Assembly: GCA_016868665.1 (NCBI GenBank)
Contig: VGGK01000016.1
Location: 1 to 52,525, forward strand
Direction: 5' to 3'
Length of the DNA stretch: 52,525 nt
Origin: Chlorobiota bacterium
GTDB taxonomy: Bacteria; Bacteroidota; Chlorobiia; Chlorobiales; Chlorobiaceae
Below are positions 1 through 52,525 of this stretch, piece after piece. The first letter of the stretch is position 1, and every line of letters begins with the position of its first letter. Below the pieces are notes generated by a model that worked only from the letters and a program-made list of their open reading frames with translations, made no database searches and was not told where the DNA came from. The position numbers and the translations under genes were made by a program.

Positions 1-64
1 TGTATATTATATGCCTTTTGATTATCAGCAACGTTGCAGACCAATACTCTAACAGCATCCGTTT

Positions 65-340
65 ATGCCTCTACACAAATCGGCTGAGAAAAGACTCCGT
101 CAGTCAGAGAGAAGAAACGCCAGGAACCGGGCAAGAAAGAAAGAACTGAAAGTGCTTCTGAAAAACATGCAGAAGCTGATCGACTCGCGCGCGGACAAGA
201 GCGCAGTCGAGGTGGCATACCGTGCCGCGGTACAGAAGCTCGACCGCCTTGGCGTGAAGCGTTACATCCATGCAAATAAAGCATCCCGCAAGAAGGCGCA
301 GCTGACCCGGCTGTTCAACAGTTACGCCCAGGGCGAGTAA
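65..340 (+). CDS. rpsT: 30S ribosomal protein S20 (bS20)
   Basis: Primary-binding protein of the 30S subunit that contacts 16S rRNA. The 91-residue product has the family size and composition: a Lys/Arg-rich N-terminal helix ([21 protein letters not shown]), a central helix with MQKLIDS, and the conserved C-terminal segment [17 protein letters not shown]. The ATG at 65 is the only start in keeping with the family N-terminus; I see no strong Shine-Dalgarno before it. The AT-rich first 30 bases of the window (TATATTATATG) probably hold its promoter, but the -35 region would lie at or beyond the window edge. It is followed by a GC-rich hairpin and then ruvA. Identification is by recognised family sequence. 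Confidence 0.97.
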
Positions 341-394
341 GAGGGATCATATCCGTTCCTTCTGCCGTCCATAAATGTTCACCTTGTTACGTAT

Positions 395-428
395 CCGTCC
401 GGCATCCGCGTTCTCGCGTGCCGGGCGG
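395..428 (+). other. GC-rich hairpin between rpsT and ruvA
   Basis: A 10-bp inverted repeat, CCGTCCGGCA (395-404) against TGCCGGGCGG (419-428), with one G-U pair and a 14-base loop. No T-run follows, so it is not a canonical intrinsic terminator. It could be a Rho-independent-like pause, an mRNA 3' end stabiliser for rpsT, or chance in a GC-rich spacer. Confidence 0.4.
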
Positions 429-445
429 GTTCAGACTCACCACCC

Positions 446-1060
446 ATGTTCGCATATTTTCGCGGCCGGCTCGCTTCGGCGGTGCCTGAGGAAGCGGTCA
501 TCGACGTATCCGGCGTTGGATACAGGCTCCTGATTTCCGCATCGACCTATCGCCGGCTTCCCCTTCCGGGCGAAGAGATTCTTCTTTACTCGCACCTGTC
601 CGTCCGGGAGGACGCCATGCATCTGTACGGTTTTTCCAGCGAGGCCGAACGGCAGTTGTTCCGTCTTCTCCTCCTGACTACCGGGGTAGGGCCAAAACTC
701 GCTCTTGCCGTGCTCTCCGGTCTTCCTGTGCATGAGGTGCATGAGGCCATCATGACAAACGCTCCTGAAAAACTCTACGGCATCACAGGTGTCGGCAAAA
801 AAACCGCGGCCAGAATCATTCTCGAACTGAGGGACAGGATTCTGAAGCTGCCGCCCGGTTCTTCCGGTCTCACGGCCGTGGCGGGCGCTCCTGCAGCTTC
901 TTCGGCGCAGGTCAGGGAGGATGCTCTCAGCGCCCTTCTGACCCTCGGGTTTGCAAGGCAGGCGGCGCAGAATGCCGTAACGGCCATTGTTGCAGAGCAT
1001 CCGCATTTCACGGCTGAAGAAGTTATAAAATCGGCGCTTGTCGCCATTCGCAACAGTTAG
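446..1060 (+). CDS. ruvA: Holliday junction branch migration protein RuvA
   Basis: DNA-binding subunit of the RuvAB branch-migration motor, which tetramerises on four-way junctions and loads RuvB helicase. The 204-residue length is typical. Visible parts are the OB-fold domain (about residues 1-62, start [11 protein letters not shown], with [14 protein letters not shown]), two helix-hairpin-helix motifs ([19 protein letters not shown] near 72-90 and [19 protein letters not shown] near 110-128), and a C-terminal RuvB-contacting domain with ALLTLGF after an Ala/Ser-rich linker. ruvB and ruvC are not in the window. folC begins just after its stop, so the two are probably co-transcribed. Confidence 0.96.
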
Positions 1061-1073
1061 CCTCAGGATCACG

Positions 1074-2345
1074 TTGGACTACCAGGAAGCTCTCGATTTT
1101 CTCTTTCCGCTGCACCGGTTCGGCATGAAACCCGGTCTGGACCGTGTTCGGCAGTTGCTCGACGTGTTCGGCGCGCCCCAGGAACGGCTCGGCACCATCG
1201 CTCATATTGCCGGCACAAACGGCAAAGGCACGACCGCTGCGGCGCTCGCATCGATTTTTCAGGCTGCAGGCAGAAAGACAGCCCTCTACACCTCACCCCA
1301 TCTGCTTGATTTTACCGAGCGGATGCGCATCGACGGGGTTCCGATATCCCCTCAAAAGGTCGCTGCTTACTGCACGATGATGAAGGATGCCGTCATCGAA
1401 CTTCGCGCAACTTTTTTCGAGGCTACCACGGCGCTTGCTTTCGCATGGTTCGCCGACGAAGGCGTCGATGCGGCTGTCATCGAAACCGGGATGGGCGGCA
1501 GGCTTGACGCAACAAATGTTGTCGCCTCCGCGTATGCGGTCATCACCTCCATAGGCCTCGACCATACGGAGTGGCTCGGCAGCACGACCGCCCTCATCGC
1601 CGCCGAAAAAGCCGCTATCATCAAGAGCGGTTCGACGGCCTTTGCTTCCCTCGGCGATCCTGACACCGTCGATGTGGTCACCCGTGCCGCCGCAAGTTGT
1701 GGCGCCCCTCTTTTTATGCTCGGCAACGATGCGTTCGCAACGGTTGCCTCTGCGGATCCCGGGAGGCTCTGTTTCTCGCTTTCGACTCCAGCCGGCAGAT
1801 ACGTCGATCTGGAGGCGCCTCTTACCGGGGCTTTCCACGCCTCGAATCTCTCGCTGGCCGTCATGGTCGCCGAGCGGTGGGGAGCAGGAGAGAATGTCAT
1901 TCGCGAAGGGCTTGCCGGTATGCTGCGCACCGGTTACAGGGCGAGGCTTGAAAAAATCGGTTCGAAACCCGATCTGCTTCTCGACGTGTCCCATAACCCT
2001 GACGGCATGCAGCGAACCGTCGAGGCCATCATGGTTTTCCGGAACCGCTACCGGAGAGTGCACGTGCTTGTCGGCATGGCTTCCGACAAGGATGCCCGCG
2101 CAGTCCTACGCAGTCTCCTTCCGCTCGATGCGTGCTTCACCGCAGCGGCCATTCCTTCCGGCAGGAGCATTCCTCCGGCGGAACTCGGTGTGCTGCTGAG
2201 AAGCGAAGGCATCGAAGCGCAGGTTTTCGACGAGCCTCGAGAGGCGCTGCGCCGCATTATGCGGGAGGCAGGTTCCGATGACCTGATACTCGTAACCGGA
2301 TCGTTTTATCTTGCCGGAGAGATTCTCCGGCTCGGGGCGCTATAG
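1074..2345 (+). CDS. folC: Bifunctional folylpolyglutamate synthase / dihydrofolate synthase
   Basis: Adds glutamate to dihydropteroate and to reduced folates in an ATP-dependent, Mur-ligase-like reaction in the cytoplasm. The P-loop region HIAGTNGKGTTAA lies near residues 44-56, followed by the family motifs YTSPHL, ERMRIDG, FFEATTALAF, ETGMGGRLDATN and GLDHTEWLG, with SHNPDGM in the C-terminal glutamate ligase domain. I place the start at TTG 1074, giving (M)DYQEALDFLF as expected for the family, because AGGA at 1065-1068 lies five bases upstream. An in-frame TTG at 1038 would overlap ruvA and has no such site. The resulting product is 423 residues. It ends before a 277-bp gap that leads into rho. 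Confidence 0.94.
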   Translation: MDYQEALDFLFPLHRFGMKPGLDRVRQLLDVFGAPQERLGTIAHIAGTNGKGTTAAALASIFQAAGRKTALYTSPHLLDFTERMRIDGVPISPQKVAAYCTMMKDAVIELRATFFEATTALAFAWFADEGVDAAVIETGMGGRLDATNVVASAYAVITSIGLDHTEWLGSTTALIAAEKAAIIKSGSTAFASLGDPDTVDVVTRAAASCGAPLFMLGNDAFATVASADPGRLCFSLSTPAGRYVDLEAPLTGAFHASNLSLAVMVAERWGAGENVIREGLAGMLRTGYRARLEKIGSKPDLLLDVSHNPDGMQRTVEAIMVFRNRYRRVHVLVGMASDKDARAVLRSLLPLDACFTAAAIPSGRSIPPAELGVLLRSEGIEAQVFDEPREALRRIMREAGSDDLILVTGSFYLAGEILRLGAL

Positions 2346-2390
2346 TTACAAGCCGGCAAAGCGCCGATATTTTTTTATCGGAAAAAATTA

Positions 2391-2398
2391 TATATTTG
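2391..2398 (+). promoter_or_regulatory. Possible -7 element TATATTTG upstream of rho
   Basis: Within the 277-bp folC-rho gap a TATATTTG octamer matches the TAnnTTTG element of Bacteroidetes promoters. No TTTG lies at the usual 19-base spacing upstream, and a 6-bp hairpin with a T-loop (2364-2381) sits there instead. It would give a rho leader of a little over 200 bases. Weak evidence. Confidence 0.25.
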
Positions 2399-2570
2399 TG
2401 TTAACTACAAGAAATCTTCGTGTATCCGTCCGGAACGACCCTTTTGACAGATCCCATTTACATTTCTGTTTCCTCTGCGGTGTGCCGTCAGCTCCGTTTA
2501 TCCATTCGTGGCTTTCATGCCCAATAGCGGGATTCCGCCTTTGAAGCCGTCCGACGGTCAACGCCGTACA

Positions 2571-2602
2571 GGCTGCGGCACGGCTTCGTGCCGCATACAG
2601 CC
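2571..2602 (+). promoter_or_regulatory. Strong hairpin in the rho mRNA leader
   Basis: TGCGGCACG (2574-2582) pairs perfectly with CGTGCCGCA (2587-2595) around a four-base GCTT loop. An outer GGC/GCC pair closes it across a four-base bulge. It ends about 20 bases before the first possible rho start codon. Rho is autoregulated in other bacteria through its leader, so this may be part of an attenuation device, but no U-tract follows and the role is inferred. Confidence 0.45.
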
Positions 2603-2622
2603 GATTTATTAACCACCATGAT

Positions 2623-3933
2623 GTGAATACAATTACCAATACCATGTCGAACAATTCGGTTTCCAAGGGCCTGGACATCAATGTGCTCCAGAAGAAAAAG
2701 GTCTATGAGTTGAACGCTCTTGCAAAAGAGATAGGTGTGTCCGCCGCCGGCCTGAGGAAAGAGGAGCTTATATTCAAGATTATCGAGGCGCAGTCGCAGA
2801 AAAACGCCGATCAGGAGAGCGGGCATGTGATGGTCAATACCGGCGTGCTGCAGGTTATTCCCGAAGGATACGGATTCCTGCGATCGGCCAATTACAACTA
2901 CCTCTCCTCACCGGACGATATTTACGTATCGCCCTCCCAGATCAAGCGCTTCAACATGCGCACCGGCGATACGGTTTCCGGCCAGGTGCGGGCTCCGAAA
3001 GAGGGGGAACGCTTTTTTGCGCTGCTCAAGATCAACACCATCGATGGCAACGATCCTGAAATTACCAAGGAGCGTCCGTTCTTCGAAAATCTCACCCCTC
3101 TGTTTCCCAACGAACGGCTCAAGCTCGAAACCCGGCACAACGAGTATTGCGGCAGGATCATGGACATATTCACTCCTATCGGCAAAGGACAGCGCGGACT
3201 GATCGTGGCGCAGCCGAAAACAGGAAAGACCATGCTTCTGCAGATGATAGCCAATGCCATCATTAAAAACCATCCGGAAGTGTTTCTCATTGTCCTTCTG
3301 ATCGATGAGCGTCCCGAAGAGGTTACCGACATGGCGCGCAGCGTCGAGGCCGAAGTGGTGAGCTCCACCTTCGACGAGGATCCGGAACGCCACGTGCAGG
3401 TTGCCGATATGGTGCTCGAAAAAGCGAAACGCCTCGTCGAGGTCGGACGCGACGTCGTCATCCTGCTCGACTCCATCACCAGGCTTGCACGCGCGCACAA
3501 TACCATCATTCCGCACTCCGGCAAGATTCTTTCCGGCGGTATAGACGCCAACGCGCTCACCAAGCCGAAACGCTTTTTCGGTGCGGCCCGCAATATCGAG
3601 GAGGGAGGAAGCCTCACCATCATCGCCACGGCGCTGGTAGATACCGGCTCGCGAATGGACGACGTTATTTTCGAGGAGTTCAAGGGGACCGGCAACATGG
3701 AGCTTGTGCTCGACCGCAGGCTCTCGGAACGACGGATTTTTCCCGCTATCGACATTCTGCGTTCCGGCACCCGCAAGGAGGAGCTGCTCTTCAGCCAGGA
3801 GGAACTCTCCAGGACATGGCTGCTGCGGAAATACCTTGCCGACAAGAACCCGATCGAATGCATGGAGTTCATGCGCGAAAAGATGGGGGAGACAAGGGAC
3901 AACAAGGAGTTTTTCAAGCACATGAACGCCTGA
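2623..3933 (+). CDS. rho: Transcription termination factor Rho
   Basis: Hexameric RNA-dependent ATPase helicase that ends transcription. The 436-residue product shows the Rho N-terminal helical domain ([22 protein letters not shown]), a cold-shock-like RNA-binding domain ([21 protein letters not shown], about residues 75-95), Walker A ([11 protein letters not shown], near 198-208), Walker B with [13 protein letters not shown] and [14 protein letters not shown], the R-loop [13 protein letters not shown], and [17 protein letters not shown] near the end. The start is uncertain: GTG 2623 is used here, and ATG 2644 ([10 protein letters not shown]) is an equally good in-frame alternative. Neither has a clear Shine-Dalgarno. 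The gene stands alone between folC and a small ribosomal protein gene. Confidence 0.96.
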
Positions 3934-3980
3934 TGAGAACAGAAGAGCGGAGAAAAAGGGAAGAAAAACGAGGATGTGTT

Positions 3981-4008
3981 TGCAGATTTGAAAATTAATC
4001 CTATATTA
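3981..4008 (+). promoter_or_regulatory. Candidate promoter for the small ribosomal protein and tRNA genes
   Basis: TTGCAG (3981-3986) and TATATT (4003-4008) are separated by 16 bases, just upstream of the 35-residue ribosomal protein gene and two tRNA genes. The -10 matches the sigma-70 consensus at five of six positions, but the -35 only at three. Start-site position is inferred. Confidence 0.35.
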
Positions 4009-4039
4009 TCAGCCTTTAAAACAAGAGGAATTTTGCTCT

Positions 4040-4147
4040 ATGCCCTGCGGAAAAAAGAGAAAACGCCATAAGATGGCCGTACACAAGCGCAAGAAGATGC
4101 GCCGGAAGAACAGGCATAAGAAGCGCCTGCGCTACCAGAACAAGTAA
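4040..4147 (+). CDS. 35-residue Lys/Arg-rich small-subunit ribosomal protein (AURKAIP1/COX24 type)
   Basis: A very short gene encoding MPCGKKRKRHKMAVHKRKKM and fifteen further residues ending RYQNK. About 60 percent of the residues are Lys or Arg. The opening MPCGKKRKRHKM and the following HKRKK pattern are those of the small proteins annotated as AURKAIP1/COX24-domain in Bacteroidetes and Chlorobi, which resemble the mitochondrial ribosomal protein mS38. An AGGAA at 4026-4030 sits nine bases before the ATG. It is followed closely by tRNA-Lys and tRNA-Leu, in line with a translation role. Association with the ribosome is from family knowledge, not from this sequence. Confidence 0.8.
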   Translation: MPCGKKRKRHKMAVHKRKKMRRKNRHKKRLRYQNK

Positions 4148-4181
4148 GTTCCGGATTGCTTCCGTACTGTCGTTTCAGGTC

Positions 4182-4254
4182 GAGAATATAGCTCAGTCGG
4201 TAGAGCAACTGCCTTTTAAGCAGTGGGTCGAAGGTTCGAGTCCTTCTATTCTCA
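4182..4254 (+). tRNA. tRNA-Lys (anticodon TTT)
   Basis: A complete cloverleaf: acceptor GAGAATA (4182-4188) pairs with TATTCTC (4247-4253), the D-arm starts GCTCAGTCGG, the anticodon stem-loop has CTGC/GCAG flanking a CTTTTAA loop, and the T-arm is GAAGG-TTCGAGT-CCTTC. The discriminator is A4254. CCA is not encoded, as CGC follows. Confidence 0.96.
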
Positions 4255-4286
4255 CGCTCCATATGGTTCTTTTATTATTGATCGAT

Positions 4287-4368
4287 GCCCGAGTGGTGGA
4301 ATTGGTAGACACACTATCTTGAGGGGGTAGCGCCGCGAGGTGTAGGAGTTCGAATCTCCTCTCGGGCA
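4287..4368 (+). tRNA. tRNA-Leu (anticodon GAG)
   Basis: Class II tRNA with a long variable arm. Acceptor GCCCGAG (4287-4293) pairs with CTCGGGC (4361-4367). The anticodon loop TTGAGGG lies in a CTATC/GGTAG stem with one G-T pair. The T-arm is AGGAG-TTCGAAT-CTCCT and the discriminator is A4368. CCA is not encoded. Confidence 0.95.
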
Positions 4369-4382
4369 CATCGTCATACAGA

Positions 4383-4407
4383 AAGCCGCTTTCAAGCGGC
4401 TTTTTTT
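4383..4407 (+). terminator. Intrinsic terminator after tRNA-Leu
   Basis: AAGCCGCTT (4383-4391) pairs with AAGCGGCTT (4394-4402) around a short loop, followed by a T-run. It ends the small-protein/tRNA transcript just before etfB. Confidence 0.9.
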
Positions 4408-4427
4408 ATCTGAAAAATATAGAGCCT

Positions 4428-5186
4428 ATGCGCATCGTTGTCTGTATCTGCCAGGTTCCCGACACAGCCGCCTCCATTGCGGTGGCAGACGGAGAGCTTG
4501 ACCTTGCAAGAGTATCATGGGTCATGAACCCCTACGACGAGTACGCCGTGGAAGAGGCCGTAAGACTGAAAGAGCAGTTTACCGGATCCGAAGTCGTCGT
4601 CATGACGGTAACGGAGGGGCCCGCGAGGGAACTGCTGCAGAAAGCTCTTGCCATGGGGGCGGACAGGGCTGTCGAACTTCTTGCTCCTTCGGTGCAGGAT
4701 TCCTTCCGGATCGCTTCGGCGCTTGCCGTCTCCCTTCGGGAGCGGTATCCACAGACCCCGCCCGACCTGGTGCTCTGCGGAAAGGAGTCGCTCGACTATC
4801 AGAACGGAGCTGTGCCCGGTATGCTTGCAGCCTTGCTCGATATCGCGTTTGCCGGTCCGGTAACCTCGCTTGCGGCAACCGGTGAAATGCTCGAACTGCA
4901 GAGGGAGAACGAAAACGGCACCGAACTCCTCCATGTGCGATACCCTGTAGTGATCAGCGCCGAAAAAGGGTTGAATATCCCCCGAAAAACAGGTATCAGG
5001 CAGGTTATGGAAGCCCGGAAAAAACCGATAGAAACCATTTCCGTCCCTGATATTCAGGCGTCGCTCCTCTTGCCGCTCGGCTTTGAAGCGGTATCCGTAA
5101 AAAAGAGCTGCCGGTTTGCGAAAAGCGCCGGAGAACTTGCAGGGATGCTGCTGCAGGACGGTCATATTTCTGCAGGAGGAGGATGA
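4428..5186 (+). CDS. etfB: Electron transfer flavoprotein, beta subunit
   Basis: Small subunit of the heterodimeric flavoprotein that carries electrons from flavin dehydrogenases; it binds AMP (or a second FAD in bifurcating forms). The 252-residue product shows the family opening VCICQVPDT, WVMNPYDEYAVEEAVRLKE near residue 35, VTEGPARELLQKALAMGADRAVEL, and LCGKESLDYQNGAVPGMLAALL near 115-135. Its TGA stop overlaps the etfA start and the two are surely co-translated. No acyl-CoA dehydrogenase or ETF:quinone oxidoreductase gene lies nearby, so the electron donor and acceptor cannot be read from context. Confidence 0.93.
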   Translation: MRIVVCICQVPDTAASIAVADGELDLARVSWVMNPYDEYAVEEAVRLKEQFTGSEVVVMTVTEGPARELLQKALAMGADRAVELLAPSVQDSFRIASALAVSLRERYPQTPPDLVLCGKESLDYQNGAVPGMLAALLDIAFAGPVTSLAATGEMLELQRENENGTELLHVRYPVVISAEKGLNIPRKTGIRQVMEARKKPIETISVPDIQASLLLPLGFEAVSVKKSCRFAKSAGELAGMLLQDGHISAGGG

Positions 5187-6172
5187 TGACAGGCATGGCT
5201 GAACACTATCTGGTTTTTCTCGAACTCCGGAACGGAGCGATTGCGAAATCCTCCCTTGACGTCTGGAACCGTTTTCAGAAATTCTCTTCAGGAAGAGATT
5301 CCAGGGTATCGGCTTTCGCTGCTGGACATGCTGCTGAAGGCGCTTTTGACTGTCTGCAGGGGAACGGTACCGTGTATCATACCGATGGCACTCATTTCCG
5401 CACTGGATGCGACAGCGTGGTGTGCGCAATGATTGAAACCCTTTCAGGAGCGGAGAGGGTTACCGGAATAGCTTTTGCATCCACTGCAATGGGCAGGCGT
5501 CTGGCCGCATTTCTTGCAGGCCGGCTGCGGGCGGCGTTTTTCAGCGGATGCGGTGGATCAGGAGGAGTCGAAAAGGTGTGCAGCCGATTTATACATTCGG
5601 GTACCGTCATCGCATCGTACGCAGCAGCGGCTGACATGACCATTTTCCTGCAGGGCAGGGAACTTCCTCAGCCGGAGTTCAGTTCTGCCGAAAAGCCTGC
5701 AATCGAGGCTTTCGATGCCACGCCTTATGTCGTCGGCGGGATACATTCCCTTCTTGTACATGCCGTGAGTCAGAGCTGCCAGAAGAGGGATGTCGCAGAG
5801 GCTTCGGTTGTTGTTGCCGGCGGACGCGGCATGGGTACCAGGGAGGCTTTCGGCATGCTTGAGGAACTTGCCGCCCTGCTCGATGGAAGCGTCGGAGCGA
5901 GCAGGGCGGCGGTCGATGAAGGGTGGCGGCCTCACAGCTATCAGATCGGCCAGACCGGCAAACGCATAGCCCCCGATCTTTATATTGCCTGCGGTATCTC
6001 CGGTGCCCTGCAGCATCTTGCAGGAATCAGATCGGCACGCACCGTCGTAGCAGTCAACAGCGATCCTGACGCTCCGATCTTCGGGGCGGCTGATTACGGT
6101 ATCGTGGGCGAAGTGCGCGAAGTGATTCCCGACCTGATCGGTATACTCCGGGATGTGATGGCCAAGAAATGA
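5183..6172 (+). CDS. etfA: Electron transfer flavoprotein, alpha subunit
   Basis: FAD-binding partner of EtfB. The C-terminal FAD domain is clear: VVVAGGRGMGTREAFGMLEELA (about residues 209-230) and SYQIGQTGKRIAPDLYIACG followed by ISGALQHLAG, VAVNSDPDAPIFGAADYGIVG. The N-terminal half is divergent, as is usual in the family. The product is 329 residues. AGGAGG at 5174-5179 lies within the end of etfB. ATG 5183 overlaps the etfB stop; ATG 5186 has better spacing (6 bases) and ATG 5195 is also in frame. The overlap implies translational coupling. Confidence 0.93.
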   Translation: MMTGMAEHYLVFLELRNGAIAKSSLDVWNRFQKFSSGRDSRVSAFAAGHAAEGAFDCLQGNGTVYHTDGTHFRTGCDSVVCAMIETLSGAERVTGIAFASTAMGRRLAAFLAGRLRAAFFSGCGGSGGVEKVCSRFIHSGTVIASYAAAADMTIFLQGRELPQPEFSSAEKPAIEAFDATPYVVGGIHSLLVHAVSQSCQKRDVAEASVVVAGGRGMGTREAFGMLEELAALLDGSVGASRAAVDEGWRPHSYQIGQTGKRIAPDLYIACGISGALQHLAGIRSARTVVAVNSDPDAPIFGAADYGIVGEVREVIPDLIGILRDVMAKK

Positions 6173-6259
6173 TTAACCGGGCTTTGCGGTTATACAGATT
6201 CATGGATTACATTATCCTCCATGGATCATGGCGCCGTTATCACTATTTTTATTTCAGCA

Positions 6260-6868
6260 ATGCGCAAATTACAGGTAGACATACTCGGTCTTTCAACCAG
6301 TCCGCATACAAACGGGGCCTACGCCCTTATTCTTTACGAAGTCGAAGGCAAGCGGAAGCTTCCCATCATCATAGGAGGATTCGAAGCGCAGGCCATTGCG
6401 CTCAAGCTCGAGAACATCAAGCCGCCCCGCCCCTTCACACACGACCTTTTCAAGAATATTTCAGACGCTTTCGGCCTCCATGTGAACGAAATCGTGATCG
6501 ACGAACTTCATAACGAAACCTTCTATGCCAAGGTGATCTGCGAACTCGGCGGCGAAATCCACGAAATCGATGCTCGTCCAAGCGATGCCATCGCCATAGC
6601 GGTGCGTTTCAATGCGCCGGTGTTTGTTACCGAGGATATCATGGACGAGGCTGGTATCCGCGAGGAACAGAAAGACGATGAGGGAGGCGAGCTGCCAGGC
6701 GAACCCGAAGACGAGCCGGAACCCGAAGAGGTTACCGCCTCGCTCCCGAAATCGCCCGAAGCAAAGCTCGAAGACCTTGAAACCCGCCTTGACGATGCTG
6801 TGAAGCGTGAAGACTACGAAGAGGCTGCAAGACTGCGCGACGAGATATCGAGGTTGAAGGGGATGTGA
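6260..6868 (+). CDS. Bifunctional nuclease family protein (DUF151) with a C-terminal UVR motif
   Basis: The N-terminal 135 residues match the BFN/DUF151 domain (MRKLQVDILGLSTSP, LPIIIGGFEAQAIALKLE, RPFTHDLFKNI, ARPSDAIAIAVRFNAPVFV). Plant and thermophile members of this family have been reported to have DNase and RNase activity. An acidic linker rich in Glu and Pro follows, and then a UvrB/UvrC (UVR) motif, LDDAVKREDYEEAARLRDEI, near the C-terminus. I start at ATG 6260 because the domain begins there; an upstream in-frame ATG at 6221 would add 13 residues without homology. It lies 87 bp after etfA. The cellular role is not known. Confidence 0.88.
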   Translation: MRKLQVDILGLSTSPHTNGAYALILYEVEGKRKLPIIIGGFEAQAIALKLENIKPPRPFTHDLFKNISDAFGLHVNEIVIDELHNETFYAKVICELGGEIHEIDARPSDAIAIAVRFNAPVFVTEDIMDEAGIREEQKDDEGGELPGEPEDEPEPEEVTASLPKSPEAKLEDLETRLDDAVKREDYEEAARLRDEISRLKGM

Positions 6869-6952
6869 TGAGTGATGAGTGATGGAAGAGGTGAATGACG
6901 AAGAGGGACGAGCGTGCGGATCGGGGACTGGAAATGAAACAGCGGAGCATAA

Positions 6953-6987
6953 AACAGAAAAGGAGGCGGTTGCCTCCTTTTTCTGTT
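6953..6987. terminator. Bidirectional terminator between the convergent DUF151 and barrel genes
   Basis: AACAGAAAAGGAGGC (6953-6967) pairs with the 6972-6987 segment around a GGTT loop, with one bulged T. An A-rich left arm and T-rich right arm give U-tracts in both directions. Confidence 0.88.
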
Positions 6988-7009
6988 GTCTTCAATCCTG
7001 TGACGGATA

Positions 7010-7684
7010 TCAGAGGTTTACTCTCAGACCGAGCATAGCGCTGTGGCTGGAAATATTTGTTTTGTAATCTCTACCTGGATTTAACATAAGAAAGCCTGAA
7101 GAATCTCTATCGTCACCAGTTACGAAATCAGTTGTTGCAAAGTAACGGTAGCGAGCATCAATCATCACTCCGTCACCTACAGGAATTGCAAGACCTGCTC
7201 CAAGCTGGTAGGCAAGTGTGGTTTCTGTGACTTCATATGTATAAGGTACGCTTACTGCATTGTTTCCAAACCCAGAAGTTTCAGAATCATCATACTGTAT
7301 GTTCACCTGAGCAACACCAACACCGGCCATTGCATAGAGATCAACACCTCCGAGATCGATGTCATAAAAGCCATTCGCCATCAACGACAATACATAGGCT
7401 TTACCGGTATCCGAGTCATTAAAATCGTTTTTCTGGTATCCGATTTCAGCTTCAAGTCTGGTCGATCCGTAGTCGCAACCGATAGCGCCAACAGCAGTCA
7501 GCCCGGAATCAAATTCAGCCACACCGGGAACAGTTGTCGTGGGCTGATAGACGCGGTTTACATCGCTGTCCTGGAACCAGGAAATGCCGGCCATACCGCT
7601 GATGTAGTGGTCAGCAGCCTGAGCCGGTGTGCTCATCATGCCGGCAACGGCGAATACTGCCAAGAGAGAGAGAGTTTTTTTCAT
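7010..7684 (-). CDS. Outer-membrane beta-barrel protein (porin-like, OmpA/OmpW barrel size)
   Basis: A 224-residue exported protein. A classical signal peptide (MKKTLSLLAVFAVAGMM followed by STPAQA-A) is followed by alternating hydrophobic/polar strands rich in Tyr, Gly and Asp (YISGMAGISWFQDSD, VGAIGCDYGSTRLEAEIGY, YAMAGVGVAQVNIQY, TLAYQLGAGLAIPVGDGVMI), and a terminal strand AMLGLRVNL, as in eight-stranded barrels. The start at 7684 has an excellent TAAGGAGG site; a longer in-frame reading to 7732 lacks one. It lies downstream of bamA on the same strand but has its own promoter and leader. The ligand or function is unknown. Confidence 0.86.
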   Translation of the reverse strand: MKKTLSLLAVFAVAGMMSTPAQAADHYISGMAGISWFQDSDVNRVYQPTTTVPGVAEFDSGLTAVGAIGCDYGSTRLEAEIGYQKNDFNDSDTGKAYVLSLMANGFYDIDLGGVDLYAMAGVGVAQVNIQYDDSETSGFGNNAVSVPYTYEVTETTLAYQLGAGLAIPVGDGVMIDARYRYFATTDFVTGDDRDSSGFLMLNPGRDYKTNISSHSAMLGLRVNL

Positions 7685-7770
7685 TGTTTCCTCCTTAGGT
7701 TTTGTTCGTAGGAATGCTGTACAAAAAAACACAGAGCAACTATGCTCACACGAGCATGCTCTATATAAAG

Positions 7771-7801
7771 CAAAGATACACTATTTCCATTATATCTCAA
7801 A
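7771..7801 (-). promoter_or_regulatory. Bacteroidetes-type promoter for the barrel gene
   Basis: Read on the minus strand, TTTG (7798-7801) is followed by exactly 19 bases and then TATCTTTG (7771-7778). This is the TTTG-N19-TAnnTTTG arrangement described for Bacteroidetes vegetative promoters. It predicts a leader of roughly 80 bases. That leader contains a 10-bp palindrome, GAGCATGCTC (7752-7761), and a TGCTC-ACAC-GAGCA hairpin (7743-7756). A TATAAT also lies within the spacer on the same strand, so a sigma-70-like reading is possible. Confidence 0.5.
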
Positions 7802-7811
7802 GTATTTGCAT

Positions 7812-7833
7812 CGGCCACGCCGGGACGTGGCCG
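7812..7833 (-). terminator. Hairpin just after the bamA stop
   Basis: CGGCCACG (7812-7819) pairs with CGTGGCCG (7826-7833) around a CCGGGA loop, 14 bases beyond the bamA stop codon on the minus strand. No U-tract follows, so it is either a weak terminator or an mRNA-end stabiliser that separates bamA from the barrel gene. Confidence 0.5.
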
Positions 7834-7847
7834 GAATCGGTCGTTAT

Positions 7848-10337
7848 CTACTCGGCGCTCGTGCCGAAGGTGAACATGAACTTCCATCCTTTTTCGTCGT
7901 CGCCGGGCACCTGGTCGAAGCCGTAGCCGTAGTCGAGACCGACGAGGCCGATGATCGGCAGGTAGAGGCGCAGGCCGAGACCCGCGGCTTTTTTCATGTC
8001 GCTGTAGTTGACCGCCTCAATATTTTCCCAGAGGTTGCCGGCTTCGAAGAATGCGAGCGCGTAGACGCTGACTGAGGGTGAGAGCGTCAGCGGGTAGCGC
8101 AGTTCGGTGCTGAATTTCGAATAGACGGTGCCGCCGTATAGCTCCGAGTCATCGTCGAGCTGTGTGCCGAAGCTGCGGTCGTCGTAACCGCGCATCGGAA
8201 TGGTCGGCAGCGACGAAAGTCCGCTTCCGCCCATGTAGAAGTAGTCGGTGTAGGGCAGGTAGTCGTCCTTGTCGAAGGTTGAGAGGTAGCCGTGCTGGGT
8301 CGAGAAGTTGAAGATCAGGTTTCTTGTTACCGGCAGGAACCAGCTCGAGTTGAGCGTGAACTTGTAGAAGTTGATCGTTCCGGGCAGCGGTCCGCCGGCA
8401 AGCTGGGCAGTGAGCGAATTTTTGCTGCCGCGGCGCGGATAGATGGGGTTGTCGATGCTGTTGCGCGAAATGGTCTGCGTGATCGAAAACTCGTCCGCCT
8501 CTTCCGGCGCGTCGCCTTCGTCTTCGATGAAGCTCACGAAACCGCCTTCGCTGTGCAGGTATTTCAGCCTCCAGTTGATCGTGAAGTAGTTGTCGGGCCA
8601 GGTGAGGCGGCGGCCGACGCTGAGCGTTGCGCCGTACTGGTCGATGGTTTTTTCGTTTTCTTCGATGCCGTCGTCGGTGAAGTCGTAGGTGCGGTGCGTC
8701 TTGAAGACCGAGAATCCTACGGCTGTCGGGCCGCCGAAAGCCCAGGGTTCGGTGAAGGAGAGGCCGAGGGTGCTGTAGTCGTCGTTGCCGAACTGCCACT
8801 GCAGCGAGAGCTTCTGTCCGTCGCCGTGCGGCAGCGGACGGTATGCTTCGGGGTTGAAGATATCCTGCAGCGAAAAGTTGTTGAAGGTGACGCCGAGAGC
8901 GCCGGTAAAGCCGCTCGAACCGCTGTAGCCGACGGACGCGTTGAAGGTGTCGGTCTGTTTTTCGGTGACGGCGTAGGTGATGTCCACGCTATTGTTTCGC
9001 TCGTCGGGCTGGATGTCCGGCTTGAGCGATTCGGGATCGAAATAGCCGAGCATGTTGATCTCCCTGATGCTGCGCACCACGTTCTTGCGGCTGAACATGT
9101 CGCCGGGAATGGTGTAGAGTTCCCTGCGTATCACATGATCCTTTGTTTTGGTGTTTCCCTTGATGTTGACCGTGTTAAGCTGGAACTGTTCTCCTTCGCG
9201 TAAATAGATAAGGAGATCGACCTTGCCTGGTTCGGTGACCTGTTCCTCGAGGTTTGCCCTGAAGCCGAGGTAGCCGCGGTCGAGGTAGAGGGAGCTGACG
9301 TCGGAGTTGTCCTGCGAGAAGTTAAGCCTTTCCTGGATGAGTTTTGCGTTGTATTGGTCGCCGCTTTTGATCCTGAATGTTTTTTCGAGGATTTCCGTCG
9401 TGGCGAAATCCCTGGTGTTGCCGGTAAAGGTGACGTTGCCGATGGAGTAGAGCGGCCCTTCCTCGATATGGATGTCGAGGAAGAGACCCTTTTTGTCGTC
9501 GGTGTAGGAGATCGAGTCGCTCACGACTTTAGCGTCGCGATAGCCGTTTTCGCGGTAGAAATCGACGAGCAGGTTTTTGTCTTCGTCGAATTTGTCCTTG
9601 TCGAGTTTCGGCGAGCCGAAAATTTTCCTCCACCATGAGTTCTGAGCGGTCTCCTTGAAGACTCCCCTGAGTTTACCCTGGCTGAATGCGTTGTTGCCGT
9701 GGAAGCGGATTTTTTCGATGGCAACCTTGCTGCCTTCACGTATGCTTACGATTGCCTTGACCTTGTTCCTTCCGGTTTCCTCAAGACGGTATTCGGCTCC
9801 CGCCGTGAGGTATCCCTTTCCTGCGTAGAGTTTTTCGATTTTGTTGACGGCGGTGAGCAGTTCCTGTTCGCTGACTTTTTTGCCGGTTCTTATTTCAGCC
9901 GTACGCTGCAGTTCTTCGCTGTCGAATTTATCGTTGCCTTCGAACGAAACCGATTCGAGCAGCGGGAGTTCGCGAACCGCGAAGTTCAGGGTGACGTTTC
10001 TTCCTGCCTGCCCGGTTTTTTCGACGCTGATATCCGAGAAGAGCTGCAGCTGCCAGAGGTACTGCATTGCGGCGGTGAGTTCCGGGCCGGGAATTGCAAT
10101 TCTGTCGAGCGGTTTGACAGGGAGACTGGCAGCCAGTTCTTCGGGTTTGAGCGATTCGAGGCCGCTGAAGGTGATGCCGGTTACCGTGTAGAGCGATTGC
10201 GGAGCCGGGGCGTTGTTCCGCTGCTGCGAAGCGGGAGCGTTCGGGGCATTCCGCGTTTTTGCTTCAACAGGTGTGCCGGTTGCGTCGAGAGCGAGAGCAA
10301 CAAGAACCAGTGCTATCAGTTTGCGCATTTTTTTCAT
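7848..10337 (-). CDS. bamA: Outer membrane protein assembly factor BamA
   Basis: Omp85-family insertase that folds beta-barrel proteins into the outer membrane. The 829-residue product has a signal peptide (MKKMRKLIALVLVALALDAT), then a series of POTRA domains (about residues 50-440; repeats such as VSFEGNDKFDSEEL, IRFHGNNAFSQGKL, VTFTGNTRDFATTEIL and VNIKGNTKTKDHVIRREL) and a C-terminal 16-strand barrel with the family signature YDDRSFG near strand 12-14 and GLGLRLYLPIIGLVGLDYGYGFD near the end. The last strand KFMFTFG is followed by TSAE rather than ending in Phe. The start has GGAAG a few bases upstream. It lies 30 bp after uppS, so the two form an envelope-biogenesis operon. Confidence 0.95.
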   Translation of the reverse strand: MKKMRKLIALVLVALALDATGTPVEAKTRNAPNAPASQQRNNAPAPQSLYTVTGITFSGLESLKPEELAASLPVKPLDRIAIPGPELTAAMQYLWQLQLFSDISVEKTGQAGRNVTLNFAVRELPLLESVSFEGNDKFDSEELQRTAEIRTGKKVSEQELLTAVNKIEKLYAGKGYLTAGAEYRLEETGRNKVKAIVSIREGSKVAIEKIRFHGNNAFSQGKLRGVFKETAQNSWWRKIFGSPKLDKDKFDEDKNLLVDFYRENGYRDAKVVSDSISYTDDKKGLFLDIHIEEGPLYSIGNVTFTGNTRDFATTEILEKTFRIKSGDQYNAKLIQERLNFSQDNSDVSSLYLDRGYLGFRANLEEQVTEPGKVDLLIYLREGEQFQLNTVNIKGNTKTKDHVIRRELYTIPGDMFSRKNVVRSIREINMLGYFDPESLKPDIQPDERNNSVDITYAVTEKQTDTFNASVGYSGSSGFTGALGVTFNNFSLQDIFNPEAYRPLPHGDGQKLSLQWQFGNDDYSTLGLSFTEPWAFGGPTAVGFSVFKTHRTYDFTDDGIEENEKTIDQYGATLSVGRRLTWPDNYFTINWRLKYLHSEGGFVSFIEDEGDAPEEADEFSITQTISRNSIDNPIYPRRGSKNSLTAQLAGGPLPGTINFYKFTLNSSWFLPVTRNLIFNFSTQHGYLSTFDKDDYLPYTDYFYMGGSGLSSLPTIPMRGYDDRSFGTQLDDDSELYGGTVYSKFSTELRYPLTLSPSVSVYALAFFEAGNLWENIEAVNYSDMKKAAGLGLRLYLPIIGLVGLDYGYGFDQVPGDDEKGWKFMFTFGTSAE

Positions 10338-10367
10338 TGAACTTCCGTGTCGGTCAGGTTTAAGGTC

Positions 10368-11210
10368 TTACTTGGTTGCTGTTTTTTTTGTATTGATCTG
10401 CTCGCTGGTCTGGCCGAACCTGCGCTCCCGGCTCTGAAAGTCCCGGATTGCTTCGTAAAGCTGGCTTCGGCGGAAATCGGGCCAGTAGGTGTTGGTGAAG
10501 TAGATTTCGGTGTACGCGCTCTGCCAGAGCATGAAGTTGCTTATTCTGAATTCTCCGCTGGTGCGGATAAGGAGTTCAGGATCGGGAATGGATGCCGTCG
10601 AGAGACATGAGCTGAATAACTGTTCGTCGATATCTTTTGCTTCGAGCTGTCCGTTCTGCACGTCGAAGGCTATCGAACGGCAGGCCTGTACGATGTCCCA
10701 TTTGCCGCTGTAGCTCAGGGCGATGCTGAGCACCAGGCGGCTGTTGTTTTTGGTGAGTTCCATGGTTTCCCTGAGTACGTGACGGACCTTTTCGGGCAGC
10801 AGGTTCAGGTTCCCGATCACGTTCAGCCTGATGTTGTTGTCGTGCAGTTCCCTGGTCTCCTTGCGGAGTACCCGGATGAGGAGCTGCATGAGCGCGGATA
10901 CCTCTTTTTCGGGCCGTTTCCAGTTTTCGGTCGAAAAGGTGAAAAGGGTGAGATAGCCGATGCCGAGCTGGGCGCAGGCTTCGACCACGTCCCTGACCGA
11001 GTCCACCCCTGCGGCATGTCCCTCGACCCGCGTTTTGCCCTTGAGCCGTGCCCAGCGCCCGTTGCCGTCCATGATGACGGCTATGTGACGGGGAAGTTCG
11101 CAGTTGTTTTTCAGATCGGCCTGGGCTTCAGTGTCGAGCGAATCGATGTCCGATGAGAACCAGTGAGGCTTGAAGGCTGATGAGAGGTCCATTGTTGCAA
11201 TGCGGGCCAT
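10368..11210 (-). CDS. uppS: Isoprenyl transferase (undecaprenyl diphosphate synthase family)
   Basis: cis-Prenyltransferase that condenses isopentenyl diphosphate units to make the lipid carrier for peptidoglycan and O-antigen. Family motifs are in order: HIAVIMDGNGRWA with the catalytic Asp, GHAAGVDSVRDVVEAC, LTLFTFSTENWKRP, LSIALSYSGKWDIV, and LLIRTSGEFRISNFMLWQSA with YTEIYFT, which contains the diphosphate-binding Arg residues and conserved Ser. I use ATG 11210 (280 residues); ATG 11192 (MDLSSAF) is possible, and neither has a clear ribosome-binding site. A still longer in-frame reading to 11300 has no family support. It is the first gene of the uppS-bamA unit, divergent from gatA. Confidence 0.94.
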   Translation of the reverse strand: MARIATMDLSSAFKPHWFSSDIDSLDTEAQADLKNNCELPRHIAVIMDGNGRWARLKGKTRVEGHAAGVDSVRDVVEACAQLGIGYLTLFTFSTENWKRPEKEVSALMQLLIRVLRKETRELHDNNIRLNVIGNLNLLPEKVRHVLRETMELTKNNSRLVLSIALSYSGKWDIVQACRSIAFDVQNGQLEAKDIDEQLFSSCLSTASIPDPELLIRTSGEFRISNFMLWQSAYTEIYFTNTYWPDFRRSQLYEAIRDFQSRERRFGQTSEQINTKKTATK

Positions 11211-11430
11211 AGGGTGAAATCGCTTGTTGACAGCCCCGTAGGAGCAGTTTGCTCTGCACGTACAGATGCGTTCAGCCGCAAGAATTAGAAAACACTTCAA
11301 ATTGAATAATATGCAGTTATTTCTTATTATACAAACCTTACATGGATTGAGGCTTCCGCCTGCCGGCGATTCATGATCCGGACCTGCCGTCCGGTTTTCC
11401 TGTCTTTCTCAAAAACAATACAGTACAGAC
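11211..11430. promoter_or_regulatory. Divergent intergenic region between uppS and gatA
   Basis: A 220-bp gap between genes reading outward. It becomes AT-rich around 11295-11345, where promoters for both directions are expected. I could not pick out a convincing -35/-10 pair or an operator. Confidence 0.3.
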
Positions 11431-12855
11431 GTGCAATTCAGTAGTTATCAGGATCTGCGCGAGGCGCTGATCTCCCGTCGCGTCACCTGCGAAGAGGTTG
11501 TGTCCGGTTATCTCGAACGGATAGAGCTGCATGGCGGGGACAACATCTATATATCGGTTTTTCGCGAAGGGGCCCTCGCCAGGGCTCGCGAACTCGACCG
11601 GAAGCTCGCCGAAGGTGGCGAGCCCGGAAGGCTGTTCGGCTTGCCGATGGCCATAAAGGATAATATTTCCATGAAAGGGGCCCGGCTTACCTGCGCGTCG
11701 AAGATTCTCGAATCCTACGAAAGCGTCTATGACGCAACCGCGGTTCGGAGGCTCGATGCCGAAGACGCGATTTTTCTGGGCAAGACCAATATGGACGAGT
11801 TTGCCATGGGCAGCTCGAACGAGAATTCGGCGTTCGGACCCGTGCCCAATCCGTTCGATAAAACAAGGGTTCCGGGAGGCAGTTCCGGTGGATCCGCGGC
11901 GGCCGTCGCCGCAGGCCTTGCTCTCGTTGCTCTCGGTTCCGATACGGGCGGGTCGGTGCGCCAGCCGGCAGGATTCTGCGATATCGTAGGGTTGAAGCCG
12001 ACCTACGGCAGGATTTCCCGATACGGGCTGGTGGCATTCGCATCTTCGTTCGATCAGATCGGCGTGCTTGCCCGTACCTGCGATGACGCTGCGCTTGTGC
12101 TCGGCGTGATGGCCGGAAAGGACGGCCATGACGCGACCTCTTCTGCTCATGCCGTTCCGGATTATGCTGCCACCATGGACGGTGTGGTGGTCGAAGGGCT
12201 GAAGATAGGGGTTCCGAAAGAGTATTTTCAGGAGAGCCTCAATCGGGAAGTCGCAGGTATCGTTATGGGCAAGCTGCACGAACTGAGGGATCGCGGAGCG
12301 GAACTGGTCGATATTACGCTTCCGGAAAGCGATTATGCGATTGCCGCATATTATATTCTCGTAACGGCGGAGGCGTCCTCGAACCTTGCCCGTTTCGACG
12401 GCGCCCGTTACGGTTATCGTTCTGCCGACTGTACGGATGTGCAGGCCATGTACGTTAATTCGAGAACCGAAGGGTTCGGCAGGGAGGTCAAGCGCCGCAT
12501 CATGCTCGGCACCTATGTGCTTTCGGCCGGGTATTACGATACGTATTATAAAAAGGCCCAGCAGGTGAGGCGCGTTTTCCAGGACCGGTACCGCGAGGCT
12601 CTGGAGAAGGTCGATGTGATTGCCGGTCCCACCTCTCCTTTTCCTCCGTTCGGCATCGGCGAGAAAACCGCCGATCCGCTCGATATGTATCTTGCCGATG
12701 TGTTCACCGTGCCGGCCAGCATTGTGGGGATGCCCGCCGTAAGTGTTCCGGTCGGACTCGACAGCCGGAATCTGCCCGTCGGCATGCATCTGATCTGCGA
12801 TTTCTTCGAAGAGGGAAAGCTCATGGGTATTGCCCGTCACATGCAGCGCCGGTAG
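11431..12855 (+). CDS. gatA: Aspartyl/glutamyl-tRNA amidotransferase subunit A
   Basis: Amidase subunit of GatCAB, which releases ammonia from glutamine to convert Glu-tRNA(Gln) (and possibly Asp-tRNA(Asn)) to the amide form. The Ser-cisSer-Lys triad is visible: Lys in PMAIKDNIS near residue 74, the glycine/serine stretch [18 protein letters not shown] near 147-164, and [15 protein letters not shown] with the nucleophilic Ser shortly after. The 474-residue length is normal. The start is GTG 11431; no ATG precedes the domain. gatB and gatC are not in this window. The gltX gene at 39987 would then be expected to supply the misacylated substrate. Confidence 0.96.
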
Positions 12856-12900
12856 TTTTTCCCGCAGTTTCCACCTTAACATATAAATACTACCACTTCT

Positions 12901-13800
12901 ATGAGCGTTTTAGTCGATAAGGATACGCGCCTGCTCGTGCAGGGCATTACCGGAGGTGAGGGCACCTTCCATACCTCGCAGATTCTCGAGTACGGTACCA
13001 ATGTTGTGGCCGGCGTGACGCCGGGCAAGGGGGGCGTCCTCTACCACGGCAACGAGAAAGATCGTTTCTGCCGTCCCGTGCCGGTGTTCAATACCGTCAG
13101 GGAGGCTGTGGAAAAAACCGAAGCCAATACATCGGTTATTTTTGTGCCGGCTCCTTTTGCGGGTGATGCGATCATGGAGGCGGCCGATGCCGGCCTGAAG
13201 GTGATCATCTGCATTACCGAGGGCGTTCCGGTCAACGATATGATGAAGGCATATGCGTTCGTCAGGGAGAAAGACGCGGTGCTCGTAGGCCCGAACTGTC
13301 CTGGCGTGATTACGCCGGGCGAGGCCAAAATCGGCATTATGCCGGGGTTCATCCACAAGAAGGGCACCATCGGTGTGGTATCGCGCAGCGGCACCCTTAC
13401 CTATGAAGCCGTGCACCAGCTGACGGCTGTCGGTCTCGGTCAGTCCACCTGCATCGGTATCGGTGGAGATCCCATTATCGGCACCCGTTTCATCGATGCC
13501 GTCAAGCTGTTCGCAAAGGACGACGATACCGAAGGGCTGGTGATGATTGGCGAGATAGGAGGCAGCGCGGAGGAGGAAGCGGCAGAGTACATCAGAAAGT
13601 ATTTCAGGAAACCGGTTGTAGGCTTCATTGCCGGCAGGACTGCGCCTCCGGGCCGCCGGATGGGTCATGCCGGAGCAATCGTATCGGGTGGCAAAGGGAC
13701 TGCGGAGGACAAGATCAGCGCCATGGAGGCGGCGGGTATTCACGTGGTGGAGAACCCCGGAGATATCGGATCAGCCATGCTGAAGGCGCTGGGGCGCTAA
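12901..13800 (+). CDS. sucD: Succinyl-CoA synthetase (ligase), alpha subunit
   Basis: CoA-binding, histidine-phosphorylated subunit of succinyl-CoA synthetase. In green sulfur bacteria it works in the reductive TCA cycle, forming succinyl-CoA for 2-oxoglutarate synthase. The 299-residue product shows the CoA-binding Rossmann part ([28 protein letters not shown]), [48 protein letters not shown], and [17 protein letters not shown], whose His is the phosphorylated residue. No Shine-Dalgarno is evident before ATG 12901. sucC is not adjacent. The gene converges with kdsD, 17 bp away, with no visible terminator between them. Confidence 0.96.
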
Positions 13801-13817
13801 CAGCGGTTTTGCCGGTC

Positions 13818-14798
13818 TTACAGGCCCATGGTTACCAGATCGTGAATATGGATGATGCCGATCGGCCTGTTGCCGGAATCGCAGACCAGGAGCTGGGTTA
13901 TCCGGTAGGTTTCAAGCAGATCGAGGCACTCTGTAGCCATGGTTTCGGGCGATATGCTTTTCGGTTTTGCGGTCATGACGGCGCGTGCCGGAAGGTGGAG
14001 AAATTCCGAACCTTTCTGGACGATCCGCCGCAGGTCTCCGTCGGTGAAGATGCCGCTCAGCCGGCCGTCTTCATCGACGACAGCTGTAACGCCGTAACGC
14101 TTCGAAGTCATTTCAAGAATGACCCTGCTGATGGGAGCGTTCTCCGTAACGACAGGTATGGCCTCGCCCGTAACCATGATATCCGATGCTTTCATGGTAA
14201 GCCGCCTGCCGAGCGTTCCTTTGGGGTGGGTGAGTGCGAAGTCGCGGTGAGTGAACCGTTTTTCCTGCATGAGTGTGATGGCAAGTGCGTCGCCCATGGC
14301 CAGCATGGCCGTTGTCGATGTTGTCGGAGCGAGGTCGAAGGGGCAGGCTTCCTGGTCGATGCCGGTGTCGAGCAGGATGTCTGCGTTCTGGCCGAGATAG
14401 GAGCGGGGATTTCCGGTCATGGCTATGATGGTGACTTCGATCCGCTTCAGTGCGGGTATGATGAAGTTCAGCTCTTCGGTGGTGCCGCTTTTCGAGAGGC
14501 AGATGACAACGTCTCCCGCCGAGACGATGCCGAGATCGCCGTGGGCTGCGTCTGCCGGATGCAGAAAGAGCGCGGTTGAGCCTGTCGAGGCCATGGTCGC
14601 GGCTATTTTCTGGGCGATGATGCCCGATTTTCCCATGCCGGAAAGGATGATTTTGCCGTGGCATGCCTGCATGGCCCGTACCGCCTGGCTGAATGCTCCC
14701 TCGAGACGGTCGGCTATCTGCATGATTGCCGCGGCTTCCTGTTCGAGAATGGTTCTGCCCCGGCCTACGAGGTCCGTGGGCGCAGGTATTGTGTTCAT
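13818..14798 (-). CDS. kdsD: D-arabinose-5-phosphate isomerase (KdsD/KpsF/GutQ family)
   Basis: Interconverts ribulose-5-phosphate and arabinose-5-phosphate, the first step to KDO for lipopolysaccharide. It has an N-terminal SIS domain (about residues 40-175; GKIILSGMGKSGIIAQKIAATM, ASTGSTALFLHPADAAHGDLG, CLSKSGTTEEL, LAPTTSTTAMLAMGDALAI) and two C-terminal CBS domains (from about 205; DIMVTGEAIPVV and VMTAKPKSISPE). The 326-residue length is typical. Lipid A genes (lpxB, and lptB at the window end) support an LPS role. Confidence 0.94.
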   Translation of the reverse strand: MNTIPAPTDLVGRGRTILEQEAAAIMQIADRLEGAFSQAVRAMQACHGKIILSGMGKSGIIAQKIAATMASTGSTALFLHPADAAHGDLGIVSAGDVVICLSKSGTTEELNFIIPALKRIEVTIIAMTGNPRSYLGQNADILLDTGIDQEACPFDLAPTTSTTAMLAMGDALAITLMQEKRFTHRDFALTHPKGTLGRRLTMKASDIMVTGEAIPVVTENAPISRVILEMTSKRYGVTAVVDEDGRLSGIFTDGDLRRIVQKGSEFLHLPARAVMTAKPKSISPETMATECLDLLETYRITQLLVCDSGNRPIGIIHIHDLVTMGL

Positions 14799-14914
14799 GC
14801 TGCTCGTTCTTTAGCGCGTTCTTTTTTAAGGGGTGAATGGTCTTTTAATAAACGATACTATCCAGTAAATTACTATACGTACGGGTATCTTCGTCCACGT
14901 TTAAACCTTTGGTT

Positions 14915-15262
14915 ATGAGCTGGGTCGTGCTTTTCGTTTTTTCTCTCGCATTTTTCTTCGTGCTGCTTTTTCTGCTCTCCCGTTTTGTCGGATATATGAA
15001 AAAAGAGCAGAATATGGAAATCGAGTCGTTCAGGGATACCCTTATCGATAGGGATAACCCGGTCGGGCTGACCGGGGAAGAACTGCAGAAGCTCAAGGAT
15101 CAGCAGGCGGAGGCTCAGCGTCATCTCCGTGAGGTTATCGCAAGGATTCCGGTGGTACAGAAGGATGGCCGTTTTCAGGTCGATCAGGAGGAGATCCGGA
15201 GGAGAAAAGCTTCCGGGCTGGTCAACGGTGCTTCCGATGAGGCCGGACAGGATTCCCGGTAA
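14915..15262 (+). CDS. Small single-pass membrane protein, unknown function
   Basis: A 115-residue protein with one N-terminal membrane helix ([20 protein letters not shown]) followed by a basic stop-transfer segment ([10 protein letters not shown]) and a charged cytoplasmic tail likely to form a coiled coil ([28 protein letters not shown]). I start at ATG 14915; an in-frame TTG two codons upstream is less likely. It precedes the flippase gene by 20 bp and is probably co-transcribed with it. I do not recognise the family. Confidence 0.7.
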
Positions 15263-15282
15263 GTTATCCGCAGCGGAGATTC

Positions 15283-16803
15283 ATGCTTGCGAAGTTAAAA
15301 CTGCTTGCCCAGGATACGGTTATTTATGGTGCGAGCACCATCATCGCCCGGAGCCTCAACTATCTTCTCGTTCCGCTTTATGCCAATACGCTTTCCACCT
15401 TCGATAACGGTGTTCAGACGCTGGTGTATGCCAATATCGCTCTTGCCAACGTGCTTTTTTCTTACGGGCTCGAAACCTCCTACCTGAAGTCAGCGTCCGA
15501 TATGCTGCATCGTTCGGGCGACGCGAAAGGATATTTTTCGACAGCGTTTTTCAGCCTGCTTGTTACATCGACGATTTTTGCGGCGGTTATGGCGTTTTTT
15601 TCGGAGCCGATCGCCCGGCTTATCGGACTCGGGCCGACGGAAGGGGAGTTCATCACCTATGCGGCGCTCATACTCTGGATCGATACGCTGCTGGTGATTC
15701 CGTTTGCCGAGCTTCGTCTGAAACGCAAGGCGCTGCGGTTCGCTGCAGCCCGCATTATCGGCGTGGTCGCGGTCGTCGTCAGTGCGGTCATTATGCTCGT
15801 TCCTTTCGATGCAGGCCTTCCAGGGGCGTTTTATGCAAATATCTTCGGTTCTCTGGTGAGCTTTGTCGTTGTGCTGCCGCTTTTGCGCGGTCTGAAGCCG
15901 TTTTTTTCTTTTGCCTATCTGCGCGAAATGCTGCGCATCGGCCTGCCATACGTGCCTGCCGGCATAGCAGGGCTTCTGATACACCTGATCGACCGCAACC
16001 TGCTGATCAGGATTTCGCCCTCCGATATCGAGAGGATCTATGGTAAAGGGTATGTCGCTTCGGACATTGTGGGTATTTACGGACGGGTGGCGGCATTCGG
16101 CATTATCCTGCAGCTTCTGATCCAGGTGTTCAGGTTCGCATGGCAGCCCTTTTTCCTGCAGCATTCCAGCGATCCTGACGTGAAGCGGCTGTTCCGCTAT
16201 GTATTGAGCATTTCAACCGTCGTTACCATGTTTGCCGCACTGGCGGCAACTTTTTTCGTTCCCGATCTCGTCCGGTACCATTATGGGGGAAGTTTCCATA
16301 TCCTGCCGCCGAAATACTGGATAGGTCTATCGGTGCTTCCCTGGATTTTCCTGAGTTATGTTTTCGACATGGTATCCACCAATCTCTCTTCAGGGATACT
16401 GGTAACCGGCAATACCCGGTATCTTCCGGTTGTTACGTTTACAGGCGCTGCGGTAACCGGGCTGGGATGCTGGCTGCTGATTCCCGTCAGCGGAATGGAT
16501 GGCGCCGCTTATGCGATCGTGGCCGGCACTGCCGCCATGTGTCTTGTCATGGCCTGTTATTCTCTGAGGGTGTTTCCCAACAGCTATCATTGGGGGAGGT
16601 TGCTGGTTCTGCTTGTTGCGGGCATTGCCGCTGTTCCGCTGGGGGATCAGGTTGTAGCCGGATTCGGCGACGGTTCCTTGACGGGCGTTCTCTGGCGGCT
16701 GCTTTTTCTGTTTTTCTATGCGCTTCTGGCTGCGTCGCTTTTCAGGGAAGAGTGCGTTGCTGCGATCGGCAGGATCGGCAGGATGGTGCGAGATCGCAGA
16801 TAA
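15283..16803 (+). CDS. Polysaccharide/lipid-linked oligosaccharide flippase (Wzx/MATE-like)
   Basis: A 506-residue integral membrane protein with about 12-14 predicted helices and the family opening [20 protein letters not shown] followed by PLYANTLS, typical of the polysaccharide biosynthesis (RfbX/Wzx) branch of the MOP exporter superfamily. Such proteins flip undecaprenyl-linked O-antigen or exopolysaccharide units. Conserved charged residues ([27 protein letters not shown]) lie in or between helices. GGAG stands a few bases before ATG 15283. No glycosyltransferase genes are nearby, so the substrate cannot be named. It converges with the Spy-like gene, 26 bp away. Confidence 0.86.
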
Positions 16804-16829
16804 ACGGAACTGCGGTAGGCGCCGGTTTT

Positions 16830-17375
16830 TTAACGGTTTTCCCTGATGCCGGCGGGAGCGAATTCTTTCATGGCGCCTGGCGCTTCATGTGGCCGATCGT
16901 TTCTGATGCGTATTTTTCTGACGGCGATCTGCTCGAGAACGGTGCGCAGTGAATCGCGCTGGGCGGGGGTGCAGACCATGGCCAGTTCGTGGAAATGCGC
17001 AGCCTGCTCTTTTTCGATGACGGTCTGGCGGGTTCCGATCTCTCCGGCAAGGGTGGCTATTTTGGCGCTGTCCGGATTTTCCCTGACTGATTCCGCAATA
17101 AGCTCTTTTTTCAATGTCGAAATGGATTGCAGTTCGGGCGTTACTTTGTTGAAGTGCTTTCTGCGGAGCTCCCGGAATGCAAGTGCCTGGTCTTCGGAAA
17201 GGGAGAGCGGCCGGGTGAAATAGATATGCTTGCTGTACTGGCGGGTTATCCGGTACGCAGGAGGTTCGGGTTTATGGATATTCTGCCACCAGAGTATGCC
17301 GAGCAACGTGACATTGAGCACGGCAAGTATTGCGAGCGTTATGGTTATGAATCGTTTAGACGTCAGAAAGTCCAT
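16830..17375 (-). CDS. Membrane-anchored Spy/CpxP-like periplasmic sensor protein
   Basis: A 181-residue protein with an N-terminal membrane anchor (FITITLAILAVLNVTLLGIL, then WWQNIHKPEPP) and a helical periplasmic domain with a two-helix repeat resembling CnrX/Spy/ZraP-type proteins (LSEDQALAFRELRRKHFNKV, then TLAGEIGTRQTVIEKEQAAH and CTPAQRDSLRTVLEQI, an LTxxQ-like motif). It is the last gene of the ECF sigma operon. In related operons such membrane-tethered helical proteins sense metal or envelope stress and control the anti-sigma factor. That role is inferred from context; I see no clear cluster of metal-binding residues. Confidence 0.72.
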   Translation of the reverse strand: MDFLTSKRFITITLAILAVLNVTLLGILWWQNIHKPEPPAYRITRQYSKHIYFTRPLSLSEDQALAFRELRRKHFNKVTPELQSISTLKKELIAESVRENPDSAKIATLAGEIGTRQTVIEKEQAAHFHELAMVCTPAQRDSLRTVLEQIAVRKIRIRNDRPHEAPGAMKEFAPAGIRENR

Positions 17376-17438
17376 GGTTGCTTTCGATTGCTTGCGGCAT
17401 CCGGCCGCTGATTGTTGTGAAGAACGGGTACCAGGTGC

Positions 17439-17474
17439 GGGTCGCGGAAGCTGAAAGTCGGAGATCCGCGACCC
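17439..17474 (-). other. Inverted repeat between the two Spy-like genes
   Basis: GGGTCGCGGA (17439-17448) and TCCGCGACCC (17465-17474) are a perfect 10-bp inverted repeat with a 16-base loop, in the 118-bp spacer between two genes of one operon. No T-run is present. It could be an mRNA-stability element that sets a different expression level for the two proteins. Confidence 0.5.
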
Positions 17475-17493
17475 TGCAATCCGATGGGAGTGT

Positions 17494-18075
17494 TCAGAGC
17501 ATCATTCTTCCGTGTTTTTTTCCCGGTTTGTTCTGCATGAAGGTTTTCATTTTTTCTGCCTGGTCAGTCGTGAGGATCGAAGCCATATCCTGGAGGTGGT
17601 TACTGCGCATGCGTGCAAGACCTGCATGAGTCGTGCCGATTTTTTTTGTCAGCATGTCGATTTTACGGTTGTCGGGATGCTTTTTCATCGATTCGTTCAG
17701 CATTTCTTCCCTGAGCGACATCAGCTTGCTGCGTTCTTTTGCTGCCGCTGCGAACTGCTTGTCGCGAAGTTCCTGCAACCTGGTCTGCTGGGCGTCGCTG
17801 AGGCCCAGAGCATCTTTCATTGCCGCGGGTCCGCAACGGTTATACTGCCGCAAGTTCTTTTTTGCCTGCAACCGGCGTTCTTCGGGGTTCATCGAAGCAA
17901 TTCTTTTACGCCACTCCGTGCGGTATGATGCGCGTTCCTGTGCATCCGCATTCTGCATGGTCCCCTTCATCCGGGAAAGTTCATCGTTGGAATAACGGCT
18001 GTAGTCTGCGGCTGAAGCCGTGCCGGCGCTTCCTATGAGCAGTACGGCCATCATCGTCATCATCTGTTTTTTCAT
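17494..18075 (-). CDS. Secreted Spy/CpxP-family periplasmic protein
   Basis: A 193-residue protein with a signal peptide (MKKQMMTMMAVLLIGSAGTA followed by SAA), then an all-helical, strongly charged domain: YSNDELSRMKGTM, RTEWRKRIASMNPEERRLQA, LGLSDAQQTRLQELRDKQFA and ILTTDQAEKMKTFMQN, the last two resembling LTxxQ motifs of Spy/CpxP chaperones. The N-terminal part resembles DUF1104. It is Met- and Lys-rich and ends GKKHGRMML. As the third gene of the ECF sigma operon it is a likely stress-induced periplasmic chaperone or sensor. The precise role is inferred. Confidence 0.74.
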   Translation of the reverse strand: MKKQMMTMMAVLLIGSAGTASAADYSRYSNDELSRMKGTMQNADAQERASYRTEWRKRIASMNPEERRLQAKKNLRQYNRCGPAAMKDALGLSDAQQTRLQELRDKQFAAAAKERSKLMSLREEMLNESMKKHPDNRKIDMLTKKIGTTHAGLARMRSNHLQDMASILTTDQAEKMKTFMQNKPGKKHGRMML

Positions 18076-18127
18076 CGTGATATCGTTTTGTTATGTCGTC
18101 GTCGTTTACGTTGTTCTGGAAAAAACT

Positions 18128-18532
18128 TTAACGTCGCGGTTGTCCGCTTTCTTTCGGATTGTCTTCCCTGCCTGATACGGCACCGGATTGATCGACCGTT
18201 TCCACATAGTATGCCAGTTCCGGTCCGGCGTAATCGTCGTGAAGCTGCTCTATTGCACCTGAAGCGTCCGATATTCTGCCAATATGACCCGAAGAGGTGA
18301 AAAACAGCGCTGCGGAGCCGATATTGACGGCAACGAGCATCGCTCCGAGCGCCAGACGGACATTGAAGCTTCCCCTTATGCCTCCGGATTCGAACTCTTT
18401 GCGCTGCAGGGCATCGATTCTTTCCATAACGTGAACCCTGAAAAAGGGCGATGCTTTCAGCGAAGGCAGGCTGTCGAGAAGCCGCATGGTTTCTTCTATC
18501 TGTTCTTCTGTCTGTTTGTCGTATCGTTTCAT
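18128..18532 (-). CDS. Probable anti-sigma factor (single-pass membrane protein)
   Basis: A 134-residue protein with a cytoplasmic N-terminal helical domain (TEEQIEETMRLLDSLPSLKA, then FFRVHVMERIDALQ), a single membrane helix (about residues 58-80, LALGAMLVAVNIGSAALFF), and a short periplasmic tail ending in a Pro/Arg-rich segment. The topology and its place directly after the ECF sigma gene fit a membrane anti-sigma factor. It lacks the zinc-binding HxxxCxxC motif of the ZAS class. Sequence similarity to named anti-sigma families is too weak to assign one. Confidence 0.66.
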   Translation of the reverse strand: MKRYDKQTEEQIEETMRLLDSLPSLKASPFFRVHVMERIDALQRKEFESGGIRGSFNVRLALGAMLVAVNIGSAALFFTSSGHIGRISDASGAIEQLHDDYAGPELAYYVETVDQSGAVSGREDNPKESGQPRR

Positions 18533-18607
18533 CGTGTTTATCCGTTTCAGTTATTATGACGACAGCCTTGGGAAAACCTTGCATGTGGTTGTCGGGCGTT
18601 TTTTCTG

Positions 18608-19216
18608 TCACCTGTTCTGATAGTAGTCATGCAGTCTGTCGTGCAGGTTTTTCTTGGCACGGTGTACCAGAGATTCTACAGCCGATACGGAGGTTTGCAG
18701 GATCTCGGCAATTTCGCTGTTGCTGTAGCCGTCCTGCTTGCTCAGGAGGAATGCCGTTTTCTGGTTTTCAGGCAGGGCGTTCAGAGCTTGCTGCAGCACG
18801 GCGAGATTTTCTTTTTCCGCAAGAGTCTGTTCTGGATTATCGCTTGAGGACGAGGGTAGTTCTTCGGCCGGATCGTCGATGCCGATGATGCGTTTGAGCG
18901 AGGAGAACCGCTTTTTTCTTTTCATCCGCCTGAGGTGGTCAAGGGATTTTGTTACGGCTATCCGGTAGATCCATGTCGAAAGCTTCGATTCCTCCCGGAA
19001 CTTGTCGAGAGAACGAAAGACTTCGACGAATACCTCCTGGGCGAGATCTTCGGCGTCTTCCCTGTTCATCACGAAACGGTAGCAGGTATTGAGCACCATG
19101 TCCTGATGTTCGCTTACAAGGGCTTTAAAGAGCCTGTCGCCCGATGTTGCCGGATTGTTTTCCAAGCTTCCGATTTTTGCAGCGGCCGGTAGGGCCGCCT
19201 GTGCCGATTCCTCCAT
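18608..19216 (-). CDS. ECF-type RNA polymerase sigma factor
   Basis: A 202-residue sigma-70 family factor with only regions 2 and 4. Region 2 is around residues 32-100 ([40 protein letters not shown], then [19 protein letters not shown]), and region 4 around 135-195 ([52 protein letters not shown]). A Ser-rich linker ([12 protein letters not shown]) joins them. It begins the four-gene operon with the putative anti-sigma factor and two Spy-like proteins, so it probably drives an envelope- or metal-stress regulon. Start ATG 19216 has no obvious Shine-Dalgarno. Confidence 0.93.
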
Positions 19217-19373
19217 GAACGTATACTAACCTGCAGATCCGGTTAAGCGTTGAGGCTCCTTGTCGGGTACCGTCGTACAGGTTCCCGGCAAGGTGTGCTT
19301 GAATAAGCGCACATTCAGGGAGTCTGACGTTAATCGCGCGTTATTCCTGCTCGCTTTCTTTGAAATAAACCGG
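19217..19373. other. Spacer between the phosphohexomutase stop and the sigma gene start
   Basis: A 157-bp gap on the minus-strand reading that should carry the sigma operon promoter. An imperfect 8-bp hairpin (19293-19312, GTGTGCTT/AAGCGCAC) lies nearer the phosphohexomutase end. I see a TAGTAT -10-like sequence just before the sigma start but no convincing ECF -35 element. Confidence 0.3.
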
Positions 19374-20756
19374 TCATGCAAGCGAAGCGGCGAAGGCCAG
19401 AACCTGATCGAGCTTTTCGGGAGCGTCCGCTTCGCAATAGAGCCGCAGAACCGGTTCGGTGCCGGATGCCCGTATGAGCAGCCATCCGCCTTCGAAGTGG
19501 TATTTACATCCGTCGAGATCGTTGAATCCGAGTACTTTGTATCCTGCGATATCGGCGAGATCCCCGGCAGCCGCACGGGCGATGATTGCCTGTTTTTTCT
19601 CCTCGCTTACATGCAGGTCGTTGCGCCTGTAACAGAAGAATCCGTATTCGTCGTAGAGCTCCTGAACGAGTTGCGAAAGGCTTTTTCCCTTGCGGGTCAT
19701 GATTTCCAGGGTCAGCAGCCCGATGTAGATGCCGTCGCGTTCCGGCAGGAATGCCGTAATACCGATGCCGCCCGACTCTTCGCCTCCTATCAGGATGTCG
19801 CGGGAAGCCATGAGCTGGCTGACGTACTTGAATCCGACGGGCAGTTCGTGCATGACAAGGGAGTGTTTGCGGCATATCCTGTCGATGAGGTCGGTAAGCG
19901 CGAAGGTTTTTGCCACTTCTCCGCGCTGGTTCCGCTCTTCGACGAGGTATTTCAGGAGAATGGCGAAGAGTTTATGGGAGTCCACAAAGTCGCCATTTTC
20001 ATCGAGCATCCCGACCCGGTCTGCATCGCCGTCGTTGATGATGGCGACGTCCGTTTCGACCTCCCGGAAGAATTCCACGAATTCGCCTATATACTGCGGC
20101 ATCGGTTCAGGGTTGATGCCGCCGAAGCCCGGATTTACAGAACAGTGGTAGCAGTTGACCATTGATTCGTCGAACAGGCTGGTGATGATATCCTGTCCGG
20201 CTCCGTACATGGCGTTGTGCGCTATTTTTATATGCGAATCGCGGATGAGCTGCAGGTCAATGCTTGCCTTGAGATGGTTCAGATAGAAGGTCCTGAGGTC
20301 GGCGGTTTCGATGAGATTTCGCTGCGGGACTATTTCCGTGGCGGGATCGATTTCTGCAATGTACGTTTCGATTTCTGCTATCGCTTCGGGATGCGCCGGC
20401 CCTCCGTATGCGGCTTTGACCTTGAACCCGTTGTAGATCGGCGGGTTGTGGGATGCTGTGATGACGATACCTCCGGCAAGCTGCATGGCTTTCGTGAAGA
20501 GCGAAACAGCCGGCGTGGAGACGAAGCTGTTTGCAAGAAAGACCCTGATTCCCTGCGAGGAGATCACGTCGGCTGTGAATTCGGCGAACTCTTTCGACAT
20601 GAAGCGGGTGTCGTACCCGATGCAGATCCCTCCGGACTTTTCGGGCCGGGTGAGGATGTAGCGCGCGGTAGCCAGCGCGGCCAGTTTCAGGTTGTCGAAC
20701 GTGTAGTCTTTCGCGATAATCGCGCGCCATCCGTCGGTACCGAATTTAACTTGCAT
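19374..20756 (-). CDS. Phosphoglucomutase/phosphomannomutase family protein
   Basis: Alpha-D-phosphohexomutase that moves phosphate between C1 and C6 of a hexose. The four domains are visible: N-terminal VKFGTDGWRAIIAKDYTFDN, the phosphoserine loop GGIVITASHNPPIYNGFKVK near residues 100-120 with catalytic Ser in TASHNP, the metal loop INDGDADRVGMLDENG near 240, the sugar-binding loop GGEESGGIG near 325, and C-terminal RASGTEPVLRLYCEA binding phosphate. I use ATG 20756 (460 residues), where homology begins; in-frame sequence to 20846 has no family match. Substrate (glucose, mannose or glucosamine phosphate) cannot be fixed from sequence alone. Confidence 0.92.
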   Translation of the reverse strand: MQVKFGTDGWRAIIAKDYTFDNLKLAALATARYILTRPEKSGGICIGYDTRFMSKEFAEFTADVISSQGIRVFLANSFVSTPAVSLFTKAMQLAGGIVITASHNPPIYNGFKVKAAYGGPAHPEAIAEIETYIAEIDPATEIVPQRNLIETADLRTFYLNHLKASIDLQLIRDSHIKIAHNAMYGAGQDIITSLFDESMVNCYHCSVNPGFGGINPEPMPQYIGEFVEFFREVETDVAIINDGDADRVGMLDENGDFVDSHKLFAILLKYLVEERNQRGEVAKTFALTDLIDRICRKHSLVMHELPVGFKYVSQLMASRDILIGGEESGGIGITAFLPERDGIYIGLLTLEIMTRKGKSLSQLVQELYDEYGFFCYRRNDLHVSEEKKQAIIARAAAGDLADIAGYKVLGFNDLDGCKYHFEGGWLLIRASGTEPVLRLYCEADAPEKLDQVLAFAASLA

Positions 20757-20778
20757 TCTTTTCTGTTTTTGATATAAT
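20751..20778 (+). promoter_or_regulatory. Candidate lpxB promoter
   Basis: A perfect TATAAT (20773-20778) lies about 90 bases before the lpxB start with TTGCAT 16 bases upstream. The -10 is strong and the -35 weak (three of six). It overlaps the start codon of the divergent phosphohexomutase gene, so the two directions may interfere. Confidence 0.4.
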
Positions 20779-20866
20779 GGGGTTTGAATAGTGCCCGGGA
20801 CCTTATGTTTGAATGAGTTGTAAAATACTCTTTCGTTTTCGTTCATCCAATTATCTGCAGCTCCCG

Positions 20867-22009
20867 ATGTCGAGGAAGCTTTTTATTCTGGCCGGAGAGG
20901 TTTCCGGCGATATGCATGCGGCGGGAGTGGTGGCGGAGCTGCTGAAACGGAAACCGGACTTGAGGGTGTTCGGTATAGGCGGCCAGAAGCTCCGCGAGCT
21001 CGGGGCGGAGCTGGTCTACGATACGAGGAGTATGAGTATCATGGGTTTTGTCGACGTGCTGCGCCATGCCGGTTTTCTGAGGAGGGTCATCAGGGAGATG
21101 CGGGCTCTCATCCGTAAGGAAAAGCCCGATGCCGCCCTGCTGGTCGATTATCCGGGCATGAACCTGATTATAGCCCGTTTTCTTCGCGATCTCGGCGTTC
21201 CGGTGATCTACTATATCGCGCCGCAGGTCTGGGCGTGGAAAGAGGGGCGGGTCAGGAAGATAAGGGAAACCGTCGACCGGCTGCTGGTTATTTTCGATTT
21301 CGAGGTGGATTTTTACGGACGGCACGGGATGAAAGCGGAATTCGTCGGCAATCCGGTTATAGAAGAACTTGGCGAGGCCGTTAGTTCCCCTTCGGAAGCA
21401 TTCAGACGGCAGCACGGCATCGGGGATGACGATCTCCTGATAGGTCTGCTGCCCGGCAGCCGGAGGCAGGAGATATCCATGCTGCTGCCTGAAATGCTCG
21501 GCGCTGCCGCCATGCTTGCGGAAAGCCGCAAGGTCGTTTTTCTGCTCGGTCGGGCGCCGCATCTGGATTATCGCTGGCAGGATCATGCGCCGGAGAAGAG
21601 TTCCCTGAGGGTTGTAGAGTGCGGCAGCCATGAGGTGATGCGCTGCAGTTCGCTGGCTTTCGTGACTTCGGGAACCGCGACCCTCGAAGCGCTCTGTTTC
21701 GGACTTCCGATGATTGTCGTCTACAGAACCGGATGGCTGAATTATCAGATCGGCAGGCGCCTTGTCAGACTCCGGAACATTTCGCTTGCAAATATCGTTG
21801 CGAGGGGGCTCGGGGCTGAAGGACAGGCTGTGCCTGAACTGATTCAGCATGAGGCGTCCGCCGGGCAGATGGCAGAGTTGGCCATGCAGCTGCTCGATGA
21901 TCGCCCGAAGCTCGATGCGATGCGTGCCGAACTGCTTGAAGCCAGGGGAACGCTTGCCGGCAGGGTACCATCGAAAGCGGTTTCCTCGGTTGTTCTGGAA
22001 TACTTATAA
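20867..22009 (+). CDS. lpxB: Lipid-A-disaccharide synthase
   Basis: GT-B glycosyltransferase that joins UDP-2,3-diacylglucosamine and lipid X to form the lipid A disaccharide at the inner membrane. The 380-residue product begins at its family N-terminus (MSRKLFILAGEVSGDMHAAG) and carries LVDYPGMNL, YYIAPQVWAWKEGR, VGNPVIEEL, GLLPGSRRQEI, VTSGTATLEALCFGLPMIVV and RLRNISLANIVA. A longer in-frame reading from ATG 20813 adds 18 residues without homology. The small membrane protein gene follows seven bases after its stop. Confidence 0.95.
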   Translation: MSRKLFILAGEVSGDMHAAGVVAELLKRKPDLRVFGIGGQKLRELGAELVYDTRSMSIMGFVDVLRHAGFLRRVIREMRALIRKEKPDAALLVDYPGMNLIIARFLRDLGVPVIYYIAPQVWAWKEGRVRKIRETVDRLLVIFDFEVDFYGRHGMKAEFVGNPVIEELGEAVSSPSEAFRRQHGIGDDDLLIGLLPGSRRQEISMLLPEMLGAAAMLAESRKVVFLLGRAPHLDYRWQDHAPEKSSLRVVECGSHEVMRCSSLAFVTSGTATLEALCFGLPMIVVYRTGWLNYQIGRRLVRLRNISLANIVARGLGAEGQAVPELIQHEASAGQMAELAMQLLDDRPKLDAMRAELLEARGTLAGRVPSKAVSSVVLEYL

Positions 22010-22016
22010 GATAATT

Positions 22017-22295
22017 ATGGAACAGGTTACAGGTTTTTTTTCAGGCAATCCGCTGGTGACTGCTCTTGTTGCCATAGCGGCAGTGATGCTTCTTCTCTCG
22101 TTTTTCAGGACGGCGCTGAAACTGCTGGTCGCTGCTGCTGCGGCAGTCGTGCTGTATGCCGACTGGCTTCAGGCAAGCGGCGGCGGCGATTTTGCTGAAA
22201 CGTTCGGCCAGGTGCTCGATGTGCTCCGGCAATCGTTCGAGCGTCTTATGGCCGCCATCCGGCCACTGTTCGAGCTTCTGAAACTGTTGCAGTGA
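22017..22295 (+). CDS. Small hydrophobic membrane protein, unknown function
   Basis: A 92-residue protein starting MEQVTGFFSGNP with one long or two closely spaced membrane helices (LVTALVAIAAVMLLLSFF and LKLLVAAAAAVVLYADWL) and an amphipathic C-terminal helix (VLDVLRQSFERLMAAIRPLF). The ATG lies seven bases after lpxB, so it is probably co-transcribed. It converges with the Fe-S flavoprotein gene 16 bp away. I do not recognise a family. Confidence 0.7.
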   Translation: MEQVTGFFSGNPLVTALVAIAAVMLLLSFFRTALKLLVAAAAAVVLYADWLQASGGGDFAETFGQVLDVLRQSFERLMAAIRPLFELLKLLQ

Positions 22296-22311
22296 GATTT
22301 TCCTGCAGCGA

Positions 22312-24288
22312 TCATCTCTGCTGCAGCGGTTCGCTCATGGCCCCTGTCGGGCATGATGCCGCCAGTTTGCGGTAATCGGGCATTTCCCTGTTTTCCAGCT
22401 CTTCAAGCGTTCTTACGCAGATTCCGCAGTCAACGCATTTTTCCCGTTCAAGCCGGATGTTTGCCGTGGCTGCAATGCCGAACTCCGGGTGATCCTCATG
22501 CCGGCACGTATGGTCGGGGAGGTAGCGTGCGGCCAGTTCCCGCAGGCGGCAGTTCTCCACGGCTATGCAGCGGCACCGGAGACAGCGCGATGCTTCGGCG
22601 CGGGCATCGGAAGGATTGTATCCGGAAACTATTTCCAGGAATCCGGGCACTCTCATTTCCGGGGGAATTTCAGGCACCCCTATTCTGGGCATCGGCACCC
22701 TGCCGGCGTATAATGCGGCAGGAGTTTTCTCTTTCGGGCCGCAGGATGAGTTGAAGGCCGGTGCCGGTTGCGTCGCCGGTATTTTTCGCAGGTAACGGTC
22801 GATGTTTTGCGCGGCTTTTTTTCCCTGTTCGACGGCGCGGATGGCAAGATCGGCGCCGGTAACGCAGTCTCCCCCTGCAAAAATACCGGCGACGCCGGTT
22901 TCAAGGGTATCGGGATCGACAGCAACAGTGTGGTCTGTATTCAGGCCCAGTTCCCCGGCCGTTTCCGCCGGACAGTCCACATGCTGCCCTGTAGCGGTTA
23001 TGAGCGTGTCGGCAAGTATCGTGTATATCGCGCCGGGAACCGGTACCGGTCGTCTTCTTCCGCTGCCGTCGGGCTCTCCCTGTCGCATGGTCTGCACGGT
23101 TACCGAGATGCCCTGACCGTCGGCCGATATTGCTGACGGAGCGACAAGCGCCAGAAGCTCGATGCCTTCCCGCAGCGCGTCCTCTGTTTCAGCGCGGTTG
23201 GCAGGCATCTCCTGGCGAGTTCTCCGATAAAGGATCGACACGTCGTCCGCTCCCAGCCGAAGGGCTGTTCGTGCGGCGTCGATAGCGGTATTGCCGCCTC
23301 CGACAACCAGCACCTTTTTTCCGGGTTTTGCCGCGATGCCGCATGCCGCATCGCGAAGAAAGGCTATGCCGCTTTTCACTGCGGGCAGCTCTTCGCCCGG
23401 TATGCCCATCGGCGAGGCTTTCTGTGCGCCAAGAGCGAGGAGTGCGGCATCGTATTCCGCTTTGAGGGTATCGAGAGAAATATCTCTGCCGAAGCGGGTG
23501 TTCATCCGGAAGCGGGCTCCCATGCTGCGGAGCGGCCCGATATCGCTTTCTATGACCGCTTCGGGCAGCCTGAAGCGTGGTATGCCGTAGCGCATCATGC
23601 CTCCGGGTTCCGGATGGGCGTCGAATATCGTGACATCATGACCGAGAGCCAGCAGGTAATAGGCGGCCGTAAGACCGGCGGGGCCCGCTCCCACCACGGC
23701 GACCTGCATTCCGGTTTTTTCGGCTGGTTCCGGCATGCAGCGAGGCTCGTTCTGCATGTCGCGATCGGCGGCATAACGTTTGAGCGCGCAGATCGAGACC
23801 GGCTCGTCCAGTCCGTGCCGCCGGCACTCGTCTTCGCAGGGGGCGGGACAGACCCTGCCGAGAATGCCCGGCAGAGGAATGCTTTCCTTTATGATGCGGA
23901 TCGCTTCACGGTCGTTTCCTTCGGCTATTCCGGCGATGAATCCCGGAATATTGCATCCGGCAGGGCATGATATTTCGCAGGGGCCCAGGCAGTCGCCGCA
24001 GTGTTCGTCGATGATGCGTTCGAGGCTCTGGCGCCGCATGGCCTGCAGTTCGCTGTTTTCGGTTTCCACGACCATTCCCTGTGAAACGGCTGTGCTGCAG
24101 GCGGGAACGAAAAGGTTTTTCCCCTTGAGTTCGACGATGCACATCCAGCAGGAGCCGGTCGATTCGAGGTTTTTATCGAAGCAGAGGGTGGGGATGGAGA
24201 TGCCCGCCGAATGAGCTGCCTGAAGAATCGACATCCCGGCAGGTGCCGTGAGGATGGTGCCGTTTATCGTAAGCGTCAGATTGTTCAT
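22312..24288 (-). CDS. Multi-domain Fe-S flavoprotein oxidoreductase (NuoG-like 2Fe-2S domain fused to GltD/NfnB-like core)
   Basis: A 658-residue soluble redox protein with four parts. Residues about 1-75 form a plant-ferredoxin/NuoG-type [2Fe-2S] domain (IPTLCFDKNL, GSCWMCIVEL, FVPACS). A His/Cys cluster follows (EHCGDCLGPCEISCPAGC, then VCPAPCEDEC), as in NuoG and the GltD N-terminus. The core has FAD- and NAD(P)-binding Rossmann folds (VAVVGAGPAGLTAAYYL near 195-215 and VLVVGGGNTAIDAARTAL near 330-350) plus IFAGGDCVTGADLAIRAVEQ. The C-terminus carries a further ferredoxin-like cluster (CVDCGICV and CPTGAM) after RCLRCRC. Electrons probably pass between NAD(P)H and a ferredoxin-type partner. 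No partner subunit is adjacent, so the substrate is open. I start at ATG 24288, where the [2Fe-2S] domain begins. Confidence 0.82.
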   Translation of the reverse strand: MNNLTLTINGTILTAPAGMSILQAAHSAGISIPTLCFDKNLESTGSCWMCIVELKGKNLFVPACSTAVSQGMVVETENSELQAMRRQSLERIIDEHCGDCLGPCEISCPAGCNIPGFIAGIAEGNDREAIRIIKESIPLPGILGRVCPAPCEDECRRHGLDEPVSICALKRYAADRDMQNEPRCMPEPAEKTGMQVAVVGAGPAGLTAAYYLLALGHDVTIFDAHPEPGGMMRYGIPRFRLPEAVIESDIGPLRSMGARFRMNTRFGRDISLDTLKAEYDAALLALGAQKASPMGIPGEELPAVKSGIAFLRDAACGIAAKPGKKVLVVGGGNTAIDAARTALRLGADDVSILYRRTRQEMPANRAETEDALREGIELLALVAPSAISADGQGISVTVQTMRQGEPDGSGRRRPVPVPGAIYTILADTLITATGQHVDCPAETAGELGLNTDHTVAVDPDTLETGVAGIFAGGDCVTGADLAIRAVEQGKKAAQNIDRYLRKIPATQPAPAFNSSCGPKEKTPAALYAGRVPMPRIGVPEIPPEMRVPGFLEIVSGYNPSDARAEASRCLRCRCIAVENCRLRELAARYLPDHTCRHEDHPEFGIAATANIRLEREKCVDCGICVRTLEELENREMPDYRKLAASCPTGAMSEPLQQR

Positions 24289-24329
24289 GGTTGGTGAAGC
24301 GCGTTTCGGGAAAGCCCCGCACAGGGTTT

Positions 24330-25295
24330 TCAGTGGTTGAATCGTTTGTCGAGGAATCCGGCTACCTTTTCGAGGAGCCACATGGGCGTTGATGTGGCGC
24401 CGCAGATGCCGACGCTTTCGACGGTTTCTCCAGGGCGTTCTTCGAACCAGGAGTCTTCTATGTCCTGGACATCTTCGATGAAATAACTCCGGGGATTGGC
24501 TGCGCGACAGATGCTGTAGAGTACCTGGCCGTTCGAGCTTTTTTTCCCTGCGACGAATACGATGCAGCTGTTGGCGAGCGCGAAATCGTGCAGTTTCCGG
24601 TTTCTGCTCGATACCTGCCGGCAGATGGTGTCCTTGAAAACACAGCGCTCCATTTCCTGCTGGCCGGTCATGGCGGCTGTGATGTCGATATCACGCACGG
24701 GTCTCCAGGGTCGGACGTTCTCTTCGGCAGCGGCGGCAAAGAGCTTTTCGAGATTGGCTTTCAGCTCATGGAACCCTGGTACGTCCATGGTTGTCTGGGA
24801 GATCAGCGCGGTTTTTTTCCGGGTATCGAGATTCCGGAGTTCTTCGGGGTCTGAGAGGTCTGCGTGTTTGATGATGACGGCTTGATGTCCGCAATGGCCG
24901 TTGATGCCGACGACTTCGGGGTGGGTGCGTTTTCCGTAGATGACGATCTGGTATCCCAGCTGCTGCAGGAGCCTTGCCGTCCGCTGCAGTTTCGAGACGA
25001 CGGGGCAGGTGGTGTCGGTTATTTCAAGGTTGTTTCTTTTCGCCGTGGCGTAGGTTTCGGGAGGCTCTCCGTGAGCCCGTATCAGGACGCTGGAATTCTG
25101 CAGCGCCTCGAATGCCGCTTCGTCGATGGTGCGGAGTCCGAGGTGTTCAAGCCTTCTGACCTCCACTTCGTTGTGTACCACATCGCCGAGCGAGAAGAGT
25201 TTTTCTTTTGCCGAGAGTTTTTCTTCGGCAACATGGATGGTGCCCTGCACGCCTATGCAGAATCCCGATGATGTCCTGTCAAGGTTGATTTTCAC
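24330..25295 (-). CDS. ispH: 4-hydroxy-3-methylbut-2-enyl diphosphate reductase
   Basis: Last enzyme of the MEP isoprenoid pathway, an Fe-S enzyme that reduces HMBPP to IPP and DMAPP. The three cluster cysteines lie in [10 protein letters not shown] (residue 13), [10 protein letters not shown] (near 97) and [14 protein letters not shown] (near 210). Other motifs are [44 protein letters not shown] and the C-terminal [16 protein letters not shown]. The 321-residue length is normal. It lies upstream of the Fe-S flavoprotein gene on the same strand with a 41-bp gap, so an electron-donor link is conceivable but unproven. Confidence 0.95.
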
Positions 25296-25326
25296 GCTGA
25301 TAACGGAAGTCTATGGTAACTGTTCA

Positions 25327-25338
25327 GGAATGCATTCC
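25327..25338. repeat. 12-bp perfect palindrome between murI and ispH
   Basis: GGAATGCATTCC lies in the 114-bp gap upstream of ispH. It could be an operator half-site pair for ispH or chance. No promoter motif next to it is clear. Confidence 0.3.
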
Positions 25339-25409
25339 CGCATTGTCAAAAGTAACATCCTCCTGCATCAAGTCAAAGGCCTGCTGCCATGACCGGTATC
25401 CGAGGGTTC

Positions 25410-26228
25410 TCATATGTCTGTCAGCTCGACATCGGGCATGTCGGCGCCCATGAACAGCCTGTAGAGGGTGCTGAATTTCTGCGGGAGGTCGCTGACAAGA
25501 AGGTGCGGCGTTTCGGTTGCGGTCGACGGGTTCAGCAGACTTCGTTCCAGGAGTGTCTCCTTTGCCCTGCGGGCGACGGCTTCCGCGGAATCGATGATGG
25601 CGATGCCGGGGCCGACCGTATTTTCGATCATGCGTCGCAGAATAGGGTAGTGGGTGCAGCCGAGCACAAGCGTATCGATATGCCGTTCATCGAAATCCGC
25701 GAGGTATTCGCCGGCAATGAGTTGTGCTGCGGGATGATCGACGAATCCTTCTTCGGCAAGCGGTACAAAGAGCGGACACGCTTTGGAGTAGACCTCGATG
25801 TCGGGATCGAGATCGTTGATGGCGCAGGCATAAGCGTTCGAGCAGACGGTGGCCTGGGTGCCTATGACCCCGATGCGTTTTATCGCCGTCATGCCGGCGG
25901 CAAGTTCCGCGCCGGCTTCGAGAACGCCGATGACCGGAATGCTGCCGCTTGTTTTCCTGACGACGTCGAGCGCGAGGGCTGAAACGGTATTGCAGGCAAC
26001 GATGATCATTTTAGGCTGGTATCGCATCAGGATCGAGGTGTCGTCCTGCGCATACTTCCTTATGGTGACCTGTGACTTGGAGCCGTAGGGCACCCTGGCG
26101 GTATCGCCGAAATAGATGATCCGTTCGGATGGCAGGATTGACTGGATCGCCCTGACGACAGTCAGGCCGCCCACTCCCGAGTCGAAAATGCCTATAGGGC
26201 TTTCCGGCGTTGTTTTATGCTGGTGCAC
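25410..26228 (-). CDS. murI: Glutamate racemase
   Basis: Makes D-glutamate for peptidoglycan by a cofactor-independent two-cysteine mechanism. The catalytic cysteines are in [14 protein letters not shown] and [11 protein letters not shown]. Other family motifs are [34 protein letters not shown] and [11 protein letters not shown] choose GTG 26228, giving a 272-residue protein, because it starts four bases after the ychF stop. A TTG at 26255 in frame would overlap ychF. Co-transcription with ychF is likely. Confidence 0.93.
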
Positions 26229-26232
26229 CTGA

Positions 26233-27324
26233 TCAGACGTTAAACCTGAAAACAATGACGTCGCCGTCTTTAACTATATAGTCGCGTCCTTCCGACCGGA
26301 GTTTGCCGGCCTCTTTCACTTTAAGTTCAGAGCCGAGTTCGATAAGATCCCGGTATGACATGACTTCGGCCCGGATGAACCCTTTTTCGAAATCGGAATG
26401 GATGGCGCCTGCGGCTTCGGGAGCTGCTGCGCCTTTGCGGATGGTCCAGGCATGGACCTCTTTTTCGCCTGCGGTGAAGTATGTCTGCAGGCCGAGCAGA
26501 TCGTAGGCAGTTCTGATGAGCCTGTCGAGGCCCGACATGTCGAGGCCGAGGCTTTCGAGGAATTCCGGGCGCTCCTCTTCGGGCAGTTCGGCGATTTCAG
26601 CTTCGGTTTTCGCGCTGATGATGAGCATTTTTGAGCCTGATCCGGCGGCAATTTCCTCCACCTGTCGGGTATAGGCGTTGCCGTCCGGCAGGTCTGATTC
26701 GGATACGTTGGCTGCGTAGAGAATGGGTTTGATGGTGAGCAGGAAGAACTGCCGGGCAAGTGCCCGTTCTTCCGGGGTCTGTATGATGTTCCTGGCGGGA
26801 ACGCCTTCGGAAAGTCCTGCGATGATGCGTTCGGCGAGATCGACCTGCTGAAGCAGCTCTTTTTCCTTTCGCGCGTTTTTCCGGAGCTTGTCGATCCTTC
26901 GTTCCATGCTGTCGAGATCGGCGAGCATGAGTTCGGTTTCAATGGTGGCGATATCATCGGCAGGATCGATTTTTCCTTCGACATGAATGATATTGCTGTC
27001 GTCGAAACAGCGAACGACATGCACGATGGCATCGACCTCCCTGATATGCGACAGGAACTGGTTGCCGAGGCCTTCCCCTTTGCTCGCTCCCCTGACCAGG
27101 CCGGCTATGTCTACGATTTCGAGCGTTGTCGGTACCAGGGTCGGCGTTTTGACGACTTCGGCGATCAGCGGCATCCTTTCGTCCGGAACGAGTACCGTGC
27201 CGACGTTGGGCTCGATGGTGCAGAACGGATAGTTCGCAGCCTCGGCCTGTTTGGCGGTTATTGCGTTGAAAAGTGTTGATTTTCCGACGTTCGGCAGACC
27301 GACGATCCCGCAGCGGAGAGACAT
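26233..27324 (-). CDS. ychF: Ribosome-binding ATPase YchF
   Basis: OBG-family P-loop protein that prefers ATP and binds ribosomes. The 363-residue product opens [20 protein letters not shown] (Walker A), then [31 protein letters not shown] (G3), a coiled-coil insert (about residues 135-170), and a C-terminal TGS domain ([20 protein letters not shown] and [11 protein letters not shown]). The start at 27324 is the family N-terminus; in-frame sequence extending to 27387 is not conserved. It diverges from cmk. Confidence 0.95.
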
Positions 27325-27400
27325 GGCAGCTATAGTGAAAAGAGGTGTTGGATGAATTCGCGCCCAACAGGCGCGGGTTGTTAACATGTAATCATTAAGT

Positions 27401-27429
27401 TTGGAAAAAGCAAATTTATTTTATAAAAT
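27401..27429 (+). promoter_or_regulatory. Candidate cmk promoter
   Basis: TTGGAA (27401-27406), a 17-base spacer and TAAAAT (27424-27429, within TATAAAAT) precede cmk by about 16 bases. The site is sigma-70-like and lies in the AT-rich part of the divergent ychF-cmk gap. Confidence 0.38.
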
Positions 27430-27445
27430 TGCAGGCTAAGTCAAA

Positions 27446-28159
27446 ATGCTTGTGAAACAGATATCGGGGAACAGACGCATCATCATCGCCATCGACGGCC
27501 CGGCGGCTTCGGGTAAAAGTACGACGGCCCGAAAGGTGGCCGAACAGCTGGGTTACACCTATATCGATACCGGCGCAATGTTCCGTTCCGTTACCCTGAA
27601 GGTACTGGAACTGGGCCTGATCGACCGCGTCAGGCTTCATCCCGATTCCATCGAACCGCTGCTGAAGGATATCGATATCACGTTCAACGACGACCGGATT
27701 TTTCTCGACGGAGCCGATGTTTCATCAGCCATAAGGGAGAACCGCGTAAGCCGGGAGGTGAGCTTTATCAGTTCGCTTGCTTCCGTACGGGAAAAGCTCC
27801 GGCTGCTGCAGCAGGAGATGGGCCGGCAGAAGGGTGTCGTGATGGATGGGCGGGATATCGGCACCGTCGTTTTTCCTGAGGCGGAACTGAAGATTTTTCT
27901 GATCGCAGACGCGCATGAACGGGCGAAACGGCGTTATGCCGAGCTTGCGGCAAAGGGGGCCTCAGGGAACGGCCTGCCGGATCTTGCCACCCTTGAAAAG
28001 GAGATCGTCGAGCGCGACAGGGCCGATGCCGAAAGGACTCTTGCCCCTCTGAAAAAGCATCCCGATGCGGTGGAGATCGACACGTCCACCCTCGGCATCG
28101 ATGAACAGGTGGCGATGGTTCTCGATCTTGCGATGCGGATTCCCGGATGCGGGAACTGA
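27446..28159 (+). CDS. cmk: Cytidylate kinase
   Basis: Phosphorylates CMP and dCMP using ATP. The 237-residue product has the P-loop [20 protein letters not shown] near residues 14-33, [53 protein letters not shown] and the lid-type segment RAKRRYAEL. The N-terminus [11 protein letters not shown] is slightly longer than usual. It sits 109 bp before rpsA, the common cmk-rpsA order. Confidence 0.95.
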
Positions 28160-28268
28160 TCCCGGATGTCAGGATTTTTTTGTTTGCAGTTCTATCAACC
28201 ATAAAACCGGGCGCTGAAATCTCTCGCGGCGCCGAGGGTAAATCACAAGAGAGGAAGGAAAACATTTA

Positions 28269-30029
28269 ATGGCAGAAACAGTAACGCTGGAGAAGAAGAT
28301 TCAGGAACGGCCTGCAAGAAAGAAGGTCAAGGTATTCGCGCACTACGAGCCGTCGGCACTTGCCGAGATGGAAAAGCTCTATACGAGCACGCTGAGCGAA
28401 ATCACCGAAGATGAAATCGTGAAGGGACGCATTGTCTCGATTTCCAACAAGGACGTCACCATCGACGTGGGATACAAGTCGGAGGGTATCGTTTCCCTGC
28501 TCGAGTTCCGCGACGAGGACGCCGAGGCAGTGAAAGTCGGCGATGAAGTGGAGGTCTATCTCGAGAATATCGAGGACAAGATGGGTCAGCTCATTCTTTC
28601 CAAGAAGAAAGCCGACGTCCTGAGAATCTGGGACAAGATTTACGATTCAATCGAAAACGATACCATCATCAGCGGCAAGATCATCAATCGCGTCAAGGGC
28701 GGCATGACGGTCTCTCTCTCCGGTGTGGAGGCCTTTCTTCCCGGTTCGCAGATCGATGTCAAGCCTGTGCGCGACTTCGACGCTCTCGTCGGCCAGACCA
28801 TGGACTTCAGGGTCGTCAAGATCAATCCCGTTACCCAGAACATCGTCGTCAGCCACAAGGTCATCCTCGAAGAGGAGTATGCTGCGCGGCGCGAGGAGAT
28901 GCTGGCCAATATCAAGGTTGGCATGGTGCTCGAAGGTACTGTCAAGAATATCACCGATTTCGGTATCTTCGTCGATCTCGGCGGTCTCGACGGCCTCGTG
29001 CACATCACCGATATCACCTGGGGTCGCATCAACCATCCTTCTGAAGTCGTCGAACTCGATCAGCCGATCAAGGTTGTTGTTGTCGGCTTCGATGAAAATA
29101 CCAAGCGTGTCTCGCTCGGTATGAAGCAGCTTGAGTCGCATCCCTGGGAAAATATCGAAATCAAATATCCTGTCGGTTCGAAAGCCAACGGCCGTGTGGT
29201 GTCAATCACCGATTACGGCGCATTCGTCGAGATCGAGAAAGGCATCGAAGGTCTGGTCCATATTTCAGAGATGAGCTGGACGCAGCATATAAAGCATCCG
29301 GGTCAGTTCGTCACTCTCGGCCAGGAGGTGGAGTGCGTGATCCTGAACATCGACAAGGATCATACCAAGCTTTCCCTCTCCATGAAACGGGTGAACGAGG
29401 ATCCGTGGATTGCGCTTTCCGAAAAATATGTTGAAGGTTCGCTGCATAAAGGTACCGTCAGCAATATCACCGATTTCGGCGTGTTCGTGGAACTTGAAGC
29501 AGGAGTCGACGGTCTTGTGCATATCTCCGATCTTTCCTGGACCAAGAAGATTCGCCATCCGAGCGAACTGGTGAAGAAAAATCAGGAGCTCGACGTCAAG
29601 GTGCTCAAGTTCGACGTCAATGCACGCCGCATAGCGCTCGGCCATAAACAGATCAATCCGGATCCGTGGGACGAATTCGAGCAGAAGTATGCCGTAGGCG
29701 CGGAAACTCCCGGCAGCATTTCGCAGATCATCGAGAAAGGCGTCATCGTTATCCTTCCCGGAGATGTTGACGGCTTTGTGCCGGTATCGCACCTGCTTCA
29801 GGGCGGCGTGAAGGATATTCATTCTTCGTTCGCCGTCGGCAATGACCTGCCGCTCCGGGTCATCGAGTTCGACAAGGAGAACAAGCGCATCATTCTTTCG
29901 GCCCTCGAGTATTTCAGGGACAAGAGCAAGGAGGAGATCGAAGCCTACCTGCAGGCACATCCGAACGAAAAGAAAGAGATCGAGGATGCAACCGCAGAGC
30001 TTGAGCCTCAGCCCAAAGGCAGCAAGTAA
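28269..30029 (+). CDS. rpsA: 30S ribosomal protein S1
   Basis: RNA-binding protein that helps mRNA dock on the 30S subunit. The 586-residue product has six S1 (OB-fold) domains starting near residues 47, 134, 223, 308, 393 and 480. Examples are [40 protein letters not shown] and [20 protein letters not shown]. Domains three to five are closest to the consensus, and one and two are the divergent ribosome-binding ones. The site GAGGAAGGA lies upstream of ATG 28269. A short CTCTC (28221-28225) could pair with GAGAG (28249-28253) next to it, a possible leader for S1 self-regulation (weak). A terminator follows. Confidence 0.97.
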
Positions 30030-30054
30030 CCGCCTTCCGGCAGGAAAAAACCAG

Positions 30055-30090
30055 CAGAAAACCCTTCCTCTGCGGAAGGGTTTTCTGTTT
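30055..30090 (+). terminator. Terminator after rpsA (convergent with era)
   Basis: AGAAAACCCTTCC (30056-30068) pairs perfectly with GGAAGGGTTTTCT (30074-30086) around a TCTGC loop, closed by an outer C-G pair and followed by TTT. The A-rich left arm could also serve era on the other strand. Confidence 0.88.
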
Positions 30091-30145
30091 CCGGAAAAAC
30101 GTCCGCCAGGGTCGCCATTTTTTCCTGCTCGTTCGCGCCTTCCTT

Positions 30146-31063
30146 TCAGTACCCGTAGCTTTTCAGGAGATGCTGTTTTTTTCTCCAGTCCGGACGTACC
30201 TTGATGAAAATTTCAAGGAATACCGGGCGTCCCAGCAGCTCCTCGATGTCGCTTCTTGCGGCCTGGCCAAGTTTTTTCAGGGCGCTGCCGCGATTGCCGA
30301 TGAGAATCTGTTTCTGCGTATCGCGTTCGACGATGACCGAACAGCGGATGAGGTCTTTTCTGGAAGGATCGTTTTCGTGCTGCTCTCTGAATTCGTCGAT
30401 AACCACTTCCGTGGAGTATGGAACCTCTTTGCCGTATTGCAGAAAGATTTTTTCCCTGATGATTTCGGAGACGAAAAACCGTTCCGGAGCCGTGCTCAGC
30501 ATCTCTTCGGGGTAGAGCGGTTCATCCATGGGCAGAAAGGGAATAAGCGTGTCGATCAGCTTTTCAAGGCCGGTTCCCTCCTTTGCCGAAACGGATATGG
30601 CCGATAGTGGTGAAAATGTGTTCGATATCCAGGTTTCGATCTGCCGCTGCGTTTCGGGGCTGACCAGATCAGATTTGTTGAGTACGGCGACGACTGGTTT
30701 CGATGCGGGCCGTATCCATTTTTCGAAGAGTTCCGTAACGAAGTCGCGGTCGATATGCTCCGTTCCTTTGCCGTAGGGTATGAGAGCTATAACGATATCT
30801 GCTTCCTGGAGCGTCTGGCGGACGATGGAGAGCATGGATTCGTGAAGCTTCTGCTGCGGCCGCATGATGCCCGGAGTGTCAAGGAAGATTATCTGGCTGC
30901 GGTCGTCGTGATAGATGCCGGTTATTTTTTTTCTTGTAGTTTGTGGTTTAGGTGTTACAATAGAGAGTTTACAGTCAAGCAGCCTGTTCAGCAGGGTCGA
31001 TTTGCCTGCATTGGGCGGTCCGGCAATAACGGCGAAACCGCAGGAAAATACTGGTGTTTCCAT
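30146..31063 (-). CDS. era: GTPase Era
   Basis: Essential GTPase for 16S rRNA maturation and 30S assembly. It has the GTPase domain ([20 protein letters not shown], with [11 protein letters not shown] as switch I, FLDTPGIM as G3, and VLNKSDLV as G4) and a C-terminal KH domain ([20 protein letters not shown] near residue 230, then [14 protein letters not shown]-like [14 protein letters not shown]). I start at ATG 31063 (305 residues), the family N-terminus. The same frame stays open to 31558 but runs into the divergent rodA coding region and has no homology. Confidence 0.95.
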
Positions 31064-31159
31064 GATCGGGACAACGGTTGAATGGTGTCGGGTGCATCTC
31101 TGTGTACAATACAGAAATCCCTGCGGATGCTGAAGAAAAAGATGTAACGGAAGATGAGC

Positions 31160-32383
31160 ATGGAACAGCAAGGTAAACTCGATCTCTGGCTTCTGGGTTC
31201 GATGACCGGTCTGATCGTATTCGGTCTGATGGCCATTTACAGCGCCACAAACGGGGCTGGCGAGACCGTTCTGTTTTACCGGCAGCTGGCATGGGGGTGT
31301 ATAGGCGCCGTCGTGATGCTGTTCGTGTATTTCAACGATTACCGGTTTATCCGCGATAATTCCTATATCTTTTATGTCATAGGCGTGATACTGCTTGTGG
31401 CGGTACTTGTTTTCGGTAAGAAAATTGCCGGGCAGACAAGCTGGGTTCGCATAGGCTTTTTCAGCTTTCAGCCTTCTGAAATTGCAAAGATGACGACCAT
31501 TCTCGCACTGGCGCGATTTCTTTCGGACGATGAGACCGACATCCGTTCCATTCCCCATCTCGCGATAGCTCTTGCCATACCGATTTTTCCGGCGATGCTT
31601 GTCATGCTGCAGCCCGACATGGGCACGACCCTTACCTTTCTGTCATTTATTGCGCCGATGATCATTATGGCCGGTTTCAATTTCTATCTGCTTCTGTTAT
31701 TGGCCATTCCCGTCATGCTCATGCTCAGCGGCTTTTTCAATCTCTTTTTTATTTTCGGTTTGGCTCTGCTGCTGTTTGTTTTGCTTGTATACATGAAAAA
31801 AAAGGTTCATTTCCATCAGTTTGCGGTGACATCGGCCGGCCTTGCGGTTGCGTTGCTTACGCACCGTTTTGCTGCCGAAATTCTGAAGCCGCATCAGATG
31901 AAAAGGATTCAGACCTTTCTCGATCCCATGTCGGATCCCCAGGGAGCGGGTTATAATGCGCTTCAGGCGAAAATCGCCATCAGTTCGGGGGGATTATTCG
32001 GAAAGGGGTTTCTTGAGGGTACCCAGACCCAGCTTCGTTTTATTCCTGCACAGTGGACCGATTTTATTTTCTGCGTCATTGCCGAGGAGCTTGGTTTTAT
32101 TGGATCGGCTCTTCTGACAGGTTTCTTTCTTGTACTGATTCTGCGGTTCATTTCCATTGTTTTTTCTATCAAGAACCGGTTCGTCGAGCTGACTTTTGCC
32201 GGATATGCGGCTCTGCTGATGGTGCATGTCGTCATCAATATCGGCATGACGCTCGGTCTCATTCCGGTTATCGGTGTACCGCTGCCTTTCGTCTCTTATG
32301 GCGGTTCTTCGCTGCTGGGAAATATGATAATGGTTGCGCTTGGATTGAATTTCGTCAGGAACAGACGGAATATCGGGTATTGA
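31160..32383 (+). CDS. rodA: Rod shape-determining peptidoglycan polymerase RodA (SEDS family)
   Basis: Membrane glycosyltransferase that works with PBP2 in lateral cell-wall growth. It has about ten membrane helices, with the SEDS landmarks [20 protein letters not shown] near residues 258-278, [20 protein letters not shown] followed by FIGS, and the C-terminal [20 protein letters not shown] with VSYGGSSLL. At 407 residues it is a little longer than many RodA proteins because of loop insertions ([13 protein letters not shown]). GGAAG (31149-31153) abuts the ATG at 31154 but has good spacing to ATG 31160, so I start there. No PBP2 or mre gene is adjacent. Confidence 0.93.
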
Positions 32384-32445
32384 ACGCTATTACTTCTGAC
32401 GCAGGGGGGGTTTCTTCGTTGTGTTTTTTTGGATATGAACGGGAT

Positions 32446-32483
32446 AAAACAGAATAAGCGCTATCATGCGCTTATTCTGTTTT
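32446..32483. terminator. Bidirectional terminator between rodA and the coiled-coil/HTH gene
   Basis: A perfect 16-bp inverted repeat, AAAACAGAATAAGCGC (32446-32461) against GCGCTTATTCTGTTTT (32468-32483), with a TATCAT loop. The A and T ends give U-tracts for both convergent genes. Confidence 0.93.
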
Positions 32484-32506
32484 GAATGATAAATCGTGAG
32501 AAATGG

Positions 32507-32962
32507 TTACCTGAGTTTGTAAACAAATCGTTTTCCTCCGGAACCGGCAGGGATGCGTTCCATTTCTTCATCCGACATACCGTATTTGTTAAGCCAGAGA
32601 CTTACCGTGGTGCTTTTGGTATTGAGCGCGTCGGCGATATCTTTGGGTTTGAATGCGCGGTCGGGATTCGATCGCAGAAGTTCCTTGATGGATGCGCCGA
32701 GCTGCCCTCTGGCGTATTTGGCCGTTCCAGTTGATGAAGGAACCGTTTCTTCAAGTCTCGGGAGGTTCTGCTCGAGTTTCCTCATAACTGCGGCAAGCTC
32801 GTCTTCAAGAGGTTTCATCTTTTCCTGGAACTGCTGATACATGAAGGCTATCTGTTCCTGGAGATTCTGTTTCTCTTTTACAAGAGATTGAAAATGATCG
32901 ATTTTCTGAACAAACAGATCATACTTGTCCGGAGATGTGGCATCTTTTTTCAGCATGTTCAT
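32507..32962 (-). CDS. Coiled-coil protein with C-terminal winged-helix/HTH domain, unknown function
   Basis: A 151-residue protein. Residues about 10-75 look like a long coiled coil (FVQKIDHFQSLVKEKQNLQE, QIAFMYQQFQEKMKPLEDEL, AAVMRKLEQNL), a short Ser/Thr linker follows, and residues about 90-150 form a helix-turn-helix (LGASIKELLRSNPDRAFKPK, DIADALNTKSTTVSLWLNKY) ending in a wing-like KRFVYKLR. The HTH resembles those of small DNA-binding regulators, and the coiled coil suggests dimers. It is monocistronic, with its own terminator. A TATCTTTG (33012-33019, minus strand) upstream may be its promoter -7 element. I do not recognise a named family. Confidence 0.78.
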   Translation of the reverse strand: MNMLKKDATSPDKYDLFVQKIDHFQSLVKEKQNLQEQIAFMYQQFQEKMKPLEDELAAVMRKLEQNLPRLEETVPSSTGTAKYARGQLGASIKELLRSNPDRAFKPKDIADALNTKSTTVSLWLNKYGMSDEEMERIPAGSGGKRFVYKLR

Positions 32963-33011
32963 ATAATGTCTTTGATGTCTTTTGGATTGAAATGATAATA
33001 GGATATGAATA

Positions 33012-33019
33012 CAAAGATA
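33012..33019 (-). promoter_or_regulatory. Possible -7 element TATCTTTG upstream of the HTH gene
   Basis: Read on the minus strand this octamer fits TAnnTTTG and is identical to the one before the barrel gene at 7771-7778. It lies 50 bases before the start codon. No TTTG lies at 19-base spacing (the nearest is 26 bases upstream), so support is moderate to weak. Confidence 0.28.
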
Positions 33020-33146
33020 AATATAATTTAATGGCGATATGTATGCAAACGGCTATGATGAGATTTTTGTTGCATGGTAATGATTCTATTCCTGTTCTTT
33101 ATTTTACATGATAAAAATTTTTGATACTACTATGACAGGAAGGCAT

Positions 33147-34496
33147 ATGCCGAGTGTTGCTGCAGTAACATTGGGATGTAAACTGAATTATTCGGAAACG
33201 TCGGCAATACTCGACAGACTTTCTTCCGAAGGATGGCGGATTTCTTCGATTGAAAACGGTGCGGATCTGATCATTGTCCATACCTGCGCGGTGACCGGAC
33301 AGGCGGAACAGAAATCCCGTCAGGCGATACGGCGCATGATCAGACGCAATCCCGGCAGCTGCGTGGTTGTTATCGGCTGCTATGCGCAGCTCCGCCCGGA
33401 ACATCTTGCGGACATTCGGGGCGTGCACGCCGTCCTCGGCAGCAATGATAAATTCACGATCGATTCTTATCTACATGCATTTGAAACCCGGCCCGATCCG
33501 CCTCTTGTGAGGGTTTCGTGCGTCCAGGAAAGCGCAGAGATTCATCCGGGGTACTCATTCGCCGGCAGTTATGCCGAGGCAAGGACGAGGGCTTTCCTGA
33601 AGATTCAGGACGGGTGCGATTACGGCTGTGCCTATTGCGCGATTCCTTTTGCGCGAGGCCGTTCGCGTTCACTGTCGCCGGACATGATTGTCGATCGGGC
33701 CCATGTTCTCGCGGCTGCCGGTTTTCGCGAAATCGTACTGACCGGCGTCAATATCGGCGATTATCGTTTCAATGGCGAGGGGCTTGCCGGATTGCTTCAG
33801 CGACTCGAAGCGGTGGCGGTCGAGCGGATAAGGATAAGTTCTCTTGAACCCGATATTCTCGATGATTCCCTGCTGCGGGTTGTCGCATCGTCGAAAATAA
33901 TTGCTCCGCATTTTCATGTTCCCTTGCAGGGCGGTTCGGACAGCGTTCTTAAGGCCATGGGGCGCCGCTACAGCGTCGAGGTTTTCAGGCATCGCATCAG
34001 AGCGGCCGTTGAAGCAATTCAGGATTGCGCCGTCGGCATCGATGTCATTGCAGGATATCCCGGCGAAACTCCGGAGGAGTTTCTGCAGATGTGCCATTTT
34101 CTTGAGGAGTTGCCGGCGGCTTATCTCCACGTGTTTTCATGTTCTGTCCGTCCCGGAACGCTGCTTGCGCATCAGGTGGCTGCCGGTCTGCGGGGCATTG
34201 TTCCTCCTTCGGAAGCTGATCGGAGAAGCAGGGAACTTATGGAACTCGACAAGCGCAAACGATCCGCTTTTGTTTCGCGTTTTACCGGAAAGGAGTGCTC
34301 CATACTTGTTGAGGAGTGCTCCGAAGAGCCGGGAGGAGCAGTAATATGCACCGGTTATACAGGAAATTATCTGCATGTTACGGCAGCGGCCGAGAGTGCT
34401 CCTGTCGATGCCCGAAGTCTGAAGGGCAGGGTACTCCGGGTGCTCGCCGGCGAGGCGGACAATGATTTGAATTTGAACGGGAGACTGTTATTTTAA
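33147..34496 (+). CDS. mtaB: tRNA t6A37 methylthiotransferase MtaB
   Basis: Radical-SAM methylthiotransferase that converts t6A37 to ms2t6A37 in tRNAs reading ANN codons. The N-terminal UPF0004 domain has its cluster cysteines in VTLGCKLNYSE, VHTCAVTG and VIGCYAQLRP. The radical-SAM core has the CxxxCxxC of QDGCDYGCAYCAIPFARGRS near residue 150, then LTGVNIGDY and RISSLEP, FHVPLQGGSDSVLKAMGRRY. A TRAM-like tail ends the 449-residue protein. I use ATG 33147 because AGGAAGG lies four bases upstream. An in-frame ATG at 33108 adds 13 residues without a ribosome-binding site. Confidence 0.92.
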   Translation: MPSVAAVTLGCKLNYSETSAILDRLSSEGWRISSIENGADLIIVHTCAVTGQAEQKSRQAIRRMIRRNPGSCVVVIGCYAQLRPEHLADIRGVHAVLGSNDKFTIDSYLHAFETRPDPPLVRVSCVQESAEIHPGYSFAGSYAEARTRAFLKIQDGCDYGCAYCAIPFARGRSRSLSPDMIVDRAHVLAAAGFREIVLTGVNIGDYRFNGEGLAGLLQRLEAVAVERIRISSLEPDILDDSLLRVVASSKIIAPHFHVPLQGGSDSVLKAMGRRYSVEVFRHRIRAAVEAIQDCAVGIDVIAGYPGETPEEFLQMCHFLEELPAAYLHVFSCSVRPGTLLAHQVAAGLRGIVPPSEADRRSRELMELDKRKRSAFVSRFTGKECSILVEECSEEPGGAVICTGYTGNYLHVTAAAESAPVDARSLKGRVLRVLAGEADNDLNLNGRLLF

Positions 34497-34550
34497 TACG
34501 TTTGAGTTCTTTCGCTTCTATTGCCCGCAACCTTTAAATCCATCTGCTCC

Positions 34551-35084
34551 ATGCATATCAAATCAAGAATCCGTTCGATTCCGGATTACCCGAAGAAAGG
34601 TATCATGTTTCGCGATATTACCACGCTTATCAAGGATCCGGTGGGTTTCCGCCTTGTGATCGACAGCCTCACACAGCACTATCTGCAGAACGGCGTCGAT
34701 TTCGATGCCATTGTCGGCATCGAGGCTCGCGGGTTCATTATCGGCGGGGCGCTCTCCTATACGCTGGGCAAGGGGTTCGTTCCTGTCAGAAAGCCGGGTA
34801 AGCTGCCTGCGGATGTCGTTTCGCAGGAGTATGATCTCGAGTACGGCAGCGACAGGATCGAAATCCACATGGATGCGCTGGAAAAAGGGAAACGGGTGCT
34901 GCTGGTCGATGATCTTCTTGCTACCGGCGGTACGGCTCTTGCCGCTGCTGCACTGGTTGAGAAGGTAGGCGGAGTTGTTGCCGAAATGGCATTCATCGTC
35001 AATCTGCCGGATGTCGGCGGAGAAAGGAAAATCAGGGAAAAGGGCTACAGCCTTTATTCGCTCACCGAGTTCGAGGGGGAATGA
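34551..35084 (+). CDS. apt: Adenine phosphoribosyltransferase
   Basis: Salvages adenine to AMP with PRPP. The 177-residue protein begins MHIKSRIRSIPDYPKKGIMF, then RDITTLIKDP, IVGIEARGFIIGGALSYTLG, FVPVRKPGKLP and the PRPP loop VLLVDDLLATGGTALAAAAL near residues 117-136. I use ATG 34551; an in-frame TTG at 34521 has no support. The antiporter gene follows six bases after its stop. Confidence 0.95.
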   Translation: MHIKSRIRSIPDYPKKGIMFRDITTLIKDPVGFRLVIDSLTQHYLQNGVDFDAIVGIEARGFIIGGALSYTLGKGFVPVRKPGKLPADVVSQEYDLEYGSDRIEIHMDALEKGKRVLLVDDLLATGGTALAAAALVEKVGGVVAEMAFIVNLPDVGGERKIREKGYSLYSLTEFEGE

Positions 35085-35090
35085 TATAAC

Positions 35091-36530
35091 GTGAGAAACC
35101 ATAAGTCTCTTGTTCTTTCCATCCTTACGGTACTGTTTCTGACGGTTTCCGGCAGTGCGCCGCTGTTTGCAGCCGAAGGCCATGCTGCGGCGGCCATGCA
35201 TCTGCCGCCGCTCTGGCTGGTTATCCCTTTCGTGCTTCTTCTGCTGATGATCGCGACCGGGCCGTTGTTTTATTCTCGCTTCTGGGAGCATAACTATCCC
35301 AGGGTCTCACTGGGGCTCGCCTCAGTCGTGGCGGTTTATTACGGGTTTATGATGGACCACGGATGGCATGTTCTCGAACATACTCTCGAGGAGTATCTTT
35401 CGTTTATCGCCCTGGTTTCATCGCTGTTTGTTGTTTCCGGCGGCATTCTCATCAGGATCGAGCGGCGTGGAACGCCGCTCGTGAACGGTATGTTGCTGGC
35501 GTTCGGTGCGGTACTTGCCAACCTTATCGGTACGACCGGTGCTTCGATGTTGCTTATAAGACCGTTCATGCGGATGAATGCGGGTCGCCTGAAGCCCTTT
35601 CATGTCGTGTTTTTTATTTTCATTGTCAGCAATATCGGCGGAGGGCTCACGCCGATAGGCGACCCTCCTCTTTTTCTCGGATTTCTCAAAGGGGTTCCTT
35701 TTTTCTGGGTGATATCGAAAGTGTGGCTGCCGTGGCTTCTGACGGTTATCTGCCTCGTCTCTGTATTCATGCTCCTCGATGCGAGGGCGGAAAGGTCGGA
35801 AGGAGCCGAAAAATCGGCGGAACGGGGGATTTCCATTATCGGTAAAACAAATTTCGTCTATCTCGGCGTCATAATCGTTTCGGTGTTCCTCGATCCTGCA
35901 GTTATCAGCGGATTTCCAAGTCTGCAGGAGCTTTTCCATCTGCCGCTCGGCATTCGTGAGCTGATCATGTTCGGTGTGGCCATAGCTGCATACAGGACAG
36001 CGAATCCCGACGCACTCGGCGGTAACGAATTCAACTTCGAGCCGATCAAGGAGGTCGCCTTCCTGTTTGTCGGTATTTTTGCGACCATGATTCCTGCTCT
36101 CGAACTCATAGGGGCATATGCCGCAACTCATGCGGCCGAGTTTTCTGTAACGACGTTTTACTGGATGACCGGCGCGCTTTCGGGAGTGCTCGACAATGCG
36201 CCGACCTATCTTAACTTTTTTGCCGGTGCGCTTGGAAAGTTCGGTCTCGATATGACCGATCCGCAGCATGTCATGGAGTTTGCCTCGGGCACGGCTTCGC
36301 CCATCGAGGGCGATGTGCAGTCAGGAGTCTATCTGATGGCGATTTCGATTGCCTCGGTGTTTTTCGGCGCAATGACCTATATCGGCAATGCCCCGAATTT
36401 CATGGTCAAGAATATCGCAGCCCAGTCAGGCGTCAATGTGCCTGATTTTCTTGAGTATGTCTATAAATATTCGGTGCCGCTGCTGATACCGGTTTTCGGC
36501 CTGCTCTGGTTCCTGTTTTTCAATTATTAA
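35091..36530 (+). CDS. nhaD: NhaD-type sodium/proton antiporter
   Basis: A 479-residue integral membrane protein of the ion transporter superfamily. After an apparent signal-like first segment (SLVLSILTVLFLTVSGSAPL) there are about 11-12 membrane helices. Conserved NhaD patterns include ALVSSLFVVSGGILIRIERR, LIGTTGASMLLIRPFMRMN, IVSNIGGGLTPIGDPPLFLG followed by FLKGVPFFW, and late SGVLDNAPTYLNFFAGALG. It expels Na+ (or Li+) in exchange for H+, useful for a marine or saline-adapted strain. GTG 35091 is used, with AGGGGGA about ten bases upstream inside the end of apt. Confidence 0.85.
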   Translation: MRNHKSLVLSILTVLFLTVSGSAPLFAAEGHAAAAMHLPPLWLVIPFVLLLLMIATGPLFYSRFWEHNYPRVSLGLASVVAVYYGFMMDHGWHVLEHTLEEYLSFIALVSSLFVVSGGILIRIERRGTPLVNGMLLAFGAVLANLIGTTGASMLLIRPFMRMNAGRLKPFHVVFFIFIVSNIGGGLTPIGDPPLFLGFLKGVPFFWVISKVWLPWLLTVICLVSVFMLLDARAERSEGAEKSAERGISIIGKTNFVYLGVIIVSVFLDPAVISGFPSLQELFHLPLGIRELIMFGVAIAAYRTANPDALGGNEFNFEPIKEVAFLFVGIFATMIPALELIGAYAATHAAEFSVTTFYWMTGALSGVLDNAPTYLNFFAGALGKFGLDMTDPQHVMEFASGTASPIEGDVQSGVYLMAISIASVFFGAMTYIGNAPNFMVKNIAAQSGVNVPDFLEYVYKYSVPLLIPVFGLLWFLFFNY

Positions 36531-36543
36531 CCATACCTGCGGT

Positions 36544-36939
36544 ATGACGAAACGTTTCACCGACGCTGTCAGGAACGGGAACAGGGGGTTCTATATCCGT
36601 AATTCCCTGTTTTTTCCATTTCATTTCGAGTTGATCAGCATCTGGCTAGGCAAGGAGATGTCGCTGCTCTCGGCTCCTGAACTTATCGCCGATATTGCCG
36701 ATCCGGATATACTGTCCATAAGGGAAGGGGGCGGATACACCAATATCGTATTCAGGAAATGGGGAGATCTCGGCAAGGAGCTCGGTCATCACAAGGGGCA
36801 CGTCATCCTGCATGCTGCAGAGAAAGGCGATGACATTTTCAATCCGGATAACCTCCATTACATCAAGGTATGTTTTCGAGACACCAAAACGTACCGGCAG
36901 GTTGTCTTCGAGCTGATAGACGATCCTTTCTCTCTCTGA
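36544..36939 (+). CDS. Hypothetical protein, no family recognised
   Basis: A 131-residue soluble protein. The most protein-like part starts near residue 39 (MSLLSAPELIADIADPDILS, then GGGYTNIVFRKWGDLGKELG and VCFRDTKTYRQVVFELIDDP). ATG 36544 has no ribosome-binding site. The ATG at 36658 begins the conserved-looking part (93 residues) but AAGGAG abuts it with no spacer, so the start is uncertain. It follows the antiporter by 13 bp and may be co-transcribed. The reading frame is likely real because it shows the window's normal third-position GC bias. Confidence 0.55.
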   Translation: MTKRFTDAVRNGNRGFYIRNSLFFPFHFELISIWLGKEMSLLSAPELIADIADPDILSIREGGGYTNIVFRKWGDLGKELGHHKGHVILHAAEKGDDIFNPDNLHYIKVCFRDTKTYRQVVFELIDDPFSL

Positions 36940-36951
36940 TTATCAGCTGCT

Positions 36952-36985
36952 CCCCGATGAGAAAGCCCCTGGCCGTTCATCGGGG
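36952..36985. terminator. Hairpin between the convergent orphan and HU/IHF genes
   Basis: CCCCGATGA (36952-36960) pairs with TCATCGGGG (36977-36985) around a 16-base loop in the 65-bp convergent gap. It lacks a U-tract on either strand, so termination is inferred from position only. Confidence 0.45.
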
Positions 36986-37004
36986 TGAATTCCGGGTCGT
37001 GCAC

Positions 37005-37313
37005 TCAGACAACGCCGTTTTTCAGGCTCTCGCTGACCGCATGTTTGAACTCCTTTGATATTTTAAAAGTAGGCACGTTCTTGGGGTCTACCGTGACCTT
37101 CTCTCCAGTTCTCGGGTTTCTGGCCTGACGCAGGTTTTTATGACGGATATTGAACGAGCCGAATCCCCTGATCTCGATTCTCTTGCCGGCTTTCAGTGAC
37201 TCTATGATGCTTTCGAACAGACAGTCAACCACGGATTCGGTTTCATTTTTCGTCATGCCGGTTTTGTGAGCGATAACATTGACCAGATCAGCTTTTGTTG
37301 TTGTGTTTCCCAT
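37005..37313 (-). CDS. HU/IHF-family DNA-binding protein
   Basis: A 102-residue histone-like protein that bends DNA as a dimer. Family landmarks are TKADLVNVIAHKTGMTKNET, SIIESLKAGKRIEIRGFGSF and the DNA-clamping beta-arm NIRHKNLRQARNPRTGEKVT with the RNPRTG motif, followed by VPTFKISKEFKHAV. GRGFGSF-like and N-terminal features do not separate HU from an IHF subunit. I start at ATG 37313 (MGNTTTKAD); in-frame sequence upstream is not conserved. It is the last of three minus-strand genes after ftsH and the TauE-like gene. Confidence 0.92.
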   Translation of the reverse strand: MGNTTTKADLVNVIAHKTGMTKNETESVVDCLFESIIESLKAGKRIEIRGFGSFNIRHKNLRQARNPRTGEKVTVDPKNVPTFKISKEFKHAVSESLKNGVV

Positions 37314-37347
37314 GGTGATGTGGCTTAGGTTGTTGTGGTGTATGTAG

Positions 37348-37713
37348 TTATTTAAACCATAAACGAAGGGCAACAATTCCGATAAAAACAGCAAAAGCTT
37401 TTCGAAGGATGTCTCCGGACACTGATCCTGCTATTTTTGCCCCGAAAAATGCTCCGGCAAAAAGCCCTGCTGCGATGACGAGCCCGATCCAGATGTTTTC
37501 GACCGAGATTTTCCCCGCCCGATAGTATTCCAGCACTCCGAGAATCCCCACCGGCAATAACAGTGCAACCAGTGAGGTGGCTGTTGCGCTGTGCTGGCTC
37601 ATGCCAAGCAACAGAACCAGGGCAGGTACGATAATGATGCCTCCTCCCACACCGAACATTCCGGACAGCAGACCGGCAGCAATGCCTATGAATAACATAA
37701 GTACCGTATGCAT
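37348..37713 (-). CDS. Half-size TauE/SafE-family membrane protein
   Basis: A 121-residue protein with four membrane helices, matching the repeat unit of the TauE/SafE (DUF81) transporters: GIAAGLLSGMFGVGGGIIIV with the GxxSGxxGxGGG signature near residues 10-28, then PALVLLLGMSQHSATATSLV, LVIAAGLFAGAFFGAKIA and a final AFAVFIGIVALRLWF. Full-length members have two such units (about 250 residues), so this one probably works as a homodimer or with a second half. The substrate class (sulfite, sulfonate and related sulfur anions in some relatives) is tempting in a sulfur oxidiser but cannot be assigned. It lies 40 bp after ftsH. Confidence 0.85.
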   Translation of the reverse strand: MHTVLMLFIGIAAGLLSGMFGVGGGIIIVPALVLLLGMSQHSATATSLVALLLPVGILGVLEYYRAGKISVENIWIGLVIAAGLFAGAFFGAKIAGSVSGDILRKAFAVFIGIVALRLWFK

Positions 37714-37753
37714 TCGGGTATCGTTCTTATACGCTGAAAGTAGAGGGTCCGTG

Positions 37754-39715
37754 TTATGTGGTTCCTAAAATAGCTTCTATCTCCCTGGCGTTCAGTGTTT
37801 CTTTTTCTATGAGCGAGATGGCGATTCTGTCGAGCAGCTCTTTTTTCTCATTAAGAATGGCTTTTGCGTTATCCATGCATTCGATAATAATTTTCCTGAC
37901 CTCATTGTCTATCTGCATTGCGGTTTCTTCGCTGTATTCACGAATGTGCGAGTAGTCTTTGCCGAGAAAGACCTCTTTATGGCTGTCTCCGTAATTGATC
38001 GGCCCGAGTTTCTCGCTCATGCCCCATTGCCGCACCATCCTTCGGGCGAGATCGGTTGCCCGCTCTATATCGTTGGCGGCTCCGGTGGTGATTTCGTTGA
38101 AAACCAGTTCTTCGGCAACCCTTCCTCCGAGAGCATAGGTGATCATTGCGCGCAGGTACTGACGGTTCTGCGTGTACCGGTCTTCGACAGGCAGGTAGGC
38201 AGTCAGGCCAAGGCTGCGGCCTCTCGGAATGATCGTGACCTTGTGGATGGGATCGGAGCCCTGCGTATAGGCGGCAACCAGCACATGTCCGGCCTCGTGA
38301 TAGGCGGTAAGTTTCTTCTGTTCCTCAGTAATGAACATGCTTCTGCGTTCCGGTCCCATCAGCACCTTGTCGCGCGCCTGCTCGAAATCTTCAGCAGTAA
38401 TGGTTTCCTGATCGCTTCTTGAAGCGATCAGGGCCGCTTCATTGACGAGATTGGCAAGGTCTGCGCCGGAAAATCCCGGAGTGCTTTTGGCCAGCACGGA
38501 AATGCTTACGTCATCAGCCAGGGGAGTTTTACGGGTGTGTATGGCAAGAATGGCTTCTCTGCCACGGATATCCGGTTTGTCGATGGTTATCTGTCTGTCG
38601 AAGCGCCCGGGTCTGAGCAATGCGCTGTCAAGTACATCAGGGCGGTTCGTTGCAGCTATGAGAATGACATTGTCGGTGGTGGTGAATCCGTCCATTTCCA
38701 CAAGGAGCTGGTTGAGCGTCTGCTCGCGTTCGTCATGGCCGCCGCCGAGACCGGCTCCGCGACTTCTGCCGACTGCATCGATCTCGTCGATGAATACGAT
38801 GCACGGAGAGTTTTTCTTTGCCTGCTCAAAAAGATCCCGAACCCGTGCGGCTCCGACGCCGACAAACATCTCGACGAAATCGGCTCCGGATATCGAGAAG
38901 AAGGGTACCTTCGCTTCGCCAGCAATCGCTTTTGCAAGGAGGGTTTTGCCTGTTCCCGGAGGGCCGAGCAGCAGTACGCCTTTGGGGATTTTTCCCCCGA
39001 TTTTCTGGAACCTTTCCGGATTTGTCAGGAATTCAACCGTTTCCTTAAGCTCCTCCACCGCTTCATCGACTCCCGCAACATCCTTGAAGGTTACCTTCAC
39101 GTCGAATTCGCTGATCATCTTTGCGCGGCTTTTTCCGAAGCTGAACATGTTTTTGGTCGCTCCGCCATTCTGCTGGGCCATACGCCTGAACATGAAGAAG
39201 TAGATCAGACCGAAAATAATCCATGGGGCGAACAGGATAAAAAATGTGTCCAGACCGCTTGATCCTTCCTCGACGGTTACCTGTATGCCTTTAGTCGCGA
39301 GCAGATCGGTCTGCTCGAGCGTGAAGGAGGGAACAGTTACGCTGAAACGGTCTGTCTGCAGGAGACGTCTGTTCTTGAGTTCCAGTTGCGAAGGAGCTTT
39401 CAGAAGCCCTTCAAGTACGGCTGATCTGTCGGCATATGTCTTTACCTTTATATCGGTTACGAGGTCGTTTTCAAGAACCTTTCTGTACTGGTTATAGGTG
39501 ATTTCAGGGTTCTGGGCCGATGAGAAAAATCTCTGGAAGACGAAAAGCGACAGAAGACCGAGCATCATGACGACAAGAAAACCGGGAAATCTCACAGGAT
39601 TCGGATTGTTCTGCTGCGGATCACGTCCGGGGGTGTCCTCGTCGCGCACTGGTTTGAATACGTTTCTGACAGGATCTTTAACTTTCGCTGCGATTTTTTT
39701 CTTCGTTTCTGACAT
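37754..39715 (-). CDS. ftsH: ATP-dependent zinc metalloprotease FtsH
   Basis: Membrane-bound AAA+ protease that degrades misfolded membrane proteins and short-lived regulators. The 653-residue product has a first membrane helix near residues 40-60 ([19 protein letters not shown]), a periplasmic domain, and a second helix ([19 protein letters not shown]). It then has Walker [21 protein letters not shown], Walker [19 protein letters not shown], the AAA SRH with [20 protein letters not shown], and the zinc site HEAGH. ATG 39715 (MSETKKK) is preferred to an in-frame TTG at 39739. It is long at the N-terminus, with about 30 basic, Pro-rich residues before the first helix. Confidence 0.96.
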
Positions 39716-39764
39716 AAGATGACTGAGTGGTTGATGCAAAATGGCGCTCTTGAGTGTAACTTGC

Positions 39765-39788
39765 TACTTTAAAAGTAATTAAAAGTAA
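39765..39788. repeat. Short palindrome and tandem repeat in the ftsH-gltX divergent region
   Basis: The 10-base unit TTAAAAGTAA occurs twice in tandem (39769-39788). Its first copy overlaps a 13-base palindrome TACTTTAAAAGTA (39765-39777). The site lies about 50 bases before the ftsH start and could bind a dimeric regulator or form part of the ftsH promoter. The surrounding 271-bp gap also holds promoter signals for gltX that I could not resolve. Confidence 0.4.
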
Positions 39789-39986
39789 ACTGCGATCTAA
39801 TGCAAAAAGTTTACCCATAAAAAGTTCCATCAGCAGGCTTTTTAGGGTTTCAGGAGTTTTTTTCCTGCCGGGGGCCCATGAGATTTTGTCACTTCAAAAG
39901 ACAGCGTTTTTTTTTAAATTCCGTGCTCCTGACACCGGTCATTATTCCTGTCAATAACATTTATTTAACAGTATTCACGTCACATT

Positions 39987-41495
39987 ATGGTTGGTCATAG
40001 GGTCAGAACCAGGTTTGCGCCTTCACCGACAGGTTATCTTCATGTCGGCGGTCTTCGTACCGCTCTCTACAACTACCTGTTTGCAAAAAGGATGAAAGGG
40101 GATTTCGTCATCAGGATCGAAGATACCGATCAGAGCCGGAGAGTGGAGGGTGCGCAGCAGAATCTTGTCAGGACCCTTGAATGGGCCGGTATAGTCGCAG
40201 ATGAAAGCCCTGAGCGCGGCGGGAATTTCGGGCCCTATGTCCAGTCGGAACGTCTGACTGTTTATGGCGAATACTGCACCAGGCTGCTCGAAGACAATAA
40301 CGCATATTACTGTTTTTCGACGTCAGAGGAGCTCGAAGAGAATCGCCAGTTACAGCTCAAACAGGGTCTCCAGCCGAAATACAACCGGAAATGGCTTCCC
40401 GAAGAGATGGGCGGATCCATGCCTTCCGGCGAGATCCGCAGAAAGCTTGAAGAGGGGGCGCCCTATGTGATTCGCATGAAGGTGCCGGATTATGTTTCCG
40501 TCTGGTTTGAGGATATGATCAGGGGGCCGGTAGAGTTTGATTCCTCTACTATCGATGATCAGGTTCTTATGAAATCTGATGGTTTTCCCACCTATCATTT
40601 CGCGAGCGTCATCGATGACCATCTTATGGAGTTTACCCATATCATCAGGGGAGAAGAATGGTTGCCGTCCATGCCGAAACATCTGCTACTCTATGAGTTT
40701 TTTGGCTGGGATCCTCCGAAATTCGCGCATCTTCCCCTCCTGCTGAATCCGGATCGCTCGAAACTCAGCAAGCGTCAGGGCGACGTGGCTGTAGAGGATT
40801 ATATTCGAAAGGGGTACAGCGCCGACGCTATCGTGAATTTCGTTGCCATGCTCGGCTGGAACGAAGGCGAAGGTACCGAACAGGAGGTTTACAGTCTTCA
40901 GGAACTTATCGATAAATTTTCTCTTGAACGGGTAGGCAAGGCCGGAGCGGTATTCAATACGGAAAAACTGAACTGGCTGGAAAAGCAGTATATCAAGAAC
41001 CGCCCCGCAGCTCAGATCATCGATACCATCAGGCCCATTCTTGTCGAAGAACTCGATAAAAAAGAGTCGGTCATGAGACGCGAAACAATAACCGGCGACA
41101 GTTATCTCAGCCAGGTTATCGAGCTGATGCGCGAGCGGGTTGGTTTTGAGCATGAGTTTGTGACCTTTTCATCCTACTTTTTCTTCGAACCCGAAACCTA
41201 TGAGGAAGAAGCGGTAAAAAAGCGCTGGACGCCTGAGACAAATGACCTGCTTCGCGAGTTTATGACGGTACTCGAAACGCTGCAGCCCTTCACTGCAGAG
41301 TCGATCGAAGCGGCACTTAAAGAGTTTGTAGCTCCTCGCGGGCTGAAAGCTGCGGCACTCATTCACCCCCTGAGAATACTCGTATCGGGCGTGAGTTTCG
41401 GCCCGAGCCTCTATCATATGCTCGAAGTTCTTGGCCGGGAAACCGTGTTTCGCAGGATCGAGAGAGGAATAGAGCGTATCGTTGTTTCCGATTAG
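39987..41495 (+). CDS. gltX: Glutamyl-tRNA synthetase
   Basis: Class I synthetase that charges tRNA(Glu), and probably also tRNA(Gln) here, because gatA in the same genome implies the transamidation route. The 502-residue product carries the HIGH-region [31 protein letters not shown], the KMSKS-region [18 protein letters not shown], and the anticodon-binding domain after residue 310 with [16 protein letters not shown] 39987 is the family start. A GC-rich hairpin follows the stop. Confidence 0.96.
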
Positions 41496-41504
41496 CCGCA
41501 GGTT

Positions 41505-41530
41505 TGCCGGGAGGGAGTGCTCTTTCCCGG
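41505..41530 (+). terminator. Hairpin after gltX
   Basis: GCCGGGA (41505-41511) pairs with TCCCGGC (41524-41530); inner GAG/CTC pairs extend the stem. T-rich sequence follows only about 25 bases later, so termination strength is uncertain. Confidence 0.45.
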
Positions 41531-41611
41531 CGCTGTTTGCGGTTTCTGCCTGAATTGTTTTTTCTTTTTTGAATTGTAGTGCGCTTTTGTTATTATGTGC
41601 GTCACAAACAC

Positions 41612-41687
41612 GGACAGATAGCTCAGTTGGTAGAGCAAAGGACTGAAAATCCTTGTGTCGGGGGTTCGATTCCCTCTCTGTCCACCA
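41612..41687 (+). tRNA. tRNA-Phe (anticodon GAA)
   Basis: Acceptor GGACAGA (41612-41618) pairs with TCTGTCC (41677-41683). The D-arm is GCTC-AGTTGGTAG-GAGC type, the anticodon loop CTGAAAA lies in an AGGA/TCCT stem, and the T-arm is GGGGG-TTCGATT-CCCTC. Discriminator A41684 and CCA at 41685-41687 are encoded, unlike the other two tRNA genes in the window. Confidence 0.95.
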
Positions 41688-41826
41688 GTTGTTCCCGCAG
41701 AGGTCATCTGCTGCCGGTACAAAAAAACATATCCGCCTTCATTTCCTTCTCGTTATCATTTATGTTCCTGGCAAAGCCTGTACGGGTTACAGTCGCTTTT
41801 CATGACAGAACCGTTTTGTTTCCTGT

Positions 41827-42957
41827 ATGAATATCACCACCGAATCACAACAGGAAGTCTGGCACGACTTGCAGAAGCCGGGCGCCTACGAGTGGTGGTA
41901 TTTCGATGCGGAAGATAAGGTCAGGGGCATATCTGTCGTACTTATCTGGTTTTCCGGTTTCCCGTTCTCCCCCTATTACATGCAGCGCTATGATGAGTGG
42001 AAACGCAGCGGTAGCAAGGCAATGCCCTTGCCTTCCGAACATGCGGGTTTCAGTTTTCAGCTTTATGAACAGGGACGGGAAACGCTCAATTTCATCAGAG
42101 AGGGAGGCCTCGGTCTTTTTCATGCCGACCGGGAGGGTATCGGCATCGGGTTTGAGAACAACCGTTTCAGCTACGATAAAGAGAGTGACGAGTATCGGCT
42201 CGATATCGATTTTTCCTTTCCTTCAAGGAATCGACAGGTACGGGCCGGATTGCTGTTCAGGACGTGTCGTCGCGTCTGCTATGCAAAAAAAGACAGAAAC
42301 AGCGTTGAGCCGGGATCTTGTCACCAGTGGCTTCTGAGCGTTCCGAAGGCAGATGTCAGCGGTTTTATAGACATAACCGGCGAAAACGGGGGCGGCTCGC
42401 GGCATATCGGATTTTCGGGGGACGGATACCATGATCATAATCTCGGCACCATGCCCATGCAGGAATATATTTCGCGGTGGTACTGGGGCAGGGCGTTTTC
42501 CGATCGGTATGATCTCATCTACTACATGGTTTTTTTCAGGAACGGCGGCTTCAGGCCATTGAGCCTGCTGATGCTGCATGATAATATGGAAGAAAAATCA
42601 TCAGTCATCGATTCGCTGCAGTTCAATGAGCGGGATTATGCTGTCGGTTTGTTTTCGCCTCCTCATGGCAGGACTCTCGAACTGTTTTCCAGCGATGCGT
42701 CGGTAACCATTTCCCAGAAAAAAGCGCTCGATGCCGGGCCTTTCTATCTCAGGTTCGCATCAAACATCTCTTTACGGATAGGTGGTGAACAACTGAATGG
42801 AATCAGCGGCATATCCGAGTATCTGAATCCGGTTAGGCTGCAGTCGCGATTCATGCGTTTTTTTACCCGGAGCAGGGTTTGGCGAGAGGGGCAGCCTTCG
42901 TTCATGTATGATTCCTATAATTATTTTAAAGGTCGTTCTGATTGGTTTAAACGGTAA
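41827..42957 (+). CDS. crtC: Carotenoid 1,2-hydratase family protein (CrtC)
   Basis: Adds water across the terminal double bond of acyclic or monocyclic carotenoids. In green sulfur bacteria this gives OH-chlorobactene, a step before glycosylation and acylation. The 376-residue protein has the CrtC/AttH lipocalin-like two-domain layout with the hallmark GAYEWWYFDAED near residue 19, and GYHDHNLGTMP near 203 followed by WYWGRAFSDRYDLIYYMVFF. No signal peptide is seen. It starts at ATG 41827 without a clear ribosome-binding site and precedes petC by about 145 bp. The reaction is assigned by family and taxon. AttH-type relatives with other lipids as substrates are the main alternative. Confidence 0.85.
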   Translation: MNITTESQQEVWHDLQKPGAYEWWYFDAEDKVRGISVVLIWFSGFPFSPYYMQRYDEWKRSGSKAMPLPSEHAGFSFQLYEQGRETLNFIREGGLGLFHADREGIGIGFENNRFSYDKESDEYRLDIDFSFPSRNRQVRAGLLFRTCRRVCYAKKDRNSVEPGSCHQWLLSVPKADVSGFIDITGENGGGSRHIGFSGDGYHDHNLGTMPMQEYISRWYWGRAFSDRYDLIYYMVFFRNGGFRPLSLLMLHDNMEEKSSVIDSLQFNERDYAVGLFSPPHGRTLELFSSDASVTISQKKALDAGPFYLRFASNISLRIGGEQLNGISGISEYLNPVRLQSRFMRFFTRSRVWREGQPSFMYDSYNYFKGRSDWFKR

Positions 42958-43101
42958 AAAATAATATCTTCAAAATTTATTTGTACTGTCCTTACTGTGA
43001 AAGGTCCGGGGGCACTGTCTCGGCAGGATTATCAGACAGGCATTTGTCGGCCAGGCATTGATTTTCTTAACAATCGCATTAAAAAAAGGAGATAGATCGT
43101 A
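42958..43101 (+). promoter_or_regulatory. Leader/promoter region of petC-petB
   Basis: A 144-bp gap, AT-rich at both ends. A TTGATT (43058-43063) lies 17 bases before a TAAAAA-like stretch, and a good AAAGGAGA ribosome-binding site (about 43086-43093) precedes petC. No clear operator is visible. Confidence 0.3.
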
Positions 43102-43647
43102 ATGGCACAACAAGGTAATTTCAAGAGCCCGGCCAGAATGGGCGGACTTGAAGATGGTGCGTCAGTTTCTTCTTCCGGGGCGGTTTCCGGCGGGAAACCG
43201 AGGGAAGACGGGCTTAAGGGCGTAAATTTCGAACGTCGCAGTTTTCTGGGCAAGGTTGTCGGCGGCGTCGGCGCCGCAGTCGCGGTATCGACGCTTTATC
43301 CTGTAGTGAAGTACATTATTCCTCCCGTAAAAGAAGTGAAAGAGGTAAACGAAATGGTTGTCGGCAAAGCTTCCGAAGTTCCTGAAAATACCGGTAAAAT
43401 CTATCCTTTCAACCAGGATAAGGTTATCGTCGTCAATGACAATGGCCAGCTGACCGCGTGCAGCGCCATATGTACCCATCTGGGCTGCCTTGTTCGCTGG
43501 GAGGATAAGGAGAATCTTCTGTTCTGCCCCTGCCACAGCGCAAAGTACAAACAGACCGGCGAGATTATTTCCGGACCGCAGCCGTTGCCGCTTGCACAGT
43601 ACGCTGTCAGAGTCGAAGGTGACGATCTCATTGTATCCAAAGCTTAA
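43102..43647 (+). CDS. petC: Rieske [2Fe-2S] protein of the cytochrome bc complex
   Basis: Electron-accepting subunit of the quinol-oxidising complex. The 181-residue protein has a disordered N-terminus, then a twin-arginine type membrane anchor [20 protein letters not shown] followed by [10 protein letters not shown] (about residues 42-72), and the Rieske fold with cluster ligands in CTHLGCLV (near 128-135) and CPCHSAKY (near 147-154). The RRSFL motif suggests Tat export of the folded head. It is followed by petB 38 bp downstream. A strong ribosome-binding site precedes ATG 43102. Confidence 0.95.
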
Positions 43648-43685
43648 TTTTAAACGTTGTTGAAAAACCAAGGGAGTCAGAAAAT

Positions 43686-44972
43686 ATGGCCGAGAACAAT
43701 CAGAACGCTGCCGCAGGAACAGCTCCTGCCAAGCCGAAACCTCCTGCACCGGGTGCCGCCAAGCCGGCCGCTCCTGCTGCAGCTAAACCTGCTGCAGGCG
43801 CTGTAAAGCCAGCAGCACCTGCAGCCGCTAAATCCGCGGCCGCAAGTAGCGGCGTCTACAAGCCGCCTGTTGATCGTCCGGATCCGAATCCATACAGGGA
43901 TAACCGGGTAAGTGCGCTCGGTGCATGGTTCCAGGAGCGATTCTATGTCCTTGTTCCTGTCATCGATTATCTCAAGAAGAAAGAAGTTCCCCGGCATCGT
44001 CTCTCTTTCTGGTACTATTTCGGCGGCCTCACTCTTTTCTTCTTCATCATCCAGGTGCTCACCGGTCTTCTGCTGCTGCAGTATTACAAGCCTACCGGCG
44101 CGGAAGCGTTTTCATCGTTTGTCTTCATTCAGAAAGAGGTGCCTTTCGGCTGGCTGATCCGTCAGGTGCATGCCTGGTCTGCAAACCTTATGATCGGCAT
44201 GGCGTTCATTCACATGTTCAGCACATTCTTCATGAAATCCTACCGTAAGCCGCGCGAGCTTATGTGGGTCAGCGGTTTCGTATTGCTCGTTCTCGCTCTC
44301 GGTTTCGGATTTACCGGGTACCTCCTTCCCTGGAACGAGCTTGCTTTCTTTGCAACCCAGGTCGGTACCGAAGTTCCCAAGGTTATGCCCGGCGGAGCAT
44401 TGCTTGTCGATATACTTCGCGGCGGCAAGGATGTCAGCGCTGAAACCCTTACCCGCATGTTCTCACTGCACGTCGTACTGCTTCCGGGGCTTCTCCTGCT
44501 TGTGCTTTCCGCTCACCTTCTGCTGGTTCAGGTTCTCGGCACCTCTTCTCCTATCGGATACAAGGAGGCCGGTCTTATCAAGGGTTACGAGAAATTCTTT
44601 CCGACTTTCCTTGCAAAGGATGCTATTGGCTGGATGATCGGTTTCGCTCTGCTGATTTATCTGGCAGCAGTGTTCCCCTGGGAAATCGGCGTTGAAGCCA
44701 ATCCTCTCGGTTCTGCACCTGTCGGCATCAAGCCTGAGTGGTACTTCTGGGCCCAGTTCCAGCTGCTCAAGGATTTCACGTTCGAGGGCGGCGAGTTGCT
44801 TGCCATTGTACTCTTTACGGTGGGCGCAATCGTATGGATTCTCGTTCCCTTCCTGGATCGCCAGGCGTCGAAAGAACAGAGAAGCCCGGTCTTCACGATT
44901 TTCGGTCTTCTCGTACTTGCGTTCCTTATTATCAATACCTACAGGGTTTACGCCGAGTACAGCCAGTTATGA
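43686..44972 (+). CDS. petB: Cytochrome b (fused b6/subunit IV type) of the Rieske/cytochrome b complex
   Basis: Membrane core of quinol:acceptor oxidoreductase. The 428-residue protein has an unusual N-terminus (about residues 5-60) made of Ala/Pro/Lys repeats such as [20 protein letters not shown]. Eight helices follow: the heme-ligating helix B ([20 protein letters not shown]) and helix D ([20 protein letters not shown]), and a C-terminal subunit-IV part with [15 protein letters not shown], the PEWY Qo motif. The helix D histidines are separated by 14 residues, as in cytochrome b6, against 13 in helix B. No cytochrome c1 or f gene follows, as known for green sulfur bacteria. Co-transcribed with petC. 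Confidence 0.95.
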
Positions 44973-45009
44973 GAATGTATGCAGACAGCGTGCTGTCTCT
45001 ATACCGTTA

Positions 45010-45049
45010 AAGCGAAAGGGCTGCCCGAAAGGCGGCCCTTTCGCTTTTT
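45010..45049 (+). terminator. Terminator after petB
   Basis: AAGCGAAAGGGC (45010-45021) pairs with GCCCTTTCGCTT (45035-45046), then TTT. The loop can itself form a small GCC/GGC stem. It separates the petCB operon from the next gene. The remaining 190 bp to 45238 hold no gene that I can see. Confidence 0.88.
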
Positions 45050-45238
45050 AAAACACTCCGAAAGCGGGGCGGACAACGCCCGTGGCATTCTGAATGTTCA
45101 GGGATCGACTTTTTTTTACCGTGCTTCTGCGGATGCATTGCGAACGCTCTTGCATATCTTGTATTCGTCAATTAATGTATATCTTGAGCGGAAGCATTGT
45201 AGTCGAGGGTACGGACACAATTTCTTACTACCATAATC

Positions 45239-46612
45239 ATGTCGAACCACGATATCTTCGGAATTTCAACAGAGACTCCTCTGGTGCTTATAGGGCAGAT
45301 GGCGCGCAATCTCAAGCCTCGGCTGATGGCGAAACTGGAGTATATGAATCCAGCCTGTTCGCATTACTACCGGGCTGCATCGGCGGTGATCCGTGATGCA
45401 GAGGAACGGAGACTCATCCATCCGGGCATGACGCTTGTTGACTGGACATATGGCAACAGCGGCATTGCGCTCGCCATGGCCGGAGTCAGTCGCGGGTACA
45501 AACTGCTCCTTGCGGCTCCGGATAAAATATCGCGGGAAAAACAGGATGTTCTGAGAGCTCTTGGAGCCGAACTTGTGATTACGCCTTCCGATGCCCTGCC
45601 GGGTGAACCCCGAAGCTGCGTTAAAGTTGCTGAAAGCCTCGTAAGGAATATATCCAATGCCTTTTTTGCCAACATGTATGAAAATCCGGTCAGTCGCGAT
45701 GTTCATGCCGCCTCTACCGGTTTCGAGATATTGCGACAGACGGAAGGCAGGGTTTCGCATGTTTTCGTGCCGATGATTTCAGGCGCCATGATTTCAGGTA
45801 TCGGGAGTTATCTCAAGGCGGAAAAACCGTCAGTTAAAATTATCGGCGTCGAGCCGGAAGGATCGGTTTATCGCGGCCTGTTCACGAAAGAAGGCTCGAG
45901 CGGACCCTCGGTATATGAACTTGAAGAGATTGGTGCTCCGGAACCTTCGGGATTCTGGGATCCCTCGGTTATTGACGAAATCGTACAGGTCTCCGACGAC
46001 GAAGCTTTCAATTGCGGACGTGAATTGTTCAGGGCTGAGGCTGTTTTTGCCGGTGGTTCGTCCGGAGCGGTTATGGCGGCAGCGCTTCGTGCGTCAGCCG
46101 GATATGGCGAAGGAGATTGTGTCGTTGCCGTGCTGAACGACTTCGGGGGATATTATCTCAGTAAAATGTTCAGGGATGCATGGATGAAGCAGAAAGGGTT
46201 TTACCGGAAGGCTAAAACCGCTCTTGAAAAGATTACCGCCGAAGATATTCTGCAGCTTAAGGCCCGTAAGGACCTGATTTCGGCAAACCCTGAATCCACA
46301 CTTGCCGAAGTGTTTGAGATGATGAAGCAGAACGACGTGTCGCAGCTTCCTATTGTTTCGTACGGTACACCTATCGGCAGCATCAGCGAGAACAAGATTC
46401 TCTCGATTCTCATCGAGAACGACGATGCCATGAATTCGAAGGTGGTGGGTTTCATGGAGCAGCCGTTTCCGGTCTGCCAGCCGGACGCGACGATATCGGA
46501 GCTTTCCGGAAAGTTGCAGGAGAGTTCATCAGGCGTGCTTATCGGTCTTTCTGACGGCAGGCTGCAGTTGCTGACCAAATCCGATCTTATCGACGCGCTG
46601 ACGCATAAGTGA
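45239..46612 (+). CDS. Cystathionine beta-synthase-like pseudoenzyme (fold type II, PLP lysine lost) with C-terminal CBS domains
   Basis: A 457-residue protein that follows cystathionine beta-synthase in order and length. The N-terminal 320 residues match the fold type II PLP-enzyme domain: KLEYMNPACSHYYRAASAV, GNSGIALAMAGVSRGYKLLL, ISREKQDVLRALGAELVIT, IIGVEPEGS, FAGGSSGAVMAA. Three landmarks are broken. The SxKDR motif reads S41-H-Y43-Y-R, so the Schiff-base Lys is Tyr. TSGNTG reads T70-Y-G-N-S-G75. The phosphate loop GTGGT reads I180-S-G-A-M184. Residues about 333-457 are two CBS domains (DLISANPESTLAEVFEMMKQ, QLPIVSYGTPIGSISENKIL). It may bind adenosyl ligands and act as a regulator. It lies 266 bp after the petCB operon, behind a terminator. 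The frame is intact, so it is a functional but repurposed gene. Confidence 0.85.
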   Translation: MSNHDIFGISTETPLVLIGQMARNLKPRLMAKLEYMNPACSHYYRAASAVIRDAEERRLIHPGMTLVDWTYGNSGIALAMAGVSRGYKLLLAAPDKISREKQDVLRALGAELVITPSDALPGEPRSCVKVAESLVRNISNAFFANMYENPVSRDVHAASTGFEILRQTEGRVSHVFVPMISGAMISGIGSYLKAEKPSVKIIGVEPEGSVYRGLFTKEGSSGPSVYELEEIGAPEPSGFWDPSVIDEIVQVSDDEAFNCGRELFRAEAVFAGGSSGAVMAAALRASAGYGEGDCVVAVLNDFGGYYLSKMFRDAWMKQKGFYRKAKTALEKITAEDILQLKARKDLISANPESTLAEVFEMMKQNDVSQLPIVSYGTPIGSISENKILSILIENDDAMNSKVVGFMEQPFPVCQPDATISELSGKLQESSSGVLIGLSDGRLQLLTKSDLIDALTHK

Positions 46613-46823
46613 GGAGAGAGGGTTGTTTCGGGCTCTTTTTCCGGGTTGAAAATTGTGAAATTATCTGGTTGTTTTTTTTTGGATATTTACTTATTTAAGC
46701 TGTCCTGAAGTTTCCGGATATCGGGTTTTCAAGAGGTCCGATCGGCGTAAACGGGTGTTTCCTTCGGTTCGGTTTTTCAAATGCACCGTTTTCTCGTGGT
46801 ACAGTATCAATCAGCGAAGTGTT
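46613..46823. other. Intergenic region, no gene seen
   Basis: A 211-bp gap before the zinc-ribbon gene. A short imperfect AGAG/CTCT hairpin followed by TTTTT (about 46616-46641) may end the preceding gene. The AT-rich part near 46672-46700 is a plausible promoter region for the zinc-ribbon/rpsU genes, but no -35/-10 pair stands out. Confidence 0.3.
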
Positions 46824-47384
46824 ATGAAGGCAGAGTCCAGAAAAAGGCAGTATATTTTGGAGGGTAAAATAAAGCCCGGATTCTGTGAAGGGTGCGGGCA
46901 GGTGACGGATAAGGTTTTTGTTGGCGAATGGATGCCGAGTGACAAGCCGAAGGTTGACGATCTTCTTGCTGCGAAACCTGCTAAAAAGTCGAAAGATGCA
47001 AAATCCGGTGCTGAAGAAGTTCCGTCTTCAGCCGAGAATCAGTACTGGATACGGTGTTCGGTCTGCAATCAGGTGCATCTGCTTAAGGAGTGGCAGATCC
47101 AGATCGACAGGGAACTGAATCCCGACGAGTTGAATCCCGATGATTGCCAGGTCTATTCTCCTCACGGAATCTACGCCAAAGGAGATGCCCTTTATCATCA
47201 GGCTCTCGATGAAGTCGGCGTCGTCCGAGAGAAACAGGCGACAGGAAGCGGAGCCTATGTTATTATAGTGGAATTTTGTAAGAGCGGCAGAAAGCAGCTG
47301 CTTGAAAACGTTCAGGTGAATTCCGGAAAGGATAAAACCGCCGAAAGCCTGACCGATCTTATCAAACTGAAATTAAGACGTTGA
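46824..47384 (+). CDS. Hypothetical protein with a two-CxxC zinc-ribbon-like N-terminal half
   Basis: A 186-residue protein. Two Cys pairs, FCEGCGQVTD near residue 22 and RCSVCNQVHLL near 78, flank an Ala/Lys/Ser-rich linker (AAKPAKKSKDAKSGAEEVPS) and probably bind one zinc. The C-terminal half has a small beta-rich part (CQVYSPHGIYAKGDALYHQA) with GAYVIIVEFCKSGRKQLLEN. It precedes rpsU by 30 bp on the same strand, so a link to translation is possible. I use ATG 46824 (MKAESRKRQYI); in-frame sequence upstream is not protein-like. No family is recognised. Confidence 0.78.
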   Translation: MKAESRKRQYILEGKIKPGFCEGCGQVTDKVFVGEWMPSDKPKVDDLLAAKPAKKSKDAKSGAEEVPSSAENQYWIRCSVCNQVHLLKEWQIQIDRELNPDELNPDDCQVYSPHGIYAKGDALYHQALDEVGVVREKQATGSGAYVIIVEFCKSGRKQLLENVQVNSGKDKTAESLTDLIKLKLRR

Positions 47385-47414
47385 TCTTATCTTTATCGAA
47401 GGGGGTGATTTCTT

Positions 47415-47612
47415 TTGGTCAGTGTGCAGATTAATGATAACGAATCCATCGACAAAATGCTCAAACGCTTCAAGAAGAAGTACGAAAGAGCGGGCGTGTT
47501 GAAGGAGTTCCGTAAGAAAGCATACTTTGTAAAACCGTCGGTGGACAGCCGTCTGAAACGTTCGAGAAGCAAGCGCAGGGCTCAGAGAGCCAATGAAGAG
47601 CGCAATTCCTGA
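47415..47612 (+). CDS. rpsU: 30S ribosomal protein S21 (bS21)
   Basis: Small, basic protein that supports anti-Shine-Dalgarno interactions. The 65-residue product [18 protein letters not shown] followed by [19 protein letters not shown] is typical, with a basic tail ([20 protein letters not shown]). The start is TTG 47415, supported by AGGGGGTGA at about 47399-47407 with a normal spacing. A GTG at 47424 would drop three residues. A terminator follows. Confidence 0.94.
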
Positions 47613-47641
47613 TCGTAATGGTTTGCAGGGTGAGTGTTACA

Positions 47642-47677
47642 AGCAGCTCCTTTCCGAAAAAGGGGCTGCTTTTTTTC
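47642..47677 (+). terminator. Terminator after rpsU
   Basis: AGCAGCTCCTTT (47642-47653) pairs with AAAGGGGCTGCT (47659-47670), one G-U pair, and seven T follow. It lies just before aroA, whose start is about 22 bases downstream. Confidence 0.9.
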
Positions 47678-47699
47678 TGCAAGATAAAAAAACAGACAG

Positions 47700-49004
47700 A
47701 TGGGCTTTTTTACAGGTGAAGTGACGGCATTGCCTCCCGATAAATCGATCTCGCATCGTGCGGCGCTTATCGGCGCTCTCTCGGCGGGCGTTACAGAGAT
47801 TACGAACTTTTCCGCGGGTTTCGATAACCAGTCAACGCTCGGTGTTCTCCGTGCTGCCGGCATTGCTGTCGATCAGGGAGAGATTATTGGCTCATATGGC
47901 CGCCCTGTCAGGAAGGTCGTCATAAGATCCGGGGGGCTCTGGAGCTTCACGGCACCGGAAAAACAGCTGATGTGCGACAATTCGGGCAGCACCATGAGGA
48001 TGTTTGCCGGAATTCTTGCCGCACAGCCTTTCGAAAGCGAGCTTGTGGGCGACAGTTCCCTGATGAAACGCCCAATGAAGCGAATTGCCGAACCGCTGCG
48101 CATGATGGGCGCCGGTATAGAGCTTTCTCCGTCCGGAACGGCTCCCGTGCGCATTCGGGGTACCAGGGATCTGAAACCGATAGAGTATTCTTTGCCGGTT
48201 CCTTCCGCGCAGGTAAAGTCGCTGGTGGCATTTGCCGCGTTGCATGCCGATGGCGAAACGCGCATTATCGAACCGATCCGTTCGCGTGACCATACCGAGC
48301 TGATGCTCGGCCTCGAAACCATCGATCGGCCAGACGGCGGTCGGGTGATCGTCATTCCCGGCAGGAAAACCATTGCAGCAAAACCGTTTTATATCCCCGC
48401 CGATCCTTCGGCGGCATGTTTTCTGGTTGCTCTCGGCCTGCTTGGCACCAACTCCGAAATTATCATCAGGGACGTTTGCCTCAACCCGACAAGGGTGGAA
48501 TTCATTTCCGTGCTTTCGGGAGCTGGAGCGGATATTACCATCGAAAACGGCAGAATTATCGGCGGAGAATATATCGGCGATATTCTTGTTCGCAGTACGC
48601 CGGACATGAAGCCGCTTGTTATCAGCGACAAGGTTGTCGTTGCGGGGGTGATCGACGAGCTGCCCATGCTTTCGGTATTATCGGCTTTCGTGTCTGGCGA
48701 GTTCGAGCTGCACAATGCCGAAGAGCTGCGCACGAAAGAGAGTGACCGTATCGATGCCGTCGTGGTGAATCTCGAACGTCTCGGCTTCGAGTGCGAGCAG
48801 TATCCTGACGGGTTCAGGGTTATCCGGCGCAGGAGCAGGCCGACCGGAACGGTAACCGTCGAGTGTTTCGACGATCATCGCATCGCAATGAGTTTTGCTG
48901 TTGCGGCCCGGGCTTCCGGTGAGTCAATTGAGCTTTCCGACAGCGCTGTGGTCGGAGTCTCCTTCCCGAATTTCTTCGAAATCATTGATTCCCTCGAGGC
49001 CTGA
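47700..49004 (+). CDS. aroA: 3-phosphoshikimate 1-carboxyvinyltransferase (EPSP synthase)
   Basis: Transfers enolpyruvate from PEP to shikimate-3-phosphate on the route to aromatic amino acids, quinones and chlorophyll-related metabolites. The 434-residue product has [100 protein letters not shown] and [20 protein letters not shown] in order. The NSGST loop has Ser where many have Thr. ATG 47700 has no strong ribosome-binding site. The rpsU terminator lies just ahead, so its transcription start may be inside that region. Confidence 0.96.
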
Positions 49005-49043
49005 CATGCGCCCGGGGTAACTGTTCATGATGCGACAGTTGCT

Positions 49044-49835
49044 TCAGTTTCGCGTTACCTGCCGGATATGATCGAGCAGCAACCGGTTGAAACGGTCGGG
49101 CTGTTCCATGTTCGAGAGGTGCGCGGCGTTTTCGATCAGCTCTATAGCGGCTCCAGGGATTCCTGCCGCAATCCCGGCGGCTGTTGCCGGCGTGGTGAGC
49201 CGGTCTTCCAGTCCGTTAAGCACCAGAACCGGGCATGAGATTTCCGGCAGGAGCGAGCTTGAATCTTCGCGCTTCATGATGGCTTTCATGGCCGAAGTGA
49301 TGGCGGTAACGGACTGTGCGGCGATCATCGTTTCGGCTCGTTCCACCAGTTGAGGATTACCGCTGTGCGTTTCGGGAGTGAAGTAGTTCGGAATCATCCG
49401 TTTGAGGGCTTCTTCCGGGCCTCCGCGCTCAACGGCATCGATGAACTCCTGCCGCTGCCTTGCGGCATCGGGAGCATCGGCTTCCGCTCTGGTATCGCAG
49501 AGCACGAGCGACGCCGTGCGTTCAGGGAACAGCCTGTAAAAGGCGAGTGCCTGATAGCCTCCCATGGAGAGTCCGACGATTGTGACTTTCCTGCATCCTA
49601 TGGCGTCGAGCATTCCGGCAAGTTCTTCCGCATACTCCCCGAAGTTCCATGACGCGCGAGCTTCAGATCCTTCTATGCCGTAGGAGTTCGGTGCGATTGC
49701 GGCTGTTTTTTCCTTATCAAGCGCATCGAGCTGCTGAACCCACATCTCTGAAGAGAGGGGGAATGCATGAAGGAGCATGACGGCGTAACCATCACGGCAG
49801 TCTTGAGCTGCGGCAGTATTTTTGCTGGTCAGCAT
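49044..49835 (-). CDS. Alpha/beta hydrolase
   Basis: A 263-residue alpha/beta-fold hydrolase. The oxyanion region is LLHAFPLSSEMW, the nucleophile elbow is VGLSMGGYQALAFY (Ser near residue 110), the acid lies in LVLNGLEDRLTTP, and the His in ENAAHLSNMEQPDRF. The layout resembles the 3-oxoadipate enol-lactonase/BioH branch, but the substrate is unknown. It lies three bases after the YtxH gene's... stop on the same strand, so it is the first gene of that pair and reads toward lower coordinates. No signal peptide is visible. Confidence 0.85.
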   Translation of the reverse strand: MLTSKNTAAAQDCRDGYAVMLLHAFPLSSEMWVQQLDALDKEKTAAIAPNSYGIEGSEARASWNFGEYAEELAGMLDAIGCRKVTIVGLSMGGYQALAFYRLFPERTASLVLCDTRAEADAPDAARQRQEFIDAVERGGPEEALKRMIPNYFTPETHSGNPQLVERAETMIAAQSVTAITSAMKAIMKREDSSSLLPEISCPVLVLNGLEDRLTTPATAAGIAAGIPGAAIELIENAAHLSNMEQPDRFNRLLLDHIRQVTRN

Positions 49836-49838
49836 CGT

Positions 49839-50165
49839 TCAGTCGTTTTCCTGTTTTACGTGACCCTTTATCTCGCGGATGAGATTGTTCGCCTCGTTCA
49901 GGATTTTTTTCGCTTCGTCGCGTGCCGTATCGATGATCTCCTGAGAGCGTTTCTTTGCCTCGTTTGAGTAGGTGCTGTCGGGTTCGGAGCTTTCGTAATA
50001 GTCCGATGCCTTGTCGATGGCATGTTTTACTTTTCCCGAGATGATCTGCTGTGTTTCCGTTCCCTTGTGCGGGGCGAAAAGCAGTCCCATGACGGTTCCT
50101 GCTGCGGCACCGAGCGCTGCTCCGAAGAAGAGCCCTTTGTAGAATTTGTCCTGTTGCTGTTCCAT
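49839..50165 (-). CDS. YtxH-domain protein (gas vesicle/stress-type membrane protein)
   Basis: A 108-residue protein with an N-terminal Gly/Ala membrane helix (FYKGLFFGAALGAAAGTVMG, then LLFAPHKGTET), the YtxH signature G(x)6G(x)nLFAPxxGxxxR-like, and a charged helical tail (SNEAKKRSQEIIDTARDEAK, KILNEANNLIREIKGHV). Such proteins are often stress-induced with unknown role. It sits three bases upstream of the alpha/beta hydrolase gene and is probably co-translated with it. Confidence 0.85.
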   Translation of the reverse strand: MEQQQDKFYKGLFFGAALGAAAGTVMGLLFAPHKGTETQQIISGKVKHAIDKASDYYESSEPDSTYSNEAKKRSQEIIDTARDEAKKILNEANNLIREIKGHVKQEND

Positions 50166-50206
50166 ATCAGATATGTATTTGAGTTTATCGCTGCAATATA
50201 CAATTA

Positions 50207-51610
50207 TTACGGTTGCAGGATTTCAATGATCGCATTCATATGCTGCGATATCTTATCGACAAGATCTTCGCGGCAGAGCAACCGGAATTTTTTAGTATAA
50301 CGTTCGAACGAGAGAATAAAATCCGAGCGGAATACCGATTCACCGAAATCGTCGAAACGGCAGTATTCGGAGGTGAGTTCCAGCGAATAGTGCAGATGCT
50401 TCGAACGGGTTGGGTAGACCCTTAATTCACGGAGATCATTGTAATCGAATATGTCCTTGCCCGAAGGAGCATCGATAAGTACTTCGAGACCGGTCAGGCC
50501 GATGCCGCATCGCTTTTCGAGCAGATCGCATATTTCAAGTTCTTTCTGCCTGCATAGCGTATTGTCCGAGGCGAAAGCAAACCAGCGCTCGTCCGGAATG
50601 CCATCCGTGTATGGCTGAATGGTTATAGCCCGTTTGTATACCCTGCGCTGCAGGATGTCGTCGAGCAGTCGGTGGACTTCCTTTGATCTGCAGGGCATCA
50701 GCGCTTTAAGTTCAAAGAGCACCCTGTCGTCCGCATTGTCGTAGAAAAGCTCTCTCAGCTGACGGCTGTCAAGCAGCTGTTCGTCGATTACCGTCTGCAT
50801 CAGGCGTCGGAGCATGACGGAAAGCGCGCGTCCGGTATGGTGCCAATAGACGTTTCGCATCATCATGTATTTGGCGAACAGCAGGCTTTCGAGCGGCGCG
50901 ATACCTTTTTCCGTAATGGCGAATCGCTGCCGTTCGGGATCGGGTACGAACGACTCGATCAGTCGTTCGATGTCGATGCTGCCGTAGGGGATGTTGCAAT
51001 GATGCGCATCGCGCATCAGGTAGTCCATTTTATCGGGATCGAGGGTGCCGCTGATAAGCTTTCCCGGTCCGCTCTGCGATGTGCCCCGGATCAGCGCGAT
51101 TACCTCTTCCGGGTCAACCTTCCACTCTTCCAGCAGGGTTTCCGCTATAGAGGGAAATCCCGGTTTTTCCTGATAGATGAAGCGTGCGGAGAGATTTTCG
51201 TGATGCTCGAATACCGGGCCGGAACCGCCGGAAGGTATCCGTTCCTCAATCACATGCGCATGGGGGTAGTGGCCGATATCGTGCAGGAGGCAGGTTGCAA
51301 GCAGCAGGCGACAGTTCCTGTCGTCGAAACGGAGCCGATCGTCCTGCAGGTTTCCGGCCAGCGGATTGCTTACCATGCGCTGCAGGATCAGCTTCATAAG
51401 GTGGTAGACACCGATCGAGTGCTCGAATCGGGTATGCGTCGCTCCCGGGTATACCTGCTGCGAAAATGAAAGCTGCCTTATGCCTTTGAGCCTTAGAAAC
51501 GAGGGGTGGGAGAGAATATGTTTCATCGGGTTGCTCAGGGGGATGTGCCCCCATACCGGGAGCCGGATGAACTCCCCTTCGGCGCGGAACAGGAATTGTT
51601 CGGCAATCAT
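50207..51610 (-). CDS. HD-domain phosphohydrolase (SAMHD1/dGTPase-like, COG1078 type)
   Basis: A 467-residue metal-dependent phosphohydrolase. Its HD residues are H...HD...D: HTRFEHSIGVYHLMKLILQR near residues 58-77, LLATCLLHDIGHYPHAHVIE near 102-120, and DPDKMDYLMRDAHHCNIPYG near 190-210 which carries the last metal Asp. The first residues RLPVWGHIPLSNPMKHILSH followed by FLRLKGIRQLSFSQQVYPGA are typical of this group, known or suspected to hydrolyse dNTPs or nucleotides. The start is ATG 51610; an in-frame TTG nine bases upstream is possible. It is followed on the minus strand by the YtxH gene. Confidence 0.87.
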   Translation of the reverse strand: MIAEQFLFRAEGEFIRLPVWGHIPLSNPMKHILSHPSFLRLKGIRQLSFSQQVYPGATHTRFEHSIGVYHLMKLILQRMVSNPLAGNLQDDRLRFDDRNCRLLLATCLLHDIGHYPHAHVIEERIPSGGSGPVFEHHENLSARFIYQEKPGFPSIAETLLEEWKVDPEEVIALIRGTSQSGPGKLISGTLDPDKMDYLMRDAHHCNIPYGSIDIERLIESFVPDPERQRFAITEKGIAPLESLLFAKYMMMRNVYWHHTGRALSVMLRRLMQTVIDEQLLDSRQLRELFYDNADDRVLFELKALMPCRSKEVHRLLDDILQRRVYKRAITIQPYTDGIPDERWFAFASDNTLCRQKELEICDLLEKRCGIGLTGLEVLIDAPSGKDIFDYNDLRELRVYPTRSKHLHYSLELTSEYCRFDDFGESVFRSDFILSFERYTKKFRLLCREDLVDKISQHMNAIIEILQP

Positions 51611-51726
51611 AGGACTCAATATGGAAACGTATGCTGAAATCAGCTTTTACGGAAAGATACACCATCGGACTGGAGGAGGCAAGAAAAGTTACAGACGGTA
51701 TTTTCCGGTAATGCGGCGGGAGGACA

Positions 51727-51764
51727 ATAAAAAAGCCGCTGTGTTGAAACGGCGGCTTTTTTAT
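51727..51764 (-). terminator. Terminator after the RRM protein gene
   Basis: ATAAAAAAGCCGC (51727-51739) and GCGGCTTTTTTAT (51752-51764) pair over 13 bp around a 12-base loop, with an A/T-rich outer part giving a U-tract on the minus strand. The symmetry allows function in both directions. Confidence 0.88.
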
Positions 51765-51777
51765 CAAACGGTATGGC

Positions 51778-52050
51778 TCAATACCTCGGGCGTGACATCG
51801 GACGCTGCTCGCGGGGTTTTGCCTCGTTTACCTTGATGGTTCTGCCGTTCATGTCGGTGTCGTTCAGTGCCGAAATGGCTTCTGAAGCTTCCGCATTGTT
51901 GGGCATTTCAACGAAGCCGAAACCTTTGGAGCGGCCGGTGAACTTGTCGGTGATGACGCTTGAGCTTGATACTTCGCCGAATTCACCGAAAGTTTCGCGG
52001 AGATCGGATTCGGTTACGCCGTAATCAAGGTTGCCAATGTAAATGTTCAT
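51778..52050 (-). CDS. RRM-type RNA-binding protein
   Basis: A 90-residue protein with a single RNA-recognition motif: RNP2 NIYIGNLDYG at residues 2-11 and RNP1 SKGFGFVEM near 43-51, with the linker TESDLRETFGEFGEVSSSSV and an Arg/Pro-rich tail (KPREQRPMSRPRY). It resembles the cold-inducible Rbp proteins of cyanobacteria, which are thought to act as RNA chaperones. I use ATG 52050 (MNIYIGNL), the family start. It has a 200-bp upstream region with a long palindrome. Confidence 0.93.
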   Translation of the reverse strand: MNIYIGNLDYGVTESDLRETFGEFGEVSSSSVITDKFTGRSKGFGFVEMPNNAEASEAISALNDTDMNGRTIKVNEAKPREQRPMSRPRY

Positions 52051-52129
52051 AGTGTAGCAAATAGTATTCGTGCTTTGATCGAAAAGAGAAAGGCTGTCAA
52101 ATAACCAAAAGCACAAATCACTTGAAAGC

Positions 52130-52154
52130 TTTCAGGCCAACTGTTGGTCTGAAA
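52130..52154. promoter_or_regulatory. 25-bp near-perfect palindrome upstream of the RRM gene
   Basis: TTTCAGGCCAAC (52130-52141), one base, then GTTGGTCTGAAA (52143-52154): 12-1-12 with a single mismatch. A perfect 10-bp palindrome GAAAGCTTTC (52124-52133) overlaps its left edge. It lies about 80 bases before the RRM start and about 100 bases after the lptB stop. It may be an operator, a leader structure for the RRM gene, or an RNA hairpin ending lptB, though no U-tract follows on the minus strand. Confidence 0.5.
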
Positions 52155-52252
52155 AGGCATGATACCCTTTATTTTTCGAAGAAAAAAATAAAAAATATCC
52201 AACTCTTTTTTCTGCTGTGTAAACGACGCATGCAGGTGCCGGCTGATTCTGT

Positions 52253-52525
52253 TCAGTAGCGTTCGAGGGTGAACTTTTCGCCAAGATAGTGTTTTCGGGC
52301 TTCGGGGTTGTCTGCGATCTCCTGAGGGGTACCCTGCATGAAGATGCTGCCGTCGAAGAGCAGATAGGCGTGATTGGTGATCGAGAGGGTTTCGTGCACG
52401 TTGTGGTCGGTGATGAGGACGCCGATGTCGCGCTTCTTCAGTCCCTCGACGATATCCTGGATGTCTTCAACCGCAATCGGGTCGACGCCGGCGAACGGTT
52501 CGTCGAGCAGGATGAATTTCGGATC
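52253..52525 (-). CDS. lptB: LPS export ABC transporter ATP-binding protein, C-terminal part
   Basis: The window ends within this gene. The 90 visible residues begin [19 protein letters not shown] (Walker B and D-loop), then [20 protein letters not shown] with the switch His in [25 protein letters not shown] and a short tail ending FTLERY. This is the LptB signature (TDHNVRETL-like), the ATPase that powers lipopolysaccharide extraction with LptFG. The N-terminus and P-loop lie beyond 52525. LPS genes elsewhere in the window (lpxB, kdsD, bamA) agree. Confidence 0.93.

Follow-up and report, generated by a model that had tools for sequence, protein, structure and literature searches.

The question raised by this locus is what a protein that resembles cystathionine beta-synthase (CBS) along its whole length may be doing once the lysine that would hold pyridoxal phosphate (PLP) has been replaced. 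The gene lies in a 52,525-nucleotide stretch of a Chlorobiota bacterium genome (contig VGGK01000016.1 of assembly GCA_016868665.1), hereafter the window, where an uninterrupted open reading frame of 457 codons for amino acids occupies positions 45239–46612 of the forward strand; its domains and motifs and the two downstream genes described below are read from this strand as well. A degenerate PALP catalytic domain, i.e., of PLP fold type II, was recognised at residues 11–301 (45269–46141) by Pfam (7.4e-61), the genome search, and Foldseek, and Pfam reported one CBS domain at residues 342–392 (4.5e-14). The second CBS repeat fell under the Pfam reporting line, but its T446-K-S-D449 motif was nonetheless visible, and the C-terminal CBS pair (Bateman module) was placed at residues 342–457 (46262–46609), which is also the most conserved region of the protein. 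The order of domains, PALP and then the CBS pair, is that of CBS, as indicated by both Pfam and the NCBIfam CBS equivalog TIGR01137. The latter aligned to residues 4–452, with a score of 336.9 bits that was far below the cut-off of 510.25. The first-pass description of a full-length homologue without a frameshift was confirmed. The closest sequence match in the PDB was the Mycobacterium tuberculosis CBS Rv1077 (MtbCbs), aligned over residues 12–454. The AlphaFold model had a mean pLDDT of 68 (mostly 70–95 in the catalytic part and <50 in much of the CBS pair, too low for a judgement on that pair), and its Foldseek matches to CBS and CysK structures included single-domain ones with an rmsd of about 2.2–2.7 Å.

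The motif S-x-K-D-R, which carries the PLP lysine, reads S-H-Y-Y-R at residues 41–45 (45359–45373), with Tyr43 encoded by TAC at 45365–45367. The TSGNTG loop reads TYGNSG at residues 70–75 (45446–45463), and the GTGGT phosphate loop reads ISGAM at residues 180–184 (45776–45790). These three replacements had been called from the window alone, and all were confirmed in the sequence. A fourth altered landmark, absent from that earlier list, was found at residues 300–305 (46136–46153), where the pyridine-nitrogen site D-[ST]-G-x-R has become N-D-F-G-G-Y and Phe302 replaces the Thr (9/10) or Ser (1/10) of CBS in two sister families of the same order. In CysK and in many CBS, the Ser or Thr at this position is the residue in contact with the pyridine nitrogen. 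The features of functional CBS absent here are the Schiff-base lysine, GTGGT, TSGNTG, and a score at or above the equivalog cut-off. In MtbCbs, the 412 nm PLP peak was lost in the K44A mutant (PMC9232105).

We searched 86 Chlorobiaceae genomes, among which Prosthecochloris was not recognised, and retrieved orthologues from 79 of them at 68–89% identity (76 full-length and three truncated). Among the 73 distinct full-length sequences, Lys never occurred at position 43, which was Tyr in 71; the other two, both metagenome orthologues (L047 and L073), had Asp43 and Ser43, and Tyr at this position is therefore not strictly required. Ser74 (formerly Thr), Ser181, and Phe302 were each present in 73/73 sequences, followed by Tyr305 (71/73) and Met184 (69/73). 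Position 71 was Phe or Tyr in 66/73, Asn73 was kept in 51/73, and His42 was found at 89%. Positions 44 (mostly Tyr or Cys) and 73 were not fixed. This family-wide alignment had been proposed as a check on Tyr43 and the ISGAM loop, and it returned conservation of Tyr43, Ser181, and Met184.

A decaying remnant without function would agree with the missing catalytic residues and with the existence of an intact gene in the sister families. It is refuted by the conservation of the gene, given 76 full-length open orthologues from 86 genomes and a median dN/dS of 0.076 (Nei–Gojobori, 751 pairs), values that also uphold the earlier claim of selection. The adjacent gene was likewise missing from the seven genomes in which no orthologue was found, so that assembly gaps are likely to explain its absence there. 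We thus regard loss of function by decay as extremely improbable, and recent decay or a sequencing error in the window was likewise ruled out by the 73 distinct orthologues together with the dN/dS.

Outside the family, the motifs were intact. Ten genomes of the two sister families contained an orthologue with 43–48% identity that kept SxKDR, TAGNTG, GTGGT, and D[TS]G, and SxKDR, GNTG, and GTGGT were also kept in all of another 20 CBS genes sampled across the phylum. Lys was found at position 43 in 30/30 of these outgroup sequences (10 from the sister families and 20 from the wider phylum), against a residue other than Lys in 73/73 Chlorobiaceae sequences, which argues that the difference is neither chance nor a local error. 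Most of the sister-family orthologues were located in the same block as in Chlorobiaceae, with CBS followed by a 186-aa gene and aroA, and this shared synteny supports their orthology. The one other family of the order, f2, has the 186-aa gene, and no close CBS orthologue was found in it.

In the maximum-likelihood tree, the lysine-less sequences formed one clade (SH-aLRT 100) inside the CBS clade of the order, and its stem measured 1.04 changes per site. When matched genomes were used, the stem was about 1.05 for this gene and 0.53, 0.50, and 0.44 for gltX, aroA, and cytochrome b, respectively, i.e., about twice as long as that of any of the three. Trp69 already occurred in the sister families, as did the replacement of Ser by Ala in TSGNTG, indicating that part of the loop remodelling is older than the loss of the lysine; the intact CBS of the sister-family loci L104–L113 reads WTAGNTG rather than TSGNTG. 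The first-pass annotation had reasoned that orthologues with SxKDR would make this copy a recent decay product. Such orthologues do exist in the sister families, but the loss is old and fixed in the sampled Chlorobiaceae. Judging from these sequence comparisons, the best explanation is a single conversion of the ancestral CBS of the lineage, on the branch that leads to the sampled Chlorobiaceae.

The lysine might have been restored nearby in the fold, a possibility raised earlier that did not hold: a comparison of the 73 Chlorobiaceae sequences with outgroup CBS showed no new Lys anywhere in the catalytic domain. The conserved Lys at 32, 88, 101, and 193 were considered as places to which it might have moved, and rejected, as they also occur in intact CBS. 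Ten positions turned aromatic in the Chlorobiaceae clade, including 43, 71, 240, 302, and 305, of which 43, 71, 302, and 305 belong to motifs lining the PLP/substrate site of PLP fold type II. The marks of a pseudoenzyme that sequences can show, namely common descent with an active-site-intact enzyme, loss of the catalytic motif without a migrated substitute, and selection on the inactive protein, are all present, and it is very probable that the window protein is a pseudoenzyme that is a CBS by descent. Such a protein would be unable to perform lysine-based PLP chemistry.

The distribution of constraint has shifted along with the motifs. Within the Chlorobiaceae clade, dN/dS was 0.092 for the catalytic part and 0.044 for the CBS pair, and the order was reversed in the intact sisters (0.055 and 0.072, respectively, from only five pairs). 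Sites conserved at ≥95% accounted for 87/137 of the CBS pair and 119/320 of the catalytic part in the Chlorobiaceae clade, compared with 43/137 and 175/320 in the intact sisters. The corresponding odds ratios for conservation of the CBS pair versus the catalytic part were 2.9 and 0.38, respectively; the Fisher p-values are descriptive only, as they took sites as independent and the groups were of unequal depth. The CBS pair is the most conserved part of the lysine-less protein, the reverse of the situation in the intact sisters.

These patterns bear on whether the protein has become a new, PLP-independent enzyme, with the pocket rebuilt around His42, Tyr43, Ser74, Ser181, and nearby residues and the CBS pair acting allosterically. 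Such an enzyme would agree with the strong conservation of the pocket residues (Y43 97%; S74, S181, and F302 100%; H42 89%) and with the low dN/dS of the catalytic part itself, and pseudoenzymes with new activities are known, such as SelO and SidJ (PMC10211241). Nevertheless, several of the gained residues are bulky aromatics that do not resemble a catalytic set, positions 44 and 73 are variable, two sequences do without Tyr43, and the CBS pair is more constrained than the catalytic part; we consider a new enzyme unlikely. The protein appears instead to be regulatory or structural now.

As for what the CBS pair may bind, the CBS1 motif is G380-SISENKI and the CBS2 motif is T446-KSD449, in which T446 and D449 were present in 68/73 and 73/73 Chlorobiaceae sequences, respectively. 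These two residues, which form the T/S-x-x-D ribose-contact motif, correspond to T535 and D538 of human CBS (PMC9232105), matched by motif and not by a computed alignment. In CBS1, K386 is located where a ribose-binding Asp is usual, and the same was observed in most sister sequences. The residues proposed to bind SAM in MtbCbs, E390, S411, D432, and W433 (PMC9232105), fall on K386, E407, S429, and S430 here according to a hand-read PDB alignment, and none of the four is kept, so that SAM binding in the manner of MtbCbs is not predicted. As a candidate ligand, an adenine nucleotide would be more natural. The first-pass proposal of a CBS pair that senses an adenosyl ligand and acts through a partner may hold, then, but only as a hypothesis; in its favour, the pair is the most constrained part of the protein and retains T446/D449. 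The tetramer residue E388 of MtbCbs corresponds to E384, which was invariant in 69/69 sequences, and this fits a retained assembly.

The near-invariance of the CBS pair, T446 and D449 included, would be hard to explain without a ligand. It thus weakens the idea of a ligand-free structural or chaperone role, in which the protein would be a permanent component of some other complex, e.g., a heterodimer with an intact CysK. The genome does contain two intact CysK genes of the same fold, and dead homologues that activate their partners are known, e.g., the plant TSB-like protein (PMC12727527); even so, a purely structural role seems quite improbable to us. The old active site might alternatively serve as a sensor, with PLP held non-covalently or with an amino acid or sulfide as the ligand, as is reported for CYSL-1 and bisulfide (PMC5562914). 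Much of the scaffold is retained in line with this, as 50 of the 86 catalytic-domain sites universal in intact CBS are still kept in the Chlorobiaceae clade and the GGxSG turn is largely preserved. On the other hand, the phosphate loop, the Asn loop for O3', the pyridine-nitrogen site, and the lysine are all altered, and Phe302 and Tyr43 would be expected from the fold to crowd the position of the ring, which makes sensing at the old site improbable.

Six PALP genes were found in the genome of the window, comprising two clear CysK, the lysine-less CBS, and three of other PALP types, which may be TrpB, threonine dehydratase, and threonine synthase. A second, intact CBS or CysK gene had been suggested as something to look for; two intact CysK genes were present, and no intact CBS was found among the six. 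Elsewhere in the family, one genome contained a separate intact CBS-like gene with 31% identity (L121, G043 C44, 4559–5836), directly followed by a PF01053 gene. The two form an apparent transsulfuration pair, and the CBS-like gene could be acquired or a contamination.

The 186-aa gene (46824–47384) is the usual downstream neighbour of both the intact and the lysine-less CBS, and was detected in all four families of the order, Chlorobiaceae included; aroA (47700–49004) is the next gene of the conserved block. The 186-aa protein has four invariant cysteines (C21/C24 and C78/C81) and is a candidate partner. It had no match in Pfam, NCBIfam, or the PDB, and Foldseek returned nothing significant for its AlphaFold model (pLDDT 57). 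The cysteines form two CxxC pairs, and a C-terminal stretch looks Tudor/SH3-like by eye. Co-acceleration of this neighbour with the lysine-less protein was considered and set aside, as its stem is long (0.96) but it evolves fast within the sister group too. Shared ancestry, and not function, may be what keeps the neighbourhood constant.

Upstream, the first-pass annotation had placed the gene just downstream of the Rieske/cytochrome b operon, which is correct for the window and its close relatives (L001, L004, and L033) but not as a conserved link. In four other Chlorobiaceae loci that we read, the upstream neighbour was a divergent alr-like gene, and in the single-contig genomes G025, G001, G002, and G016, cytochrome b was located close to gltX, a long way from this gene (at 1.92 and 0.29 Mb, respectively, in G025). 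The Rieske/cytochrome b association was accordingly rejected as a conserved context. Terminator-like stems were observed in the gap between cytochrome b and this gene and, stronger, after the 186-aa gene, with counts not above those in shuffled sequences. Control by a riboswitch was also considered, and no Rfam match was obtained near the gene in nine loci. Two further observations concern the surroundings. A 376-aa protein encoded between gltX and Rieske (41827–42957) had only a sub-threshold Pfam match (DA_N) and has the look of a CrtC-type carotenoid hydratase by eye. A Chlorobi-RRM RNA (RF01697) was located in L033 (10289–10365, reverse strand) next to the counterpart of the RNA-binding-protein gene at 51778–52116 of the window.

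We favour, with confidence only a little above even, a binding scaffold of the dead fold that is controlled by a nucleotide-sensing CBS pair. The catalytic domain would fold as the usual CBS/CysK dimer, with the cofactor pocket filled by the aromatic side chains of Tyr43, Phe/Tyr71, Phe302, and Tyr305, and would act as a scaffold for a partner protein. Through the T446/D449 half-site, the CBS pair would bind a ligand of the adenine-nucleotide type, and this binding would change the oligomeric state or the partner interface. The choice of partner is the most speculative step, and candidates include the four-cysteine neighbour, an intact CysK, and serine acetyltransferase; alternatively, some other protein may insert its C-terminal tail into the reshaped pocket, in the manner of CysE, CdiA-CT, and EGL-9 with CysK proteins. 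A more specific version, in which a cofactor-free nucleotide sensor of the CBS fold arose from the sole CBS gene of the Chlorobiaceae ancestor and controls sulfur assimilation or energy status via a dedicated partner, possibly the four-cysteine neighbour, is offered as a tentative and rather doubtful proposal.

By analogy, the window protein may work most like the binding platforms of the CysK fold, namely CYSL-1 and CysK with CysE or CdiA-CT. CYSL-1 of Caenorhabditis elegans differs from it in being a CysK-type animal protein that has no CBS pair and is reported to keep its bisulfide site. It shares the cysteine-synthase fold, the loss of biosynthetic activity, and action by protein binding (PMC5562914, PMC10942545), being a CysK-derived regulator of EGL-9, and a similar mechanism is inferred. 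CysK in complex with CysE or CdiA-CT is likewise a binding platform whose active site takes the C-termini of its partners (PMC5562914), but these are still active PLP enzymes. Among pseudoenzymes of this PLP fold type for which we found documentation, the nearest is the TSB-like protein of core eudicots, a dead tryptophan synthase beta that is likewise widespread in a large clade (PMC12727527). TSB-like is a paralogue beside an active copy and has two key substitutions, whereas the conversion in Chlorobiaceae affected the only CBS orthologue and altered every PLP motif. Compared with MtbCbs and other CBS recognised by TIGR01137, the window protein has the same domain order, counts MtbCbs among its best fold matches, and has intact CBS as sister orthologues, but it lacks the PLP Lys, GTGGT, GNTG, the pyridine-nitrogen residue, and the SAM-contact residues of MtbCbs.

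To our knowledge, pseudoenzymes derived from PLP enzymes have rarely been documented in bacteria, an impression to which empty paper searches contributed. Our literature search, outside which most subscription papers lay and which leaves absence unproven, found no paper on this protein or on any CBS pseudoenzyme. The locus offers a clean test case for the conversion of an enzyme into a regulator, with a change on a single branch, intact orthologues at the same locus, and a measurable shift of constraint. Automatic annotation of the gene as cystathionine beta-synthase, which is likely, would wrongly credit Chlorobiaceae with a step of reverse transsulfuration. Chlorobaculum tepidum is genetically tractable, so that the role of the protein can be tested. 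If the more specific, rather doubtful proposal is true, a nucleotide sensor would control an important process in sulfide-oxidising phototrophs.
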